Part shown: one piece after another, positions 1-64,000 of the stretch
How positions within the stretch are numbered: position 1 is the first letter of the stretch
Layout: every line of letters begins with the position of its first letter
The notes under the pieces: generated by a model
Told to the model about the DNA's origin: nothing
What the model saw: the letters and a program-made list of their open reading frames with translations, nothing else
Database searches by the model: none
Made by a program: the position numbers and the translations under genes
Assembly: GCA_026003175.1 (NCBI GenBank)
Contig: BPGT01000001.1
Span: 844,839 to 908,838, forward strand
DNA from: Armatimonadota bacterium
Lineage (GTDB): Bacteria > Armatimonadota > HRBIN16
Length of the DNA stretch: 64,000 nt
Reading direction: 5' to 3'

Positions 1-374
1 GGTTAGACCTCTCCGCACTGAACATCGTGGACGGTTCGGGGCTATCGCGGCGCAATCAGGTATCGGCAAGGAATCTGGTTATCCTGCTGCGCTACATGGC
101 GTCGCATCCGCAGGCGAAGATGTTTCTGGATTCTCTGCCGATAGCTGGCGTAGACGGCACTCTGCGCAGTCGCATGGTGAACACCCCTGCACAGGGTAAA
201 GTGCGCGCGAAGACGGGCAGTCTGGGCAGGGTGAGCACGCTGTCGGGCTACCTGACCACGCAGACGGGTGAGGAACTGGTGTTCGCGATTCTGATGAACA
301 ACTACAACGGCTCGGCAGCGGTTGCGCGCTCCGTGCAGGATGCGATACTGCTCAGACTGGTGCAAGGGGAATAA
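1..374 (+). CDS. dacB: PBP4-type D-alanyl-D-alanine carboxypeptidase/endopeptidase (family S13), C-terminal part
   Basis: The frame is open from base 3, so the gene enters from the left edge and only about 123 C-terminal residues are visible. Two of the three active-site motifs of the penicillin-binding S13 family can be read: the SxN motif in DGSGLSRRN and the KTG motif in KTGSLGRVSTLSGY. The SxxK serine motif lies outside the window. Family members act in the periplasm, where they trim or cleave D-Ala cross-links in peptidoglycan. The stop is followed 32 bases later by the next gene on the same strand. Identification is firm at family level; the symbol is the usual one for this architecture. 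Confidence 0.87.
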   Translation, partial: LDLSALNIVDGSGLSRRNQVSARNLVILLRYMASHPQAKMFLDSLPIAGVDGTLRSRMVNTPAQGKVRAKTGSLGRVSTLSGYLTTQTGEELVFAILMNNYNGSAAVARSVQDAILLRLVQGE

Positions 375-406
375 GGGGCGAGGTATACTACTGCCGAGGG
401 AGAATC

Positions 407-733
407 ATGAACGAAGAAATCCTGCAGCGCGCGAAGCGGTTCATCACGGAAGAGGTCGAAAAAGCGGGCTACCGGGTGGTACAGGTCGTCCTTTTCGGTA
501 GTCGGGCACGGGGGGATTCTCGCGCCGATAGTGACTGGGATTTTCCGGTAGTAGTAGACAGGGATTTGGAGTTTTCGCAAAAGGAGGACCTAGCTTCGGA
601 CATCTGTTGGCGTCTGGCAACGCAGGGCATTTACGCAGACGTGTTCGTTCTTTCTTCTGCAGTTGTCCAGGAGCAGCGCGATAACACGGGGTATCTGGTC
701 TACTACGCGCTTAAAGAAGGGGCTGAGGTATGA
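407..733 (+). CDS. MNT-type nucleotidyltransferase-domain protein
   Basis: A 108-residue protein with the minimal nucleotidyltransferase signature near residues 28-44: FGSRARGDSRADSDWD, giving the G-S motif and the D-x-D-like metal ligands (here D-W-D). Proteins of this size usually pair with a HEPN-domain partner. In characterised MNT-HEPN modules the MNT protein acts as antitoxin by modifying the HEPN RNase. The stop overlaps the next ATG in an ATGA arrangement, the typical coupling of this pair, but the partner is broken here. The third acidic ligand cannot be assigned with certainty. A ribosome binding site (GGGAG) precedes the ATG. Confidence 0.75.
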   Translation: MNEEILQRAKRFITEEVEKAGYRVVQVVLFGSRARGDSRADSDWDFPVVVDRDLEFSQKEDLASDICWRLATQGIYADVFVLSSAVVQEQRDNTGYLVYYALKEGAEV

Positions 734-875
734 ACGAAGAAGCAGCCAGGTTTGCGATATGGGGAGAGCGCATACATGCCTTCCCTGGGAAGAGACAAGG
801 AGGGCAATGCAGTTGGCCGAGAAAGTGAAGCATTTCGTGCTGCAGGAGCTGCGTCAGCAAGGTTTCGAACCATAA
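730..875 (+). pseudogene. HEPN-domain protein remnant, internally deleted and frameshifted
   Basis: An ATG overlapping the stop of the nucleotidyltransferase gene opens a frame that starts MNEEAARFAIWGERIHAF, like the first helix of a HEPN protein, but stops at 828 after 32 codons. A different frame then reads AEKVKHFVLQELRQQGFEP up to 875, which resembles the last helix of such proteins. A HEPN domain normally has 110-140 residues; here the middle, including the Rx4-6H RNase motif, is missing. I infer a deletion that left both ends. The HEPN assignment rests mainly on the MNT neighbour and coupling, since the remaining sequence is short. Confidence 0.55.
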
Positions 876-889
876 CAGAGAGGTCCATC

Positions 890-1720
890 ATGTCTGAGAT
901 GCAAGTCAAACTTCTCTTCCCAACGAGGGAGATAGCGGAGCAATACTACCGCCAGCTGGTGTATCTCGCCTGTCGTACCTGTTACAGCGAGATGAAACCT
1001 GAGCAGATTTGGGAACGGATTCAGAACGGCAAGGTACGCGACGAGAAGATGGAAGAGCTTATCCAGAAGGTAGTGGCTTCTGGACATCACTCTACCATTG
1101 AACACATCTGGTTCGCCTTCTCGATTTCGGGCGTTTCCAGAACGCTCTCGCACCAGCTGGTACGCCATCGCATCGGTATCGCCTTTGACCAGCAGTCTCA
1201 GCGCTACGTGCAGTTCAAAAACACAGCGGACATCTTTGTAGAACCCGATACCATTGCCGAGAACCCCGAGGCGCACGCTGTGTTCGAGGAGCTGCGAGCC
1301 AGAAGCGCGGAGGCATACCAGAAACTGATAGAACTCGGCATTCCTGCCGAAGATGCCAGGTTTATCTTCCCGCAGGCCGTGACTACCAACCTGATTATGA
1401 CCGTGAACCTGCGCGAGTTGATACACATCTGCGGTTTAAGGCTCTGCACGCTGGCGCAATGGGAGATACGCAGGCTCTTCAAGAAGGTACGCAAGGAGGT
1501 GATGGCGGTTAGTCCCTTCTTCGGCAGAATGCTGGTTCCACATTGTGTGCACGAGGGCTTCTGCAACGAATTGAACAATCAGGACGGACACTGCCGAATC
1601 CGACCGCCGCTGACCAAGGCGATAGAGATATATGAGAAGTGGAGAAAGGGAGAGCTGGTGGAAAGAGGAGAAGCAACTGCCGCGACGAGACAAGGGGAGG
1701 AAGTTGGCAGCAATGAGTAG
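890..1720 (+). CDS. thyX: FAD-dependent thymidylate synthase ThyX
   Basis: Converts dUMP to dTMP using methylene-THF and reduced FAD. The 276-residue product carries the ThyX flavin/dUMP signature QLVRHRIGIAFDQQSQRY near residues 87-104, preceded by HHSTIEH and SRTLSHQL. The spacer between RHR and the serine counts eight residues, where the textbook motif is RHRx7S. I chose the ATG at 890 because AGAGG lies a few bases upstream; an in-frame extension back to 752 overlaps the HEPN remnant and has no support. No thyA is visible in the window. The C-terminal 25 residues are Glu-rich and look like a tail. Confidence 0.93.
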   Translation: MSEMQVKLLFPTREIAEQYYRQLVYLACRTCYSEMKPEQIWERIQNGKVRDEKMEELIQKVVASGHHSTIEHIWFAFSISGVSRTLSHQLVRHRIGIAFDQQSQRYVQFKNTADIFVEPDTIAENPEAHAVFEELRARSAEAYQKLIELGIPAEDARFIFPQAVTTNLIMTVNLRELIHICGLRLCTLAQWEIRRLFKKVRKEVMAVSPFFGRMLVPHCVHEGFCNELNNQDGHCRIRPPLTKAIEIYEKWRKGELVERGEATAATRQGEEVGSNE

Positions 1721-1773
1721 TGCAAATGATCAGGTGATACTTCATTCACCAATGTGGTGGGAGGTTATCTACC

Positions 1774-1998
1774 ATGCCAGCTCAGACTGCTGAAGAGATA
1801 TATAGACGATTTGTTCAGGGTCTCCCTATGTCGGAGCGTCTCAGACTCGCGACAATGATCCTGCAGGACATTCCTGAACAGGCTGTGGTAGATTACAGCG
1901 AGGAGTGGACTGAAGAAGACCTGCGCGATTTTAGTGCATCTTCGCGAAGATACATTCTGTCCCAGATCCAAGAGAACGACGATGCTGCGACCAGGTGA
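1774..1998 (+). CDS. small acidic protein, probable antitoxin of a MazF-like pair
   Basis: A 74-residue protein starting with ATG behind a good GGAGG site. It is not recognisable as a named antitoxin family, but its size, the acidic middle (DYSEEWTEEDLRDF) and the 17-base overlap with a downstream MazF-like gene are typical of an antitoxin. The N-terminal helix-rich part could bind DNA and the acidic stretch could occupy the toxin groove; both are inferences. The pair stands alone between thyX and a methyltransferase gene. Confidence 0.6.
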   Translation: MPAQTAEEIYRRFVQGLPMSERLRLATMILQDIPEQAVVDYSEEWTEEDLRDFSASSRRYILSQIQENDDAATR

Positions 1999-2311
1999 TG
2001 TGGTTCTTGTGGATTTTGCAGGGGCGACCGGCATCAAACGCCGTCCAGCGGTAGTTGTTTCTAGCGAAACCTATCATGCTCATCGTCCCGATGTCATTGT
2101 TGGGGTGTTGACTACACGTATCTCTTCGGCAACTTCGCCCACAGACTACGTGCTGGAAAACTGGGAAGAAGCAGGTCTACATGCTCCGTCAGCTTTCCGA
2201 GCATATCTCGGCACCATAAATGCAGAAGATACAAGAGTTGTCGGCAGGTTATCACAGCATGATTGGAAAGAGGTGCAAAAAAGGCTGCAGATTGCGTTAT
2301 CCCTGGATTAG
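1982..2311 (+). CDS. MazF/PemK-like endoribonuclease toxin
   Basis: A 109-residue protein whose N-terminus MLRPGDVVLVDFAGATGIK followed by RRPAVVVSS matches the first beta strands of the MazF/PemK fold (G-D-V-V-x-V-D-F, then K-R-R-P-A-V-V-V). MazF enzymes cut single-stranded RNA and are neutralised by the upstream antitoxin. The ATG at 1982 overlaps the antitoxin gene by 17 bases, which fits translational coupling; the longer in-frame extension to 1934 would overlap it far more. The arginine after the first strand and a Thr-containing strand (GVLTTRIS) are in the places expected for catalysis. RNA target specificity cannot be read from sequence. Confidence 0.8.
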   Translation: MLRPGDVVLVDFAGATGIKRRPAVVVSSETYHAHRPDVIVGVLTTRISSATSPTDYVLENWEEAGLHAPSAFRAYLGTINAEDTRVVGRLSQHDWKEVQKRLQIALSLD

Positions 2312-2363
2312 TGCGGGCAAGAGGATATACCAGAAAGAACTCTAAAAGATTTACAAAGATAAA

Positions 2364-3551
2364 GTGGAAATAAAACACGCCATATACTTCGCCGACAGCC
2401 GCAATATGGCGGAACTGCCCGACGGAAGCGTCCATCTCGTCGTTACCTCACCGCCTTACTGGCACATCAAGGACTACGGCTGCGAGGGGCAAATCGGTTA
2501 CGGGCAAAGCCTGCACGAATACCTGATAGACCTCTCCCGCGTGTGGCGCGAGTGCTATCGCGTGTTACAGCCCGGACGCAGGCTGTGCATCAACATCGGT
2601 GACCAGTTTGCGCGCAGCGTGGTGTACGGTCGCTACAAGGTCATCCCCCTGCATGCCGAAGTCATCGCGCAGTGCGAAACCATCGGCTTCGACTATATGG
2701 GCGCCATTATCTGGCAGAAGAAGACCACCCTGAACACCACTGGAGGCGCTGTGGTTATGGGCTCTTTTCCCTATCCGCCTAATGGCATCGTGGAGCTGGA
2801 TTACGAGTTCATCCTGCTGTTCAAGAAACCGGGCAACGCCGTGCCCCAGCCTGCAGAGGTCAAGCAGGTTTCTGGGCTGAGCCGCGATGAGTGGAAGGAG
2901 TACTTCAGCGGGCACTGGCACTTCGGCGGAGCACGACAGGTGGGGCACGAGGCGATGTTCCCCGAAGAGTTGCCGAGGCGGTTGATACGGATGTTCTCCT
3001 TTGTCAGCGAGACGGTGTTAGACCCCTTTTTAGGCAGCGGTACTACGGCGAAAGTGGCGATAGATCTGGGCCGCCAGGCAGTGGGCTACGAGGTCCAGCG
3101 CGAGTTCGAACCGATTATCCGCGAGAAGCTGGGGCTGAAACAGCAGGCATCTTTCGAAGTGCCCATCCATTTCATCCATCGGCAGCAGCCATTGGCTCCT
3201 GTGGAGCCTCCAGCAGACTATGCGCCTCGCGTGCAGGACGTACGTCCTGTGGCCGATTTCAAAAAGCAGACAGAGCCTGCTGTGAAGGTCTCGGCGATAG
3301 TCGACGAGCGCACCTTGCAGCTAGAAGATGGCAGGCTGGTGCACCTGCTGGGGGTTACGGTACCACCGGAGCAGAGGGACCGAGCCATCGCGTATCTTCG
3401 ACGTTACGTGCAGGGCAAGCGAGTCGTCATTAAGTGCGAAGAAGAATTACGGGAAAACGGACAGACGGTAAATGCGTATGTGTACCTGAGTAACCGCTTG
3501 TTCATCAACCGTAAGATGATCGAGATGGGCTTGGCACAGCCTGGAAGGTAA
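2364..3551 (+). CDS. DNA methyltransferase (SPPY, beta-class order) fused to a staphylococcal-nuclease-like domain
   Basis: The 395-residue product begins with a catalytic TSPPYW motif (residues about 29-34) and places the AdoMet-binding motif LDPFLGSGTTAK near residues 219-230, the order seen in beta-class amino-methyltransferases; SPPY favours N4-cytosine. No restriction enzyme gene is adjacent, so it is an orphan or phage-defence-like methylase. After residue about 310 a second domain follows (SAIVDERTLQLEDG, then HLLGVTVPPE, then FINRKMIEMGLAQ) that resembles the SNase/thermonuclease fold. The arginines expected at the SNase active site appear replaced, so nuclease activity is doubtful. 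The start is GTG; the next in-frame ATG at 2406 would remove the beginning of the conserved strand. Confidence 0.8.
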   Translation: MEIKHAIYFADSRNMAELPDGSVHLVVTSPPYWHIKDYGCEGQIGYGQSLHEYLIDLSRVWRECYRVLQPGRRLCINIGDQFARSVVYGRYKVIPLHAEVIAQCETIGFDYMGAIIWQKKTTLNTTGGAVVMGSFPYPPNGIVELDYEFILLFKKPGNAVPQPAEVKQVSGLSRDEWKEYFSGHWHFGGARQVGHEAMFPEELPRRLIRMFSFVSETVLDPFLGSGTTAKVAIDLGRQAVGYEVQREFEPIIREKLGLKQQASFEVPIHFIHRQQPLAPVEPPADYAPRVQDVRPVADFKKQTEPAVKVSAIVDERTLQLEDGRLVHLLGVTVPPEQRDRAIAYLRRYVQGKRVVIKCEEELRENGQTVNAYVYLSNRLFINRKMIEMGLAQPGR

Positions 3552-3555
3552 GACC

Positions 3556-4818
3556 ATGCAAACCCCGCGAGGGCGCAGAATCGGCTGCTTGACCGTTTTG
3601 CTGGTAGCGGTCGTCGCCGCGGTGCTGGCGGTGCGATGGTGGACCGCTCCCATCGATGTCCCTCGCCCGCAAAGACCATCCGAACCTGTGGATAACCCCT
3701 ACGATATATACCGTTCTCTTGCAGCGTATACCGCCCAAATCTTTCGTACAGACCCCGCACTCTCCTATGCCGAGCGCGAACTGTTTCCCTCGCGCCAGAC
3801 AGTACGCCTCGACCGCCCGGCACTCGCCAACTACTTGCTGCGACAACTGCTACCGGTGCGCCTGGAGTACCGTCGCCACCTGCATAAGCCGTGCGTTGTC
3901 ATTCTGGAGTATACCCCTGCCTGGCAGTTTCCCGAGCTGGTGGAGTTTCGCCGTTGGGCAAATATCGAGGCACTGGACATCGCCCTGGCAGCGCAGGAGG
4001 GCGATTACGCGCGAGCAGTGGATGACTACCGAACAGTGTTGTTACTTTCGGAGCAGATTCGCAATGGGGGAGGTCTGATACATTACTACGTTGGCTCTGC
4101 TATGCAAGCGACGGTGAGCAGAAGGATGAGCGAGGTACTTCATCAGTTGCCTGCTCAACAGTGCGAGAAACTGATACAGGCGGTGAGAGAGTGGGAAAGA
4201 AACAGGGTTTCGCCTGCTCAGGTAGTCAGTGTAGAACGTGACTCTTATCTGACAATGTTACATGACCTTTACCTGGGCAAACATGACATACTGCGAGCGC
4301 TCGCCGAGGACCGCTTCCTTGCTCGCTGGAATCCCAAGTGGCTGAACCTGCGGCGTGCTGCCAGAGAAGGATTAGCATACTTTGAACGAGCAGAGAGGGA
4401 ATTGTCCAAACCTGTCAATCAGCAAAAGCATGTTCCAGAGCCTCGTCATCCGGTAGCAAGACTGTTCGTGTCGCCGATTGAGCCGCTAAAGCGTTCGGTG
4501 GGATATACAGAAAGTCGTATCCGCCTGCTTGGCTGTGCGGCTGCCGTGCGTGCCTATCGGCTCAGGCAGGGTTCCTACCCTGCGATGCTGGAGGACGCGG
4601 GTGTGTCGGACCTGGACAGGGACCCCTTCACGGGCGGGCGGTTCGTGTACAAGCCTTCGGAGCAGGGCTTCCTGCTCTACAGCGTGGGTGAGGACGGCGT
4701 GGATGACGGAGGCAAGCGCGTGGCGGAACAGCTGAGCGGTAGAGGCGACGTGGCACTGATTCCGTTCTACCGAAGGCAAACCGATACAGAGCAAGGAGAA
4801 CCGGTATGGTTGCGGTAG
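3556..4818 (+). CDS. membrane-anchored protein of unknown function
   Basis: I do not recognise this 420-residue protein. Residues about 10-28 (a run of Leu, Val and Ala) form one N-terminal membrane anchor, and the rest should lie outside the membrane. The middle is helical with many paired basic and acidic residues. The C-terminal 90 residues (LLGCAAAVRAYRLRQGSYPA, then DPFTGGRFVYKPSEQGFLLYSVGEDG) resemble the C-terminal part of pseudopilin-like or type II secretion-associated proteins seen in planctomycetes and armatimonads. The ATG lies four bases after the methyltransferase stop, so the two are probably co-transcribed. No enzymatic motif is visible. Confidence 0.7.
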   Translation: MQTPRGRRIGCLTVLLVAVVAAVLAVRWWTAPIDVPRPQRPSEPVDNPYDIYRSLAAYTAQIFRTDPALSYAERELFPSRQTVRLDRPALANYLLRQLLPVRLEYRRHLHKPCVVILEYTPAWQFPELVEFRRWANIEALDIALAAQEGDYARAVDDYRTVLLLSEQIRNGGGLIHYYVGSAMQATVSRRMSEVLHQLPAQQCEKLIQAVREWERNRVSPAQVVSVERDSYLTMLHDLYLGKHDILRALAEDRFLARWNPKWLNLRRAAREGLAYFERAERELSKPVNQQKHVPEPRHPVARLFVSPIEPLKRSVGYTESRIRLLGCAAAVRAYRLRQGSYPAMLEDAGVSDLDRDPFTGGRFVYKPSEQGFLLYSVGEDGVDDGGKRVAEQLSGRGDVALIPFYRRQTDTEQGEPVWLR

Positions 4819-4837
4819 GCTATCCCTTCATTTGCAC

Positions 4838-4867
4838 TTGCAAAATACACTCCATTTATGATATAGT
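4838..4867 (+). promoter_or_regulatory. candidate sigma-70 promoter of the hox operon
   Basis: TTGCAA at 4838-4843 and TATAGT at 4862-4867 are separated by 18 bases. The site lies in the only AT-rich stretch between the unknown gene and hoxE, about 240 bases upstream of the hoxE start, leaving a long 5' leader. A second pairing (TTGCAC 4832, TATGAT 4857) is possible but has a 19-base spacer. Confidence 0.5.
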
Positions 4868-4904
4868 GAGATTGATAGATACAGTATATCTAAAAGGATG
4901 AAAA

Positions 4905-5040
4905 ATGAGCACCATGCTATCTCGTTGAGCACGAGAAAGCGGAAAGTGCTCCGAAAGCCTGGCGAAGGGGAAACCTACGGCTCGAACGCCGTTGAACATA
5001 GAAGCACCTGAAAGCAGGGTAGGGGGATTTTTGTCCCGGA
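4905..5040 (+). promoter_or_regulatory. structured 5' leader of the hox operon, unassigned
   Basis: The long leader holds a perfect hairpin at 4921-4935 (CTCGT/ACGAG) and another at 4977-4992 (ACGGC/GCCGT). The segment GAGCAC occurs twice (4907, 4927), and both copies can pair with GTGCTC at 4946-4951, so alternative folds are possible. The purine-rich single-stranded pieces between the stems (GAAAGC, GAAGGGGAAACC) look like riboswitch joining regions. I could not match it to a riboswitch class. A G-rich run with TTTTT follows at 5021-5033. It may be a regulatory RNA or only a folded untranslated region. Confidence 0.4.
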
Positions 5041-5103
5041 GCCCGCCGTTCTCCCCTTTGCCCCCGGAAGGCATCACTAGAGCGAACGGAGGAAGGAGCT
5101 ACG

Positions 5104-5598
5104 ATGCATTTCACCAAACCATCTCCACCCTCAGACGACAAAAGGTGGCGTATTGTGGAAGCCACCATGCGTCGGCATGGGTATGACCACAATGCGTTGA
5201 TTGAAACGCTGCACTCGGTCCAGCAGACCTTTGGGTATCTGGACACAGAGGCGTTGCAATATGTGGCGAAGGCGCTTCGAGTGCCTTTGAGCAAGGTGTA
5301 CGGGGTGGCTACGTTCTACCACTTCTTCACCTTGAAGCCGCAGGGTGAGCACACCTGCGTGGTATGTATGGGAACCGCCTGCTACATCAAAGGCGCCCCC
5401 CACGTGGTGGCTGCCATTTCGGAGAAATACCAGATTCAACCGGGAGAGACCACAGCGGACGGCAAACTATCACTGCTCACGGCTCGTTGTATCGGTGCCT
5501 GTGGCTTGGCGCCCGCAGTGGTCTTCGACGGCGAGGTAGCGGGTAAGGTGACGCCAGAAGAGGCGCTACAGCGGATTGGGAGGTGGACCGACCAATGA
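5104..5598 (+). CDS. hoxE: bidirectional [NiFe] hydrogenase, diaphorase subunit HoxE
   Basis: A NuoE-like thioredoxin-fold protein of 164 residues that holds one [2Fe-2S] cluster. Ligand cysteines are visible in [11 protein letters not shown] (around residues 88-93) and in [10 protein letters not shown] (around residues 128-132). In Hox enzymes HoxE helps pass electrons between the diaphorase HoxFU and other carriers. It is the first gene of a hoxEFUYH cluster; the stop overlaps the hoxF start by ATGA. GGAAGGAG lies just upstream of the ATG. NuoE of complex I is the alternative family, excluded here by the hydrogenase genes that follow directly. Confidence 0.92.
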
Positions 5599-7226
5599 CA
5601 CCAGAAGAACTACGCAGGCTGGCTGAGTCTCACGAAGAGGCTCGTCCCGAACCCCGACACTGCATCAAGGTATGTGTGGCGGCTGGGTGTTTGTCTGCCG
5701 GGAGCGATCGCGTCCGGGAGGCTCTGCAGAACGAAATCGCTCAGCGTGGGTTGGAAAACGAGTGCGAGGTCAAGGGGGTAGGCTGCCTTGGCTTGTGCAC
5801 GGCGGGTCCACTGATGCTTGTGGAGCCCGACGGCGTGATGTACCAGAGGGTCACCGAGGAGGATGCTCCTGCTATTGTGGAGAGCCTGGGGAAGAAGTCG
5901 GTGGAGCAGCTGGTATGCCCCTCCGACATGTCCTTCTTCACCAAGCAGTACAAGATTGTGCTGGAAAACAGCGGGGTGATCGACCCCGAGAAGATAGAGG
6001 ACTATATTGCCCGTGACGGTTACACTGCGCTGGCTCGTGTGCTGGAGGAGATGACGCCTCAGGAAGTCATCGACGAGATTACCCGTAGTGGCTTGCGCGG
6101 GCGAGGCGGCGCGGGATATCCGACGGGCTTGAAGTGGAGCACCGTTGCCAAAGCGGGAGGCAGTCGCAAATTCGTCATCTGCAACGCTGACGAAGGCGAT
6201 CCCGGCGCCTTCATGGACCGAAGTGTACTGGAGAGTGACCCCCACCGCGTGCTGGAAGGCATGGCGATCGCCGCTTATGCGGTAGGAGCCAGCCAGGGTT
6301 TCCTGTACGTGCGCGCGGAGTATCCGCTGGCGGTCAAGCGTCTGCGCACCGCTATTCGGCAGGCGGAGCGTCTGGGTCTGCTGGGGAACAACATCTGTGG
6401 AACGACCTTCAGCTTCCACGTGGATATCCGCCTCGGCGCGGGTGCTTTTGTGTGCGGCGAGGAAACAGCCCTCATCGCCTCTATCGAGGGCAAGCGCGGA
6501 CAGCCGCGTCCCCGTCCGCCCTATCCTGCCGAGTACGGATTATGGGGCTATCCCACCCTGATTAACAACGTGGAGACCTTCGCTAATGTTGCACCCATCA
6601 TCCGCAACGGTGGGGACTGGTTCGCCAGCATCGGTACAGAAAAGAGCAAGGGAACGAAGGTTTTCGCGCTCGCAGGGCGTGTCAGGAACACCGGCTTGAT
6701 TGAGGTGCCAATGGGTATCACCCTGCGCGAGATTATTTTCGACATTGGTGGCGGTATACCCGATGGGCATCGATTCAAGGCGGTGCAGACCGGTGGCCCC
6801 TCTGGTGGATGTATTCCCGAACAGTATCTGGACATGCCTGTAGACTACGATTCGCTGGCGAAGGTCGGTTCCATCATGGGTTCAGGGGGCATGATCGTAA
6901 TGGACGAGACCTCCTGCATGGTGGACGTAGCAAAGTTCTTTATGGACTTCTGCGTTTCCGAGTCCTGCGGCAAGTGTGTACCTTGCCGCGTCGGCACCGC
7001 GCAGATGTACCACCTTTTGAACAAGATAACCTCCGGTGAGGCGACCATGGAAGACCTTGCCCTACTGGAGGAACTGTGTGACATGGTGAAGTACACCAGC
7101 CTGTGTGGACTGGGACAAACTGCCCCCAACCCCGTGCTGAGCACGCTCCAGTACTTCCGCGAGGAGTACATTGCCCACATCGTGGACAAACAGTGTCCTG
7201 CCGGGGTATGTCAGATGCGTCAGTAG
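5595..7226 (+). CDS. hoxF: bidirectional [NiFe] hydrogenase, NADH-binding diaphorase subunit HoxF
   Basis: A NuoF-like flavoprotein that carries FMN, the NAD(H) site and Fe-S clusters. Domain order: an N-terminal [2Fe-2S] thioredoxin-like domain (CVAAGC and CLGLC, residues about 24-75), then the Rossmann-like FMN/NADH domain ([16 protein letters not shown], then [14 protein letters not shown]), an SLBB domain, and a C-terminal [4Fe-4S] site [13 protein letters not shown] with the fourth Cys in LCGLGQ. At 543 residues it has the normal HoxF length. I start it at the ATG at 5595, which overlaps the hoxE stop, rather than at the GTG at 5583, because GGGAGG at 5577 is correctly spaced for the ATG. 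Confidence 0.95.
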
Positions 7227-7237
7227 GAGGAGCATAG

Positions 7238-7957
7238 ATGAATCAGCCAGTTCGCGTCAAAACGCTGAAGATAGACGATCGCGATGTGAGCGGTCGCGAA
7301 GATGAGACCATCCTAGAGGTCGCCCGGCAAAACGGCATCTTCATCCCCACACTGTGTCACCTGGAAGGGCTAACACCCATCGGCGCATGCCGACTGTGTC
7401 TGGTAGAGATCAAGGGTGTATCGCGGCTGCTGCCTGCGTGCGTGACGCGGGTAGAGGAGGGGATGGAGGTATACACCCAGTCCGAGCGACTGCAGAAATA
7501 CCGACGGATGGTGCTGGAGTTGCTCTTCTCAGAGCGCAACCACATCTGCTCCGTGTGCGTGGTGAACGGCCACTGCGAGTTGCAAAGTATGGCACAGATA
7601 CTGGGCATGACGCATGTCAGCGTGCCCTACCGGTTTCCGCGCCTGCCTGTGGATGCCAGCCATGAGCGGTTTGTGGTAGACCACAACCGATGCATCCTGT
7701 GCACGCGGTGCGTGCGTGTGTGTGACGAGATCGAGGGTGCACACACCTGGGATGTGATGGGGCGTGGTATAGACAGTCGGGTCATCACCGACCTAAACCA
7801 GCCTTGGGGCGAATCCGAGACCTGCACCAGCTGCGGCAAGTGTGTGAACGTCTGCCCCACCGGCGCGCTGTTTGAGAAGGGCAAGCCGGTCTCCGATCGG
7901 CAGAAGAAACGCCAGTTTCTGCCCTACCTCACCATGATGCGGGAGGAACGGCGATGA
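7238..7957 (+). CDS. hoxU: bidirectional [NiFe] hydrogenase, Fe-S diaphorase subunit HoxU
   Basis: Corresponds to the N-terminal part of NuoG. In order: a ferredoxin-like [2Fe-2S] domain ([15 protein letters not shown], with a further Cys in LLPAC), the His-Cys3 [4Fe-4S] site ([12 protein letters not shown]), and two [4Fe-4S] motifs ([11 protein letters not shown] and [14 protein letters not shown]). At 239 residues it matches HoxU. It relays electrons between HoxF and the hydrogenase HoxYH. A GGAGGAG site precedes the ATG, and its stop overlaps the hoxY start by four bases. Confidence 0.95.
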
Positions 7958-8487
7958 GCAAAAAACGCATAGCGACCGTGTGGCTGGACGGCTGCTCCGG
8001 GTGTCACATGTCCTTTCTGGACATGGACGAGCGGCTGATCGAAGTGTTCCAGCAGGCGGATTTAGTCTATAGCCCTCTGGTAGACCTGAAGGAGTTTCCC
8101 GAACAAGTAGATATCACCCTGGTTGAAGGGGCGGTGAGCAGCGAAGAAGACCTGCACAAGATCCGAATGGTGCGCGAGCGCACGAAGATACTGGTGGCTT
8201 TTGGCGATTGCGCGGTGACCGGCAACGTACCCTCCATGCGCAACCCTTTCGGGGCGAAAGCCACCCTGCAGCGGGCTTATCTGGAGAACGTGACCTTGCA
8301 CCCACAGGTGCCTCGCGAAGCCATCCCCGCGCTTTTAGAAAAAGTTCGCCCCGTGCATGAAGTGGTGAAGGTGGACGTGTTTATTCCGGGATGTCCACCT
8401 TCGGCAGAGACCATTTTCCTCGCGCTCAGCGATCTTCTGGCAGACCGGATGCCGGACATGGCGAAGCTGACGCGCTTTGGAGCGTAA
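7954..8487 (+). CDS. hoxY: bidirectional [NiFe] hydrogenase small subunit HoxY
   Basis: The 177-residue small subunit carries the proximal [4Fe-4S] cluster next to the NiFe site. Cysteine ligands are seen in [12 protein letters not shown] (N-terminus), [16 protein letters not shown] and IPGCPPSAE. There is no Tat signal, as expected for the cytoplasmic group 3 enzymes. ATGA overlap with hoxU implies coupled translation, and hoxH follows after eleven bases. Confidence 0.95.
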
Positions 8488-8498
8488 GGAGGTACAAC

Positions 8499-9920
8499 AT
8501 GGCACAAACGATTACCATAGACCCTGTCACGCGCATCGAGGGGCATGCCAAAATCACCATCCAGCTGGATGACCAGGGTATCGTGCGCGATGCGCGTATC
8601 CATATTACCCAGTTTCGCGGTTTCGAGAAGCTGTGCGAGGGACGGCGATTCAGCGAGATGCCTGCGCTCACTGCGCGCATCTGCGGGATATGCCCCGTCA
8701 GCCACCTTGTCGCTTCTGGCAAGGCATGTGACGCGCTGCTAGCGGTGGGCATCCCCGAAACGGCGGAGAAGCTGCGGCGAATCTTCAACCTGGCACAACT
8801 GGTACAATCGCATGCGCTCAGCTTCTTCCATCTCTCCTCGCCGGACCTCCTGCTGGGCATGGATGCCGACCCTGCCGTGCGCAACATCGTGGGTGTTGTT
8901 CAGGCGAACCCGCAAATGGCCCGCGATGGTATCCGTCTGCGCCAGATTGGTCAGCAGATGATTGAGTGGCTGGCAGGCAAGCGCATTCATCCTTCGTGGA
9001 TTGTGCCAGGCGGGGTGGCGCAACCGCTCAGCGCAGAAAAGCGCGAGCAGATGCTGGCGAGCATTCCGGAAGCTATCGATATCACCCAGCGCGCTATCGC
9101 CTGGTTCAAAAGCATCCTCCATCAGTTCAGCGAGGAGATACAGACCTTTGCGAACTTCCCATCACTGTTCCTAGGCCTGGTCACCGATACGGGTGCGCTG
9201 GAGCACTACGACGGTGTACTGCGCGTGGTGGATTCCGCAGGCAACGTCATCGCCGACAAGATTGACCCCAACGATTATCAGGACTATATCGGCGAGGCGG
9301 TGGAGCCGTGGACCTATCTGAAGTTCCCCTACTACAAGCCGATTGGCTACCCGGAGGGGGTGTATCGGGTGGGTCCGCTGGCAAGGTTGAATCTGATAGA
9401 CCGGTGTGGTACGCCGCGTGCCGATGAGGCGTGGGCGGAGTTCCGCACACTGGAACGAGGCGCGGTGCTCAGCTCTTTTCATTACCACTATGCCCGCCTC
9501 ATTGAGATACTGTACGGGCTGGAGCGCATCCAGCAGTTGCTCCACGAGCCCGATATTCTGGATACGCGCGTGCAGGCAATAGCGGGTCCCAACCGCAGCG
9601 AGGGCATCGGTGTGGCGGAAGCGCCCCGCGGCACGCTCATCCACCACTATCGTATCGACAAGGATGGGTTGATTACCTGGGCGAACCTGATTATCGCCAC
9701 CGGACACAACAACCTCGCGATGAACAGGGGCATCTTGCAGGCGGCGAAACACTTCGTGAAAGGCGAGCACATTCAAGAGGGAATGCTCAACCGTGTAGAG
9801 GCGGTCATCCGCTGCTTTGATCCCTGCTTGAGCTGCTCGACGCACGCTGTGGGGCAGATGCCACTGCACATCCAACTGCTTTCGCCCTCTGGCGAGGTAC
9901 TGGATGAGGTGAGGCGGTAA
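8499..9920 (+). CDS. hoxH: bidirectional [NiFe] hydrogenase large subunit HoxH
   Basis: The catalytic subunit, 473 residues. The two CxxC pairs that bind Ni and Fe are [10 protein letters not shown] near residue 61 and DPCLSCSTH near residue 441. About 24 residues follow the last histidine ([12 protein letters not shown] and beyond); this is the tail that a HoxW-type protease removes after metal insertion. The ATG at 8499 follows TAAGGAGG; the longer in-frame extension to 8391 lies inside hoxY and is not used. It oxidises or produces H2 with NAD(H) through HoxEFU (group 3d type, by similarity of the gene set). Confidence 0.96.
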
Positions 9921-10050
9921 GCCTGCTGGTGCTGGTGGGCAAATCAATGAAGGGTCGCAGCCCTTGGTGTGTCATTGTGAGCGGCGCTGGGACGAAGCCG
10001 TCTCTTCCCCTGCAAGGGCAGCGATTGTGCTGGATAGACGAGGAAAAGAC

Positions 10051-10509
10051 ATGGCTTCGCCCATCCTGGTCATTGGCTACGGGAACACCCTTCGGCAGGA
10101 CGACGGCTTCGGCTGGCGGGTCGCGGAGCGCCTGATCCAGGAACCTGTGGAAGGTGTACAGGTGATCGCCTGTCACCAGCTCACCCCCGAGCTTGCCGAG
10201 CCGCTCAGCCGGTGCCGCATCGCCGTTTTCGTCGATGCGCGGGAGGGGGAGCCGGTGGGAAAAATGGAGTGGGAAACCGTTACTACTCCCCCCTCGCCAA
10301 ACGCTTCTTTCACTCATTCAGCAGGTCCCGCCGAGCTGTGTCTTTTGGCGCAGGTGCTTTACGGCTCGGCTCCGGCGCAGGCGTATTTGCTCACTGTGCG
10401 AAGCATGTATTTCGAACATGACGACCAGCTGTCGCCCGAGGTGGAAAAGGCTGTGCAACAGGCGGCAGCTGCTATCAAACGCTTTGCCTATGGTCACAAG
10501 CTGCAGTAA
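10051..10509 (+). CDS. hoxW: hydrogenase maturation protease (HoxW/HyaD family)
   Basis: A 152-residue protein starting MASPILVIGYGNTLRQDDGF, the G-Y-G-N-x-L-R-x-D-D-G-x-G signature of NiFe hydrogenase endopeptidases; the first aspartate is a Ni-sensing ligand in the family. A later Asp (FVDAR) and a His in the region of YFEHDDQLSP are also in place. It should cleave the HoxH tail. The ATG at 10051 has AGGAAAAG upstream; the earlier in-frame ATG-like start at 9964 gives an unconserved extension. The 130 bases between hoxH and hoxW contain a stretch (TGTCATTGTGAGCGG) that looks like a dispersed repeat fragment. Confidence 0.9.
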   Translation: MASPILVIGYGNTLRQDDGFGWRVAERLIQEPVEGVQVIACHQLTPELAEPLSRCRIAVFVDAREGEPVGKMEWETVTTPPSPNASFTHSAGPAELCLLAQVLYGSAPAQAYLLTVRSMYFEHDDQLSPEVEKAVQQAAAAIKRFAYGHKLQ

Positions 10510-10780
10510 GACGTCCTCACCGGTAGAGGCATCTGCCTCTTCAGTTCGTCGATGGCTTTGTGGAGGTTTTGCGCATCAGCGAATGCCTGCTCGCAGCGCA
10601 GCTGGAAGGTCTGAAAGCCGATACGCGCCGATGTGTTTGGCGCAGGCTCTCCGCTGAAGGCATCCTGAACCTGAACCGTGACCGCTCTGGGGGCGGAAAG
10701 CGGCGGTTGCGTTACGCCCCTCCAGCCACAGCCAGCAAGAGAAAGGAATAGCAGCGCACCTGGTGTTGTTAACGCGAAGA
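10494..10780 (-). pseudogene. lipoprotein-like open frame without a start codon, possible gene remnant
   Basis: On the minus strand a frame open for about 90 codons reads through LLFLSLAGCGWRG, which looks like a signal peptide with a LAGC lipobox, then a short Gln/Ala-rich region to a stop at 10494 inside the 3' end of hoxW. There is no ATG, GTG or TTG between the upstream in-frame stop and the hydrophobic core. It is therefore either a decayed lipoprotein gene or a chance frame. The rest of 10510-10899 shows nothing else I can name. Confidence 0.3.
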
Positions 10781-10899
10781 CAAACTATCTATTGAAAAGG
10801 ATTTCTTTGACCATCGTCTTGGGAATTGGAAGAGGTGATTCGGGGACAATTGAGGTAATAATTAGGGCGTAAGAAAAAGTGTTGCAGGAGGAGTGCTGG

Positions 10900-11487
10900 A
10901 TGACTTACGCAGATGTATTTCGTCCCAAGGTGAAGCCCTACACTTTGCTGTATGACTTTCTCTGCATCGTGGGCAGTACGCCGTTCATCGCTCTGACGGC
11001 GCAGGTTGCCATCCCACTACCCTTCAGCCCTGTGCCCATCACGGGGCAGACGCTGGCGGTGCTTTTGACCGGGGTCTTACTGGGTAGCCGAAGAGCTGGT
11101 TGGTGTATGTTCGCCTACTTGGTGGAAGGAATGGCTGGGCTACCTGTTTTTGCAGGCGGCAAGGCGGGGATAGCGCATCTGCTTGGACCAACGGGAGGTT
11201 ATCTGTTGGGCTTTATGCCCGCGGCAATGCTTGCGGGATGGCTGGCAGAGAAGGGATGGGACAGAAGGTTCGGTACGGCTTTGACCGCTATGTTCCTGGG
11301 CAATGTGGTGATTTACCTCTTCGGGCTGCCGTGGCTGGCGTACTTTGTCGGTGCCGAGAGGGTGCTGGTTGCGGGGTGTTTACCGTTTATCCCGGGCGAC
11401 CTGATCAAAATACTGCTGGCGACAGCGATGCTCCCGGCTGGGTGGAAGTTGCTGAAAAGGTTTGAATCGAACCTCCGCTCGTGCTGA
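10900..11487 (+). CDS. bioY: biotin transporter S component BioY
   Basis: A 195-residue membrane protein with about six hydrophobic segments. The N-terminal region with FSPVPITGQTLAVLLTGVLLG and the stretch FAGGKAGIAHLLGPTGGYLLGF are the BioY signatures. BioY is the substrate-binding component of the energy-coupling-factor biotin transporter; no ECF A/T genes are in the window, so they must be elsewhere or BioY works alone. GGAGGAG at 10887 sets the ATG at 10900. It converges with the MFS gene downstream, with only three bases between stops. Confidence 0.92.
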   Translation: MTYADVFRPKVKPYTLLYDFLCIVGSTPFIALTAQVAIPLPFSPVPITGQTLAVLLTGVLLGSRRAGWCMFAYLVEGMAGLPVFAGGKAGIAHLLGPTGGYLLGFMPAAMLAGWLAEKGWDRRFGTALTAMFLGNVVIYLFGLPWLAYFVGAERVLVAGCLPFIPGDLIKILLATAMLPAGWKLLKRFESNLRSC

Positions 11488-11490
11488 TTT

Positions 11491-12660
11491 TCACGCCAGA
11501 TGCCGATTGTGTGCGCGCGCCAGCAGGATGAACACCATCAGCGCCGCCATCTGCGCCAGCACCGAAAACGCCACCAGCCCTATCACCGAACGGTCGTACA
11601 GCCACCCCATCAACGCGCTACCCAAGAACCATGCCAACCCATAGCCGGTATGGAACACACCGTAGCCCGTGCCACGGCGTTCGGAGGGGACAAGGCGTGC
11701 TACCGCCGCGCGCATTACCGACTCCTGTGCGCTCATGCCAATGCCCCACAATATCGCCCCGGTAACCGCTCCCCCAAACCCGCCCAGGAACGCCAGCGGC
11801 GCGAAGCCTGCGGAAATCACCGTCGCCAGAATGAGCGTGCCGAAGCCGATTCGGTCAAACAGTCGCCCCAGCACAAGCGCACCGATAGCGTCCACCCCCA
11901 TCGCCAGCGCATAGAACAGGGCGATGCGGCTGGAAGAGACCAGCCCCGTTTTGCCAAAGTGGTACGCCATCAGCGGGAAGTCAGCGTAGCCAGCTGCTAC
12001 CAACCCCACCGCGCCCAGATACAGCCAGTAGGTTGGGGTAAAACCTCGCGTTTGCAGGGTAACCGCTTTCGTCTCCAAATCCTGCGGACGGGGGAACTGC
12101 CATCGTGCAATGCCCAGAGCTATCAACGCCAGCAACGCAGGCACCAGCAGTACAGCGAAACCCAGTCGGTAGTCGTTGCGGATGGAGAGGGTGATGAAAA
12201 CAATCAGCGGACCCAGCACCGCGCCTATCTGGTCCATCGCCTCGTGCAGACCAAAACCCCAGCCGTGCCCCATCTGTTTGGTAGCGTGCGAGAGCATCGC
12301 GTCGCGGGCTGGGGTGCGGATGGCTTTGCCGAGACGTTCCACCACAATCAGCAAGGACGCCAGCAGCCAGTGCCCCGTCAGCGCAAGCAGAGGAACCGCC
12401 AGCAGGTTCACCGTATAGCCGGTGAAAGTAAGCAGCCAGTAGCGACGCGTGCGGTCGCTGAGGTAGCCGGAGGCAAGACGCAGCACATAGCCGACCAGCT
12501 CACCCAATCCCGATACGAAGCCCACCACCGCTCCGCTCGCGCCCAGCGCGCCCAGAAAAGGACCGGTGATACTGCGCGCGCCTTCGTAGGTCATGTCTGC
12601 ACAGAGGCTCACCAGACCCAGCAGCACAACGAAAACCACAGAACGCGGCAGCGTTTTCAT
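11491..12660 (-). CDS. MFS permease, last gene of the riboswitch operon
   Basis: A major facilitator of about 389 residues with 12 predicted membrane segments. The loop 2-3 motif is present as GYVLRLASGYLSDRTRRYW, and RTPARDAMLSHATKQMGHGWGF-like residues follow in the next loop. Substrate is not readable. I start it at the ATG at 12660 (AGAGGA eleven bases upstream); an in-frame GTG at 12705 adds 15 unconserved residues. It is 62 bases behind the stress-protein gene on the same strand, so it probably belongs to the operon that starts at the riboswitch near 15550. Confidence 0.85.
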   Translation of the reverse strand: MKTLPRSVVFVVLLGLVSLCADMTYEGARSITGPFLGALGASGAVVGFVSGLGELVGYVLRLASGYLSDRTRRYWLLTFTGYTVNLLAVPLLALTGHWLLASLLIVVERLGKAIRTPARDAMLSHATKQMGHGWGFGLHEAMDQIGAVLGPLIVFITLSIRNDYRLGFAVLLVPALLALIALGIARWQFPRPQDLETKAVTLQTRGFTPTYWLYLGAVGLVAAGYADFPLMAYHFGKTGLVSSSRIALFYALAMGVDAIGALVLGRLFDRIGFGTLILATVISAGFAPLAFLGGFGGAVTGAILWGIGMSAQESVMRAAVARLVPSERRGTGYGVFHTGYGLAWFLGSALMGWLYDRSVIGLVAFSVLAQMAALMVFILLARAHNRHLA

Positions 12661-12722
12661 AAGGTGTATGTCCTCTTTTCGAAGAGCAAGGTTAGTTTCT
12701 CGCACAGGCGGTTCGGCTCCTT

Positions 12723-13145
12723 CTATTTAGCCACCAGCACATGACAGGACACATGCGCCACGATAGACGAAGCAGTGCTGCCGAACACCCTTTCGTGTAG
12801 AGTGGAATGTCCCTGGTGCCCAATGACCACCAGGTCTACCTGATAATGCTTCACGAAGTCCACAATAGACCATACTTCGTGTCCGGCAACAATATGTGTG
12901 TACACGGGCACATCCGCCAGCTGCGCGGCGAGGCGCACCTGTCTTTCCAGCTGGGCGAAGTAGGCATCGCGCTGTTGTTTGACCTCCTCGTATTCGCCGA
13001 TGGTGGCGGCGTATTTCGGCAGGTCTTCCTCTACCATAATCACATGCAGTTCGGCTTCGAGTGCTTTCGCCAGCGCGAGCCCAGCGTTAAGCGCGCGCTC
13101 CGCGCCCTCTGAGCCGTCGAATCCGACCAGAATGCGGGAATACAT
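12723..13145 (-). CDS. universal stress protein (UspA family)
   Basis: A single-domain, 140-residue UspA protein. The N-terminal strand MYSRILVGFDGSEGAERAL and the C-terminal nucleotide-binding motif GHQGHSTLHERVFGSTAS (G-x2-G-x9-G-S) are both intact, which predicts ATP binding. It lies 14 bases behind the antiporter gene, in the same operon. Stand-alone Usp proteins next to transporters often act as nucleotide-sensing regulators, which would fit here but is an inference. Confidence 0.92.
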   Translation of the reverse strand: MYSRILVGFDGSEGAERALNAGLALAKALEAELHVIMVEEDLPKYAATIGEYEEVKQQRDAYFAQLERQVRLAAQLADVPVYTHIVAGHEVWSIVDFVKHYQVDLVVIGHQGHSTLHERVFGSTASSIVAHVSCHVLVAK

Positions 13146-13159
13146 GTTCGTTTCTCCTT

Positions 13160-14347
13160 TTATCCCTCCTCAGTGTGAGCCAGACTCACCTGCTTCTGCA
13201 CCTCTGAGTGCGACAAAGTCTCTTCCTTCACCAATGGCTTGAAGAAGCTCTGTGCGATGAGAGTGGGAACCAGCGCACTGCCTATGGTCACAGCGACCAG
13301 TAAAGTATACTGAGAAGAGGACAGGTAGCCGTGCGACAAGCCGAAGACAGCAGCAATGATGTCGAAGGTCAAACCTGTGCTCATCACCAGCGAGGTATAC
13401 GTGGCTTCGGTGTGTGACATCTTCAACTGTCGGCAAACGAGGTAAGATATGGCTGTTTTGCTCAGTATGCGGATGCCGAGTAACAACAGGATAACCATCA
13501 GACTATTCCGGAAGATAGAAGCTTGCACATAGGCGCCTGCACGCAGGAAATAGAAAGGCGTGAAGACAGCAAATGCCAGAGCACGTAGCTGGTGTAGCGA
13601 TTCGCGGTGTACTGAGAACACTGCAGATAGCGATAGACCCAGCAGGTACGCCGCTAGCAGCGCCTGTGTATCAGCAAGATCGCTCAGGCTACTGAAGAAG
13701 AGAAGTAGCAAAAGCAGGTACTTTGTTCGTGGTTGGCTAATATGTGCGCTAACTCTCCGAAAGAAGGAAGAGCTCATTAAAGGCGCCGTACAAACCGCAA
13801 CGGCGGTAGCCGCCAGATATACCGCCAACCAGATGCCTGGCTTTGTAAAAGCCAGTCCCAACAATAGCATTGCAGCCAGATTAGACATGAAACAGGCGAC
13901 CAATATCCGTCTGCCCAGAGGCGCACGGTTCATGCCAGTGTCCATCAACACTGTGTACACGATAGCGATAGAGGTTGGAGCCAGCGCGATGCCGGTGATT
14001 AGCGAGGCTTGCCATGTCCACTCCATCATCAGCCGAACCAGTAACAGTTCGGCAACAAGTGCAGTCAGGAACGATAGCAATCCAAGTGTAAGCGCCCCTT
14101 TCCATTCGCTGCATAGTGCGTACCAATCGGTTTCCGCGCCTGCCAAAAAGGTAAGCAGTATGCCACCCAGCCCCGCCAGAAAGTTAATCCACTCGTTGGG
14201 CTGGATGTGCAATATGTTACCTCCCAGCACGCCGAACAGGATTTCCGCCAGAGCAACACTCAGCGCCAGCCGTACGGAAACCAGCGACGCGGCAAGTGCC
14301 AGAGCCATCCAGATAAACGCTGTCCACCAGACGTTCATTGTCTCCAT
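13160..14347 (-). CDS. CPA2-type cation/proton antiporter
   Basis: A 395-residue, strongly hydrophobic protein with about 12 membrane segments of the monovalent cation:proton antiporter-2 (Na+/H+ exchanger) family. The conserved segment reads LLTFLAGAETDW, followed by TGIALAPTSIAIVYTVLMDTG in the unwound-helix region. There is no C-terminal TrkA-N domain, unlike KefB/C. AGGGAG precedes the ATG by six bases. As the main membrane transporter behind a fluoride-type riboswitch, it is the best candidate here for fluoride export or for pH/ion balance during fluoride stress. Confidence 0.88.
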   Translation of the reverse strand: METMNVWWTAFIWMALALAASLVSVRLALSVALAEILFGVLGGNILHIQPNEWINFLAGLGGILLTFLAGAETDWYALCSEWKGALTLGLLSFLTALVAELLLVRLMMEWTWQASLITGIALAPTSIAIVYTVLMDTGMNRAPLGRRILVACFMSNLAAMLLLGLAFTKPGIWLAVYLAATAVAVCTAPLMSSSFFRRVSAHISQPRTKYLLLLLLFFSSLSDLADTQALLAAYLLGLSLSAVFSVHRESLHQLRALAFAVFTPFYFLRAGAYVQASIFRNSLMVILLLLGIRILSKTAISYLVCRQLKMSHTEATYTSLVMSTGLTFDIIAAVFGLSHGYLSSSQYTLLVAVTIGSALVPTLIAQSFFKPLVKEETLSHSEVQKQVSLAHTEEG

Positions 14348-14356
14348 GAAATCTCC

Positions 14357-14812
14357 CTATCGTTTCGGCAGGAAGTGCATCTGCGCGATCTCCTGCACAT
14401 GCTTCAGTTCGCGTTCGACAGTGTGCTGCAGGCGACGGAGCAACTCTCGCTCCTCTTCGTTGATCTCTCCGTATCGCTTCTCGAATCGTTCGGGGTCCAG
14501 TTCCGGCAAGATAGAGTCGTGCAGGTTGCCCAGTAGCAAGCGCAGCCAGTAATAGGTGGTTTCAAGGGGTTCTGGCTGGTCATGCTGCTGCGTTAGACTA
14601 GGTACCAGCCGCCTGAGCGCATCGTGGTAGCTATCTACCAACCTCTCCAGGGCTTCCTGAAGCATTCGCCACTGTGAAGGGGGCAAAGGGGTTAGTCGCT
14701 GCCCCCCTCCGGAGGGTGAGATACCCATCCAGCCTGCCTGCGTGATGCGGCTGACCGTGTCCTCCAACTGCACCAGCAGCGCGAACAGATGTCTGCGGTG
14801 ACTATCGTTCAT
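14357..14812 (-). CDS. small helical protein of unknown function
   Basis: A 151-residue protein, helix-rich, starting MNDSHRRHLFALLVQLED. I do not recognise a family. The start at 14812 has a perfect AAGGAGG site with six-base spacing and overlaps the upstream gene by eleven bases. Residues about 25-45 (SPSGGGQRLTPLPPSQW) come from a GC-rich DNA segment that interrupts otherwise helical sequence and may be an inserted repeat. The C-terminal half is dense in Glu and Arg. It sits between the DUF6062-like gene and the antiporter gene. Confidence 0.7.
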   Translation of the reverse strand: MNDSHRRHLFALLVQLEDTVSRITQAGWMGISPSGGGQRLTPLPPSQWRMLQEALERLVDSYHDALRRLVPSLTQQHDQPEPLETTYYWLRLLLGNLHDSILPELDPERFEKRYGEINEEERELLRRLQHTVERELKHVQEIAQMHFLPKR

Positions 14813-15434
14813 GATGCACCTCCTTAGCAAAAACACCGTAAATCTTGCGCATCGCTCGACGCCAGCTACCTACCTCCTCGCCCCACGGCTCGTGCTGGAA
14901 CCGGTAGTCGTGCTTGCGAATAACCTCCTGCAGCTGCGCGCGTAGTATCTGCCATCGATGATTCTCATTAGCAACGATCCACTTTTGCACCTCGGGCGAG
15001 GCACTGCGCAGCACCTGCCGCAAGTGGGGCAGGCAAAGCCCCGAACTTCGCTCATAGCGTGTCCGCCACTCCGCCTGGTGCAACAGCTCTGCTAGCAGCT
15101 TCGTCATCTGCGCCACGTCGCGCACCTGCGCCTCGCATAGCTGGCAGTGCCATCCCACAGAAGCGCGCTTCGTTGCAGGAGCAATGGACGTATGCGCCAG
15201 CACATCCTCAGCGATAATCGCCAGAGAGAGCACGCTTGCCCGCGATAGCACTAGCTCCGCATGGTAAGCGCAGAAACCGTTGCCCTCGCGCAGGGATTGT
15301 CGCCACTGCGGGTCGTTCACATGCTCGCTCAAGAGTGTATCCACTTGACGCAGCAGATGCTGATGCGCCAGCCAACACAGCGCGCACTCGCCCTCTTGCA
15401 GAGCCTCTTCCATAGCTATCTCGGGCAGATGCAT
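14802..15434 (-). CDS. DUF6062-like cysteine-containing protein, first gene of the riboswitch operon
   Basis: A 210-residue soluble protein with two matching halves. The first has CALCWLAHQHLLRQVDTLL followed by DPQWRQSLREGNGFCAYHAE. The second has CQLCEAQVRDVAQM followed by SSGLCLPHLRQVLRSA. Each half therefore offers C-x2-C and, further on, C-x2-H, as in DUF6062 proteins. The pattern could bind a metal or an Fe-S cluster. It begins about 20 bases after the terminator of the riboswitch, so it is the gene directly controlled by it. Function is unknown. Confidence 0.75.
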   Translation of the reverse strand: MHLPEIAMEEALQEGECALCWLAHQHLLRQVDTLLSEHVNDPQWRQSLREGNGFCAYHAELVLSRASVLSLAIIAEDVLAHTSIAPATKRASVGWHCQLCEAQVRDVAQMTKLLAELLHQAEWRTRYERSSGLCLPHLRQVLRSASPEVQKWIVANENHRWQILRAQLQEVIRKHDYRFQHEPWGEEVGSWRRAMRKIYGVFAKEVHHER

Positions 15435-15453
15435 GATGACCCCCTATAAACGC

Positions 15454-15548
15454 AAAAACGGCTCACTGTTCAACTGAACAGGAGCCATTAGCCTCCTCCG
15501 GCGGTTCGCCCTTCACACGAAGGGCAGGCGGACCTCCATCGCCTCTTC
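15454..15548 (-). promoter_or_regulatory. fluoride riboswitch (crcB motif) with overlapping intrinsic terminator
   Basis: Read on the minus strand, the leader has GGCGATGGAG and CCGCC forming the first stem (GGCG/CGCC). An optional hairpin GCCCTTC/GAAGGGC follows, then GAACCGCC and GGCTAATGGCTCCT, giving a GCC/GGC second stem. GGAG in the first loop can pair with CTCC near the 3' end as the pseudoknot. This order (GATGGAG, AACCGCC, then TRATGRCTCCT) is the crcB/fluoride aptamer pattern. The 3' strand GGCTCC is also the 5' arm of a terminator (GGCTC, CTGTTC / GAACAG, GAGCC) followed by GTTTTT at 15454-15459. Fluoride binding would protect the pseudoknot and block termination. Confidence 0.88.
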
Positions 15549-15564
15549 ATCGTCTGTGCATTTT

Positions 15565-15573
15565 ATTATACCA
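15565..15573 (-). promoter_or_regulatory. extended -10 promoter of the riboswitch operon
   Basis: TGGTATAAT on the minus strand is a consensus -10 hexamer with the TG extension. No good -35 hexamer lies at the usual distance, which is common for extended -10 promoters. Transcription would begin near 15558, about ten bases before the first riboswitch stem. Confidence 0.7.
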
Positions 15574-15803
15574 CACAAAGCGTTGTAGAAGTTGTAAGGT
15601 GGGGTTTTGTTTAAGAAGGGACGGCTTCCGTCGTGAGTATCCCCTTCGACTTGCAGGAGGAATCCTGTCGCGCAAAAAAGAGGTTTGGTAGACCATTTAA
15701 CTTGCAAAGCGGGACAATATTTGTAGTAATCGGAGCAACAAGTTAATTATTGAGGTATAATATCTCAGCTATAGCGAAGGACCCGTCTTTTGCATAGCCA
15801 AAA
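15574..15803. other. intergenic stretch without recognisable gene
   Basis: This is divergent upstream DNA between the riboswitch operon and the oxidoreductase genes. I see no open frame with support. A TATAAT at 15756-15761 without a clear -35 could be a second start for the rightward genes. The middle part is a short G/T-rich stretch with no repeat that I can match elsewhere. Confidence 0.5.
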
Positions 15804-15833
15804 TTGTGCGACGCGTGCCGGATACGGTATAAT
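15804..15833 (+). promoter_or_regulatory. candidate sigma-70 promoter of the oxidoreductase genes
   Basis: TTGTGC at 15804-15809 and a consensus TATAAT at 15828-15833 with an 18-base spacer, about 50 bases upstream of the korA start. Confidence 0.6.
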
Positions 15834-15883
15834 GAAGATACAGGTGCGATGTCGCACAGCAACAACACGAAGGAGTGGAATCG

Positions 15884-17623
15884 ATGGAAGGCTCGCGGAC
15901 AGACTTCGTGGTGCGCCTGGCGGGAGAATCTGGTGAAGGGGTGCTGAGCCTTGGGGAAATGCTGACAACGGCGTTGGCAAGGTTAGGCTACGAGGTATAT
16001 ACCTTCCGCACCTATCCCGCAGAAATCAAAGGGGGCACCGTTCTGTACCAGGTACGTGTAGCAGACCACGTGCTTCTTTCATACGGTAGTCGCGTAGACG
16101 TTTTTGTTGCACTTAACGAAGAAGGGTATCGGGATAATATCGGCTCCCTGCGTCCAGGGGGCGTGTTGATTTATGACAGCGACAGCGTGTCCGTCCCCGA
16201 TTTACCCAACACCTGCGTTATCCCCATCCCTATCGGCACGATAGCCAAGAAAGAGATTGGCTCGGTACTGACCAAGAACGTGATAGCTCTGGGAGCAGTT
16301 CTGCGCTACATCGGCGCACCAGTAGAAGCCGGAGAACAAATCGCCGAGCAGACCTTTAAGCGTAAGGGCGAGGAGGTCGTGCAAAAAAACTTTCAGGCGC
16401 TGCACGCAGGCTACAACTACGTTTCGCAGTACACAGATTGCCTCAAGCCCCTGCTTGGTGGAATAGAAAAGGTCAATCCCGACCGCCTCATCATCAACGG
16501 CAACGAGGCGCTGGCGCTTGGGGCGATACATGGTGGGTTGGCTTTCTATGCAGGCTATCCGATTACTCCCGCTACCGACATCATGGAGGCACTCGCCCCC
16601 GTGTTGCCTCGTTTTGGAGGGGTGGTTATACAGGCGGAGGATGAAATCGCCGCACTCGGTACGGTGCTGGGCGCGGCATACGCAGGCAAACGGGCGATGA
16701 CCGCCACATCCGGTCCCGGTTTCTCGCTAATGGTGGAACAAATCAACCTGGCGGCGCAGGCGGAGATTCCAGCGGTCATCGTGGACGTGCAGCGCGGTGG
16801 GGCAAGCACCGGATTGCCCACTAAGACCGCACAGGGCGACCTGAATATCGCCCTCTACGGAGTGCACAACGAATCCCCACGTGTGGTGATGGCGCCCACC
16901 AGTGTGGAAGATTGCTTCTACCTCATCCAGCACGCGCTGAACATCGCCGAGCGGTACCAGCTGCCGGTGATTGTGCTCTCTGACCAATCATTGGGACACC
17001 GGCGTTGCACCATTCCCAAGCCCGATTTGGCGCTGGTGCCTCGCTGGGAACGTGTCGTCCCTGAACCCGGCACCAACGGCGATTACGCCCGCTACGCTAT
17101 CACCGAGACAGGCATCTCCCCGATGGCAATACCGGGGATGCCCGGGCTGGCTTACACCGCTACTGGCATCGAGCACAACGAGTTCGGCGACCCCACCTAC
17201 ACACCAGAAAACCTGCAGGCGATGAAGTCCAAGCGATTCCGCAAGCTGCAACACCTGGGGGAGCAATACGCTGAACAGTTCGTGCGCATCTGGGGCGACC
17301 CTGAGGGCGCGGAAGTAGGCATTATCGGTTGGGGCTCTACGGAAGGCGTCATTCGCGAGGCGATGCAACTGGCAGAGCGAGAAGGCGTTAAAGCCGCAGC
17401 GCTTTACCCCAAGATGCTGATGCCACTGCCGGTGAAGATAATAGAAGAGTTCGCCAGCAAGGTGAAAAAGGTGTTGGTGCCGGAGAAGAACTTCACCGGC
17501 GAGTTCGCTGCCTATCTGCGCTCGCAGACGAACATCCATCCTATCTCCTACGCAAAGGATACGGGGTTGCCTTTTGACCCTGAAGAAGTGAAGGACGAGA
17601 TCATCCGCATTGCCCGGACGTGA
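15884..17623 (+). CDS. korA: 2-oxoacid:ferredoxin oxidoreductase, fused gamma-alpha subunit
   Basis: A 579-residue protein. The N-terminal 190 residues are the gamma domain (VVRLAGESGEGVLSLGEML, then TYPAEIKGGTVLYQVRV). The rest is the alpha/pyrimidine-binding domain (GNEALALGAIHGGLAFYAGY, then YPITPATDIMEAL, then TSGPGFSLM). This layout is typical of 2-oxoglutarate- or 2-oxoacid-ferredoxin oxidoreductases of the KorAB type. It oxidatively decarboxylates a 2-oxoacid with CoA and reduces ferredoxin. I use the ATG at 15884 with AAGGAG at the right distance instead of the GTG at 15875. The exact substrate cannot be read from sequence. Confidence 0.88.
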   Translation: MEGSRTDFVVRLAGESGEGVLSLGEMLTTALARLGYEVYTFRTYPAEIKGGTVLYQVRVADHVLLSYGSRVDVFVALNEEGYRDNIGSLRPGGVLIYDSDSVSVPDLPNTCVIPIPIGTIAKKEIGSVLTKNVIALGAVLRYIGAPVEAGEQIAEQTFKRKGEEVVQKNFQALHAGYNYVSQYTDCLKPLLGGIEKVNPDRLIINGNEALALGAIHGGLAFYAGYPITPATDIMEALAPVLPRFGGVVIQAEDEIAALGTVLGAAYAGKRAMTATSGPGFSLMVEQINLAAQAEIPAVIVDVQRGGASTGLPTKTAQGDLNIALYGVHNESPRVVMAPTSVEDCFYLIQHALNIAERYQLPVIVLSDQSLGHRRCTIPKPDLALVPRWERVVPEPGTNGDYARYAITETGISPMAIPGMPGLAYTATGIEHNEFGDPTYTPENLQAMKSKRFRKLQHLGEQYAEQFVRIWGDPEGAEVGIIGWGSTEGVIREAMQLAEREGVKAAALYPKMLMPLPVKIIEEFASKVKKVLVPEKNFTGEFAAYLRSQTNIHPISYAKDTGLPFDPEEVKDEIIRIART

Positions 17624-17639
17624 GGCAGGAGGAACAGAA

Positions 17640-18515
17640 ATGGCAGAAACCCACACTTTAGAGACCCAGCCCATTCAGCGGCAGCCGAAGGATTACAGAA
17701 GCGACCTGGAGCCAATCTGGTGCCCAGGCTGCGGCGACTACGGCGTGTTGAACGCGCTGTTCAAAGCCATGAGCCAGCTGAACCTGGACCCTGACAAGAC
17801 GGTGCTGGTATCCGGTATCGGATGCTCCAGCCGATTGCCGGGCTTCGTGGTAACGTACGGCTTTCACGGTGTGCATGGGCGCGTGCTGCCGGTGGCAACG
17901 GGTATCAAACTAGCACGCCCGGACCTGACGGTCATCGGCGTAGGAGGCGACGGCGACGGCTACTCCATCGGGTTAGGTCACTTCCCACACGCCGCGCGAC
18001 GCAATATCGACATCACCTACATCGTGATGAACAACCAGATTTACGGCTTGACCAAAGGACAAACCTCGCCGACCAGCTCCACCGGCTTCCAGACAAAGAC
18101 TACCCCCTTCGGCAATGTGGAAGGCTCCCTGAACCCCCTGCAGATTGCCATCGTATCGGGGGCAACCTTTGTAGCACGAGGCTATTCCAGTATGCCTAAT
18201 CAGCTGGCGAAGATTATCGCCGAAGCGATTAAGCACCCGGGCTTCGCGCTGGTGGACGTGTTCAGCCCCTGCGTCACCTTCAACAAGGTGCAGACCTACG
18301 ACTACTATAAGGGCAAAGTTTACGAGATACCCGATACGCATGACCCGACGGACAAGTTCGCCGCCCTACGCCTGGCAGAAGAGGACGGAGTGTTCCCTGT
18401 CGGCATCCTGTACCGGGTAGACCGCCCTACGCTGGATGAACAGATAGCAGCGATCAAGCAACAGGCGTACACCGAGAGCCCTAGCGTGGAGCAGCTGTTC
18501 AAGCGGTATCAGTAA
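17640..18515 (+). CDS. korB: 2-oxoacid:ferredoxin oxidoreductase, beta subunit (thiamine diphosphate binding)
   Basis: The 291-residue beta subunit partners the preceding gene. CPGCGDYGVLNA near residue 26 gives Fe-S cysteines, VSGIGCSSRLPGF adds another, and the TPP-binding motif is GDGDGYSIGLGHFPHAARR followed by NNQIYGLTKGQ. The start at 17640 has GGAGGAA seven bases upstream. No separate ferredoxin-like delta subunit follows, in line with the two-subunit type. Confidence 0.9.
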   Translation: MAETHTLETQPIQRQPKDYRSDLEPIWCPGCGDYGVLNALFKAMSQLNLDPDKTVLVSGIGCSSRLPGFVVTYGFHGVHGRVLPVATGIKLARPDLTVIGVGGDGDGYSIGLGHFPHAARRNIDITYIVMNNQIYGLTKGQTSPTSSTGFQTKTTPFGNVEGSLNPLQIAIVSGATFVARGYSSMPNQLAKIIAEAIKHPGFALVDVFSPCVTFNKVQTYDYYKGKVYEIPDTHDPTDKFAALRLAEEDGVFPVGILYRVDRPTLDEQIAAIKQQAYTESPSVEQLFKRYQ

Positions 18516-18614
18516 ACAGAGCAGTACTCTCCCCCTCACAAAGCTCTGGGAGAGGAGGCACACGCGGGTGCGCGTCAGGACATCGTTCTGGGGAAAGAGA
18601 CAGGGGGGCTCAGA

Positions 18615-19134
18615 ATGCGAAGCCTGTATTGTGTGTTTGCACTGCTGCTAATGCTCTGGGGTGTGCTGCTGGCATGGGCAGAGGGGGGAAAACAGCCCCT
18701 GTGCTAAATTGTTGCCCTCCACAGAGATAAAAGGCTGGAAAGAGGTAAATGGCTCCTACCTTTACGGCAAGGGCGACGGGTTAACTAGCATCTACAACGG
18801 CGGCTACCAGCTCTACCGGAAGAACGGCGTTCAGGAGGCGGCGCAGAAACTGTACCAGCGCGGCGACCTGTACGCCACCGTGACTACGCACACGGTGAGG
18901 GACGCTTTCGCCGCGCGCAAGTTCGTAGGATACTGGCGCGACACGCACCGCAAGCACAAACCCCAATCGCTGAAGTTGGCTGGAACGGGCTTCTGGATAC
19001 AGGCGGACGGGGCAACCACCCTCTACTGGGCGAAGGGACGTTTCTTTGTTACCGTCATGGTAACGAGCGACGACCGGCAGGCGGTAGAAGCGGGACTGGA
19101 GGTCTTGCGAGCGGTGGCGAGTAAGGTCAGGTAG
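18615..19134 (+). pseudogene. secreted DUF6599-like protein, frameshifted after the signal peptide
   Basis: The ATG at 18615 opens a clean signal peptide (MRSLYCVFALLLMLWGVLL, then AWAEGG) but stops at TAA after 30 codons. The mature part continues in the +1 frame to 19134: KLLPSTEIKGWKEVNG, then LTSIYNGGYQLYRKNGV. The switch falls at GAGGGGGGAAAACAG, a G6-A4 run, so one extra base there explains it. The mature region resembles DUF6599 proteins (a GW motif, then a Y-N-G-G motif) by eye only. A real inactivating indel, a phase-variable tract and an assembly error are all possible. Confidence 0.6.
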
Positions 19135-19237
19135 AGGGAGAGGAGAGCCTCGCCCTCTACCGAGCACAAGGCGTTTACGTATCCGCCGTGCCGCCCGGAA
19201 TACCCGACAGGTCGCAGGGCAGAGTGTAGGTAGGTAC

Positions 19238-19969
19238 CTACGTACTTGGCGGCGCGTCACCACCGGAGCCTGCCGGAGAGGTGCCTGGGATATTACCATG
19301 ACGTTGATAATACTTGGCGTGCCCGTCGACGAAGTTCACGTTAAAGCCATCGGAATGGCGCGGATGTGCGGGGAAATTGTCCCAGCAAAACGGGCAGGTG
19401 GGCACGCGGCAGAGAGGGTCTACCTGCGTTCCGCCGGGGGGAACATACGTCCCATCGTAGAACATTGTAGTATTTGCCGGCTCTCCAATGGCTCCTAAAC
19501 TCACTACCGGGTCATTGTTAAACAGACCTGGCGGTACCGCCGGGTCCTGAAATACAGCGAAGTTCAACGCATACGAGGAGTAACGGAAATTGCCGCTGCC
19601 GTTCAATCCCAGCGACTGCAGAATCGCCACAAAGTCAATACCGGGGCGATGCGAAGGGCAGACCATAATGTCCACGTTCTTCACGTAGGGCATGGTCGCG
19701 TCGTACACGGTAAACACACGATCGCCCGTGCCCGGCACCAGAACAGCATGGTCCATGCTGTATACACTCTGGGGGAAGGTCTCGTCATAATCCTGCACAT
19801 AGGCGAGGGTCGCCAGCGCATACTGGCGCAGGTTGCTGAGACAGGAAGCGGAGCGTGCTTTTTCGCGAGCCTGTGCAAAGACGGGGAACAGTATCGCTGC
19901 CAGTATCGCGATAATCGCGATAACCACCAGCAGCTCGATGAGCGTGAACGCCTTTCGTGTATTCGGCAT
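19238..19969 (-). CDS. DUF1559-type prepilin-like protein
   Basis: A 243-residue protein with a classic type IV pilin/pseudopilin N-terminus, [20 protein letters not shown], with cleavage expected before the Phe, then [16 protein letters not shown]. The C-terminus has the DUF1559 motif [18 protein letters not shown] (H-x-DG type). Such proteins are numerous in planctomycetes, armatimonads and relatives and are thought to be exported through a type II-like system. AGGAGGG lies seven bases before the ATG. It stands alone between the frameshifted secreted gene and the rpsO region. Confidence 0.9.
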
Positions 19970-20060
19970 GTCGTCCCTCCTGACAAATAGTTTGCTTTAT
20001 CATTCTAACTGTTTGTCCAGGCAAATGCAAGCGGGTACTGGCGCATTTACTCGTGTCCGT

Positions 20061-20246
20061 GAGGGTGTTCGAGAATTGTTGAGAAGTTGGTTGTAGCGCA
20101 AGGAGAGAGGCGTTCTTGCTATCCCTGCCTTACCTCACCCCCGTCCCCTCTCCTACGAGGAGAGGGGCGTTCCCCCTTCCCTTGCAGGGAAGGGGGCAAG
20201 GGGGTTAGGTTATCTATCCATTCAACCAGCAATTTCGAACACCCTC
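20061..20246 (+). mobile_element. 186-bp MITE-like element, copy 1
   Basis: First of five nearly identical copies. The ends are inverted: GAGGGTGTTCGA at the left and its complement at the right, with similarity continuing through AATTG. The interior has two tandem GC-rich hairpins with three-base loops (20145-20167 and 20172-20196). It encodes nothing. It is flanked by the 9-bp direct repeat CGTGTCCGT on both sides and shares the right repeat with copy 2. Confidence 0.9.
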
Positions 20247-20255
20247 CGTGTCCGT

Positions 20256-20441
20256 GAGGGTGTTCGAGAATTGTTGAGAAGTTGGTTGTAGCGCAAGGAG
20301 AGAGGCGTTCTTGCTATCCCTGCCTTACCTCACCCCCGTCCCCTCTCCTACGAGGAGAGGGGCGTTCCCCCTTCCCTTGCAGGGAAGGGGGCAAGGGGGT
20401 TAGGTTATCTATCCATTCAACCAGCAATTTCGAACACCCTC
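20256..20441 (+). mobile_element. 186-bp MITE-like element, copy 2 (tandem with copy 1)
   Basis: Same orientation and sequence as copy 1, nine bases further on. CGTGTCCGT occurs before copy 1, between the copies and after copy 2. The last base of the final repeat (20450) is the first T of the rpsO -35 hexamer TTGACT. Confidence 0.9.
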
Positions 20442-20449
20442 CGTGTCCG

Positions 20450-20478
20450 TTGACTTCTGCCCGCGTATGTGCTAAACT
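20450..20478 (+). promoter_or_regulatory. sigma-70 promoter of rpsO-pnp
   Basis: TTGACT at 20450-20455 and TAAACT at 20473-20478 with an ideal 17-base spacer. The promoter directly abuts the target duplication of the mobile element and remains intact. Confidence 0.8.
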
Positions 20479-20483
20479 ATCAT

Positions 20484-20581
20484 GGTGCGTCAGCCATGCA
20501 TCGCCTTCTGCCGTTGTGCCGTTGTCCCCCCGGGGACAACCGTAGAACGGCACGGAGACGGTGAACGCGCGGCGACGCACC
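20484..20581 (+). promoter_or_regulatory. structured rpsO leader, probable S15 autoregulatory RNA
   Basis: GGTGCGTC at 20484-20491 pairs perfectly with GACGCACC at 20574-20581 and closes a fold of about 98 bases. Inside, GTGCCG (20517) pairs with CGGCAC (20548), enclosing the nine-pair hairpin GTTGTCCCC/GGGGACAAC (20521-20540). The structure starts a few bases after the predicted transcription start and ends 37 bases before the rpsO ATG. Ribosomal protein S15 represses its own mRNA through diverse leader structures in several phyla, so an S15-binding role is likely but not shown. Confidence 0.65.
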
Positions 20582-20618
20582 ACTATCCCAACCGCAGAAA
20601 GGGGGAAAAGCACGCAGA

Positions 20619-20894
20619 ATGCCGCTGACCAAAGAGCAGAAAGCCGAGATTATCAAGAAATACCAGCGCTTCGAGGGCGACACCGGTTCGCCTGAAGTGC
20701 AGGTGGCTTTGCTGACTGCGCGCATCAATCTGCTCACCGAGCACTTGCGCCAGCATAAACACGACTACCACACCCGGCGCGGGCTGATGATGCTGGTTGG
20801 TGAGCGCAAACGATTGCTCGACTATCTGGCTCGGCAGGATATCCAGCGCTACCGCGCGCTGGTCAACTCACTGGGCATCCGCAGCAAGCAGTAG
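20619..20894 (+). CDS. rpsO: 30S ribosomal protein S15
   Basis: A 91-residue protein of standard length, with the S15 signature [20 protein letters not shown] and the conserved [20 protein letters not shown]. It binds 16S rRNA at the central three-way junction. AAAGGGGG precedes the ATG. pnp follows 54 bases downstream, the widespread rpsO-pnp order. Confidence 0.97.
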
Positions 20895-20948
20895 CGGTTA
20901 CCTGTGAGCCAGAAGTGAAGATTCAACCAAGAGGAGTTCCATCTATCC

Positions 20949-23174
20949 ATGATACACACCGTCGAAGTGGAAGTCGCCGGTCAACTCATCCAGATTGAGA
21001 CCGGCCGTGTCGCCAAGCAAGCAAATGGTGCCGTTCTCGTGCGTTCGGGCGACACCATCGTATTGTGCACCGCCACCATGAGCAGGGAAGCACGCACCGA
21101 TATCGATTTCTTCCCACTGGTGGTGGACTACGAAGAGCGTAAGTATTCCGTCGGGAAGATACCGGGCGGGTTTATCAAGCGGGGGGGACGCCCCAGCGAC
21201 AAAGCAGTGCTGACTTCCCGCCTCATCGACCGCCCCCTGCGCCCCCTGTTCCCCAGCGGGATGCGCAACGAGGTACAGGTCATCGCCATGCCGCTGTCGG
21301 TAGACAACGAGCATCTGCCCGACGTGCTCTCCATCATCGGCGCGTCCGCCGCGCTGACCGTTTCGAACATCCCGTTTAACGGTCCCGTCGGCGCGGTACG
21401 CATCGGCAAGGTGAACGGGGAGTTTATCATCAACCCCTCGTTTGACCAGGTGGAAAACGGCGACCTGGACCTGGTGGTCGCGGGCACGAAAGACTACATC
21501 GTGATGGTCGAGGCTGGTGCAAACGAAATCAGCGAGTCGGAAATCCTCGAAGCACTGGACCTCGCGCACGAACATATCAAGCCGATTTGCGCCATTCAGG
21601 AAGAGCTCGCCGCGAAGGTGGGCACGGTCAAGGCGGAGGTGCCCATCTACACCGTACCGGAGAACATCCTGACCCGCGTGCGCGAGCAGTTTGCCGAACA
21701 GGTGCTGCAAGCCATTCAGCAGCCTGATAAATCGGCGCGGGAGGAAGCCATCGAACTGCTCAAGGAGGAGATTGTGCAGGCACTGCTGCCGGAGTACCCG
21801 GAGCAGGAGACCGACCTGCGCGAAGCCGCCGACAAGGTGGTAAAGGAGCAGGTGCGCCGGCTCATTATCGAGCACAAGGTACGCCCCGATGGGCGAAAGT
21901 ACGACGAAATCCGCCCCATCAGCTGCATGGTCGGGTTGCTGCCGAGGGTGCACGGTTCCGCCCTGTTCACCCGCGGGCAGACACAGGTGCTCACCAGCGT
22001 CACGCTGGGTCCGCTAGAGGAGGCACAGATTATCGACACGCTGGAGGAAGACGGGTTCAAGCGCTACATGCATTTCTACAACTTCCCGCCCTACAGCGTG
22101 GGCGAGACGCGCCCCCTGCGCGGACCTGGCAGGCGCGAAATCGGTCACGGCGCTCTGGCAGAACGTGCCCTGCGCCCCATGATTCCGCCCGAAGAGGAGT
22201 TCCCCTACGCCATCCTGCTCACCTCGGAGGTGCTGGAGTCCAACGGCTCCACCTCGATGGCGAGCGTGTGCGGCTCTACGCTGGCGCTGATGGATGCCGG
22301 TGTGCAGATTAAAGCGCCCGTCGCTGGCGTGGCAATGGGCTTGATGACGCAGGGCGACGATTGGGTGGTGCTCAGCGACATCCAGGGTATGGAGGACTTC
22401 TCCGGCGATATGGACTTCAAGGTCGCGGGCACGGCAAAGGGCATCACCGCTCTACAGCTGGATACCAAGATTTCAGGTATCCCGCGACCGGTGTTCGAGC
22501 GCGCACTGGAACAAGCGCGACAGGGCAGGCTATACATTCTGGAGAAGATGCTCGAAACCATCGACAAGCCGCGCGACCATATCAGCCCCTACGCTCCGCG
22601 CATCATCGTGATGGAGATCCATCCCGATAAAATCGGCGACGTTATCGGTCCAGGCGGGCGTATCATCAAGAAGATTCTCGCCGATACCGGCACGCGCATC
22701 CAGATCGAACAGGACGGGCGCGTGTACATCGCCGCCGATGATGAGGAGAGCGGTGAGCGGGCGCGCAAGATGATCGAGGATTTGACGCGCGATGTGGTGG
22801 TAGGCGAAACCTTCCTCGGAAAGGTCACGCGCACCTCGTCGCTAGGGGTGTTCGTGGAGATCCTGCCCGGTAAAGAAGGGCTGGTGCCGCTGTCGCAACT
22901 CTCCGAGCAGCGCGTGCGCCGTGCCGACGAGCTGGTGAAAGTGGGCGACGAGATTCTGGTGAAAGTGGTGGAGATAGACAACCTCGGCAGAATCAATCTG
23001 AGCGCACGCGGCTTACACAACGTGTTCAGCGGGCAATCTTCCAGCCCAGCTCAAACATCTGCTCCTCGCACAGGCGGCGGACATGAACCGCCTGGCTATG
23101 GTCGCGGTGGAGATGTGCGCCGTCACCGCGGTGACGACGATACACCACGAGCTAGATTCCGCCCGAAACGCTGA
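20949..23174 (+). CDS. pnp: polyribonucleotide nucleotidyltransferase (PNPase)
   Basis: A 741-residue PNPase. It has two RNase PH domains (the second with GTDDGP-like active-site context around QTQVLTSVTLGP and GSTSMASVCGSTLALMDAGV), then a KH domain near residues 550-610 (GDVIGPGGRIIKKILADTGT) and an S1 domain near 617-690 (GKVTRTSSLGVFVEILPGKE). The C-terminal 40 residues are rich in Gly, Arg and Pro. It degrades RNA 3' to 5' using phosphate. AGAGGAG lies upstream of the ATG. Confidence 0.97.
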   Translation: MIHTVEVEVAGQLIQIETGRVAKQANGAVLVRSGDTIVLCTATMSREARTDIDFFPLVVDYEERKYSVGKIPGGFIKRGGRPSDKAVLTSRLIDRPLRPLFPSGMRNEVQVIAMPLSVDNEHLPDVLSIIGASAALTVSNIPFNGPVGAVRIGKVNGEFIINPSFDQVENGDLDLVVAGTKDYIVMVEAGANEISESEILEALDLAHEHIKPICAIQEELAAKVGTVKAEVPIYTVPENILTRVREQFAEQVLQAIQQPDKSAREEAIELLKEEIVQALLPEYPEQETDLREAADKVVKEQVRRLIIEHKVRPDGRKYDEIRPISCMVGLLPRVHGSALFTRGQTQVLTSVTLGPLEEAQIIDTLEEDGFKRYMHFYNFPPYSVGETRPLRGPGRREIGHGALAERALRPMIPPEEEFPYAILLTSEVLESNGSTSMASVCGSTLALMDAGVQIKAPVAGVAMGLMTQGDDWVVLSDIQGMEDFSGDMDFKVAGTAKGITALQLDTKISGIPRPVFERALEQARQGRLYILEKMLETIDKPRDHISPYAPRIIVMEIHPDKIGDVIGPGGRIIKKILADTGTRIQIEQDGRVYIAADDEESGERARKMIEDLTRDVVVGETFLGKVTRTSSLGVFVEILPGKEGLVPLSQLSEQRVRRADELVKVGDEILVKVVEIDNLGRINLSARGLHNVFSGQSSSPAQTSAPRTGGGHEPPGYGRGGDVRRHRGDDDTPRARFRPKR

Positions 23175-23194
23175 GAACGGCACTGCGCCAATAT

Positions 23195-23234
23195 CCCCTC
23201 TCCCACGCAGTGGGAGAGGGGGTGAGGGGTTTTT
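23195..23234 (+). terminator. intrinsic terminator after pnp
   Basis: A perfect 12-pair stem (CCCCTCTCCCAC / GTGGGAGAGGGG, loop GCA) is followed by GTGAGGGG and TTTTT at 23230-23234; the second GAGGGG next to the T-run can pair alternatively with CCCCTC. It separates pnp from the M16 gene, whose ATG is only eight bases beyond, so some read-through may serve the next genes. Confidence 0.6.
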
Positions 23235-23241
23235 CTGTAAC

Positions 23242-24498
23242 ATGCCCATAGAAACCTTCGCGCTATCTAATGGTCTTCGCATCGTCTGCGAACCGATGCC
23301 CTCCGCCCGTTCGGTGGCGGTGGGGGTATATATCGGTACCGGCTCTCGCGACGAACGCTCTTCTGAATACGGCGTCTCGCACTTCATCGAGCATATCCTG
23401 TTCAAGGGCACCCTGCGCCGTGATGCATTGGACATTGTGCGCGAGATCGAAGGGCGAGGAGGCTACATCAACGCCGAAACCGACAAGGAGTACACTGCCT
23501 TCTATGCGCGCGTGTTGCCCGAAGACCTCTCTGTCGCGCTGGACGTGCTTTCGGATATGCTGTTGTCGCCTCGCTTAGACCCGCAAGACATCGAGCGCGA
23601 GAAGCGTGTGGTGCTCGAAGAGCTGCGAGAGCTGATGGACTACCCAGAGGACTATGTGTACGACCTGTTCGCGCAGACACTATGGTCGCGCCATCCGCTG
23701 GCGCACCCGGTGATTGGCACGGCACCCACCATCCTTGCGCTGGAACGGTCGCATATCCGCTGGGTAATGGAGGAGCGGTACACAGCCCCGAACACGGTGG
23801 TATCGGTGGCAGGGCAGGTGACCGCCGAACAGCTGCTGCCTCTGGCGGAGCGGTTCTTCGGCAACATGCCTGCTACCCAGCCCAGCACCAAACTGCGCCC
23901 TGCTCGCGCCACGGCACGCCAACGACTATTGCGCCATCCCACCCAGCAGATACACTTCTGCATGGGCACGACGGGATACAGCCTCTACGATGAGCGCAAA
24001 TACACGCTGGCGGTGCTGGATACCCTGTTGGGAGGCAATATGAGCAGCCGCCTCTTTCAAGAGGTGCGTGAGAAACGCGGGCTGGTATACCAGATCAACA
24101 CCTCGGCGATGGCATACCGCGAGGGAGGATACTTCGCCGTACACGCGAACTGCAGTCCCGACAACTACAGGCAGGTGATAGAGGTCACACGGGAGCAGCT
24201 GCGCGGGGTATGTGAGGGTGACCTGACCGAAGAGGAGGTCCAACGCGCCAAACACCAGCTGCGCGGGAGCCTGCTGATGAGCACGGAGAGCGTCAACGGG
24301 CGCATGTCCGCCAACGCCAGAAGCCTGCTCTTCTACGGGCGCATCATCACCGTAGATGAGATTATCGAGCAGGTAGAGGCGGTGGATGTCGGGAAGGTGG
24401 TAGCGGTTGCGCAGGAGCTGTTCGGCAACGGCAAAATGGCTCTGGCAGCCATAGGTAGTTTTCCGAAGGAAGGAACGGGGGAGGACGATGACGACTAA
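23242..24498 (+). CDS. M16 family zinc peptidase (cytoplasmic type)
   Basis: A 418-residue pitrilysin-like peptidase with the inverted zinc motif HFIEH in GVSHFIEHILFKGT (residues about 49-62) and the distal glutamate region REIEGRGGYINAETDKEYTAFY. The C-terminal R-Y-type motif is seen as EVREKRGLVYQI. There is no signal peptide. Gene order after pnp matches the PqqL/YmxG-type peptidase found in Firmicutes and relatives. I start it at the ATG at 23242; the only Shine-Dalgarno-like sequence is the GAGGGG arm of the terminator. It overlaps dapB by eleven bases. Confidence 0.9.
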   Translation: MPIETFALSNGLRIVCEPMPSARSVAVGVYIGTGSRDERSSEYGVSHFIEHILFKGTLRRDALDIVREIEGRGGYINAETDKEYTAFYARVLPEDLSVALDVLSDMLLSPRLDPQDIEREKRVVLEELRELMDYPEDYVYDLFAQTLWSRHPLAHPVIGTAPTILALERSHIRWVMEERYTAPNTVVSVAGQVTAEQLLPLAERFFGNMPATQPSTKLRPARATARQRLLRHPTQQIHFCMGTTGYSLYDERKYTLAVLDTLLGGNMSSRLFQEVREKRGLVYQINTSAMAYREGGYFAVHANCSPDNYRQVIEVTREQLRGVCEGDLTEEEVQRAKHQLRGSLLMSTESVNGRMSANARSLLFYGRIITVDEIIEQVEAVDVGKVVAVAQELFGNGKMALAAIGSFPKEGTGEDDDD

Positions 24499-25297
24499 CA
24501 CAGAAGACATCATTCGCGTAGCCGTCGCCGGAGCGTGCGGGCGCATGGGCAAGCTGGTGGTACAGACGGTGCTGAAGCAGCCCGACATGGCTCTGGTGAG
24601 TGCGATTGATAAGCAGCACGTGGGCGAGGACATCGGCACGATAGCGGTGGAACATCCCATCGGCATCACCGTGACCGACCATGTCACCGAATCGCTGACA
24701 CAGACCCAGCCACACGTGCTGGTAGACTTCACCACGCTAGGCGCGGCGGTGAGCCATATCTATACCGCACTTGAGCACGGCGTGATACCGGTGGTGGGAA
24801 CTAGCGGCTTCTCCGCCCAGACGCTTTCCGATATCCGCGAGGCGGTGGAACGTACGGGTACCGCGTGTATCATCGTGCCCAATTTCGCCATCGGCGCGGT
24901 GCTGATGATGCGATTTGCAAAAGAAGCTGCGCGCTACTTTCCTAACGCAGAGATTATCGAACTCCATCACGACGGGAAGATAGACGCTCCATCGGGAACC
25001 GCTATCCGCACCGCCGAGATGATAGCCGCCACACGCACCGAACGCCCGCGCCAGATTGTGCAGGAGCAGAAATTTGAAGGAGCGCGAGGCGCGAGCATCG
25101 CCAACGTACCAGTGCACAGCGTTCGCCTGCCCGGTCTGGTGGCTCATCAGATGGTGATTTTCGGTGGGCAGGGCGAGGTTTTAACTATCCGGCACGATTC
25201 GATGGACCGGCAGTCCTTTATGCCCGGAGTGATGCTTGCCATTCGCAAAGCGCGGCAGGTGCAGGGATTAGTGGTCGGGCTGGAGCATCTATTGTGA
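24488..25297 (+). CDS. dapB: 4-hydroxy-tetrahydrodipicolinate reductase
   Basis: A 269-residue DapB. The NAD(P)-binding loop is VAVAGACGRMGKLV at the N-terminus and the active-site motif is ELHHDGKIDAPSGTA (catalytic His-His and Lys, as in the family signature). It catalyses the second committed step toward diaminopimelate and lysine. The start overlaps the M16 gene by eleven bases and AAGGAACGGGGGAGG is just upstream. Confidence 0.96.
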   Translation: MTTNTEDIIRVAVAGACGRMGKLVVQTVLKQPDMALVSAIDKQHVGEDIGTIAVEHPIGITVTDHVTESLTQTQPHVLVDFTTLGAAVSHIYTALEHGVIPVVGTSGFSAQTLSDIREAVERTGTACIIVPNFAIGAVLMMRFAKEAARYFPNAEIIELHHDGKIDAPSGTAIRTAEMIAATRTERPRQIVQEQKFEGARGASIANVPVHSVRLPGLVAHQMVIFGGQGEVLTIRHDSMDRQSFMPGVMLAIRKARQVQGLVVGLEHLL

Positions 25298-25322
25298 GCC
25301 CCAATTGTGCTAAAATGATAGC

Positions 25323-26366
25323 GTGAACGACACGCTGACCGAAAAACTGCAATCGCTTCCCGCTCTGCCGGGAGTATATCTCTTCAAGGATGTGCAGGGG
25401 ACGGTGCTCTATGTGGGCAAAGCGGTATCCTTGCGCTCGCGGGTGCGTTCATATTTCCACAAAAGCGCGGAACTCTCTATCAAGACCCGTCGCCTCGTGG
25501 AAAAAATCGCCGATGTGGAATGGATAGTCACCGACACCGAGCTGGAAGCGCTGGTGCTGGAGTGCAACCTGATTAAACGCTATCGCCCGCCGTACAATAT
25601 CCGCCTGCGCGACGACAAACAGTATCCTTTTCTATGCTTAACCACCTCCGAGCCGTTTCCTCGCCTGATACTGGCACGTCGTGCCAAAAACGATGGTAAC
25701 CGCTATTTTGGTCCCTACTCCGGCAGCCGACCGATTTACCAGACCATCCATTTGCTGAACCGCCTCTTTCCGCTGGTGACCTGTGGCGAGGCGTTCACCG
25801 GCGAGCCGGTACGCAAGCCATGCCTGTACTACCATTTAGGCAGGTGCCCCGCTCCCTGTGCGGGACTTGCCGATAAGCAACGCTACCGCGAGACAGTACG
25901 TGAAGTGGAGATGTTCCTGAACGGCAAACATGAGAAGCTGCTGAAAGGGTTGTATAGGCAGATGGAGGAGGCAGCAGAGAGGCTGGAGTTCGAACGTGCC
26001 GCCGCCCTGCGTGACCAGATACGCGCTGTCGAACAGGTAATGCTGCAGCAAAAGGTGGTTTCCACAGACATGGTGGACCAGGACGTGCTGGCGTACGCGG
26101 CGGACGAACAGCGCGCGCTGGTGCAAATGTTCTTCATCCGCGGGGGCAAGCTGATCGGACAGCAGCACTTTTTCCTAGACGGAGCCAGCGGTGAAGACCA
26201 ACGCGCTGCCCTGCAAGAATTCCTCAAACAATATTACGACCAGGCGCAGGACGTGCCCGGCGAGATTCTGCTGCCCGCACCCATCGAGGAAGCGCAAATC
26301 ATCGAGCAATGGTTACGCCAGAAGAAGGGCAAAAGGGTGGAACTACACGCCCCACAGCGAGGGTAA
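25323..26366 (+). CDS. uvrC: excinuclease ABC subunit C, N-terminal part (interrupted by frameshift)
   Basis: The first 347 codons of UvrC. The GIY-YIG 3' incision domain is at the N-terminus (LPGVYLFKDVQGTVLYVGKA), the Cys-rich site follows (CLYYHLGRCPAPCAG), and the UVR domain that contacts UvrB is near residue 210 (RLEFERAAALRDQIRAVEQV). The frame ends in TAA right after HAPQRG, where UvrC normally continues with D/N-K-K-K. The rest is intact in the +1 frame. The start is GTG at 25323. Confidence 0.9.
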   Translation: MNDTLTEKLQSLPALPGVYLFKDVQGTVLYVGKAVSLRSRVRSYFHKSAELSIKTRRLVEKIADVEWIVTDTELEALVLECNLIKRYRPPYNIRLRDDKQYPFLCLTTSEPFPRLILARRAKNDGNRYFGPYSGSRPIYQTIHLLNRLFPLVTCGEAFTGEPVRKPCLYYHLGRCPAPCAGLADKQRYRETVREVEMFLNGKHEKLLKGLYRQMEEAAERLEFERAAALRDQIRAVEQVMLQQKVVSTDMVDQDVLAYAADEQRALVQMFFIRGGKLIGQQHFFLDGASGEDQRAALQEFLKQYYDQAQDVPGEILLPAPIEEAQIIEQWLRQKKGKRVELHAPQRG

Positions 26367-27168
26367 CAAAAAGAAGCTGCTGGAGATGGCGGTAACCAAC
26401 GCCGAGCTGGCTCTAGAGCAGGCGCGCCAGCAGTGGCTGCAGCAGAAAGCGCAGCAAGAGGCGGTGCTGCTCGCGCTACAGGAGGCTCTGGGGCTGGAAA
26501 CACCGCCCAGGCGCATTGAGGCATACGACATCTCCAACATCCAGGGCTACGCGCCGGTGGGCGTGATGGTGGTGCTGAAAGAGGGCAAACCGTCCAAAAG
26601 CGACTATCGCCGCTTCGGTATCAAATATCTGCCCGAAACACCCAACGACTTCGCTATGATGAAAGAGGTGGTCACCCGTCGTTTGCAGGAGGCGCAGAAG
26701 GGTAACCCCAAGTTTGCGGAGCTGCCCCACCTGATGCTGATTGACGGCGGCAAAGGACAACTGAACGCCGCATTGGAAGCGATGCGCGAAGTGGGCGTGC
26801 AGGTTCCGGCTATCGGTCTGGCGAAGCGGTTCGAAGAGATATACCTGCCGGGGCGGTCGGAGCCGTTGATTCTCCCCAAAGAATCGCCCGCCCTGCACCT
26901 GTTACAGGCGGTGCGTGACGAAGCACACCGCTTCGCGGTGGAGTACCACCGCAGGGTGCGTATCAAGCGCGCTACTTCCTCCATTCTGGACGAAATCCCC
27001 GGCGTAGGTCCCAAACGCAAGCAGGTATTGCTCAAGCATTTCGGCTCGGTGAAACGTTTGAAAGAAGCAAGTGTCGAAGATATTGCAGCTGTGCCATCCA
27101 TTCCCCGTTCGTTGGCACAGAGGATTTACACCATATTGCACAAGGAGGAGCCAACGTGGTCGGGCTAA
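26365..27168 (+). CDS. uvrC: excinuclease ABC subunit C, C-terminal part (+1 frame)
   Basis: It continues UvrC directly from the conserved NKKKLLEMAVTNAELAL segment. It holds the RNase H-like 5' incision domain (RIEAYDISNIQGYAPVGVMV, then LMLIDGGKGQLNAALEAM with its catalytic Asp) and a helix-hairpin-helix domain at the end (SILDEIPGVGPKRKQVLLKHFGS). This part has no start codon with a ribosome binding site at its beginning, so it needs frameshifting, or the upstream stop comes from an indel. Its stop overlaps the next gene. Confidence 0.88.
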   Translation, partial: NKKKLLEMAVTNAELALEQARQQWLQQKAQQEAVLLALQEALGLETPPRRIEAYDISNIQGYAPVGVMVVLKEGKPSKSDYRRFGIKYLPETPNDFAMMKEVVTRRLQEAQKGNPKFAELPHLMLIDGGKGQLNAALEAMREVGVQVPAIGLAKRFEEIYLPGRSEPLILPKESPALHLLQAVRDEAHRFAVEYHRRVRIKRATSSILDEIPGVGPKRKQVLLKHFGSVKRLKEASVEDIAAVPSIPRSLAQRIYTILHKEEPTWSG

Positions 27169-27521
27169 TATTGCGCTGGGTAGCGAACGCCGTGGCGTTA
27201 TTGTTGACTGTGTGGCTGGGTAAAATGTTAGGCTTGGGGCTGTATGTAAGCGGTTTCTGGGGCGCGATGATTGCCGCACTGGTGATAGGGCTGATCAACG
27301 CCTTTATCCGCCCCATCGTGGTGATGCTCACCTTGCCGCTGAACTGTGTGACCTTCGGGCTATTCAGTTTGGTGATTAACGCCTTTCTATTCTGGCTGGC
27401 GGGTGAATTGCTCACCGAGTTTGACGTGCAGGGTCCTGTGGCTGCGCTGTTCGGCTCGATAGTGATGAGCTTCTTCAGCAGTGTGTTCAGCCATACTGTG
27501 GCGATGGAAAAACACCGGTGA
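27156..27521 (+). CDS. phage-holin-superfamily IV / YvlD-like membrane protein
   Basis: A 121-residue protein with four hydrophobic segments and the conserved core ALVIGLINAFIRPIVVMLTL followed by LPLNCVTFGLFSLVINAFLFW. This family is annotated as phage holin IV, but most members are ordinary chromosomal membrane proteins of unknown role. The start is GTG at 27156 behind AAGGAGGAG, inside the end of uvrC. Confidence 0.85.
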   Translation: MVGLILRWVANAVALLLTVWLGKMLGLGLYVSGFWGAMIAALVIGLINAFIRPIVVMLTLPLNCVTFGLFSLVINAFLFWLAGELLTEFDVQGPVAALFGSIVMSFFSSVFSHTVAMEKHR

Positions 27522-27741
27522 GGGTGTGGAACAATACAGTACTCTGCCACATCTCAATCTGGAGATAGGCATGTTCCGACCAAAGGCACTATGCAGCCTA
27601 TGGTGTCGTACTGAGCGTCAGGGAAGCATCTCGGAGCTTCTTCTTTTCGCTCAGCCTAACAAGAAAGAACAGATTTGCTGTCAATATTAAAGTAATCGCT
27701 GTAGCCTGAAGGGTGTGGCTACTGTCATACAGGAGAGCCGC

Positions 27742-28635
27742 ATGAAACACAAACGCTGGGTATTGATTACCGGTATGTCGGGGGCGGGGAAGACGCTGGT
27801 CTCCCATATTTTCGAGGACCTGGGCTACTTTTGCGTGGATAACCTCCCACCCCGCTTGCTGCCGATGCTGGTGGAGCTGAGCAAAGAGCATCCCCAGCAG
27901 ATGCAGCATGTGGCGCTGGTTATCGATACCCGTTGCGGCGAGATGTTCACGGAGACTTTGCCCAATGTACGTCGTGTTGCCGAGCAGGGCGTGCCTATCC
28001 AGATACTCTTTCTGGACTGCAGCGACGAGATGCTGGTGCAGCGGTTCAAGGAGACACGGCGCAAGCATCCTCTGTTCCGTGAGCACCCCACCATCTTGCA
28101 GAGCATCCGCGCCGAGCGTGCCCTGCTCGAGGAAGTGCGTGCCAGCGCGGACAGGGTTATAGATACCTCCACGCTGGCGCCCCACGAGCTGCGCGCCGCC
28201 ATCGAAGACGAGTACCGCATCATGGAACGCACGGCAGGCATCGCGGTCAATGTGGTTTCCTTTGGTTTCAAGTACGGCATCCCACCGGAGGCGGACCTGG
28301 TGTTTGACGTGCGGTTTCTGGCAAACCCGCATTACATCTCCCATCTGCGTCCGCTGGATGGGCGCGACGTGCCTGTACGCGACTACGTGCTTGCCGACCC
28401 GCTGGCGGGCGATTTCATCCGTAAACTGCAGGAGCTAATTGAGTTCACGTTGCCCCAGTACATCCGCGAGGGTAAAGCGTACCTCACTATTGCCATTGGC
28501 TGTACCGGCGGGCGACACCGCTCCGTAGTTATCGCCGAGCAGGTGGTGCAGTTCTTGAAGCAGAAAGGTTACCGTGTGCACATCCAGCACCGGGACGTGC
28601 GACGCCAGCCGCAGCCGGTGTCGGAAGCGGAGTAA
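27742..28635 (+). CDS. rapZ: RNase adapter / nucleotide-binding protein RapZ
   Basis: A 297-residue P-loop protein. The Walker A motif is GMSGAGKT near residue 11. FVDVRFLxNP-type sequence appears as [13 protein letters not shown], and the C-terminal [17 protein letters not shown] motif is intact. RapZ (YvcJ) binds GTP/UDP-GlcNAc and, in enterobacteria, controls GlmZ/GlmS; in other phyla its target is unknown. I prefer the ATG at 27742 with CAGGAGAG upstream over the GTG at 27715. The yvcK gene follows six bases later. The 220 bases before it hold no gene I can support. Confidence 0.95.
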
Positions 28636-28641
28636 ACTCTT

Positions 28642-29976
28642 ATGCGAGACAAAGGGTTGCGCCATATCTTTCATTTGCCCAGCGCGCGCTGGCTGAAGCC
28701 TGGGATGCTGGTCAAACGTTGGCTCTTGCTGGCAATGCTGGGCATGGTTATCATGTTTGCCGGGGTGCTCATCCTCATCGATGTGCAGTCTCCCGAATGG
28801 CTCACATGGCTGCATCAGCAGGTACAACACATTTCACAGCGTCTGCAGCCGGGTTCTCAAGGGCGTCTGGTGTTGACCGTTGCAGGAGCGGGTGTCGCGC
28901 TGCTGGGATTGGCAATGAGTGCGATAGCGGTACGCGGTCTGGTGCGCACCATCGCCTGTGCGATAGACCCGGTAGCGGGAAGGCGTCTCGCACACATTAT
29001 CTACAACCGGCGCAACCTGCAGCTCGGTCCGCAGCTGGTAGCGGTTGGGGGAGGCACAGGACTATCCACGCTACTGCGCGGTCTCAAACAATACTCCAGC
29101 AACGTCACTGCCGTTGTCACCGTCACCGACGATGGGGGCAGCTCGGGCAGGCTGACCGAACAGTTCGGCGTGTTACCGCCGGGCGACATCCGCAACTGTC
29201 TGGTTGCCCTTGCCGATGCAGAGCCAATCATGACCGAGCTGTTCCAGTACCGCTTTCGGGGCGGCGAGGGGCTGGGTGGGCACAGCTTCGGCAACTTGCT
29301 CATCGTTGCCATGACCAACATCACGGGTGACTTCGAGCGTGCCATCCGCGAGACCAGTAAGGTTCTGGCGATACGCGGGCGCGTATTACCCTCCACGCTG
29401 GACCATGTGCGTTTGCGGGCGAAGATGGAGGATGGCTCGTATATTGAGGGGGAGACCGCCATCGCCAGCTCACCTCTCAAAATCCGGCAAATGATGCTAA
29501 ACCCTCCTAATGCCCGCCCGCTGGACGAAGCGCTGCAGGCTATTCGCGAGGCGGATGTCATCGTGCTGGGCCCGGGCAGCGTATTTACCAGTATCATCCC
29601 CAATTTGCTGGTAGAGGGTATCGCCGATGCTATCCGCAACAGCCATGCCCTGCGGGTATACGTGTGCAACGTGATGACCCAGCCCGGCGAAACCGACGGC
29701 TTCACCGCCAGCGATCACGTACGCGCCATCGAGGCACACTGCCCGCCGCGTCTCTTTGATTATGTGCTGGTAAACACCACACGCCCTTCGCCGGAACTGC
29801 TGGAACGATATCGGCAATCGGGGGCGGAGTTTGTGGAGCCCGATATCGACCGTATCCGTGCTATGGGCTACCGTACCGTTGTGGGTGACTTTATTAGCCA
29901 GACCGATGTGGTGCGCCACGATCCCCATAAGCTAGCCGACGCCATCATGCACCTGTTCAGTCGCAGCCGCAAGTGA
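28642..29976 (+). CDS. gluconeogenesis factor YvcK family protein with N-terminal membrane segments
   Basis: A 444-residue protein. Residues from about 133 carry the YvcK/CofD-like core (LVAVGGGTGLSTLLRGLKQY, then VTVTDDGGSSGRLTEQFGVL, then PPGDIRNCLVALAD). Unlike B. subtilis YvcK, the first 115 residues add two hydrophobic segments (about 27-47 and 76-100), so the protein should be membrane-attached. YvcK binds UDP-sugars and affects cell-wall and carbon balance. RapZ-YvcK is the usual pair; the usual third member, WhiA, is absent. The 3' end overlaps the convergent MFS gene by 45 bases. Confidence 0.9.
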   Translation: MRDKGLRHIFHLPSARWLKPGMLVKRWLLLAMLGMVIMFAGVLILIDVQSPEWLTWLHQQVQHISQRLQPGSQGRLVLTVAGAGVALLGLAMSAIAVRGLVRTIACAIDPVAGRRLAHIIYNRRNLQLGPQLVAVGGGTGLSTLLRGLKQYSSNVTAVVTVTDDGGSSGRLTEQFGVLPPGDIRNCLVALADAEPIMTELFQYRFRGGEGLGGHSFGNLLIVAMTNITGDFERAIRETSKVLAIRGRVLPSTLDHVRLRAKMEDGSYIEGETAIASSPLKIRQMMLNPPNARPLDEALQAIREADVIVLGPGSVFTSIIPNLLVEGIADAIRNSHALRVYVCNVMTQPGETDGFTASDHVRAIEAHCPPRLFDYVLVNTTRPSPELLERYRQSGAEFVEPDIDRIRAMGYRTVVGDFISQTDVVRHDPHKLADAIMHLFSRSRK

Positions 29977-31125
29977 TTCACGCTGGGTGGGAATGCGCTG
30001 CACTGTCACCAGCGACAGAAACGCCACCCCCAACCCTATCCAGAACGGGATGCGATAGTCGTCCAGCATCTTCCACAGCACACCGCCCAGCACAGGCATG
30101 ATAACTGCCGCCACATGGTTCATCGTGGTACCCATTGCTAGGCTTGGGGTGAGCTCCCCTTTGTGCACAATACGGTTCAGGAAAACAGTGATGCCCATGC
30201 TGAAGGAGAACAACACACTGTCCGTGACGAACAGCATATACAGCAAGCGCAGGTCACGGAAAGTGGCGTATCCGGCAAAGACGCAGGCAATCAGCACGTA
30301 GTAAAGCGTGAGCATCCGCCGTTCGCCGTAGCGGTCCACCAGTCGTCCGACCGTCGGCGCGGCGACGGCTCCCAGTGCCGCATTGAGAAAAGCCAGCGAA
30401 AGCATGGTCTGCACCGGCGTCTGGTACACCAGTATCAGCACATAGGAAGCGAAAGTGCTGAATATCTGTCGGCGACAACCCTCCAGAAAGGTCAGCATGT
30501 AGTACAGGCTGTACTCCCGCCGCAGGATAATAGGTTGGCGTTGACCGCTGGCAGCATGAGAGGAAAGCAGAAACGCCAGGATCGCGGCTACGGCGATCAT
30601 CGCTCCGGCGATAAGAAATAACACCTTGTAGGAAAGATACGCTTTGAACAGCCTGGCCGAACCCAGTGCTACCAGCACGGCGATAGAGCCGATCGCGCCC
30701 ATCCGCCCTAGGTGTCTGCCTCCCTCTCGCCCCCCTGCCAGTGCCAGCGTGATAGAAGGCGACACCGATGACCATAGGTGAAAGCCGATAGACCACCACA
30801 CGTTGAAGCCTACCAACACCCAGTAACTGCCTGCCATGCCCGTCGCGCCGATGCCTGATGCACACACCAGCAGCGCCAGCCCAGCCAGTCTGGGTTCAGC
30901 AAACGCCACCAGTGTGCCTGCGATAGGCGCGGTGAGCAAACCCGGCGTCTCGCGCAACGATTCCAGCACGCCCAGCTGCGACGGCGAGACGCGCAACACT
31001 TCGCGGATAAAGTTCTGGAAGATGCCGTTATACACAGCAAAGCCAAAGGCGAAGCAAAAGGTCAGGGCGCCGAACAAGCCCCAGTCTCGCCGTAAAGAGG
31101 GTTGGTTGTTCCGCTGAGGGTGCAT
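29932..31125 (-). CDS. MFS permease
   Basis: About 397 residues with 12 hydrophobic segments. It has the MFS loop motif GRLVDRYGERRML in the second half, and segments such as LVALGSARLFKAYLSYKVLF. The substrate is unknown. The start is uncertain: the ATG at 31125 has no strong ribosome binding site and an in-frame GTG at 31146 adds seven residues. It converges with yvcK, and their coding ends overlap by 45 bases. thrC lies upstream on the same strand with a gap of about 40 bases. Confidence 0.82.
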   Translation of the reverse strand: MHPQRNNQPSLRRDWGLFGALTFCFAFGFAVYNGIFQNFIREVLRVSPSQLGVLESLRETPGLLTAPIAGTLVAFAEPRLAGLALLVCASGIGATGMAGSYWVLVGFNVWWSIGFHLWSSVSPSITLALAGGREGGRHLGRMGAIGSIAVLVALGSARLFKAYLSYKVLFLIAGAMIAVAAILAFLLSSHAASGQRQPIILRREYSLYYMLTFLEGCRRQIFSTFASYVLILVYQTPVQTMLSLAFLNAALGAVAAPTVGRLVDRYGERRMLTLYYVLIACVFAGYATFRDLRLLYMLFVTDSVLFSFSMGITVFLNRIVHKGELTPSLAMGTTMNHVAAVIMPVLGGVLWKMLDDYRIPFWIGLGVAFLSLVTVQRIPTQRESLAAATEQVHDGVG

Positions 31126-31164
31126 CTTGCATGGGAGATTCAACACAGGCAGAACAATTTCCTG

Positions 31165-32220
31165 TTACAGTTCCAGAGCACGGCATACCGCCTCCATCTC
31201 AGGAGGCACATGTACTGGTGCGACGCGCGATGCTTCTAGTGCCGTGTCGGGGTCCTTCAGTCCATGCCCGGTGAGGGTAACCGCTACCACGGCGGGTTCA
31301 CGGAAATAACCACGCTGTGCTAGTTGGCGTAAGCCCGCGATAGGGGCAACAGAGGCGGGTTCCGCAAACACCCCTTCCAGCGACGCCACCATTCGGTACG
31401 CTTCCAGTATCTCCTCATCGGTCACCTTTTCGATCAACCCGCCCGACTCGTCGCGTGCGGCGATAGCTTCTTTCCAGCTGGCAGGGTTACCAATGCGGAT
31501 GGCGGTGGCTACGGTTTCGGGATGATCTACCACGCGCCCCTCTACCAGGGGTGCAGCCCCTGCTGCCTGAAATCCCAACATCTTCGGCAGGCGGGTGGTT
31601 TTGCCGTGCAAATAGTACTCTTTGTAGCCCTGCCAGTAGGCGGCGATGTTGCGGGCATTGCCGACGGGTATCGCGTGGTAGTGGGGAGCGTCGCCCAGTT
31701 CGTCACAAATCTCGAAGGCGGCGGTCTTCTGCCCCTCTCCCCGATAAGGATTGATGGAATTGACAATGGTAATCGGGAATTGAGCGGCGACCTGCTGCAC
31801 CATCTCCAGCGCGGCGTCGAAGTTGCCGTCGACGGCAATAACCCTTGCGCCGTGCATCAGCGCCTGTGTGAGTTTGCCCAGCGCCACCTTGCCAGAAGGA
31901 AGCAACACATAGCAGCGCATTCCTGCACGTGCCGCGTATGCGGCGGCGGAGGCAGAGGTGTTTCCCGTCGAGGCGCATATTACCGCCTGCACACCTTCTT
32001 CCGCCGCCTTAGAGATAGCCATCGTCATGCCCCGGTCCTTGAAGGAGCCAGTGGGGTTCGCGCCTTCGTACTTCAGGTAAATCTGCAGCTGAGGGGCAAT
32101 CGCCTGCGCGAGGCGCGGGGCGGGGATGAGCGGTGTCTCCCCCTCCAGCAAGGTGATTACCGGCGTGCACTCGGTGACAGGCAAAAAAGCGCGGTATCTG
32201 GCAATGACCCCTTTTTTCAT
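31165..32220 (-). CDS. thrC: threonine synthase
   Basis: A 351-residue PLP enzyme converting O-phosphohomoserine to threonine. The PLP lysine lies in [15 protein letters not shown] and the substrate loop in [19 protein letters not shown]. The phosphate-binding glycine loop reads [12 protein letters not shown], whereas threonine synthases normally have PVGNAGN; the second glycine is Arg here (codon CGC). A tRNA gene lies just upstream on the same strand. Confidence 0.93.
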
Positions 32221-32266
32221 AACTATTATATGTTATCGGCAACTGGGGAGACCCTGATGAGGGCTC

Positions 32267-32342
32267 TGGTGAGCCGGGTGGGATTCGAACCCACGACCCT
32301 CGCCTTAAAAGGGCGATGCTCTGCCTGCTGAGCTACCGGCTC
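32267..32342 (-). tRNA. tRNA-Lys (anticodon TTT)
   Basis: On the minus strand the acceptor stem GAGCCGG pairs with CCGGCTC, the D arm GCTCAGCAGGCAGAGC and the T arm GTGGGTTCGAATCCCAC are intact, and the anticodon loop is CTTTTAA between TCGCC and GGCGA, giving anticodon TTT. CCA is encoded at 32267-32269. Length is 76 including CCA. Confidence 0.96.
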
Positions 32343-32352
32343 AAGCCGTTTT

Positions 32353-32381
32353 ATTCTACCCCAATTTGTGCCGGAAGTCAA
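32353..32381 (-). promoter_or_regulatory. sigma-70 promoter of tRNA-Lys
   Basis: On the minus strand TTGACT (32376-32381) and TAGAAT (32353-32358) are 17 bases apart, just upstream of the tRNA. The outermost T of the -35 is also the last base of the 9-bp duplication caused by mobile element copy 3. Confidence 0.82.
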
Positions 32382-32389
32382 TCATGCGA

Positions 32390-32575
32390 GAGGGTGTTCG
32401 AAATTGCTGGTTGAATGGATAGATAACCTAACCCCCTTGCCCCCTTCCCTGCAAGGGAAGGGGGAACGCCCCTCTCCTCGTAGGAGAGGGGACGGGGGTG
32501 AGGTAAGGCAGGGATAGCAAGAACGCCTCTCTCCTTGCGCTACAACCAACTTCTCAACAATTCTCGAACACCCTC
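32390..32575 (-). mobile_element. 186-bp MITE-like element, copy 3
   Basis: It is inverted relative to copies 1, 2 and 5. The flanking 9-bp direct repeats are ATCATGCGA at 32381-32389 and 32576-32584. It sits directly upstream of the tRNA-Lys promoter. The remaining DNA up to 32722 contains no gene. Confidence 0.92.
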
Positions 32576-32722
32576 ATCATGCGAGTCAACCGCTGCCCCA
32601 GAGGTGGTACACAGCACTATCACTGGCAATCGTGGCGACGATTAACATGCCAACAGGTAGATCAGGTACTTCTGCCGAAATAAACAGGTAAGATATGGTA
32701 TCTCATCTCAGGAGTTTATTCT

Positions 32723-34027
32723 GTGTCCAGAACAGTGGCATGGTGCTGGCTTCTTCTGCTAGCAGTGACCTTCGCCAGGGCAGATAGTCTGCCTGCCGAA
32801 TCGATCAAACTGAAAACCTTTCCAAACGGTCTACGTGTGCTCGTGCGCGAGGCGCACGAGGCTCCTCTGGTGACGATAGACCTGTGGATACGTGCGGGTT
32901 CCTCGCGAGAGACCGCCGAAACCAACGGCGTAGCCCACTTCATGGAGCACCTGTTGTTTCGCGGCACGTCGAAGCGCGGCAGGGGCGAGGTAGACCGCGA
33001 CATCGAGGAACTGGGCGCTACCCTCAACGCCACCACCTCGCGCGACTGGATGCACCTCTACACCACCGTCGCCAGCCGATACTGGCAGAACGCGCTGGAG
33101 GTCATCGCCGATGCGGTGCAAAACAGCGCACTGCGTCCCGAAGATGTGGAACGCGAACAGATGATTATTCTGGACGAGCTGGCGCGCGCCGCCGATGACC
33201 CTGTACGCGATGCCAACCAGCGTCTGGCGGAATTACTCTTTCAAAAGCATCCGTATCGCCTGCCCGTTGCCGCCACCCGCGATTCGATTATCCGCATCCA
33301 GCGCGAGCAGGTGGTGGAGTTCTATCGCAAGTACTACGTGCCGAACAACGCCTCGCTGGTCATTGTGGGAGATGTGACCGAAGCGGAAGCGTTCGCAGCG
33401 ACGGAAAAGCTCTTCGGCAGGTGGCAGAAGCGCGACATCGCTGACCCCCAGCCTGAGCCAGAACCGCCACCTGACGCACCTCGCCATGCCCAGTTCAAAG
33501 TGCGACGTGGTTTTCCTGTAGTGGGCATCGGCTTCTTGGCGCCGTCGGTGAAAGAGGTGGAGGACGTCTGCGCATGCGATCTGCTGCTCGCCCTGTTGGG
33601 GCGGCGGGACGGTCTGCTGACCCGTCTACTGGTTGGACAGGGAGTGGCGACGCGCGTCACGACCGAGTTCCTCACCCAGCGCTATCCCGGCTTGTTCAGC
33701 ATCGTGGTGGAGCTTCCCGAAAAAGGCAACCCCCAGCAGGTGGAGGCGATGGTGGTGGGCGCACTGCAGCAGCTGGCGAAGACGCCTGTGACGGAGACGG
33801 AGCTGGCACGCGCTAAACGGGAGATCGTGGGCGAATACCTGTTCGGGATGGAGACCACCGAAGGACAGGCAAGCACCCTGGGCTTCTACGAGATGGTAGA
33901 TACCTACCTCTTCGCCACCGAGTACGAGAAGAACGTGCTCTCGGTGACCGCCGAAGACGTGCGCCGCGTGGTGGAGAAGTATCTGAACCCCGAGCGCAGG
34001 GTGGTGGTAACGCTGGTGAAGGAGTAG
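32723..34027 (+). CDS. secreted M16 family zinc peptidase (active type)
   Basis: A 434-residue M16 peptidase with an N-terminal signal peptide (VAWCWLLLLAVTFARA). The zinc motif HFMEH is in GVAHFMEHLLFRGTSKRG, and the distal Glu lies in EELGATLNATTSRDWMHLY. It should work in the periplasm or outside the cell as half of an M16B heterodimer. The likely inactive partner is encoded at 38993 rather than directly downstream. The start is GTG at 32723 behind AGGAG. Confidence 0.9.
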   Translation: MSRTVAWCWLLLLAVTFARADSLPAESIKLKTFPNGLRVLVREAHEAPLVTIDLWIRAGSSRETAETNGVAHFMEHLLFRGTSKRGRGEVDRDIEELGATLNATTSRDWMHLYTTVASRYWQNALEVIADAVQNSALRPEDVEREQMIILDELARAADDPVRDANQRLAELLFQKHPYRLPVAATRDSIIRIQREQVVEFYRKYYVPNNASLVIVGDVTEAEAFAATEKLFGRWQKRDIADPQPEPEPPPDAPRHAQFKVRRGFPVVGIGFLAPSVKEVEDVCACDLLLALLGRRDGLLTRLLVGQGVATRVTTEFLTQRYPGLFSIVVELPEKGNPQQVEAMVVGALQQLAKTPVTETELARAKREIVGEYLFGMETTEGQASTLGFYEMVDTYLFATEYEKNVLSVTAEDVRRVVEKYLNPERRVVVTLVKE

Positions 34028-34255
34028 GTGGGCACGGAGAGTAACCCCGATGCACCGGTATACGTCCAAACGGTGGGTATCGTTGCTCCGACAGCAGAGG
34101 TGGATGTGGAGTTAACCCTGCCAGCGGGGGCGTATACCGTTCAGGCGAAGGCGAGCCACTGGCTGAGGGGGGCAGGTGTGGCTTTGACCTCTGTGCCGTG
34201 GATATTCGCTGCGCCAACGGGGGCGAACTTGGACGGGGACCTGGTAAAAGGCGGC
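34028..34255 (+). pseudogene. dockerin-type exported protein, internal fragment (duplicate)
   Basis: It begins right at the stop codon of the peptidase gene. Bases 34027-34172 are almost identical to 35587-35732 inside the dockerin pseudogene, with about seven differences in 146 bases. It encodes VGTESNPDAPVYVQTVGIV and continues to WIFAAPTGANLDGD, which has no start, no signal peptide and no dockerin repeats. It is a copied or left-over piece of a dockerin gene and is cut off by the toxin-antitoxin module. Confidence 0.7.
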
Positions 34256-34285
34256 ACCGCATGTTACTACAAAGCACCGATTGTA

Positions 34286-34654
34286 TCAACGCAGGGGCAG
34301 GTAACGTATCTGCCCTTCCCACTCCCCTTCCACACTACATTCGGCTATCAGCAGGATATCCTCTATTGCCACCCCGATGGGAACGTGACGGCTCACCTCA
34401 AAAACGCCCGGCATCCGCATCCCCGCTTCTACCCGTTCATAAGCGTAGCGTGTGAGGGTGGAAACATCGTGTGTCAGAAGCACTCGCCCTTCCTCAGCTG
34501 CCCATTCCAGCACTGCGCGGTCGTCGGCTCCCGAGAGACCAACATCCTGCACACGCACAATGTCCAGATCAGGCTTTCGACGCAACAGACCGCGCAGTAT
34601 GTCGGCGTTAAAGTTCTCGTCGGCTGCAAAGCGAAGCAACTCACCCTCCCTCAC
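34286..34654 (-). CDS. DUF5615 PIN-like (Mut7-C type) toxin
   Basis: A 122-residue PIN-like protein. It has FAADENFNADILRGLL at the N-terminus, VQDVGLSGADDRAVLEWAAE in the middle and VLLTHDVSTL as the third acidic motif, the layout of DUF5615/Mut7-C RNase toxins. The GTG at 34654 overlaps the end of the DUF433 gene by 14 bases, and GGAGG precedes it; a longer in-frame extension to 34771 lies inside the antitoxin gene and is rejected. Confidence 0.82.
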   Translation of the reverse strand: MREGELLRFAADENFNADILRGLLRRKPDLDIVRVQDVGLSGADDRAVLEWAAEEGRVLLTHDVSTLTRYAYERVEAGMRMPGVFEVSRHVPIGVAIEDILLIAECSVEGEWEGQIRYLPLR

Positions 34655-34973
34655 CAGACCGTCTGGATAGCAAGCGGTCACGAATGCCCGCAGGGTCGAA
34701 CCGAGCCTCGTTCTGTTGGCGCACCTGCTCCGCGTGCTCTCGGCGACGCTGCAGGTAGGCATCCACCTCATCCCGTTGCTTCAAATAATAGCCAATCACG
34801 GAGTACACGTCCGCCAGTTGGAGAGAGGGATACTGATGAACGATCTCCTCTGCGGTCGCGCCGTCCAGAAAGGCAGAGATGACCGTATCCAGCGTGACCC
34901 GAGTAGACCCTACCCGTATTGCACCATCTTCATCTGCCGAGAGTGGAACTATCTGGGGAACAATCGTCTTCAT
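34641..34973 (-). CDS. DUF433 domain antitoxin
   Basis: A 110-residue protein with the DUF433 helix-turn-helix-like core (GSTRVTLDTVISAFLDGATA followed by EEIVHQYPSLQLADVYSVIG), then a basic/Gln-rich tail that would contact the toxin. DUF433-DUF5615 pairs are a standard toxin-antitoxin arrangement. The ATG at 34973 begins the conserved N-terminus; the extension to 35033 is unconserved. Confidence 0.85.
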   Translation of the reverse strand: MKTIVPQIVPLSADEDGAIRVGSTRVTLDTVISAFLDGATAEEIVHQYPSLQLADVYSVIGYYLKQRDEVDAYLQRRREHAEQVRQQNEARFDPAGIRDRLLSRRSGEGG

Positions 34974-35082
34974 CACGTTGCCTGCGCCTCCCCTGTGCCG
35001 AACTATCTGCTGCGGCGAGATCTTTCGCCGCAATCATATTCTACCATACCCCCTCAATGAACACACTGATCTCCCAAACCCC

Positions 35083-35112
35083 TTGACAAACCGCAGCTAT
35101 CTCTGCTACACT
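35083..35112 (+). promoter_or_regulatory. sigma-70 promoter of the dockerin gene
   Basis: A consensus TTGACA at 35083-35088 and TACACT at 35107-35112 with an 18-base spacer, about 57 bases upstream of the ATG at 35169. Confidence 0.72.
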
Positions 35113-35168
35113 GTAAGCAGAATAATGCAACAGGCATTTTGAACGCTTGACACCAAGGAGGTCTCAAA

Positions 35169-37122
35169 ATGTTCAAGCGCACAACCGGTTTCGCTACCCT
35201 CCCCTCAGTGTAATCCTTGCTACACTTCTTGTGCTGTGGGCGACGCTGGCTAACGCCCAGCAACCGCCGACCATCACCCTCATCAACGGCGATATCGACG
35301 GAGACAATGAAGTGACCCTCTTTGACTACGGCATCCTGGTGGCCAACTTCGGCTTGAGCGAGCAAGAGCCCGGCTTCAACCCCGAAGCGGATTTGGACGG
35401 GGACACGGAGGTCACCCTGTTCGACTTCGGCATCCTCGTCAACCACTTCGGCGAGATTGGGTTAGACGCGCTCGTGGGCGTGGAACAGCCGATGGAAGAG
35501 GGTTTGAGCGTGCCCCTGCGGTTGCATTTAGGAGATTGGGGTGGTCATCCGAGCCGTGTTCTCTGTGTGGAGTTTCGTGCGAAGGCGGTGGGCACGGAGA
35601 GTAACCCCGATGCGCCGGTATACGTCCAAACGGTGGGTATCGTTGCTCCGACAGCAGAGGTGGATGTAGAGTTGACCCTGCCTGCGGGAGCATACACCGT
35701 TCAGGCGAAGGCGAGCCACTGGCTGAGGGGGGAAGGCACTATAGTAACCCCACCCAGTTGGATATTTGCCGTTGCAACGGGTGTTAACAAAATAACCGTG
35801 TACTGGAGCCCGGTGCCTGGTGCTATAGGCTATCGTATCTTCCGGTCTACAAAATCGGGAGTATATGACTTCAACCAACCTGCTGCTACAGTAGAAGTAA
35901 TACATTCCGCTGGACAAACACCGGACTTTCCACAGGGTTAGAGTATTTCTATGTGGTTCAGGCTATAGCCAATGGTTCGAACAATACTGTTTCCGCAGCG
36001 TCTGACGAAGACAGCGACGTGCCAGATGCACAAAGTATCCCATGGGACGAGTCTCCCACCAGTATTCTGCAGACAGTGCGGGGATACGTTATTAATCGCC
36101 CAGGAGGACTACGGGTAATGGCTCCAGATGGTTCGGTCTACACTGAAGGTTACCGGATTGCTTTTCCTCCTGACGGGTATGTGGACATAGATAACTCGCA
36201 GTTGGTGCTGTCTGGGATGTCTATGCCGATGCCATCCTGCTTGACTTTTGAGCAGCAGGAGCAAATAAGGGGACAGTCTAAACGGCCTCAGAAAATCGAT
36301 GCTGGGGCTTTTCGAAGAATGGTGAACAGAAGTTAGTACAATAATGAACAATATGAAGGCGTTTCTGGATTTGTGTACCTACCAAAGGTTGAACCAGCAA
36401 ATCTCTCCTTGCGGCGTTCGGAAGAGAAGCCCTTCATCTATTTAGGGGTAACAAGCGATAACTTAGAGGTTGATGCGGGTATCATGTTTCATCAAGCAGG
36501 CTATGGCAGCCCTAGTTTGCCTCATCGTTGGCAAGCCTTTGCGGTTGTGAATGATCGCGGTAGAAAGTGGAGAGGTAAGCCTCTGTCTAACGACCTTATT
36601 CTCTTGGTGATGGGAGAAAACCCCAGTACAGGCAACTACATCTGGGCCGACTCTGAACTGGGCAACTATGTCTTTATAGGGGTGTATGCTTGGCAACAAC
36701 CTCGTATTGGATGGCTTCTAGTGGACGCTTTTGATGCGTATGGCCTGTATTACTCTCAAACTTTCTGCTTCGTCCTGCGCATACCAAATATCCGGCAAGA
36801 GGTTCCTCTTCGCTTTAAGCGGGTTCATTCGATAGCCCAATCCTTGCCATCAAACACGCCGGGCCTAACGGCTTTTGATCCTGCCCCTTCATATGGACCA
36901 CGGTACTACTTACCAACGGGTTCTTATATACAAGGAATCCGATGGCTGGACGGCTCTCTGCAGTTAAGGAATAGCATGGAAACAGTACCGTGGGACCTCC
37001 CACGAACAGAGACCAGCGGACGGTATGCACCCTATGCAGCACGCGCAGGGAGCAATTTGCTTGTGACAACATCGCCGCCGGGAGGTAGTCCTACCAGTGA
37101 GACTGTTAATATCAGACATTGA
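35169..37122 (+). pseudogene. exported dockerin/fibronectin-III protein gene with two frameshifts and one nonsense codon
   Basis: The ATG at 35169 has a perfect AAGGAGG site but its frame stops after 14 codons. The signal peptide core (VILATLLVLWATLANA) and two dockerin repeats (NGDIDGDNEVTLFDYGIL and DLDGDTEVTLFDFGILVNHF) are in the -1 frame. An FN3-like domain (YWSPVPGAIGYRIFRSTKSG) then breaks at 35936-35941 through loss of one G and resumes in the next frame as YFYVVQAIANGSNNTVSAAS. That frame meets TAG at 36334-36336 but stays open to 37122, with a beta-rich region of unknown type. The last kilobase is visibly AT-richer than its surroundings. Confidence 0.75.
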
Positions 37123-37145
37123 CTGAGATAGGAGGTAAGATCCAA

Positions 37146-38198
37146 GTGCTCAATCTATCTTTCTCAGGATTGGTAGTCACATATCAGACGGCTGCTATGT
37201 ATGAACAGCCTGTTATCAGGCTGGAAACTTTTCGGAAAGGGAAACACGTGGCCGGACGCCCACTCCCAAACAGTTATGAGAACGACCAGTATCACCTGGG
37301 GGAGGTAAAGCTCTCACCTGACGGGAAACGACTGGCTGCGTCATTCATCCCACGAGTCGATTCACCGAGAGGGCGTCCCAGGCCGATTGCGCTGGCTGTC
37401 GGTGAAACAGCCAATCTGTCTATCCGCCGGGTGACGCCAGCTGCTTACCAAGGCGATTGGCGCTGGTCACCCAACAGCAAATTTGTGTCAATGGCAGGGT
37501 ATGAACAGGCGTCGGGATTGCATGTGGTAGAGGTTGTTACCGGACGGTCACGGCGTTTGGCGGGGAAAGCAGACTGCTTCTTCTGGTCACTGGACAGTCA
37601 ATGCCTAGTCTACGGGGTGTGGCAGGGGCGAGGGGAGCAACAATTCTATGCTACATCTGTAGAGGAAGAGAAAACCTGTGCACTTTCCTATCTTGACATC
37701 GACCGCTTGATGGGAAGGGCATTTCGCCATGCTTTGCAGCTATATCGTCAACTGTACGGTAGGGAGTACGCCGATACCGACCCGTCGCAACCCCAAACGC
37801 CTCAAGGCGCATCCGCAGGACAGCACCTGCTGGTTTCCCAGAATGGCAAATGGGCAGTGTTCTTCGACCCTACGCGCACTGAACAGAACAAGATACGTCC
37901 CCAGCATGACCTGCTTGCTCGTCTGCACTTCGTAGATGAGCGAGGAAGACACTATTACAGGGATGTACGGGGTGCAGGCAATGTGTGGTCAACAGGTTGG
38001 GCGTTTTATCACTTTCACCTGCTGCGCTGGGCAAAGCACGGTAAAGGGGTATACCTCGGACTGGACGACTCTTTCTGGCAGAAAGACATGCCTGAAGCCG
38101 ACACAGGAAAGCACTACTTGGTGGAAGTGCCTATCCAAGGACAGATGCGCTATTTGGTCGTATCGGCTCTACCGGTAGATGCCGTAGAAACCACCTGA
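37146..38198 (+). CDS. beta-propeller-like protein of unknown function
   Basis: About 350 residues with repeated WD40/TolB-like segments (VKLSPDGKRLAASFIP, then GDWRWSPNSKFVSMAGYE, then FFWSLDSQCLVYGVWQG), which suggests a propeller. I see no signal peptide. The GTG at 37146 has AGGAGG ten bases upstream and is preferred over the TTG at 37119, which overlaps the preceding pseudogene. It may be the last domain of the decayed dockerin gene or a separate small gene co-transcribed with it. Confidence 0.6.
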   Translation: MLNLSFSGLVVTYQTAAMYEQPVIRLETFRKGKHVAGRPLPNSYENDQYHLGEVKLSPDGKRLAASFIPRVDSPRGRPRPIALAVGETANLSIRRVTPAAYQGDWRWSPNSKFVSMAGYEQASGLHVVEVVTGRSRRLAGKADCFFWSLDSQCLVYGVWQGRGEQQFYATSVEEEKTCALSYLDIDRLMGRAFRHALQLYRQLYGREYADTDPSQPQTPQGASAGQHLLVSQNGKWAVFFDPTRTEQNKIRPQHDLLARLHFVDERGRHYYRDVRGAGNVWSTGWAFYHFHLLRWAKHGKGVYLGLDDSFWQKDMPEADTGKHYLVEVPIQGQMRYLVVSALPVDAVETT

Positions 38199-38267
38199 TT
38201 CGCCATATACCCTGACATTGTGTTACAATAAACTCGGCGTGATTCTGCGAGAAAGGAAGTTTCAACC

Positions 38268-38639
38268 ATGAAACGCTACCTCTGGCTTCTGGTGCTCGCG
38301 CTGGCGATACCCACCCTCGCCGCGCCACCCAACTGGGACATCTCCAACACCACCTGGACGGCGCAAATCCGCGACGTGTACTATGGTTTCGTGTTCGACG
38401 GAAACATCCGCTTCTTCACCCAAAACACCGCCACCGGCGAGTTCACCGGAAGGGTGCAATACCTGCCCCCCAACAACAACCCGCTGGGGCAATACACCAT
38501 CTCCGGCAGGGTGGATGGGGATACCATCTCCTTCTCCGGCGTCGCCAACATCCCCGGCGTGGGCGACACCGACGTGGTGAGGTCGGTGAAGAAGCCCTCC
38601 GTCGCTTGCGGGAAGGAGTACTGCTGGAAGACGGTATGA
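38268..38639 (+). pseudogene. small secreted protein, 3' end replaced by an rluB fragment
   Basis: It starts with a good site (AAAGGAAG) and signal peptide (MKRYLWLLVLALAIPTLA), followed by a beta-rich region (FVFDGNIRFFTQNTATGEFT, then YTISGRVDGDTISFSGV). After the GVGDTDVV segment at about 38577 the sequence becomes part of a pseudouridine synthase gene read out of frame, and the frame stops at 38639. The real C-terminus of the secreted protein is therefore missing. A short chimeric product of 123 residues could still be made. Confidence 0.6.
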
Positions 38640-38941
38640 CCGCTCCTGCGCAAGTGCAGGAGGTACGGTATCTTGCCGAGCGCAAAACCACCCTCCTCCG
38701 CCTGACCATCCACGAAGGGCGCAAGCGACAGGTCAAGCGGATGTGTCAGGCAATCGGGCATCCCGTCATACGCCTGCACCGCGAGCGGTTCGGTGTGCTC
38801 ACTTTGCGCAACTTGCCCGTCGGGGCATGGAGGCACCTCACCGAAGAAGAGGTTGCCGTCCTCCGTCGCGTTGTAGGGTTCAAGACCGAGGCGACGCAGG
38901 CTCATAGCAGGGATTACTCCGACAGCGGGCGAATTCCCTGA
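38576..38941 (+). pseudogene. rluB: C-terminal fragment of an RsuA/RluB-family rRNA pseudouridine synthase
   Basis: This frame encodes ALRRLREGVLLEDGMTAPAQ, then RLTIHEGRKRQVKRMCQAIG, HPVIRLHRERFGVLTLRNL and GAWRHLTEEEVAVLRR. These are the C-terminal motifs of RsuA/RluB enzymes. The S4 domain and the catalytic Asp region are absent, and there is no start. It is fused to the preceding truncated secreted gene, so a deletion or rearrangement joined two unrelated genes at about 38577. Confidence 0.8.
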
Positions 38942-38992
38942 AAAAGGCACAAGCCTGCTGCAAGCAAGGATGGGAAACAAAGGATACGGCGT

Positions 38993-40333
38993 GTGAGAAA
39001 GAACCTGAAGAATCTGCTGTTACAGATAACCTGCGTTGTCGTGCTCGTTCATGTCAGCCAGCCCTCCCCTGCCGAGCCGGTGAAGCGTATCCTGAGCAAC
39101 GGCATGGTGATTGTGGTTTCGCACGAGCCGTCCGCGCGGGTAGTGGCGCTGGAAGCGTTCCTCAAGGTGGGCGTGTGGGCAGAGCCGGAGGATAAGCGCG
39201 GCATCGGCTTGCTGGTGTCGCGCGCGTTGTTCGGCAGCACTACCAACGAGAGCATGCAGACCCTTGCGCAGGAGATTGAGCGTGTGGGCGGAGAGATACG
39301 CTCCTTCTGGCAGCCTGACTACACGCAGATTTCCATTACCACCGTCGCCGAAGCGTTTGACGACGCCGCATGGTTGCTGGCGGAGGGCATCAAGAACGCA
39401 CAGTTCGAACCAGAGGTGGTGGAAAGGGCAAAGCAGGAAGCGCTTGCAGAGGCGCAGGCAGAGCGTGCTGTCAAGTTCCGCAGCACGTTGATGGCGTTGC
39501 GAACGCTGTTGTATCCACCGGGGCATCCCTACGCCTACCCGTTCACCGGAGACCCCTCGTATATCCAGCGAGCTACTGCTCAAGATTTGCAGGAGTTCCA
39601 TCGCCGGTTCTACACGCCGGACAATCTGGTGATTGTGGTGGTGGGCAATGTGCCTGCGGAGCGGGTAGTGGAGAAGTTCACCACGTTGTTCGGCAGCTGG
39701 GAGGCACGCAGCGCCACACGTCGTCCGAATCTTCCGTTCACGCCTCTCCAGGAGTCATCCAGCAAAGTGCGTGAACAGGCGGGCAACACCGCGTACATCA
39801 TGGCGGGCTATCCTGCACCGGGTATCACCTCTAGCGAGTATCCCGCGCTGGTGGTGCTGGACGCTATTCTGGGCAGGGGCAAGAGCTCGCGCATCTTCAC
39901 CAACCTGCGCGACGCTTCAGGTATCGGCTACGAGATTGGCTCCTTTTATCCACCTCTGGCGGGGGGGAGTTGTCTACTCGGCTTCGTGGAGATTGCCCCC
40001 TATCGCATCAGCGCGAGCGGGATTCCGGTGTTGATTGTGGACGACGTGCAGAAGGCGCTAGTGCAGCAGATGCGGTCGGTGCGCACAGAGCCTCCTTCTG
40101 AGCAAGAGGTAGAGCGAGCAAAGAAGCTGGTGATTGGCTCGTACGCGCTACGTCACCAGCGTGTGCGCGACCGCGCCTACTTCCTCGGCTGGTACGAATG
40201 TATCGGATTGGGCTACCAGTTCGACCGCCAGTTTGCGGATAAAATCGAGGCGGTGAAGCGGGAAGACGTGTTGCGCGTCGCGGAGAAGTATCTGAAGAAC
40301 GTGGCGATTGCTGTCACGATGCCGAGGGATTGA
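38993..40333 (+). CDS. secreted M16-like protein lacking the zinc motif (inactive partner)
   Basis: 446 residues with a signal peptide (LLLQITCVVVLVHVSQ). It has the full M16 fold but replaces the HxxEH zinc motif with GIGLLVSRALFGSTT. Conserved C-terminal M16 features remain (NLVIVVVGNVPAERVVEKF). M16B enzymes commonly function as an active plus an inactive subunit, and the likely active partner is at 32723. It starts at GTG 38993 with AAAGGA upstream. The following hairpin at 40355 ends transcription. Confidence 0.88.
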   Translation: MRKNLKNLLLQITCVVVLVHVSQPSPAEPVKRILSNGMVIVVSHEPSARVVALEAFLKVGVWAEPEDKRGIGLLVSRALFGSTTNESMQTLAQEIERVGGEIRSFWQPDYTQISITTVAEAFDDAAWLLAEGIKNAQFEPEVVERAKQEALAEAQAERAVKFRSTLMALRTLLYPPGHPYAYPFTGDPSYIQRATAQDLQEFHRRFYTPDNLVIVVVGNVPAERVVEKFTTLFGSWEARSATRRPNLPFTPLQESSSKVREQAGNTAYIMAGYPAPGITSSEYPALVVLDAILGRGKSSRIFTNLRDASGIGYEIGSFYPPLAGGSCLLGFVEIAPYRISASGIPVLIVDDVQKALVQQMRSVRTEPPSEQEVERAKKLVIGSYALRHQRVRDRAYFLGWYECIGLGYQFDRQFADKIEAVKREDVLRVAEKYLKNVAIAVTMPRD

Positions 40334-40354
40334 ACTCTCCTCTGCTGCGCGAAA

Positions 40355-40388
40355 AGTGGTCGTTCCTTCATGCGAAGGAACGACCACT
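40355..40388. terminator. bidirectional intrinsic terminator
   Basis: A perfect 14-pair inverted repeat (AGTGGTCGTTCCTT / AAGGAACGACCACT) with the loop CATGCG lies between two convergent genes. TTTTC follows on the minus strand directly, and TTTTT follows on the plus strand after nine bases. Confidence 0.8.
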
Positions 40389-40393
40389 GTGGG

Positions 40394-41119
40394 TTACTTT
40401 TTCCGTCGAAGCAAAGCCAGTCCCGCGATGCCCGTACCCACCGCGAGGAGCGTTGCTGGCTCGGGAACGGGCTGAGCCCAGAGCGTGAAGGCGATGTTGT
40501 CAGCGGTGCGTGGTTCGCCGAATGTCCGTGCATCCGACGCCTCGATGATGCCGTTGTTGTTAGCGTCACGGTACCACAGGTCCGCTACCACCTCGCTGCC
40601 CGGGTTGGGCATGCGGTTCACCACACCCAGCGTCAGATTGTTGTCCAGAACGCCGTTGTGCTTGAGGGTAACCACAACGCCTTTGTTGGGATTAGTATCC
40701 AGCACGACTCCCGTCGGCACAGTCAGCTGTATCAGATAGGCAGTGGCTCCTGTGGGGGTTGCATCGCCCAGCGTTGCGGTAAAAACAGCCGCGAGGTTGC
40801 TGAACACCGAACCGCTGGCGGCGCCGGGGTCCCAGGCGTTATACACCTCGATGTCCGCCGTGATATTGGTGTAGGTGCCCGCTGTGGCAAGAATGAGCAC
40901 CAAATCCAGCCGAGTCAGGTAGTGGGGTACGGCGAGGCTTACCCCCACACCATCCGCCATTCGGTAGCGCGGAGAGGAACCGGTGAATACCAGACCGGTA
41001 AGATCAGTGGTGCTACCGTCCGCGGAGTAGATGGTGTCATAGATGCGAACCTGCGCGGAGGCTTCCACTAGGAGCAGCAACGTGAGTGCCGCCACCAGTA
41101 TTCCTGCAATCCTTTTCAC
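40394..41119 (-). CDS. PEP-CTERM sorting-domain exported protein
   Basis: A 241-residue protein with a signal peptide (IAGILVAALTLLLLVEASA), a beta-rich body and the PEP-CTERM tail VPEPATLLAVGTGIAGLALL ending in RRKK. Such proteins are processed by exosortase and anchored or released at the cell surface; no exosortase is in the window. GTG start at 41119 behind AGGAGG. Asp/Asn-rich stretch RDANNNGIIEASDA resembles a calcium-binding EF-type loop, similar to dockerin repeats. Confidence 0.9.
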   Translation of the reverse strand: MKRIAGILVAALTLLLLVEASAQVRIYDTIYSADGSTTDLTGLVFTGSSPRYRMADGVGVSLAVPHYLTRLDLVLILATAGTYTNITADIEVYNAWDPGAASGSVFSNLAAVFTATLGDATPTGATAYLIQLTVPTGVVLDTNPNKGVVVTLKHNGVLDNNLTLGVVNRMPNPGSEVVADLWYRDANNNGIIEASDARTFGEPRTADNIAFTLWAQPVPEPATLLAVGTGIAGLALLRRKK

Positions 41120-41291
41120 AGATGTGTCCTCCTTTCCGAAATGGTTTCAGAGATTTGCCCGATTCTATCCCATCCTGTAACAGTATGCAACTGGTACTTT
41201 TACGGGGATCGAGAGGGTATCGCTTTGCAGGACTTCTACCCGCGTGTGCCCAAAAGCATACAGAGGCATATCGTTCACAAGGAGGCAGAAT

Positions 41292-42107
41292 ATGAACGGA
41301 ACGTGGTGGCTACTGTTGCTTTGTTGTGCAGTGGTGCTTGTCGGCGCGTCTGCGGAGGCGCAACGACCGGGCACGGCTGCCCGCGCCAAAAAACGCCTGC
41401 TGGTGGTATCGCATACCGCCGGCTTTCGCCACGAGGGGGCTATCCGAAGCTTCGACAAGGTCATCGCCGAGCTGGCGGACAAGTCAGGGCAGTTTACCGT
41501 AGAGTACTGCCGCACCGCCGAGGACGTCAAGCGGATGATGTCGCCGGAGGGGCTGAAGCAGTACGATGGTGTGATTTTCTCCAACACCACGGGCAACATC
41601 GGCATCCCCGACCTGCAGGCGTTTCTGGATTGGGTGAAGTCAGGTAAAGCAGTGATCGGCTTGCATGCAGCAGCCGATACCTATCACGATGAGCCGAGCT
41701 TCATCGAAATGCTTGGCGGAGAGTTCCTGACGCACGGCGCACAATGCGAGGTGGAGGTTATCGTCGAGGACGCCAAGCACCCGGCGATGGTGCATCTCGC
41801 TCCGCGTTTCAAGGTGTTCGACGAAATCTACGAGTACAAGAACATCGATCGCGCCAAGCTGCATGTGCTCGGATCGATGGATAAACATCCGAACGATGGT
41901 CATCCACAGGCTGGACAGCCGGGCGACTACCTGTTGATTTGGTGCAAACCCTACGGCAAGGGACGTGTATTCTACACCGGACTGGGACATCGCGAGGATG
42001 TTATCGAGAGCGAATGGTATAAGCAGCACATGCTCGGAGGCATCCGCTGGGCGCTGGGCATTATCAAGAACCCTCAGCCCCGCGTGGGGTCGCCCAAACC
42101 TCGATGA
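41292..42107 (+). CDS. secreted ThuA-domain protein
   Basis: A 271-residue protein with a signal peptide (WWLLLLCCAVVLVGASAEA) followed by the ThuA fold: LLVVSHTAGFRHEGAI, then VIGLHAAADTYHDEPSF, then GKGRVFYTGLGHRED. ThuA-like proteins resemble class I glutamine amidotransferases and are linked to sugar use, but their reaction is not established. AAGGAGG sets the ATG at 41292. The stop overlaps the xerD start by four bases. Confidence 0.88.
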   Translation: MNGTWWLLLLCCAVVLVGASAEAQRPGTAARAKKRLLVVSHTAGFRHEGAIRSFDKVIAELADKSGQFTVEYCRTAEDVKRMMSPEGLKQYDGVIFSNTTGNIGIPDLQAFLDWVKSGKAVIGLHAAADTYHDEPSFIEMLGGEFLTHGAQCEVEVIVEDAKHPAMVHLAPRFKVFDEIYEYKNIDRAKLHVLGSMDKHPNDGHPQAGQPGDYLLIWCKPYGKGRVFYTGLGHREDVIESEWYKQHMLGGIRWALGIIKNPQPRVGSPKPR

Positions 42108-42991
42108 ACGAATACATTACCCGGTTTCTGTATCACCTGCGTGTGGAGCGAGGAGCTTCTGCCCACACGCAGGAAGCTTACTCTCGCGACCTGCGCCAAC
42201 TCGCCGAGTTCGCCCGTCGGCGTGGTTATTCTCCGTGCGACGCTCTGGGTGAAAACGGCTTGTTGGCTTTCGCCCAGCACCTGCGTCAACGGGGGTTGGC
42301 GGAGGTGAGCATCGAACGCAAGCTGTGCGCGGCGCGAGCGTTCGCCCGCTTTTTGAGGCAGGAGGGTGTGCTCCCTGAAGAAACCGTTCCCTCCGTAGCC
42401 ACTTTCCGTCTTCCCCGCAAGCTACCCAGCGCCCTTTCCCGCCAGGAGGTGGAAAGCCTTCTCTCACAACCCGATACCCGAACGCCCCTCGGGCTGCGCG
42501 ACAGGGCGATGCTGGAGCTGGCGTATGCGGCGGGGCTGCGCGTGTCCGAGACGGTGGGTTTGCGCCTGCAGGACGTCGATCTGCACGAGGGCTTTGTGCG
42601 CGTGTTCGGCAAACGGGCGAAAGAGCGATGGGTGCCCTTTGGGGATAGAGCCCTATCCGCGTTGCAGGATTATCTGCGTCTCGCCCGTCCCAAACTGCTG
42701 GGCAAGCGTAGCGAGGACTACCTCTTCCTCAGCGAGCGCGGCACTCCGCTCTCTCGCACACAGTTCTGGCTGCGCCTGAAGCAGTATGCGCAGAAGGCAG
42801 GTATCTCGCGCCCCGTGAGCCCGCACACCCTGCGCCACTCCTTTGCGGTGCATCTGTTGCAGGGAGGGGCAGACCTGCGCGCGGTGCAGGAGATGCTGGG
42901 ACATACCAGCATCAACACCACCCAAATCTACACCCGGGTGAGCATCGACCACCTGCGCGAAGCGTACAGGAAGCACCACCCGAGGGCGTAG
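42104..42991 (+). CDS. xerD: tyrosine recombinase XerD
   Basis: A 295-residue tyrosine recombinase with an N-terminal SAM-like domain and a catalytic domain with R-K-H-R-H-Y: Arg in AAGLRVSE near residue 147, Lys in GKRAKERWVP, HTLRHSF near 240, GHTSINTTQIYT with the nucleophilic Tyr near 279. Length and N-terminus fit chromosomal XerC/XerD rather than a phage integrase. It is coupled to the ThuA gene by ATGA. No dif site was recognised nearby. Confidence 0.9.
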   Translation: MNEYITRFLYHLRVERGASAHTQEAYSRDLRQLAEFARRRGYSPCDALGENGLLAFAQHLRQRGLAEVSIERKLCAARAFARFLRQEGVLPEETVPSVATFRLPRKLPSALSRQEVESLLSQPDTRTPLGLRDRAMLELAYAAGLRVSETVGLRLQDVDLHEGFVRVFGKRAKERWVPFGDRALSALQDYLRLARPKLLGKRSEDYLFLSERGTPLSRTQFWLRLKQYAQKAGISRPVSPHTLRHSFAVHLLQGGADLRAVQEMLGHTSINTTQIYTRVSIDHLREAYRKHHPRA

Positions 42992-43012
42992 TAGAACCGG
43001 CGTCCACGGCTT

Positions 43013-43300
43013 TTATCGCCTGCTCTGCTTCAGCGTGATGATTGCCCCCTCCAGATACTCTTGTACCAGCGGCGACGTCTCCACCATCCGCTGATACTCC
43101 AGTATCGGCACCAGCCAGCGCATCCCCGATGACTCCAGAGCACGCACTGCGTGGGTGCGGGTGGCTTCGTCAGGATGCTCACGAAGCACCTTCAATAAAG
43201 GAGGTATCGCCTCATGGTGTTTCATCTCACCCAGTGCCCGCAATGCCGACGCGCGCACCAGAAGCTCTGCATCCCCAGTGAGAACACGCCGACTCCTCAT
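43013..43300 (-). CDS. HEAT-repeat protein, downstream part (possibly one gene with the next)
   Basis: 95 codons encoding two HEAT repeats (RASALRALGEMKHHEAIPPL and THAVRALESSG). It is in the same frame as the larger HEAT gene, separated only by its TAA and four codons, and has no ribosome binding site. It is therefore either the read-through or former C-terminus of that protein, or a small reinitiated product. Confidence 0.55.
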   Translation of the reverse strand: MRSRRVLTGDAELLVRASALRALGEMKHHEAIPPLLKVLREHPDEATRTHAVRALESSGMRWLVPILEYQRMVETSPLVQEYLEGAIITLKQSRR

Positions 43301-43312
43301 TGGTGTCCACGC

Positions 43313-44707
43313 TTAGCGTGTCTTTGCCTGCAATGACTTGATTGCTGTTCGAATGGCTCCTTTCACACCATCAGAAGGCTCCACCTGTAACCGCCGTTCC
43401 AGCACCGGTATCGCTGCAGAGGTGCTAGCAGTTGCCAGCGATTGAGCCGCTAAGCAGCGCACGTTTGGGTTTGGATGCGTTGTTAGGATATCCAGCAAGG
43501 TCGGCTCCGCGCGGGGGTCACCCAGTAGTCCTAGCGCCTTAACCGCATCCTGTGTGAGCGCAAGGCTTTGGTTCTGCTTAGCAATCCGTGTCAGTTCATC
43601 CAGTGCCTCGGGGGAACCGATTTGCCCCAGCGCGAGGATACATGCGCACTGTAGCAGTTCCGAGCCCGAACCACGCAGCAGGGCAAGCAGTTTAGGAACG
43701 GCTTCTCTCACCCGCCACCTACCAAGCAGTTGCACTGCCAGTCGTTGTGCTGCCGAGGGGTCTTTCCCGGCAGGCGGGCTATCCAGCGCCCGGAGGAGTA
43801 CTGGTATCGCCGCGGGACCTACGTACTGTTCCAGAATCACAGAGTGCTTCAATCCACGTTCCCGATTGGCAGAAGAACGCAGGAGGTCCTGTACCGCATC
43901 CTGAAGGCTCACCCCATCGGTACGCAAGCGCCAGTATGCCCAGACAATATCTGGCTCGTAAGGCTCCAGAGGCACTTCGGCGGATGGACGGTACGGCGCC
44001 CAGTTAGCCAGGAAACCGCGAAGCGCGTCCAGAGCACGCTTGTCTCCAATTCGTGCCAGCGCACGGGCACAGAATACGTCTATGTCCGCGAAACCGCCTG
44101 CGGCTGGTTTACGACACCACTCGATAAGCACAGGCACAGCGTCCCTCACACGTAACATGCCCAGCACCCGTGCCCCCTCGCGCACCCGTCTCCACCTATT
44201 CACCTTTTCCCGCCAGGGAGCGTCTGGAGCAGGCTCTGGTGTTTGGATCCACCGGAGCATGGCTTGGATATAGACCTCGTTGCCCTGCGAACGAAGACGG
44301 ATGCGTTCAATGGTCAGCCGAAGAAGGTCTGCCCATTCCCGATACGTGCCAGCGCGGTTTCCTTGTCTCTCGTATCGCTGAGCGACCTGCTCCAAGGTGG
44401 GTATCAGCCCGACTGTACCCGTATCTCCCAGGCGTTCTATCGCGTACCACCGCAGCATCTTCCACTGAGCAATGGCGGCGAACGTTTGCCGATAAGGCAC
44501 CTGGCTGTCAAGGAACTGGTCGTCCAGGTAGAGAAGCAGCTGGGAGAGGTCGGAACGGTAGAGCTGAACTAGCTCAGGAGGAGTGGGCTTGAAAATGATC
44601 CCCGGCATAACCGGTCCTGCAGGAGCCCTCAGAGGGGAATCCGCTGAGGTATGCCCAGCCACAGTCAGAATAGCCATCGCCGCAACCACGAAACCTACAA
44701 TCCACAT
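43313..44707 (-). CDS. exported HEAT-repeat protein
   Basis: A 464-residue protein with an N-terminal hydrophobic signal (WIVGFVVAAMAILTVAG) and many HEAT repeats, for example AVQLLGRWRVREAVPKLLAL, CACILALGQIGSPEALDEL and AVKALGLLGDPRAEPTLLDI. This forms a helical solenoid for protein binding, probably outside the cytoplasm. AAGGAGG lies in front of the ATG. It follows the dockerin gene on the same strand with a short gap. The TAA stop at 43313-43315 lies between HEAT repeats, with further repeats in frame after it. Confidence 0.82.
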   Translation of the reverse strand: MWIVGFVVAAMAILTVAGHTSADSPLRAPAGPVMPGIIFKPTPPELVQLYRSDLSQLLLYLDDQFLDSQVPYRQTFAAIAQWKMLRWYAIERLGDTGTVGLIPTLEQVAQRYERQGNRAGTYREWADLLRLTIERIRLRSQGNEVYIQAMLRWIQTPEPAPDAPWREKVNRWRRVREGARVLGMLRVRDAVPVLIEWCRKPAAGGFADIDVFCARALARIGDKRALDALRGFLANWAPYRPSAEVPLEPYEPDIVWAYWRLRTDGVSLQDAVQDLLRSSANRERGLKHSVILEQYVGPAAIPVLLRALDSPPAGKDPSAAQRLAVQLLGRWRVREAVPKLLALLRGSGSELLQCACILALGQIGSPEALDELTRIAKQNQSLALTQDAVKALGLLGDPRAEPTLLDILTTHPNPNVRCLAAQSLATASTSAAIPVLERRLQVEPSDGVKGAIRTAIKSLQAKTR

Positions 44708-44734
44708 GTTCGCGCCTCCTTCCTTCGGGGTGTA

Positions 44735-45384
44735 TTACTGCCAGTCATAAAGCCAGTAACTCTGGCGTCCATAAGTAGACCAATCGCTCGCATCGTGACT
44801 CCCAATCACATACCTCGTCCACTCGCCCCATAGCTGAGCGTATATCTCAGCGTCGAACTGGGTAACCGAGACTACAGGGATGTTTCTTCCCACTACCCAC
44901 CAAAGTTCAACAGCGTAGGGGGAAGAAGGGTCAAAGTGGAAGTCTTCGGTATGCTCTCTTTCATAGGCATCCCGTCGCGCTTCAACAAGCACAAGCTGAG
45001 GATCACCCTGCCAGTCCCTCAGATCTACCCGAACCCTAACACGTACTCCATTCGCAGGAAACGGGCGTCGCGGGGCTGAAGGATCAAACGGCTCCGCACC
45101 TACTGCACCGAAATGGCGCACCACGATGCCGTAGTCAAACAGCGTCACTTCCAGATCACCGTCCAGGTCGGCTCGGGGGTCCCAGTTGGGGTCATTCGGT
45201 GTGCTCCCGAAAGCGCTCACCACGATGCCGAAGTCCAAGAGGGTCACTTCGTTATCGCCGTCGCAGTCGCCGTTGAGCAGGGTGATATGCAGGTCTTGCG
45301 CTTGCAGGGGAGACAACAGCAAGCACAGACTTAAAACTGCCCAGGCGATAAGGGGTGGGTAGAAAAGCGTGATTTGCAAGACAT
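44735..45384 (-). CDS. exported dockerin-repeat protein with a -1 offset in its signal peptide
   Basis: About 215 residues: hydrophobic signal (LIAWAVLSLCLLLSPLQA), two dockerin-like calcium loops (NGDCDGDNEVTLLDFGIV and DLDGDLEVTLFDYGIV) and a C-terminal beta-rich region. The ATG with a good GGGAGG site is at 45384, but its frame stops after 17 codons (MSCKSRFSTHPLSPGQF). The signal core and everything after it are in the -1 frame, open from at least 45379. The downstream frame is intact to 44735, unlike the related pseudogene at 35169. Starts in the -1 frame (TTG 45379) are badly spaced from the ribosome binding site. Confidence 0.65.
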
Positions 45385-45513
45385 CTTGAATAACCTCCCT
45401 TCGTTCACTGTCTGTTACATGGGCTTGTCTGTATTATACAGCTGAGGTGCAGTATTTGTCAAAAGCTTTTCAAGCCAGAAAGTTTTTTCTGAAATCAGGC
45501 GCTGCCCACCCTC

Positions 45514-46131
45514 TTACAGCGGGCGCACCATAAAGCACTGTGCGCTGAAGCCCATCCAGCGTGAGGCAAACCACCCAAAGCGTTCGGTGCGCACCGTACG
45601 GAAGCCCATCCGTTCATACAGCTGCTTCGCGCGGGGATTGGTATCTACCACATGCAGGGATATATCCCTCTTGCCTACCTGGCGCGACTCCTCAAAACAG
45701 CGTTCCAGCAACAGCGTGCCGATACCCTGTCCGCGATAGCGCGCATCCACTGCCAGCGATTCCAGATACGAACGGGTAGGCGTACACAGGTTGCTGCACA
45801 TGGCGCTCATGATAAACGTCGCTGTCAGCACTCGCCATCCCCGTACGTGACGCCGGGCAAGCCTCCACACCTTGCGCCAGCTCGGGCGGTGCGTGTGGTC
45901 GCGTCGTAGCACTGCCATACCAGCTACCTGACCTTCCACTTCCGCGACCAGCGTTTCACTCAGACGCATCTGATCGTGCAGCAGCAGGTCAGCGACGAGG
46001 TCTGCCATCCTGTCCGCGTGTTTGCCAAAAGCCCATGCGATTTTGGAGCCGAACGCCTGCACATAGAGTCGTGCCAGTGCTGGGGCGTCCTCCTGTCGCC
46101 CCGCTCGTATCGCTATCTGCAGGCAGGACAT
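45514..46131 (-). CDS. GNAT family N-acetyltransferase
   Basis: A 205-residue acetyltransferase. The acetyl-CoA loop reads SLAVDARYRGQGIGTLLLER (R-G-x-G-I-G), preceded by the beta-4 strand and followed by LHVVDTNPRAKQLYERMGFR. The substrate is unknown. I start it at the ATG at 46131 (MSCLQIAIRAGRQED); the long in-frame extension to 46524 runs through the divergent upstream gene and is not credible. Confidence 0.88.
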   Translation of the reverse strand: MSCLQIAIRAGRQEDAPALARLYVQAFGSKIAWAFGKHADRMADLVADLLLHDQMRLSETLVAEVEGQVAGMAVLRRDHTHRPSWRKVWRLARRHVRGWRVLTATFIMSAMCSNLCTPTRSYLESLAVDARYRGQGIGTLLLERCFEESRQVGKRDISLHVVDTNPRAKQLYERMGFRTVRTERFGWFASRWMGFSAQCFMVRPL

Positions 46132-46159
46132 TCTCCCCGTCTCCCAGAAGAGAAGCGCA

Positions 46160-48226
46160 GTGGTGAGCAAAACCATGCGCGTCTTGGTATATACCTTATT
46201 CGTTATCGTGTGTCTGTTCCTGCCTGCCTGGGGCGATGGTGATGCCTTCGAACAGGCTCTGGCACAGGTCGGCTTGACCAAACACATGGCGCGTTTCAAC
46301 CCGCTGGACCTGCAGCTGTATGGAGGCGGCGAATACCGACTACCGTTCTTCGATAGTGTGCACCTGGATCCCTGGCGCGTGCCGTTTGTGGTGCGAACGC
46401 TGAGGCAGGATTGTCTGCAAAACGCAGGCAACATAGCCAGCCTGCTCTCCACTGCCAGCCTGCGCCTGTCGGAAGGCACGCGCCGGACGCTGATTAGCGA
46501 CCCTACCGAATCGCTGAAGCGCAAAGCAGACGGGTTCCATCAGCCTCTATATCAGGCAGTGGCGGCGATTTATCGCGCCGCGAGACAGAAGGTCCCCGAA
46601 AAAGCCGCATGGGTAGGGCAGCTCGCCGCTGTACCGATGCAGGTACAGAAGCCGGTGGCATACCTGCTGCTGGCAATGGTGGAGGCACGTCGCTGGCGTG
46701 ACCTCGCTTTCCGTGACGCCTTCACCCAGAGCAGCGCGCAAACCTTTTTCGAAATGCTGTGCCAACCCCCTTCTGAATCGGAGAAACTGCAGGATATATT
46801 TCACACTGCTTACTGGCGCCTGGTACGAGCGGTGGATTTGAAAGCGTTGTTCGCAGGCGCGCACGACCTGATGCTGGTCTCGGAGCGGGTAGCGACGGAG
46901 CTGCGGAAAACCTCGATATCCGACGGCTTCCGCGTGGATATCCCCACCCCATACGGCATTGTCGCGCTCCATGACCGCAGGGCAGATACATACAACCGCC
47001 AGAAGTATCTGCTGATTGTAGACACCGGAGGCAACGATACCTATCTAGGCGCAGGGGGCACTGCTTCCGCTGACCACCCGATAGCGGTGGTGATTGACCT
47101 GAAGGGCAATGACCGCTATCTGCAAGACGCCTCGATGGCTTCACGTGGCGTAGCGGATGCGTCCGACCGCAAAACGCGCCGCGTATCGCCCTGCATCGGT
47201 GGTGCGGTACTCGGCTACGCCTTCATGCTGGATATGGATGGCAACGACCTCTACCGCTCGCTGGCGATCACGCAGGGCGGGGCGGTCTTCGGTGTGGGCG
47301 CACTCATCGACAACGCTGGCGATGACCGGTACGAATGCTACGTCAACGGTCAGGGTGGCGCGGACTGGGGCATCGGTTTACTGGTAGACCGCACCGGTAA
47401 CGACAGCTATCATTGCTTCAGTATGGCGCAGGGTTACGGCGCCACTAAAGGCTATGGGTTGTTGTTAGATGTAGAGGGTGATGACACCTACACCGCTGAT
47501 GATCAAACCCTCGATTTCCCCTCGCCGCAAACGGACAAACACAATGTGAGCCTTGCGCAGGGCGCGGGCTATGGCAGGCGTGCCGACTACACCGACGGAC
47601 ATTCGCTGGCAGGGGGTATCGGCGTGCTGGTGGACGGTGCGGGCAATGACCGTTATTCCTGCGGTGTGTTTGGGCAGGGCGTTGGCTACTGGTACGGGCT
47701 GGGTATCCTTTCCGACGGCGGCGGTGATGACGTGTACGAGGGCGTCTGGTACGTGCAGGGAGCTTCGGCACATTTTGCAGTGGGCATTCTGGAGGACACT
47801 TCAGGCGACGACCACTACGTAGCGACTATGAATATGGCGCAGGGGGCGGGACACGATTTCTCGCTGGGCTGGTTGATAGAGTTAGGCGGTAACGATGTTT
47901 ACCGCGCTCCGAACCTGAGTCTGGGTGGGGGCAACGCCAACGGCATCGGCATCTTCTGGGACGCCTGCGGGGATGACCGCTATGAGGTACAGCCTTCAAT
48001 CACGCTGGGGCGCAGCAGTATTGGGGCGCGAGGCAGCCTGCGCGAGCGTGCGTTGTGTCTGGGGCTATTCTGTGATACAGGGGGCAAGGATACCTACCCC
48101 GAGCCACTCTCTTTTGCCCATGATAACGCCCTGTGGGCTCAGTCGGGTGCATCGCAACCACCGATGCGGTTAGAATACGGAGCAGGCATAGACTGCGAGC
48201 AACCGGTGAAACCGGAGGATTTGTAG
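46160..48226 (+). CDS. large exported protein with G-[ND]-D-x-Y repeats
   Basis: 688 residues with a signal peptide (VLVYTLFVIVCLFLPAWG). The first 280 residues are helical and unrecognised. From about residue 289 to 645 there are about twelve copies of a repeat of roughly 30 residues centred on GG-N-D-T-Y-like motifs (GGNDTY, KGNDRY, DGNDLY, AGDDRY, TGNDSY, EGDDTY, AGNDRY, GGDDVY, SGDDHY, GGNDVY, CGDDRY, GGKDTY), most followed by an AQG-G or GQG-G segment and G-x-G-x-L-x-D. A calcium-loaded beta-solenoid comparable to RTX or LVIVD proteins is plausible. The start may be GTG 46160 or ATG 46175. Confidence 0.75.
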   Translation: MVSKTMRVLVYTLFVIVCLFLPAWGDGDAFEQALAQVGLTKHMARFNPLDLQLYGGGEYRLPFFDSVHLDPWRVPFVVRTLRQDCLQNAGNIASLLSTASLRLSEGTRRTLISDPTESLKRKADGFHQPLYQAVAAIYRAARQKVPEKAAWVGQLAAVPMQVQKPVAYLLLAMVEARRWRDLAFRDAFTQSSAQTFFEMLCQPPSESEKLQDIFHTAYWRLVRAVDLKALFAGAHDLMLVSERVATELRKTSISDGFRVDIPTPYGIVALHDRRADTYNRQKYLLIVDTGGNDTYLGAGGTASADHPIAVVIDLKGNDRYLQDASMASRGVADASDRKTRRVSPCIGGAVLGYAFMLDMDGNDLYRSLAITQGGAVFGVGALIDNAGDDRYECYVNGQGGADWGIGLLVDRTGNDSYHCFSMAQGYGATKGYGLLLDVEGDDTYTADDQTLDFPSPQTDKHNVSLAQGAGYGRRADYTDGHSLAGGIGVLVDGAGNDRYSCGVFGQGVGYWYGLGILSDGGGDDVYEGVWYVQGASAHFAVGILEDTSGDDHYVATMNMAQGAGHDFSLGWLIELGGNDVYRAPNLSLGGGNANGIGIFWDACGDDRYEVQPSITLGRSSIGARGSLRERALCLGLFCDTGGKDTYPEPLSFAHDNALWAQSGASQPPMRLEYGAGIDCEQPVKPEDL

Positions 48227-48239
48227 TTCTGGCACAAGT

Positions 48240-48425
48240 GAGGGTGTTCGAAATTGCTGGTTGAATGGATAGATAACCTAACCCCCTTGCCCCCTTCCCT
48301 GCAAGGGAAGGGGGAACGCCCCTCTCCTCGTAGGAGAGGGGACGGGGGTGAGGTAAGGCAGGGATAGCAAGAACGCCTCTCTCCTTGCGCTACAACCAAC
48401 TTCTCAACAATTCTCGAACACCCTT
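48240..48425 (-). mobile_element. 186-bp MITE-like element, copy 4
   Basis: It is inverted relative to copy 1 and begins 13 bases after the repeat-protein stop. It is flanked by GGCACAAGT at 48231-48239 and 48426-48434. Its last base is T instead of C, so the duplication can also be read as ten bases. The final T of the right repeat is the first T of the citrate synthase -35. Confidence 0.9.
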
Positions 48426-48433
48426 GGCACAAG

Positions 48434-48462
48434 TTGACTTCCTGGAGCAAAGGATGTAAAAT
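48434..48462 (+). promoter_or_regulatory. sigma-70 promoter of the citrate synthase gene
   Basis: TTGACT at 48434-48439 and TAAAAT at 48457-48462 with a 17-base spacer, about 60 bases upstream of the gene. It directly abuts mobile element copy 4. Confidence 0.82.
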
Positions 48463-48525
48463 CCTCATGGTATTCATCGCCTCGCGAAATAAGGCGAGGT
48501 ACTACACAGACAGGAGATGAGCACC

Positions 48526-49647
48526 ATGATAGCTGCAAAAGGACTGGAAGATGTCATCGCCGGCGTTTCCTCAATCTGTGATGTCAACGGTCAGACGGGG
48601 CAGCTAATCTACCGCGGCTATGACATCGACGACCTGGCACAACATGCCACATTCGAAGAGGTTGCCTACCTGCTGTGGTACGGCAAACTGCCTAACAGGG
48701 CGGAGTACGAACGGCTGCGCGAGCAGCTTGTCGCCAACAGGGAGCTGCCAGTCCAGGTGATGAAGTTGTTGTTTGACCTGCCTCCACGTGCCAATCCGAT
48801 GCATCTGCTGCGTACAGTTGTTTCTGCGCTGGCTCTGTATGACCCGGATGCGAGCGATAGTTCGCCCGACGCGAACCTGCGCAAAGCAATTCGTCTCACG
48901 GCACGCATCCCGACGATTATCACCTCCATCGAGCGCATCCGTAATGGTGAACTGCCGCTGAAGAACAATCCCGAACTGAGCCATGCGGCAAACTTTCTAT
49001 ACACCTTGAAGGGCACGGTACCCGATGAACTGAGCGTGCGGGCAATGGACGTTGCGCTGATTTTGCAAGCAGACCACGAGTTCAACGCCTCCACCTTTAC
49101 CGCCCGTGTGATTACATCCACGCTCTCGGACATGTATTCTGCAGTAGTGGGAGCGATCGGTGCGCTCGCCGGGCCGCTGCATGGTGGGGCAAACGAGCGC
49201 GTGATGCGCATGTTGATCGACATCGGCGATGTCTCCCGAGCAGAGGACTATGTGAAGGGCTTGCTGGTGCAAAAGCAGCGCGTGATGGGGTTCGGGCATC
49301 GCGTGTACAAGACCGAGGACCCGCGCGCCAAGCACCTGAAACGGCTCTCACGCGAGCTCGGCGAACGCCAGGGCAATCTCAAATGGTACCTCATCTCCGA
49401 GAAAGTGGAGGAGGTCGTGCGGCGCGAGAAAGGGCTGTACTGCAACGTGGACTTCTACTCCGCATCGGTGCAGTACATGCTGGGTATCCCCATCGACATG
49501 TTCACGCCCCTGTTCGCCAGCAGTCGCATCGTAGGCTGGACAGCGCACATTATGGAGCAGATGGCGGACAACCGCCTGATCCGCCCGCGCGCGGAGTACG
49601 TGGGTCCACGCAACCTGCCGTGGGTGCCGATGGAGGAACGCGAATAG
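48526..49647 (+). CDS. citrate synthase
   Basis: A 373-residue type I-like citrate synthase. N-terminal IYRGYDIDDLAQHATFEEVA, active-site His regions GPLHGGANERVMRML and VMGFGHRVYKTEDPRA, and catalytic Asp in CNVDFYSASVQYMLGIP are intact. The length fits the short bacterial class that also includes 2-methylcitrate synthases, so the alternative substrate propionyl-CoA is not excluded. AGGAG at 48512 is nine bases before the ATG at 48526 and only touching the ATG at 48517, so I use 48526. Confidence 0.92.
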   Translation: MIAAKGLEDVIAGVSSICDVNGQTGQLIYRGYDIDDLAQHATFEEVAYLLWYGKLPNRAEYERLREQLVANRELPVQVMKLLFDLPPRANPMHLLRTVVSALALYDPDASDSSPDANLRKAIRLTARIPTIITSIERIRNGELPLKNNPELSHAANFLYTLKGTVPDELSVRAMDVALILQADHEFNASTFTARVITSTLSDMYSAVVGAIGALAGPLHGGANERVMRMLIDIGDVSRAEDYVKGLLVQKQRVMGFGHRVYKTEDPRAKHLKRLSRELGERQGNLKWYLISEKVEEVVRREKGLYCNVDFYSASVQYMLGIPIDMFTPLFASSRIVGWTAHIMEQMADNRLIRPRAEYVGPRNLPWVPMEERE

Positions 49648-49678
49648 GCGCAGCAGTGTCCACAGAGGGGAATTGGCG

Positions 49679-50632
49679 ATGGCGTTCTTCCTGACAGAAG
49701 CGCAGGTTAGCAGTTTACTGACGATGCCTGAGGCGCTGGACGCGGTAGAGCGTGCTTTCGCTGCAGAAGGACAGGCGGAGGTGCTCAACAACCCGCGCCA
49801 GCGTCTCTATTTGCCTGATGGCGTGTTCCACATCATGAGCGCAGCAGTGCTCAGCGAAGGGGTGTTCGGCTTCAAAGCGTACGCTTCCTTCGCCCCCAAG
49901 ACTCGCTTCCTCTTCTTCCTGTACGACGCCGATAACGGCAACCTGTTGTGCGTGATGGAGGCAGACAGACTGGGACAGGTGCGCACGGGAGCCGCTTCAG
50001 GGGTAGCTACCCGCTACATGGCGCGTCACGACGCCCGTACGCTGGGCATTATTGGCGCGGGATGGCAAGCGGAGACGCAGGTGGAAGCGATATGCGCTGT
50101 ACGCCCCGTTGCCCGCGTGAAAGTGTACTCGCGCCACCCCGAAAGGCGGGAGCAGTTCGCCGATTTCATGAGCCAGAAGCTGGGCATCTCCGTCGTGCCT
50201 GTAGACACTGCTGAGGGAGCCACCCGGGGAAGCGCGATTGTGGTATGCGCTACTACAGCCCGTGAGCCGGTGCTCTTCGGGGAATGGCTGGACGATGGCA
50301 CGCACATTAACGCTATCGGTGCAAACGCTTTTTCACGCCGCGAGCTGGACGTGAGCGTGTTCGCGCGTTGCCATACGGTGGCGGTAGACGACCGCGAGCA
50401 GGCGAGGGTGGAATCGGGCGAACTCATCACAGCGATAGAGTCACGTAAGCTGAACTGGAGACAGGTGGTGGAACTGGCGGATATCGTCGCCGGGCGCGTG
50501 CCGGGGCGTACTGACCCTGCCGAGGTAACGCTGTTTAAGAGCCTGGGGGTGGCGCTAGAGGACGTAGCGGTAGCACACGTAGTGTACCGTAAAGCGCTGG
50601 CGCAGGGCGTTGGGCAGACTTTGCCGTTTTAG
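49679..50632 (+). CDS. ornithine cyclodeaminase / mu-crystallin family protein
   Basis: A 317-residue NAD(P)-dependent enzyme: LNNPRQRLYLPDGVFHIMSA at the N-terminus, Lys in GFKAYASF, GQVRTGAASGVATRYMAR, the Rossmann loop IIGAGWQAETQVEAI and the HINAIGANAFSRRELD segment. Members act as ornithine cyclodeaminase, alanine dehydrogenase or imine reductases; the substrate cannot be told. The ATG at 49679 has AGAGGGG upstream. It lies 31 bases behind citrate synthase and is probably co-transcribed. Confidence 0.87.
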   Translation: MAFFLTEAQVSSLLTMPEALDAVERAFAAEGQAEVLNNPRQRLYLPDGVFHIMSAAVLSEGVFGFKAYASFAPKTRFLFFLYDADNGNLLCVMEADRLGQVRTGAASGVATRYMARHDARTLGIIGAGWQAETQVEAICAVRPVARVKVYSRHPERREQFADFMSQKLGISVVPVDTAEGATRGSAIVVCATTAREPVLFGEWLDDGTHINAIGANAFSRRELDVSVFARCHTVAVDDREQARVESGELITAIESRKLNWRQVVELADIVAGRVPGRTDPAEVTLFKSLGVALEDVAVAHVVYRKALAQGVGQTLPF

Positions 50633-50688
50633 GGGGCGTCGGCGAGCAATCTCTGGCAGCTCAGGTGTCTCGTCCTCTATACCCCTGC

Positions 50689-53304
50689 TCATACTGCAAT
50701 GATGTTACTCCCCGCTGCTGGCGAGCAGACGAACATCTCCGGCTCCAGCTTGCGCGGAGCGTAGTAACGCTCGATGAGGGCTTGTTGTAAAGCGTCGCAG
50801 GCGTCTTCGCGCACCAGCACAAGGATGCATCCGCCCAGCCCTGCGCCCAGAATCTGTGCGCCCAACACGCCCGGCATGCGCAATGCTACGTCCACCATCC
50901 AGTCGATCTCCGGCGTGCTGCAGGCGTACGCGCCCGGCTGCCATACGAGATCGGCATCGGCTGGGTGGCGTTCCGCCTGCTCAGCGAGGCGCTGCAGCGT
51001 AGCGTCGGAGTAGTCTACCGCGAAAGGCTGGTGGTCATCGCCGTGTTCGTTCCAGCAGGCAACGCGGTCGCCGTCATGCGAGCGGTTCATCCACTGTCCG
51101 AAAACCTCAATACGCCCCTCTTGCAGCAGGCTCGCGGTTCGGCGACTGCGTTCGCACTCCGCCAGCCCGAAAATCACTACCGGGCGTAGAGGATAACGGC
51201 TCAGCTTCTCATCATGCGTGCCGAGATAAGGCATAGCCCGCTCGGCGGGGAGACGTTGTAGCAGATGCTGGCGTTCCACCACTTCGGGCAGGTGCGCAAG
51301 CAGACGGTACAGCTCGGCGAGCGAGACGCCCAGCCGTTCGGTGTTCACATCGCGCAGGTGCTCGATACGCGGGGCGAGATGCGGGAAGGTGTGCTTGAGC
51401 CACTCCCTGCCCAGGTGATAACACGCCACGCGGTGATTGAACTGGTCGCGTGCGCCCGCGGTCTTTTTTGCCTGCTGGTGTGAGTTGCAAACTAGAAAAC
51501 GATAGCCTTGTGGGAAAGGCACCGTGCCCATCACCCGGAAGGGGAAGAAGCTCATGGTGACCACCGCGTCTCGCTGGGCGAATTTCATCGCCGCGTGGTC
51601 GCCTGCTCCACCGCGCGTGCCTACATACCACTCTGCTTCACCGCACAGATCCACAAACTGCTCCGGCGGAAGTTCGAACCGGTTCAGGTGGAGCAATGCC
51701 TCCATCGTGGCTACCACCACGCACGAGGAAGAGCTCAGCCCCGCGCCGATGGGCACATCGCCATCCGCGGTGAGGTTAAAGCCGGGTAGCACGTGGTCGG
51801 CAAAGTGCGCTTGCAGGCGAGCGCAGGCGGCTTTCACGTACTGCGACCAGTCTCCATGCGCAGCTGCAGCCGCCTCCAGCACCGGCGCACTGCTCACGAA
51901 CTCCACCCACGCGCCCGGCTGGTAACCCGGCAGCAAATCGTCCAGTGTAAACTCACGGGGCGGGAACGCCTGTGACTGGAGGTTCTGCAGTTGCACATGT
52001 CGGTCATCACGCAACCCGACCACCGCGTGTACGTCGCGGTCGATTGCGATCATATTGACGTGTCCGCCTTGATGGTCGATATGCCTGCCCATGATATTCA
52101 CCCTGCCGGGTGCGCGTGCGATAACCACCTGCTGGTCGCCAAAGCGTTGGAGATGCTGGGTGAGTAGCGACAGCAATCGCTTGCGCTTGCGTTCCACGAC
52201 CGCTTCATCGCCGCCGTAGGTGTTGCGCAGGTGATTCATGAAGGCGTCGTCACGCACCTCGATAGCACGCATCCACTGGCTGACCTTACGCACGCCTTGT
52301 GGAATCTCTTGCACTTGCACCCGACGTCGGGAGAGCAGGTATTCCTCAATTGCCTGTAGCTCCTCCGGGGTGTTGAACGCCAACGCCTCTTCGGGGTAAG
52401 CAACCGGCACGGGGTGAATAACCGACCCACGCTGGGACAGCAGTGCGACGATGTCGGTGAGGTATTCCTCCCCCTGCGCGTTGTCGGCGCTCAGCTTCAA
52501 CAGCGCATCATACAGGATGGGCGCACGGAACAGATAGAGCGAAAGATTCACCTCCTGCGCCTGCTCCACTTGCAAGAGGGGCAGCATGGTGTCGCCCACG
52601 CGGATGCCATCGATGGGAGATATCCTTTCGGCAAGCACCGGCTCATCGCGCTCTATAGAATGCCACAGTTCGCCCAACGCACGCGCCGCCTTCTTCTCTT
52701 GGGGAAAGGCTCTGGCTATGAGGCGTCTGGCTTCTTCAGCAGGCAGAGGGGCGGATTGCGCTGCCTGTCGCAGAGCGTGCAGAACCTGCGCCCGCGCCAG
52801 GTCAAACACCTCCACAATCGCACACACCCTACCCGTCGCATCTCGCACCACGCGCCCAGAGGTGGGGAAGTCCGCCACACTGCCTACTGCAAAGGCGAGG
52901 TCGCTTCGGGTGGAGTAGAAAGTGTCTATCAGTCGGGCGAGGAACGCCTCTTCAATGACTTTATCGCCCGCGACGACCAGCACGTCACCTTCATACCCCA
53001 GCGATTGGAGCAGGTCTACCGCCACGCGGGTAGCATGACCCGTGCCGAGCGGTTCGGGCTGGTGGGCATAGAGGCGTCGCCCGGGCAGGTCCTTCAGCAC
53101 GCCCATGATGGCTTCCGCGCCCTGCCCGACAACCACGCAATGCGTGTGAATGCCGCAGCGCACGTAGGATTCCACTGCCCGCGCGATGGCAGGCACGCCC
53201 GCGATGGGAAAGCACACTTTCGGCAGGTAGGTTGCTTTCATGCGCGTGCCCCGCCCCGCCGCCAGAATTACCGCCACTATCGGATGCGAACGAGAGATGC
53301 TCAT
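50689..53304 (-). CDS. bifunctional sugar nucleotidyltransferase-galactokinase-like fusion
   Basis: 871 residues with two catalytic modules. Residues 1-330 are a GlmU/RmlA-like nucleotidyltransferase (VAVILAAGRGTRMKATYLPK, then EPLGTGHATRVAV). From about residue 390 a GHMP kinase of the galactokinase type follows: ARAPGRVNIMGRHIDHQGGH near 398, DGDVPIGAGLSSSSCVVVAT near 518, then GARDQFNHRV and a C-terminal GAGLGGCILVL. Together they could phosphorylate a sugar at C1 and activate it to an NDP-sugar, as FKP does for fucose, but with the domain order reversed. The sugar is unknown. No strong ribosome binding site precedes the ATG. Confidence 0.85.
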   Translation of the reverse strand: MSISRSHPIVAVILAAGRGTRMKATYLPKVCFPIAGVPAIARAVESYVRCGIHTHCVVVGQGAEAIMGVLKDLPGRRLYAHQPEPLGTGHATRVAVDLLQSLGYEGDVLVVAGDKVIEEAFLARLIDTFYSTRSDLAFAVGSVADFPTSGRVVRDATGRVCAIVEVFDLARAQVLHALRQAAQSAPLPAEEARRLIARAFPQEKKAARALGELWHSIERDEPVLAERISPIDGIRVGDTMLPLLQVEQAQEVNLSLYLFRAPILYDALLKLSADNAQGEEYLTDIVALLSQRGSVIHPVPVAYPEEALAFNTPEELQAIEEYLLSRRRVQVQEIPQGVRKVSQWMRAIEVRDDAFMNHLRNTYGGDEAVVERKRKRLLSLLTQHLQRFGDQQVVIARAPGRVNIMGRHIDHQGGHVNMIAIDRDVHAVVGLRDDRHVQLQNLQSQAFPPREFTLDDLLPGYQPGAWVEFVSSAPVLEAAAAAHGDWSQYVKAACARLQAHFADHVLPGFNLTADGDVPIGAGLSSSSCVVVATMEALLHLNRFELPPEQFVDLCGEAEWYVGTRGGAGDHAAMKFAQRDAVVTMSFFPFRVMGTVPFPQGYRFLVCNSHQQAKKTAGARDQFNHRVACYHLGREWLKHTFPHLAPRIEHLRDVNTERLGVSLAELYRLLAHLPEVVERQHLLQRLPAERAMPYLGTHDEKLSRYPLRPVVIFGLAECERSRRTASLLQEGRIEVFGQWMNRSHDGDRVACWNEHGDDHQPFAVDYSDATLQRLAEQAERHPADADLVWQPGAYACSTPEIDWMVDVALRMPGVLGAQILGAGLGGCILVLVREDACDALQQALIERYYAPRKLEPEMFVCSPAAGSNIIAV

Positions 53305-53521
53305 GTCAGGCTATCTGTTCGAAGGGCTGTTGTCCGCAGATTCGATGCGACCGGTTGGATTCCCTTTGGGATGGCAACGGTAGAGAGCGAAGCACCTGCC
53401 GAGCCGCTGGCTGTCTGGTGTTTGAGGTGACGGAGTAGAAACTTTGTTCTCTCATGCACAGTGGATATCGTTTGGATGCACTCCGCCGCATCCTGACCAA
53501 CACAGCCACAGTGCTCACCTG

Positions 53522-53549
53522 TTCAATCTGACCCCGCCTGTGATAAAAT
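53522..53549 (+). promoter_or_regulatory. possible promoter of gatB
   Basis: TTCAAT at 53522-53527 and TAAAAT at 53544-53549 with a 16-base spacer, 36 bases before the gatB ATG. The -35 match is weak. The rest of 53305-53585 shows no gene. Confidence 0.4.
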
Positions 53550-53585
53550 AAGAACGATATCAGTGGTGAGGATGGAGGTCTGTTC

Positions 53586-55037
<1,452 letters not shown>

Positions 55038-55170
55038 ACCTGCTCAGGACAACTTTGGTTGCTGCCATAACCATTCCGCCTGCAGCCAAAACTCCTGCGG
55101 GGCCATCACCTCATATAACGATTATAGGCAGTGCACGCATGGTAGTAAGCCACGTCGTGCCGAAGTCATC

Positions 55171-56163
55171 TCACGCGCTAACGCCATCCCGGTACAGGAT
55201 GTGCTCGGGTATCGCAACGCTGTCCAACCGTGCTCCCATCTTGGTGACCACCTGCGCGGCGGTGTATGCTGCCAGTCGCCCTGACACATCCAGCGGTAGA
55301 CCGGCGCACAACCCGTACAATAGCCCCGCTGCAAACATGTCGCCCGCGCCGGTAGCATCTACCGCTTCCACGCGGAACGCCGGAATCTCGTACAGTGTGT
55401 TTGCCTGCCGAATCAACGCGCCCCGGCTGTCCATGGTCACCACTGCCACATCGCAGTAGTCCGCCAACAGTCGCGCGGCGTGGTGGGGGTTGTCCGCGCC
55501 GCTTAGTTCCTGTGCTTCGGTAGCGTTGCCGATGAGTACGTCTACGTGCTGCTCCAGCAACCGCTGAAAGTCGGGCTTGTGGCGGCGCACGCAGAAGATG
55601 TCGGAGAGACTGAACACTACGCGCACGCCTGCTTTATTCGCTTCCTGCATGGCGTGAAGTACCGCCTGCTTTTGGGACTCGGTATCCCACAAGTAGCCGG
55701 TGACGTACAGGTAACGGCTCTGACGCAGGTCTTCGATGCTTACCTCATCGGGGCGCAATTGTTGGCTCGCGCCAAGATAGGTGCACATGGTGCGCTGGGC
55801 ATCGGGGGTGAGCAGGATGAACGACACGCCCGTACTGCCCTCACCCACAGCAAGGTTCGGCTTCACGCCTTTGTCGCTGAGGCTACGCCGGTAGAGCGCA
55901 CCGTGTTCGTCGTTCGCCACTTTGCTGGTGTAGCACGTCCTGCCTCCCAGTAACGCCACGCCAATCATGGTGTTCGCGCCCGAACCGCCCGCCTCAGAAT
56001 GTACCACCCTGTCGGTAAGGTATTCCATCAGAAAACAGCGTTGCGCCTCGTCAATCAGGAACATACCACCCTTTTGCAATCCCAGTTCCCAAATAATCGC
56101 CTCGTCTACCTTTGCCTGCACATCCATCAGCGCGTTGCACATGCCAAAAACGTCAAAACCCAT
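55171..56163 (-). CDS. PfkB family carbohydrate/adenosine kinase
   Basis: A 330-residue ribokinase-fold enzyme. HSEAGGSGANTMIGVALLGG is the first PfkB motif, and VEAVDATGAGDMFAAGLLYG the second, with the catalytic Asp in GAGD. The N-terminal segment (FDVFGMCNALMDVQAKVDE) and GNATEAQEL resemble adenosine kinases of planctomycetes and other bacteria. Substrate preference is inferred only. It converges with gatB; no terminator is obvious in the 133 bases between. Confidence 0.85.
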   Translation of the reverse strand: MGFDVFGMCNALMDVQAKVDEAIIWELGLQKGGMFLIDEAQRCFLMEYLTDRVVHSEAGGSGANTMIGVALLGGRTCYTSKVANDEHGALYRRSLSDKGVKPNLAVGEGSTGVSFILLTPDAQRTMCTYLGASQQLRPDEVSIEDLRQSRYLYVTGYLWDTESQKQAVLHAMQEANKAGVRVVFSLSDIFCVRRHKPDFQRLLEQHVDVLIGNATEAQELSGADNPHHAARLLADYCDVAVVTMDSRGALIRQANTLYEIPAFRVEAVDATGAGDMFAAGLLYGLCAGLPLDVSGRLAAYTAAQVVTKMGARLDSVAIPEHILYRDGVSA

Positions 56164-56199
56164 TCTTCACCTCGTTCTCAGAGAGTCGCAGGGATAATG

Positions 56200-56325
56200 T
56201 GCTTTAGTATTCTGCTCGATAATACTCGGCAGCAGGGCGGATTTATGTTATACCTGTTCCTGCTCGCAGGATGCTACACAAGAGGAACATATCCAAATAA
56301 TCGCGTGCGGCAGAGTACTAAAGCA
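56200..56325. repeat. 16-bp inverted repeat pair, possible small mobile element
   Basis: TGCTTTAGTATTCTGC at 56200-56215 and GCAGAGTACTAAAGCA at 56310-56325 are inverted with one mismatch and enclose 94 bases without a gene. The right arm covers the gltD stop. The layout fits a 126-bp MITE-like element or an unusually long-looped terminator. I saw no second copy. Confidence 0.4.
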
Positions 56326-57778
56326 GTTTTGCCCCCGTTAGTGGCAGGTAGGTGCGTCCCATCAGGTATTTGTCTACGTAGTGTGCTGCCTCGCGTCCTT
56401 CGCTGATTGCCCACACAATGAGCGACTGTCCTCGGCGCATATCGCCTGCCGCGAACACACCTGGCACGCTGGTAGCATAGTTTATTGTCTTCACGTTGCC
56501 GCGTTCGTCGTACTCCACGCCAAGCGCATCCAGCAGGCCGTCGTGCTGAGGATGCAAAAAGCCCATCGCCAGCAGCACCAGGTCCACGTCCAGGCTAAAC
56601 TCACTGCCGGGTATTTCCCGGAACTGCCGCCTGCCGCTGGAGTCGGTGTACCATTCCAGACGCACCGCGTGCAGGCGTTTGACATTGCCCTGTTCGTCAC
56701 CTTCAAACCACTTGGTATTGATGCTCCACTCGCGGATGCCACCTTCCTCGTGCGCGCTGGATGTGCGCAGAATCATCGGGTAGGTGGGCCAGGGCTGGGT
56801 TAGCTCGTCACGCTCCAGCGGTGGTTTGGGCAGCAGTTCAATCTGGTAAATCTCCTTTGCCCCCTGTCGGATGGCAGTGCCCAGACAGTCTGCACCGGTG
56901 TCACCGCCGCCGATAATCACCACCCGCTTGCCCTCAGCGGTAATGCGCTGCTCCGGCGGAATATAGTCTCCCGCATTCGCGCGGTTCTGTTGGGTGAGAT
57001 ATTCCATCGCAAAGTGGATGCCCTTCAGCTCGCGTCCGGGCACCTTCAGGTCGCGAGGGATGGTGGAACCACCGGTGAGCAGCACCGCGTCGAACGCCGC
57101 CAGCAGCTCGGAAGCGGTCAGGTCTACCCCAACATTGACACAAGGCTGAAACTGGATACCCTCCGCTTCCATCAGCTGCAGTCGGCGGTCAAGAATCTTC
57201 TTGTCCAGCTTGAAGTCGGGGATGCCATAGCGGAGCAATCCGCCGATGCGGTCGGCGCGTTCGAACACCGTGACCCAGTGTCCCGCACGGTTCAGCTGCT
57301 GCGCCGCCGCCAGTCCAGCCGGTCCCGACCCCACTACTGCTACACGCTTGCCTGTACGCACCGGTGGGGGTTCCGGCTGCACCCAGCCTTTCTCAAAGCC
57401 GTACTCGATGATATGCTCCTCAATCTGCTTGATGGTGACCGCAGGCTGATTGATGCCCAGCACGCAGGCGGTTTCGCACGGGGCAGGACACAACCTGCCG
57501 GTGAACTCCGGAAAGTTGTTGGTGGCGTGAAGCCGACGCAGCGCCTCATGCCATTTGTTTCTGTAAACCAGGTCGTTCCAGTCGGGGATAATGTTGCCCA
57601 GTGGGCATCCTAAATGGCAGAAGGGCACGCCGCAGTCCATGCACCGCGCTGCCTGTTTTTGCAGACGTTCGGGCGGCATGTGCGTGTGCACCTCCAGCCA
57701 GTCACGCTTGCGCTCCTCCACCGGACGATACGGTGCGGTCTCGCGTGTATATTTCAGGAAGCCTTTCGGGTCAGCCAT
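56318..57778 (-). CDS. gltD: glutamate synthase small subunit
   Basis: A 486-residue GltD. It has N-terminal Fe-S cysteines ([20 protein letters not shown]), the FAD site [20 protein letters not shown], the NADPH site [20 protein letters not shown] and a C-terminal FAD motif [19 protein letters not shown]. It feeds NAD(P)H electrons to GltB. It lies 12 bases downstream of gltB in one operon. Confidence 0.96.
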
Positions 57779-57790
57779 GCGTCCACCACC

Positions 57791-60700
57791 TCAATCCATG
57801 ACCATCTGTTCAGCGGATTGCTCTCGTGCCATTTCCTCCAGCACGGTTTTGTACTCTATCGAGATGACCTTTACGAACTGCGGCAGCACCTCGCTCCAGC
57901 GGTCCAGCACCTCTTTGGCGCGAGCGCTGCCTGTATAGCGATAGTGTCGCTCCACCAGGTCGCGCAGCAGCGAAACGTCCTCAGGGTCTTCCACCGGTTC
58001 CAGTAGGATAGAGCCTCCGCCATAATTAACTCGCTTGTCGAACAGCCCGTCGATGTCCCACACGAAGGCAATGCCGCCGCTCATGCCCGCGGCGAAGTTG
58101 CGTCCGGTCTTGCCCAGCACCACCACGACGCCGCCGGTCATGTACTCGCAGCAATGGTCGCCTGCACCTTCCACCACCGCCCGCGCGCCGCTGTTGCGCA
58201 CTGCGAACCGTTCGCCGACGACGCCACTCAGGAACACCTCGCCACCCGTCGCGCCGTACAGCAGCGTGTTGCCCGCGATGATGTTCTCGTGTGCAGGGAA
58301 GTCGCACTCCTTCGGGGGATAGGCGATGATACGACCGCCGGAGATGCCCTTGCCCAGGTAGTCGTTGGCATCGCCTTCCAGGATCAGCGTGACGCCGTTG
58401 TGCAGGAACGCACCGAAGCTCTGTCCGGCGGAACCCTTGAAGTGGATGCGGATGGTGTCGTCGGGCAGACCTTCTTCCCCGTGGCGGCGGGCGATCTCGC
58501 CGCTGAGCATCGTACCCACCGTGCGGTTGCAGTTGCGGATAGGCAGGCTCAGCTCCACTCGTTCACCGCGTTCCAGCGCAGGCTTGCACAGCTCCAGCAA
58601 CTGGATGTCTATCTGCTTCTCCAGTCCGTGATCCTGCTTCTCCACGCAACGCAGAGGCGTACCCGGCGGCACATCCGGCTTCTGTAGCAACACGCTCACG
58701 TCCACGCCCTTCGCCTTCCAGTGGTCAATCGCTTCGCGCGTCTCCAGCATGTCCACACGACCGACCATCTCGTCGAAGGTGCGGAAGCCCAGCTCCGCCA
58801 TGATTTCACGCACTTCCTGGGCGACGAAGGTGAAGAAGTTCACCACGTGTTCGGGCTTGCCCGCGAACCGCTCGCGCAGGATGGGGTCTTGCGTGGCGAT
58901 ACCCACCGGACAGGTGTTCAGGTGGCACACGCGCATCATGATGCACCCCAACGCCACCAACGCCGCGCTGGAGAAGCCGAACTCCTCCGCGCCAAGCAGG
59001 GCGGCAATCACCACATCGCGTCCGGTCTTCAGCTGTCCATCGGTTTGCAACACCACGCGCCCACGCAGTCCGTTCTTCACCAGCACCTGCTGCGTCTCCG
59101 CGATGCCCAGTTCCCACGGGATGCCCGCGTGCTTGATGGAAGACAGCGGCGACGCCCCTGTGCCCCCTTCGAAGCCGCTGATGAGGATATGGTCGGCATG
59201 CGCTTTGGCGACGCCCGCTGCGACAGTGCCCACACCTACCTCCGCCACCAGCTTCACCGAGATACGGGCGTACGGATTGACGTTCTTCAGGTCGAAGATG
59301 AGCTGCGCTAGGTCCTCAATAGAGTAGATATCGTGGTGTGGCGGCGGCGAGATGAGCGTCACTCCCGGCGTGGAGTGGCGCACCTTGGCGATGTACTTAC
59401 TCACCTTGTGACCGGGCAGCTGACCACCTTCGCCTGGCTTGGCGCCCTGAGCCATCTTAATCTGCAGTTCGTCGGCGTTGACCAGATAGTGCGTGGTGAC
59501 GCCGAACCGTCCCGAAGCCACCTGCTTGATTGCGCTGCGCTTGCTGTCGCCGTTGGGCAGAGGGATGTAGCGTTCGGGGTCTTCGCCGCCCTCACCTGTA
59601 TTGCTCTTGCCGCCGAGGCGGTTCATGGCGATAGCCAACGTCTCGTGCGCCTCTCTGCTGATAGAGCCGAGCGACATCGCTCCCGTCGCGAACCGCTTCA
59701 CAATCTCGCTCACCGGTTCCACTTCCTCAATGGGGATGGGGTTGCCCTTCTTGAACCTGAACAGTCCGCGCAGGGTGGCAAGCTGCTCGTTCTGCCTGTT
59801 CACCAGCTCGGCGTACTCTTTGTATGTCTGATAGTTACCGGTGCGCACCGCGTGTTGCAGCTTGGCAATCACATCGGGGTTCATCTGGTGGAACTCGCCT
59901 CCACGTCGCCACTTGTACCAGCCCCCGGGGTCCAAATCCAGGTTCTCCGGCACTGGCGCAGGCGGATAGGCGAAGCGGTGTCGTGCCAGAGTCTCCTCCG
60001 CAATCACGTCCAGCTTCACGCCGCTGATGCGCGAGGCGGTGTGGGTGAAGTACTTCTCGATAACCTCTTCATGCAGACCGATCGCTTCAAAAATCTGCGC
60101 ACCGCGATAGCTCTGCAGGGTAGAGATGCCCATTTTGGACATCGTTTTGAGCAAGCCCTTGTTGATGGACTTGATGAAGTTCTTGCAGGCTTGCTCATAG
60201 CTGATCTCTTCAGGCAACATGCCCTCGCGCTTCATGTCCGCCAGCGTTTCGAACACCAGGTAGGGGTTCACCGCGCTCGCGCCGTAGCCAATAAGCAGGG
60301 CGAAGTGATGCACCTCGCGCGGCTCGCCCGATTCCACCACCAACCCGACCGCCGTGCGCGTGCCTTCGCGAATCAGGTAGTGATGCACTGCCGAGGTTGC
60401 CAGCAGAGCGGGGATTGGTGCGTGGTTGCGGTCTACACCTCTATCGGAGAGGATGATGATGCTCACGCCTTCGGCGACGGCGCGGCTCGCCTCCTTGCAC
60501 AGGCGGGTAAGAGCCACCTCCATCCCTGCCGCGCCGGTGTCGGGGTCAAACAGCATCGAGAGTGTACGTGCGCTGAAGTTGTTTGCCTCGATGTGGCGCA
60601 GTTTTTCCAACTCCACGTTGGTCAAGATGGGCGTCTCGATGCGCAGCTGTCGGCAGTGCTCCGGGGTTTCCTCCAACAGACTGCCGTCCTTGCCGATGTA

Positions 60701-62329
60701 GTCCGCTAGCGACATCACAATCTCTTCGCGGATGTGGTCAATCGGCGGGTTGGTCACCTGCGCGAAGAGCTGCTTGAAGTAGTTATACAGCAGCTGCGGT
60801 CGTTGTGATAGCACCGCGATAGGCGTGTCGTTGCCCATCGAACCGACGGGTTCCTCGCCGTCAATCGCCATCGGCGCCAGAATCATGTTCAGGTCTTCCA
60901 ACGTATAGCCAAACACCTTCTGGCGCTCCAGAATGGTCTCGTGATTGGGCAGGTACACATGCGGTGGGTCAGGTAGCCTGCTCAGGTCGATACGATTCTG
61001 GATGAGCCACTGCTTGTACGGCTTCTGGTGCACGATACGGTCTTTCAGCTCCTCGTCATCGATAATTCGTCCCTCTTCTGTGTCCACCAGAAAGATTTTG
61101 CCCGGCTGCAGTCGCCACTTGGAGCGGATGTTCTCGTCAGGAATGTCCAGCACGCCTGTTTCGGATGCCATCACCACGTGGTCGTCCTTTGTTACAAGAT
61201 AACGCGCAGGGCGCAAGCCGTTGCGGTCGAGCATCGCCCCAATCTGGCGTCCATCGGTGAACGCCACCGCCGCCGGACCGTCCCATGGCTCCATAATGCA
61301 GGCATGGTATTCGTAGAACGCCTTGCGGTCCTCGTCCATGAACTGATGGTTGCCCCACGCTTCGGGGATGAGCATCAGCATCGCATGGGCAAGGCTGCGC
61401 CCACCACGCACCAACAGCTCCAGCGCGTTGTCCAGCGTAGCGGAGTCGCTGCCCGTCTCCGTGACCAGGGGGGTGAGCTTCTTCACATCATCGCCAAACA
61501 GCGGCGAACGCAGTTGCGCCTCGCGAGCGCGCATCCAGTTGCGGTTGCCGCGCAGGGTGTTAATCTCGCCGTTATGCGCGATCATGCGGTACGGATGCGC
61601 CAGTGGCCAGGTGGGGAAGGTGTTGGTGCTGAACCGCTGATGCACCAACGCGAGTGCGGTCACCACATCGGGTTCGGCGAGGTCCAGATAGAACCCGCTT
61701 ATCTGGTGCGCCAGCAGTAGCCCTTTGTACACAATCGTGCGTGACGACAAACTGCAGATATAGAAATACTCCGGCTGTTTAAGGTGCAGACGAGCCACAC
61801 GGTTTTCAATCACCTTACGGATAACGAACAGTTTGCGTTCGAACGCCTCCTGGTCGGGTATCTCCTTCGCCCGCCCGATGAAGAACTGTTTAATGACTGG
61901 CTCCACTGCTCGCGAAGCGGTGCCGATGGCGGTGTTGTCCACCGGAACCTCGCGCCAGCCAAGAAAGAGCTGTCCTTCCTCCTTGGTAACGGTCTCTATC
62001 GCCGCTTCACACAGGGCGCGGTCGCGCTCATCACGGGGCAGGAAAACCATGCCTACCCCATAATAGCCTTCGCTGGGCAAATGGCCGTCGCGCTGGCGCA
62101 GGAAGAACTGGTGCGGTATCTGAATCAGGATGCCCGCGCCATCGCCCGTTTCGGGGTCGCTTCCCGACGCGCCACGGTGCACCAGATTCTCCAGAATCTG
62201 GATACCCCGCTCTACAATCGCGTGCGACTTCTTGCCTTTGATATTGACCACAAAGCCTACGCCGCAGGCGTCATGCTCATGCGCCGGATGGTATAAGCCA
62301 TCTGGTTCTGGCAATCCGTGATAATGCAT
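57791..62329 (-). CDS. gltB: glutamate synthase large subunit
   Basis: A 1512-residue ferredoxin/NADPH-type GltB. The class II amidotransferase domain begins at Cys in [14 protein letters not shown], so a propeptide of about 21 residues must be removed. The central domain, the FMN domain ([20 protein letters not shown], then [15 protein letters not shown]), the [3Fe-4S] cysteines ([12 protein letters not shown] near residue 1133) and the glycine-rich C-terminal domain (GGRIIAYPP, then [17 protein letters not shown]) follow. It makes two glutamates from glutamine and 2-oxoglutarate. AGAGG lies very close to the ATG. A folded leader precedes it. Confidence 0.97.
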
Positions 62330-62393
62330 ACCTCTTCATCAACTCCCTGCCGAGCAATACTGGAGATAGTTCCGTTTCCGCAAGACAAATAAT

Positions 62394-62458
62394 GCCCGTT
62401 GTCGCAGGTGCGTCTCTTCGCACGCACGACACGGGCGTCTTTGGAACCGTGTGCGTGT
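62394..62458 (-). promoter_or_regulatory. attenuator-like leader of gltBD
   Basis: On the minus strand a long hairpin forms from GCCCGTGTCG and CGACAACGGGC (one bulged base), enclosing GTGCGT/ACGCAC, at 62394-62436. It is followed by the U-rich ATTATTTGTCTT. Upstream, CACGCACACGG (62448-62458) can pair with CCGTGTCGTGCGTG in the 5' arm of that hairpin, so two mutually exclusive folds exist, as in attenuators. I found no match to the glutamine riboswitch core. The inducing signal is unknown. Confidence 0.55.
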
Positions 62459-62462
62459 GGTT

Positions 62463-62492
62463 ATTTTACCGCAGTTTGTACACTGTTTGCAA
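62463..62492 (-). promoter_or_regulatory. sigma-70 promoter of gltBD
   Basis: On the minus strand TTGCAA (62487-62492) and TAAAAT (62463-62468) are 18 bases apart. Transcription would start near 62456, right at the leader structure. The DNA from 62493 to 62694 shows no supported gene. Confidence 0.65.
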
Positions 62493-62703
62493 GCGTCTGG
62501 GGGTTATGAGAACCTCATTCGAAAATGTATCTCGTGGACAGCAGCGTCCTGCAGAAAGCACAAACTCCCCCCAGTTCCATACCATATCTACCCAGTGCTT
62601 GTGGTTGGCGAAGGTGTAGTGCACAAGTCGTTTGGATGAAGGGTGTTGCGATTGAACGCACACAACAAGCGATTGCAGAGGAAGGTGAAGCGTTATGTGC
62701 AAA

Positions 62704-62889
62704 GAGGGTGTTCGAGAATTGTTGAGAAGTTGGTTGTAGCGCAAGGAGAGAGGCGTTCTTGCTATCCCTGCCTTACCTCACCCCCGTCCCCTCTCCTACG
62801 AGGAGAGGGGCGTTCCCCCTTCCCTTGCAGGGAAGGGGGCAAGGGGGTTAGGTTATCTATCCATTCAACCAGCAATTTCGAACACCCTC
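62704..62889 (+). mobile_element. 186-bp MITE-like element, copy 5
   Basis: Same orientation and sequence as copy 1. The flanking duplication is ATGTGCAAA at 62695-62703 and 62890-62898. The duplicated bases are the first three codons of the downstream exported-protein remnant, whose ribosome binding site (GAAGGTGAAG) remains on the left side. Confidence 0.92.
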
Positions 62890-63192
62890 ATGTGCAAATG
62901 CCTTTTGGGTGTAACCCTGCTGCTGGCTTTGGCGTCCCATCTCTGCTAGGCGCAGCAGTGGGAGTTTCCCGTCTCTGGCAGTGCTGTCTATCCCCTGCGC
63001 TGGGGCAATGTGGAGAGTAGCGATGACCTCGTGCCCAGTCCACCCGTACTGGGGTTGCCTATCTGTGCCAAAATGGATAGCACGTTGGGGTTGGGTATCC
63101 GCTGGAAAGGCACTCCCGGCGCGCTGATGGGCTGGCGTCCTGCAAAGGTCGTATTGGAAAGCGCGGTGACGGGCGAGGTGATGCGGACATAG
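62890..63192 (+). pseudogene. exported protein remnant, split from its ribosome binding site and carrying a stop
   Basis: From the ATG at 62890 the frame reads a signal peptide (MCKCLLGVTLLLALASHLC), then TAG at 62947-62949, then stays open to 63192 (AQQWEFPVSGSAVYPLRWGN, then GLGIRWKGTPGALMGWRP). The mobile element was inserted within the first codons, so the ATG now has no ribosome binding site. The gene is dead on two counts. I do not recognise its family. Confidence 0.65.
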
Positions 63193-63204
63193 CCTGGCGC
63201 AGGT

Positions 63205-64000
63205 CTATCCTCGGTGTGCTTTGGTGGTGGTCTCCACCCATACGCTCCGATATTCGTCCAGCGGGCGGTACTGCTTACGCGCCTTTTCCAGCAACAGGCG
63301 TACAGTAATTATCTCATGCGGTTTGAACGCGACGGTTACCGTGTTACGCTCCACTGGCAGGGGCGTCGGCTCACGCAGCAACATATTGACCTTCTCCGCC
63401 TTCTCGACCGCACCGTAGAAGGTGAAGCGGGCTTGGGCGGGCTTGCCGTTGACCTCAAACGCCCTCAGCACACACCATTCGCCCTCGCGGTAGAAGGCGG
63501 AGAGCACTATATCGCCCTCCACCTGCAGGAAGCTCATGGAGGCGGGCAGCTGCGGTTCGCCGGATACGTCGCGATGCACCGCCATCATCGAGCGGTTGAA
63601 CGCAATGGCTTCGCGCAGCAACGTATCGCGGCTGGGTACACTGTCCCATACCCGATATCCATAGTGCAATGCCACCTCGCGCACCCAGTTTTCTTCGTCC
63701 CACGCATCGTACATAAACAGGATGTTGCGCACGATATCGCCGTCGCGCAGGAAGCCCTGATTGCCTGCGTGCAGATATTGCAACCCGCGTGTACCGTCGG
63801 TGAGGAAGATGAAGTTTAAGCCCGTAAACGGGTTGACCACCTCCTCGAAGAACTGAGGCGAGGTCATCCAGTCGCCGGTAGGATATTTCTTGCGATACAC
63901 CCCATCAGCGCGGATGGGTGTGACCGCAAACGGGTGGTCGTGCCAGATTTCGGTGCGCTCCAGCCGGGCGGCGATATCGGTTTGCAGCGAGCGCATCATG
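63205..64000 (-). CDS. glycoside hydrolase-like protein (GH38 C-terminal type), partial
   Basis: 264 codons that run off the right edge, so the N-terminal catalytic part is not visible. The segment HDHPFAVTPIRADGVYRKKY, then SPQFFEEVVNPFTGLNFIFL, then GTRGLQYLHAGNQGFLRDGD resembles the C-terminal beta-sandwich region of alpha-mannosidase-like GH38 enzymes. The methionine at 63999 is simply the first codon in the window, not a chosen start. The assignment is tentative. Confidence 0.5.
   Translation of the reverse strand, partial: MMRSLQTDIAARLERTEIWHDHPFAVTPIRADGVYRKKYPTGDWMTSPQFFEEVVNPFTGLNFIFLTDGTRGLQYLHAGNQGFLRDGDIVRNILFMYDAWDEENWVREVALHYGYRVWDSVPSRDTLLREAIAFNRSMMAVHRDVSGEPQLPASMSFLQVEGDIVLSAFYREGEWCVLRAFEVNGKPAQARFTFYGAVEKAEKVNMLLREPTPLPVERNTVTVAFKPHEIITVRLLLEKARKQYRPLDEYRSVWVETTTKAHRG

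Follow-up and report, generated by a model that had tools for sequence, protein, structure and literature searches.

A fluoride riboswitch operon with a CPA2-like transporter, a UspA protein and a DUF6062 protein in an Armatimonadota genome with neither Fluc nor CLC detected

Hydrogen fluoride, a weak acid, diffuses into bacteria, where the fluoride becomes trapped (PMC11139923). Its export is known from just two protein families, unrelated to each other, and over 85% of the bacterial strains surveyed possess one or the other (PMC11139923). The locus described here lies in a 64,000-nucleotide stretch of an Armatimonadota genome (the window) and raises the question of how fluoride would be removed where a fluoride riboswitch is present and both families appear to be missing. 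Because neither known exporter is found here and the pairing of this RNA with an antiporter recurs across many phyla, the operon may conceal a fluoride exporter of a third kind.

Five minus-strand genes, with gaps of -11 to 62 bases, follow the riboswitch and encode a DUF6062 protein, a small protein, a CPA2-like antiporter, a UspA protein (USP) and an MFS permease (Table 1). This arrangement of closely spaced same-strand genes, with the corresponding Pfam matches, is as claimed in an earlier note on this DNA. That note also said that the five genes look like a complete fluoride-stress module, a description that we infer rather than observe. Both flanking genes (BioY downstream of the operon, a 2-oxoacid:ferredoxin oxidoreductase upstream) are encoded on the opposite strand, which makes the operon a self-contained unit. 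The DUF6062 protein scores 81 bits against PF19538 (cut-off 27) and belongs to that family, and the antiporter belongs to PF00999 (119.4 bits, cut-off 26.2); against NCBIfam TIGR00932 (CPA2), the latter scores 100.7 bits, under the cut-off of 238.3. Homologues of the 151-residue protein, the structure model of which is poor (pLDDT 58), occur at the riboswitch loci of G028, G029, G043 and G058.

Table 1. Leader elements and genes of the operon, with positions in the window.
Feature	Position	Strand	Evidence
TATAAT -10 box, likely promoter	15565..15570	-	sequence; weak -35
Fluoride riboswitch aptamer (RF01734)	15472..15552	-	38.3 bits, gathering score 34
Intrinsic terminator, expression platform, 5' arm overlapping the aptamer 3' segment	15456..15489	-	-19.6 kcal/mol, z -4.1; followed by a U-run
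DUF6062 protein, 210 aa, two CxxC...GxCxxH units	14802..15434	-	PF19538, 1.2e-22
151-aa probably helical protein, conserved MNDSH start	14357..14812	-	without Pfam/NCBIfam family
CPA2-like Na_H_Exchanger transporter, S155-N156 instead of T/N-D	13160..14347	-	PF00999, 2.2e-34; NapA 8.1e-18 by profile
UspA-family protein, 140 aa	12723..13145	-	PF00582, 7.9e-29
MFS permease, 389 aa from conserved start, ORF opening at 12705	11491..12660	-	PF07690 (MFS_1), 4.8e-35

The RF01734 covariance model aligns with the leader over its full length (model positions 1-64, E 4.9e-8) and scores above the gathering cut-off. The aptamer is almost invariant in sequence among eight members of the genus, and RF01734 has no other match in the 4.1 Mb genome; at the gathering threshold, the whole 64-kb window contains one tRNA in addition and no other riboswitch. 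These results bear out the proposal that the leader is a crcB/fluoride aptamer. The terminator hairpin (15489-15457) is kept in the eight genus genomes, and in one of them (G008) it carries a paired change, from CTGTTC..GAACAG to CTGCTC..GAGCAG. Its 5' arm contains the aptamer segment ATGGCTCC, so that aptamer and terminator are mutually exclusive. The 3' strand of the aptamer had been said to double as the 5' arm of a perfect terminator: the overlap is real, but the hairpin has one bulged U. A promoter consensus scan returned a weak overlapping site only, at the TATAAT region, and transcription likely starts just before the aptamer, from this box. As far as sequence can tell, the leader is confirmed as a genuine riboswitch of the terminator type. 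We rejected a chance look-alike ahead of an unrelated operon as very improbable: the score is merely 4 bits over the cut-off, but the riboswitch is present in 8 of the 10 genomes of the genus, the terminator is conserved, and fluoride riboswitches of other families and phyla have the same genes behind them.

In our model, the leader would end at the terminator when fluoride is absent. When fluoride is present, the aptamer would sequester the CTCC segment and block the terminator, allowing expression of the five genes. The induced set would then comprise two membrane transporters, UspA, a small helical protein and DUF6062, the last of these probably a zinc protein with two sites.

Profile searches of the whole window genome (G000) found neither CRCB/Fluc (PF02537) nor CLC (PF00654), and the same searches were negative in nine congeners. 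The operon had been described as lacking crcB, and the gene was found neither there nor anywhere else in the genome. An overlooked exporter was rejected, since both profiles were negative in all these genomes while the controls worked (the CRCB profile was positive in 10 of 14 control genomes); across 61 genomes of the phylum, the same profiles detected Fluc in 32 and CLC in 22. In a cell with no Fluc and no CLC, fluoride would most likely be removed by one of the operon's two transporters, although export could also fall to a transporter of some unrecognised family that is encoded elsewhere in the genome. On balance, and with modest confidence, we favour the view that a fluoride-ON riboswitch controls the sole recognisable fluoride-tolerance operon of this genome and that removal proceeds through one of these two proteins.

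The same module is found elsewhere in the phylum, where 27 of the 61 genomes carry the riboswitch. In six other families (G013, G028, G032, G038, G039 and G058), riboswitch loci contain the same antiporter and USP and variously also DUF6062, the MFS permease and the small protein. The antiporter clade occurs in 15 of the 61 genomes and within a riboswitch locus in 14; the sole exception, in G006, lies at a contig end. Antiporter carriers of the phylum lack Fluc more often when genomes are counted (p 0.006), a bias that is gone when genera are counted (3/7 vs 9/12, p 0.33). Other genes behind riboswitches of the phylum encode Fluc, enolase, an ABC ATPase, a dynamin-like GTPase and a different PF00999 protein with a CLC.

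When about 85,000 species genomes were scanned, at least 590 antiporter relatives came to light; the loci of the best 80 were searched with a covariance model built from 28 riboswitches of the phylum. Of these 80 relatives, 59 are preceded by a fluoride riboswitch at a distance of no more than 400 nt (at 24 bits or more in 54 of the 59), and for 15 more a riboswitch of the same strand lies farther upstream; among the six relatives that lack one, four start within 3.2 kb of the beginning of their sequence stretch. Rfam's own model, used at its gathering score, confirmed 14 of 16 sampled loci. Within the same best 80, USP directly follows the antiporter in 54 of 79 cases, while a related MFS and DUF6062 are present in 23 and 9, respectively, of the 47 loci with enough flank. 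The window locus fits this pattern, with a fluoride riboswitch upstream of the antiporter and USP directly downstream. The phyla represented include Chloroflexota, Bacillota, Thermodesulfobacteriota, Nitrospirota, Planctomycetota and Pseudomonadota. The link between riboswitch and antiporter spans phyla, and the clade is a candidate third exporter.

Carrier genomes were also searched for known exporters. Fluc is missing from 47 of the 76 genomes that carry the best 80 of the at least 590 relatives and present in the other 29, so the antiporter often works beside an exporter. CLC matches were found in 9 of the first 32 Fluc-less carriers (of 47), and none of the CLCs of these 32 genomes shows the CLC-F signatures given in PMC11139923. 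A CLC-F hidden among the CLCs of the carriers was rejected on this ground, the positive control L120 showing all three signatures (GNNLI, GREGT and GEVTP). Many carrier genomes are incomplete MAGs, but two are from cultured isolates, Desulfofundulus australicus DSM 11792 (G082) and Desulfovirgula thermocuniculi DSM 16036 (G100), and in both we found the riboswitch-antiporter pair and no Fluc or CLC. Since there are free-living genomes with the pair in which neither family was found, fluoride movement by the clade is directly testable.

Profile comparison relates the clade to NapA (PDB 4bwz; 8e-18) and KefC (8bxg; 7e-10) over most of the transporter domain. The D156-D157 pair of NapA, Q-D in KefC, is aligned with T-D (61 sequences) or N-D (24 sequences). 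The equivalent of NapA D157, numbered D156 in the clade, is kept in 86 of 90 sequences, and K297, equivalent to NapA K305, in 89 of 90. Residues of the clade that are extra to NapA and KefC are K/R269, Y131 and T324/T327. The first of these, Met in NapA and Gly in KefC, is found in 85 of 89 sequences, a count biased by the inclusion of residue 269 in one of two patterns used for the search; K or R is nevertheless present in all 13 independently found members of the phylum whose sequences span this region. NapA belongs to the crossover-elevator architecture. Anions are also among the substrates of transporters with this architecture, auxin, bicarbonate and bile acids being examples (PMC9477730), so that an anion substrate for the clade is not far-fetched. 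The clade is compatible with three roles, namely direct F-/H+ exchange, exchange of cations for H+ that lowers the pH gradient, and plain pH repair. In the parent clade, the CPA2-like transporter would be the prime candidate for fluoride removal, probably swapping fluoride, or a cation, for protons at the conserved aspartate; if the substrate is a cation, exchange would lower the pH gradient that traps fluoride.

The window copy departs from this scheme. Its TM5 motif is S155-N156, without the ion-binding aspartate, and N156 (N-type, as opposed to D-type) occurs among the 90 sequences solely in the window genome, G001, G002 and G004. A broken copy in G006, with frame breaks, is also S-N at these positions. 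The window protein retains T125-S126, K297 and R/K269. A foreign origin was rejected: a tree built with a quick method, with moderate support, places G000 with G004 and G001 beside the other copies of the genus on a long branch, which makes fast divergence likelier than import. Between G000 and its sister genome G003 (bacterium HRbin16, contig BEHS01000015), the antiporters are 53% identical, compared to 79% for DUF6062, 90% for the small protein, 94% for USP and 90% for the MFS permease. The omega value of the N-type pair G000/G004 is 0.185, against 0.09-0.10 for D-type pairs, indicating a weaker yet real constraint. In G002 (locus L032, 4508-5391), a deletion has left a fusion of approximately the N-terminal half of the antiporter with the end of USP; this genome still has the riboswitch, DUF6062, the small protein and the MFS permease, and no Fluc or CLC. 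The earlier note had singled out this antiporter as the likely exporter, and that choice is not sustained in view of the loss of D156, a divergence faster than that of its neighbours and the truncation in G002. Judging from the NapA/NhaA literature, loss of D156 should remove proton/cation coupling, whether the window copy is now an uncoupled carrier or is being lost.

The divergence is also uneven along the protein: the first 80 or so residues are about 80-85% identical to G003 and the next 40 just 30%. Localised fast evolution or recombination could produce such a pattern.

The MFS permease is present in all 8 genus genomes with the riboswitch, at 81-92% identity in 7 congeners, although in G008 it is located outside the operon, elsewhere in the genome. 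Its omega of 0.07-0.11 indicates strong constraint, and it had no match among PDB sequences. Since the window antiporter has lost its aspartate, diverges fast and is half-deleted in a genome that keeps the MFS permease, the latter is at least as good a fluoride-exporter candidate in this lineage. With the conserved aspartate gone, the MFS permease, or an uncoupled CPA2 carrier, would be more likely to bear the load here. A stricter version, with a decaying antiporter and fluoride export by the MFS permease, strikes us as unlikely, though far from fanciful. It would account for the loss of D156 in G000, G001, G002, G004 and G006, for the damaged copies in G002 and G006 and for the low identity of the antiporter to G003 next to USP and the permease; moreover, related MFS genes lie directly behind their own fluoride riboswitches in L137, L143 and L158. 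It sits less well with an antiporter ORF that is intact in G000, G001 and G004, with an omega that is not neutral and with the retained T125-S126, K297 and R/K269, and the frame breaks of G006 may be assembly errors.

Ordinary pH and ion homeostasis is a strong rival, to which we give slightly less than an even chance. According to this explanation, the clade never contacts fluoride and acts as a cation/H+ exchanger that, under HF stress, mends or lowers the pH gradient across the membrane; UspA and the other products serve in general stress, and fluoride is exported by another, unrecognised protein or leaks out as HF. It is the established reading of riboswitch-linked Na+/H+ antiporters (PMC11139923), and the conservation of D156 and K297 is what a cation/H+ exchanger would have; the Fluc found beside the antiporter in 29 of the 76 carriers of the best 80 points the same way. 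However, near-exclusive control of one clade by fluoride riboswitches exceeds the need of a general pH exchanger, as does the clade's presence in the 47 Fluc-less carriers of this set. Replacement of NapA D156 by T or N and the added K/R269 also argue against it, and so does a window copy that has no cation-binding aspartate and is still under purifying selection.

DUF6062 is the other recurrent member of these loci. Seven residues (C17, C20, C55, H58, C97, C100 and C134) are invariant in 28 DUF6062 proteins and H137 nearly so, which suggests a probable two-site zinc protein with a zinc-dependent soluble role. Its AF2 model is all-helical (pLDDT 88); no PDB structure matched the model at E <= 0.001, and sequence-profile matches were at chance level only. 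DUF6062 occurs in 18 of the 61 phylum genomes, 16 of which are riboswitch carriers (Fisher p 7e-6, uncorrected for kinship), and lies inside the riboswitch locus in 14. We found no papers on DUF6062 in the open-access literature, and its recurrence beside fluoride riboswitches provides a first biological context for the family.

Taken jointly, these elements allow a broader reading that we hold only tentatively, as more apt to fail than to hold. The riboswitch-linked CPA2 clade, with or without a partnered MFS permease, would add to the bacterial fluoride exporters a third class, unrelated in structure to the other two, that serves many lineages with neither Fluc nor CLC-F; one branch in the genus of the window would have changed its coupling after losing the proton/cation aspartate, and DUF6062 would be a new zinc protein of the fluoride regulon. 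If true, this class would be of use in efforts to engineer fluoride tolerance and organofluorine metabolism, and a set of antiporters presumed to act on pH would have to be reinterpreted.

The fluoride riboswitch and its link with antiporters are already known. The locus shares the aptamer, the terminator overlap, the ON logic and the association with ion-transport genes with described crcB/fluoride riboswitches (Weinberg 2010, PMC2864571; Baker 2012), but it has a five-gene set without crcB, in a genome where neither crcB nor CLC was found. Na+/H+ antiporters are the commonest riboswitch-linked class after exporters (PMC11139923) and are likewise PF00999 transporters under a fluoride riboswitch; the difference here lies in a defined clade of CPA2 transporters, marked by T/N-D in TM5 and by K/R269, that is often the only candidate exporter. 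The FRM operon of Enterobacter cloacae (ppaC-uspA-eno-gpmA-crcB) is also a fluoride-riboswitch operon with uspA, but contains crcB and fluoride-inhibited enzymes where the window has the antiporter, the MFS permease and DUF6062 (PMC5533749). With CLC-F F-/H+ antiporters, a family unrelated to the clade, the analogy is functional only, that of a proton-coupled antiporter under a fluoride riboswitch. As far as the open-access literature shows, the near-exclusive fluoride linkage of one CPA2 clade is new, and so are its frequent presence where no known exporter was found, the association with DUF6062 and the derived state of the window copy; we found no CPA2 or MFS fluoride exporter in that literature.

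Several other fluoride-riboswitch loci deserve mention. In Candidatus Formimonas warabiya (L188, 5803-16025), six fluoride-riboswitch matches (E <0.01) lie within about 10 kb and surround antiporter, USP and DUF6062 genes. In G017, a genome without Fluc, a fluoride riboswitch (L045, 3840-6898) precedes a different PF00999 transporter and then a chloride-type (GREGP) CLC with a TrkA_C domain; this transporter was rejected as a clade member because it does not match the clade profile. Two loci contain dynamin-like GTPases (L051, 5393-7177, in G043; L052, 9121-10890, in G038), one behind DUF6062 and the other directly behind its own riboswitch. Finally, in G059, where no Fluc or CLC was found, two fluoride riboswitches flank genes for an extracellular solute-binding protein and an ABC permease (L046, 5805-7691).

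Follow-up and report, generated by a model that had tools for sequence, protein, structure and literature searches.

What do the first two genes of a fluoride riboswitch operon contribute when neither of them encodes a transporter? The question is raised by a locus in the window analyzed here, a stretch of 64,000 nucleotides from an Armatimonadota bacterium (contig BPGT01000001.1), in which a sequence-only reading had placed such an operon, headed by a DUF6062-like protein and by a helical protein that we call HEL. Fluoride riboswitches raise gene expression. According to passages in PMC11139923, PMC7266159, and PMC2864571, the genes known at these riboswitches include those for CrcB/Fluc, CLC-F, Na+/H+ antiporters, enolase, pyrophosphatase, HAD phosphatases, formate hydrogen lyase, and mutS, and a passage in PMC10790756 notes that many of the genes under their control have an undefined function.

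Operon layout and leader

The fluoride-type operon was borne out by the Rfam covariance model RF01734, which matches the minus strand at 15472-15552 with 38.3 bits (E 4.8e-7, gathering score 34) and matches nowhere else in the 4.1-Mb genome. Our own riboswitch model, R1, also recovers this aptamer, which was one of its training sequences; a second R1 candidate in the window (44613-44690, 13 bits, E 0.35) was taken as a chance match. Just 5' of the aptamer is a predicted sigma-70-type promoter (TCTACA, 18 nt, TAAAAT; 15560-15589, minus strand), a consensus match only, with one such site found against 0.5 expected from shuffles. The predicted expression platform (15454-15489, minus strand) consists of the hairpin GGCUCCUGUUC/GAACAGUGAGCC followed by UUUUU. 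In the predicted leader fold this hairpin takes its 5' arm from the aptamer's 3' end, so that platform and aptamer appear coupled, and the fold of the whole leader has a z of -4.15, none of 200 shuffles being equally stable. Hairpin and U run were read off the predicted fold and are absent from the output of a terminator scan, probably because the hairpin carries a bulge. As modeled, the arrangement fits a transcriptional ON switch, being the one usual for such switches: if the leader behaves as known riboswitches do, the binding of fluoride would block the terminator and turn on five genes.

All five genes lie on the minus strand, and the first two are indeed not transporters. The DUF6062 gene (14802-15434, 210 aa, PF19538) starts 37 nt after the aptamer. 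The HEL gene (14357-14812) had been listed with a GTG start at 14836 and 159 aa; the congeners share the ATG at 14812, from which HEL has 151 aa and the N-terminus MNDSHRR. With this start the gene runs 11 nt into the end of the DUF6062 frame, and coordinates from six congeners carrying both genes give the same overlap, so that the earlier description of an overlapping protein of 151 residues holds. There follow, after gaps of 9, 14, and 17 nt in turn, genes for a Na+/H+ exchanger family antiporter (13160-14347; PF00999, 119 bits), a universal stress protein (Usp; 12723-13145; PF00582, 101 bits), and an MFS transporter (11491-12705; PF07690, 121 bits), which is apparently the last gene of the operon. 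Antiporter and Usp had both been named before and were confirmed by Pfam; the CPA2 type assigned to the antiporter stands less firmly, and we call the protein CPA2-like, the NCBIfam CPA2 model TIGR00932 matching it with E 1e-28 yet below the curated cut-off.

Convergent to the end of the operon is a plus-strand gene for a BioY biotin transporter (10879-11487; PF02632). Before the operon region, at 7954-10509 on the same strand, are frames that we take, from their sequence, to resemble a NiFe-hydrogenase small subunit, large subunit, and maturation protease.

The operon can be compared with the fluoride riboswitch operon of Enterobacter cloacae FRM, which comprises ppaC, uspA, eno, gpmA, crcB, and orf5249 as described in passages of PMC5533749. 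Both operons are headed by a riboswitch, contain several genes, and encode a universal stress protein, and the enolase, CrcB, and histidine-phosphatase (gpmA-like) families recur in the relatives of the window that we examined. The window operon differs in starting with the DUF6062 and HEL genes and in having no CrcB, enolase, or pyrophosphatase gene. Set against the passages on known fluoride riboswitch genes cited above, its antiporter and riboswitch are as described.

The DUF6062 and HEL proteins

The window protein matches the Pfam profile PF19538 with 81 bits (cut-off 27). It has two half-repeats, each with a CxxC followed by GxCxxH, as had been noticed from the letters; the eight residues concerned (C17/C20/C55/H58 and C97/C100/C134/H137) are all invariant in 57 sequences (alignment A5), and the two half-profiles align with each other at 98.2% probability (E 4e-14). 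Toward the C-terminus a motif IRKxDYRF..E..G.E is conserved, most of ExxRKxDYR being invariant in the 57 homologues. The half-repeat and RKxDYRF hallmarks, both of which the window protein has, were derived from our alignments and not from the Pfam text. Comparisons with congeners indicated purifying selection, with dN of 0.12-0.34 and dS of 0.95-1.3 in six comparisons, among which one further dS value was saturated.

The predicted structure is all-helical and confident (pLDDT 92.1, pTM 0.84). A Foldseek search of the PDB with this model gave 219 matches, none with E <=0.001 (best 0.85), and a second structural comparison reached a best Z of 6.2, its rows covering mostly residues 112-210. Searching the PDB sequences with the A5 profile gave weak matches only (AP-4 subunit, E 0.03; S18, E 0.05). 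DUF6062 thus has no PDB relative by fold or sequence in these searches, which does not by itself prove a new fold.

The zinc-type ligand residues of DUF6062 are invariant, and zinc binding is predicted from them. From the letters alone, roles in sensing, metal protection, or repair had been suggested, and these stand as conjecture. Read in this way, the residues would let DUF6062 buffer, deliver, or sense a metal (Zn, Mg, or Mn) at times when metals are complexed by fluoride, and so protect enzymes such as enolase. Eight invariant Cys/His residues in two sites are compatible with it, as are the enolase genes in several operons of this kind (L072, L073, L086, L158). However, C2CH sites within helical scaffolds, as in zinc knuckles, are usually structural, and a protein that delivers metal should lie close to metal transporters, none of which recurs in the clusters examined. 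We consider a metal-handling role distinctly unlikely. We put the chance that DUF6062 is instead an adaptor at about even; it would be a zinc-stabilized, all-helical adaptor and HEL its small helical partner.

HEL belongs to no curated family, and Pfam matches to GLTSCR1 and CorA fell far under the cut-offs and were rejected. It is under purifying selection (dN 0.05-0.18, dS 0.75-2.0 in seven congener comparisons), with the lowest dN among the three operon proteins compared. Its model, built from seven sequences, has four helices at a pLDDT of 75.6, and at that model confidence its best structural matches were Dps/ferritin-like proteins (Z 10.1 over 122 residues, 3.6 A rmsd), a score within the chance range, since the tool's own note warns that helical bundles often give a Z under about 13. 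HEL resembles these proteins in its four-helix arrangement but differs from them in having no conserved Glu, Asp, or His ligands: the only invariant or nearly invariant columns of alignment A4 are L42, G114, and L124. We rejected a ferritin or Dps identity because the conserved metal ligands are absent. A search of the PDB sequences with the A4 profile gave weak matches only (SEPALLATA 3 coiled coil, E 0.0025).

A role in a defense system was likewise rejected. The PADLOC models gave no match to DUF6062 or to HEL at E 0.01; the dynamin-like proteins described below match the LeoA/LeoBC models, as is expected of any bacterial dynamin-like protein.

Placement at and away from fluoride riboswitches

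We surveyed 251 genomes of the Armatimonadota for DUF6062, merging pieces less than 400 nt apart (75 pieces gave 48 loci). A riboswitch on the same strand lay within 7 kb of 28 of the 48 loci, where random placement predicts about 0.1, whereas one on the opposite strand did so at a single locus. With riboswitches above the gathering score alone, 25 of the 48 loci were still linked; 19 of the 112 riboswitches in the phylum list score below it, and the phylum-wide searches used the stricter filters of Infernal, which may miss weak riboswitches. A linked copy occurs in 17 of 29 genera. At the level of genomes, DUF6062 is present in 42, a riboswitch in 89, and both in 33 of the 251 (Fisher p 4e-10); the genomes used here are mostly metagenome assemblies. 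The control set consisted of weaker GTPase matches in these genomes, one piece per gene; among those listed, 0 of 73 lay near a riboswitch, 23 of them being in riboswitch-bearing genomes.

The association extends beyond the phylum. In a sample of 201 genomes of a second phylum, labeled Chloroflexota, 19 of 64 DUF6062 loci (merged in the same way) were linked, with 0.13 expected; co-occurrence across whole genomes was weak there (24/52 vs 42/149, p 0.025). Further named loci, labeled Chloroflexota, Aerophobetes, Omnitrophota, Sumerlaeota, UBP3, Thermotogae, Rokuibacteriota, and others, gave 19 linked out of 68 (R1, E <=0.01) after 12 of 80 had been dropped as copies of genomes counted before; 8 of the 49 without a riboswitch have fewer than 1,500 upstream bases present. 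Weaker R1 candidates in L190 and L194 (E 0.02 and 0.31) have one end near the DUF6062 start and were left uncounted. The lack of enrichment that would speak against a fluoride-stress role is therefore not what the survey found, DUF6062 being strongly enriched at fluoride riboswitches. Usp and antiporter genes, which had been proposed as neighbors to look for, or enolase genes often stand beside riboswitch-linked DUF6062, and the gene maps show DUF6062 and HEL in many orders among antiporter, Usp, enolase, CrcB, and MFS genes (MFS map labels of less than 200 residues denote the zinc-ribbon/HEAT family described below, which the single-linkage MFS cluster also held).

A quickly built tree of 125 DUF6062 sequences requires no fewer than 23 changes of the riboswitch label, compared with a mean of 41.6 for shuffled labels, and supported branches force 10 of these changes. 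The label is clustered yet recurs throughout the tree, which was made with FastTree and has several long branches joined; frames of more than 400 aa were excluded except for the DUF6062 part of L078.

HEL was followed with a profile of 20 sequences, which found it in 46 of the 251 genomes. Riboswitches are linked to 32 of its 47 loci (28 with riboswitches above the gathering score) and to copies in 22 of 33 genera; of the 46 genomes with HEL, 37 also carry a riboswitch (p 5e-12). Since some of the profile sequences were themselves taken from riboswitch loci, a fair count has to come from HEL genes held out of profile building: 11 of 25 are linked, 7 of them to riboswitches above the gathering score. 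DUF6062 was not detected nearby by Pfam at 13 linked HEL loci, and at two of these, L213 and L215, our own profile found a DUF6062 gene that Pfam had missed. Near neither a riboswitch nor DUF6062 are 14 of the 47 loci; 13 of them, re-scanned alongside 7 linked loci, showed no convincing riboswitch. At one unlinked locus, L199, a CrcB/Usp/dynamin cluster is broken at the contig end.

We find it hardly credible that sampling, or a HEL profile built from riboswitch loci, produced the association. The origin of the profile does favor such an artefact, as does the repeated counting of congeners. However, the DUF6062 result rests on externally made Pfam and Rfam models, and the association holds by genus (17/29), in a second phylum, by strand (28 vs 1), against the control (0/73), and in the held-out HEL genes (11/25). 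From these sequence surveys we regard membership of DUF6062 and HEL in the fluoride regulon as strongly supported and very probable.

Several other features recur around these loci. Divergent fluoride riboswitches, on both strands, lie near DUF6062 and transporter genes at L127:11482-13549, L161:6878-7110, L181:1269-1450, and L158:6498-10605. An open reading frame of about 125-196 aa with the look of an N-terminal CxxC zinc ribbon followed by HEAT repeats was seen at L086:3662-4153, L146:4129-4596, L133:960-2741, L071:6293-6700, L183:6739-7221, and L190:4790-5272; it is the first gene after the riboswitch in L146 and is fused to an MFS transporter in L133. Cytidylate-kinase-like genes recur in fluoride loci as well (L072:2290-2934, L086:4629-5234, L088:7138-7701, L199, L209), the one in L072 (PF13189) directly after the riboswitch.

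A substantial share of DUF6062 loci has no riboswitch within 7 kb, namely 20 of 48 in the phylum (about 40%) and 70% of those sampled from the Chloroflexota (45 of 64), and re-scanning the riboswitch-less loci of the phylum with R1 found none. One family within the phylum has a group of DUF6062 genes that lack a riboswitch and stand beside a gene for a coiled-coil protein, a neighbor present at 11 of 68 riboswitch-less DUF6062 loci. At L089-L092, L094-L098, L102, and L105, where there is no riboswitch, DUF6062 is paired with a long coiled-coil protein, several of the pairs lying beside SIS-domain and HhH-GPD/NUDIX genes; these pairs are a possible second DUF6062 system. We also noted a DUF6062-coiled-coil fusion and apparent double DUF6062 proteins at L171:8805-9869, L171:9119-10981, and L157:2216-3403.

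Because this riboswitch-less set exists with its own coiled-coil partner, the job of DUF6062 is not fluoride alone, and together with the share of unlinked loci it means that DUF6062 is more aptly described as a family of adaptors that the fluoride response often recruits than as a protein specific to fluoride. A stronger form of this idea makes DUF6062 and HEL adaptors for stress in general, with a basic role (e.g., coiled-coil or GTPase scaffolding) that is not specific to fluoride, fluoride operons being one deployment. The coiled-coil pairs at 11 of the 68 loci and the fusion in L171 point that way, as does the presence of HEL outside fluoride loci; moreover, in genomes of the bacterial family with the coiled-coil neighbor the riboswitches head enolase or, in four cases (L109, L110, L111, L115), CrcB pairs. 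Yet placement of DUF6062 and HEL at riboswitches is repeated across the tree and strand-specific, and some riboswitch-less loci (e.g., L099, L159, L189, L190) keep enolase, CrcB, Usp, or antiporter genes. On balance we find this general role somewhat unlikely. Taken whole, with its inferred steps, the reading that gives DUF6062 and HEL an accessory, non-transport part in a bacterial fluoride-stress regulon has, in our judgment, a slightly better than even chance.

Exporters, dynamin-like GTPases, and the role of the pair

Neither known exporter family was found by Pfam in the window operon or in the 10 genomes of its genus: CrcB (PF02537) was found in 0 of 10, with 10 of 14 control genomes positive, and CLC (PF00654) in 0 of 10, with 12 of 14 control genomes positive. 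The operon thus encodes no known exporter. Within the phylum, CrcB is rarer in genomes with linked DUF6062 or HEL than in other riboswitch genomes (10/36 vs 34/53, p 0.001); leaving out the window's genus, the sole correction for kinship, gives 10/28 vs 34/53 (p 0.02), and CLC was covered for the genus only. DUF6062, HEL, or dynamin genes lie within 7 kb of 51 of the 112 riboswitches of the phylum and CrcB at no fewer than 42 of the 112, a lower bound because the 41 CrcB matches behind it were hand-picked from riboswitch contigs.

These counts would suit a reading in which DUF6062, HEL, or both are subunits or regulators of an unrecognized fluoride exporter based on the antiporter or the MFS protein, the genus having neither CrcB nor CLC and CrcB being less frequent where the two families are linked. 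Against it, no membrane segment is predicted in the DUF6062 or HEL models, both families occur without an antiporter at many loci (e.g., L074, L070, L083), CrcB is present at some (L081), and the CrcB contrast is corrected for kinship only by omission of one genus. An exporter subunit is therefore, in our estimate, unlikely.

The accessory reading gains a candidate partner in the dynamin-like GTPases. Phylum-wide, 19 of 68 dynamin-type matches of >=34 bits, and 18 of 64 of >=41 bits, lie within 7 kb of a riboswitch (an earlier list of 19/65 had a cut at about 41 bits with the weaker G044 added by hand, and was recounted at these uniform cut-offs); the other 49 of the 68 are not near one. In ten matches only 206-366 nt separate the riboswitch from the GTPase domain. 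Eleven mapped loci contain a dynamin-like GTPase, excluding L079:2-700, which is EF-Tu-like and was rejected as a false match, and in five (L074, L080, L083, L084, L085) it is the direct neighbor of DUF6062. The G1, G3, and G4 motifs are all kept in 10 of 12 Dynamin_N profile matches, while L066, an open frame of 431 aa, is without G1 and G4.

In L078 the two proteins form a single frame of 896 aa (Dynamin_N at 122-280, DUF6062 at 682-825), directly after the riboswitch, and none of the P-loop, DTPG, and NKxD motifs is lost. Only one such fusion was seen, in a genome of 580 contigs with 7% estimated contamination; it had also joined DUF6062 and dynamin in our first gene cluster. Known bacterial dynamin-like proteins (DynA of Bacillus subtilis, LeoA/LeoBC) share the GTPase motifs and Dynamin_N with these proteins, which differ in lying under a fluoride riboswitch and beside or fused with DUF6062. 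DynA gathers at damaged membranes and acts in membrane surveillance, as a passage of PMC8844932 describes. The window's own genome gave no dynamin-like gene and only weak GTPase matches (best listed E 2.3e-4), and dynamin is therefore an optional partner.

Entry of HF acidifies cells, and antiporters answer the acidification, according to a passage of PMC11139923. DUF6062 and HEL may serve membrane upkeep under such HF and acid stress. In many relatives they would act on the dynamin-like GTPase of the same fluoride operon, whereas in the window's genome their only partners would be the antiporter, Usp, and MFS proteins. The link to a membrane GTPase is possible rather than probable, and we hold just as tentatively that DUF6062 is a zinc-type helical adaptor acting with HEL and such a GTPase. 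Bolder still, and a little more doubtful, is the idea that bacteria, besides exporting fluoride and substituting for inhibited enzymes, use a fluoride-switched membrane-remodeling module, in which dynamin-like GTPase, DUF6062 adaptor, and HEL would seal or reshape membranes made leaky by HF and acid, and in which the DUF6062-HEL core with the antiporter and MFS proteins would be the whole fluoride answer where CrcB and CLC are absent.

The main gene survey of fluoride riboswitches is reportedly that of Baker et al. 2012, which, like its supplement and most subscription papers, lay outside the scope of our literature search. The searchable literature does not contain the term "DUF6062", nor does it mention "fluoride riboswitch" together with "dynamin" or with "Armatimonad"; the main text of PMC11139923 has neither "dynamin" nor the prefix "DUF". 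As far as this literature shows, a dynamin-like GTPase is here tied to fluoride for the first time, and two families, DUF6062 and HEL, are named as recurrent at fluoride riboswitches in several phyla. A riboswitch-bearing genus without either exporter family and a natural dynamin-DUF6062 fusion offer direct test cases, and the subject is relevant to the engineering of organisms that survive fluoride freed from fluorinated chemicals. DUF6062 and HEL look like unrecognized parts of bacterial fluoride defense; if the proposed module is true, the DUF6062-HEL pair, the antiporter, and the MFS protein in the window's genus would imply an undescribed route of fluoride export or tolerance.
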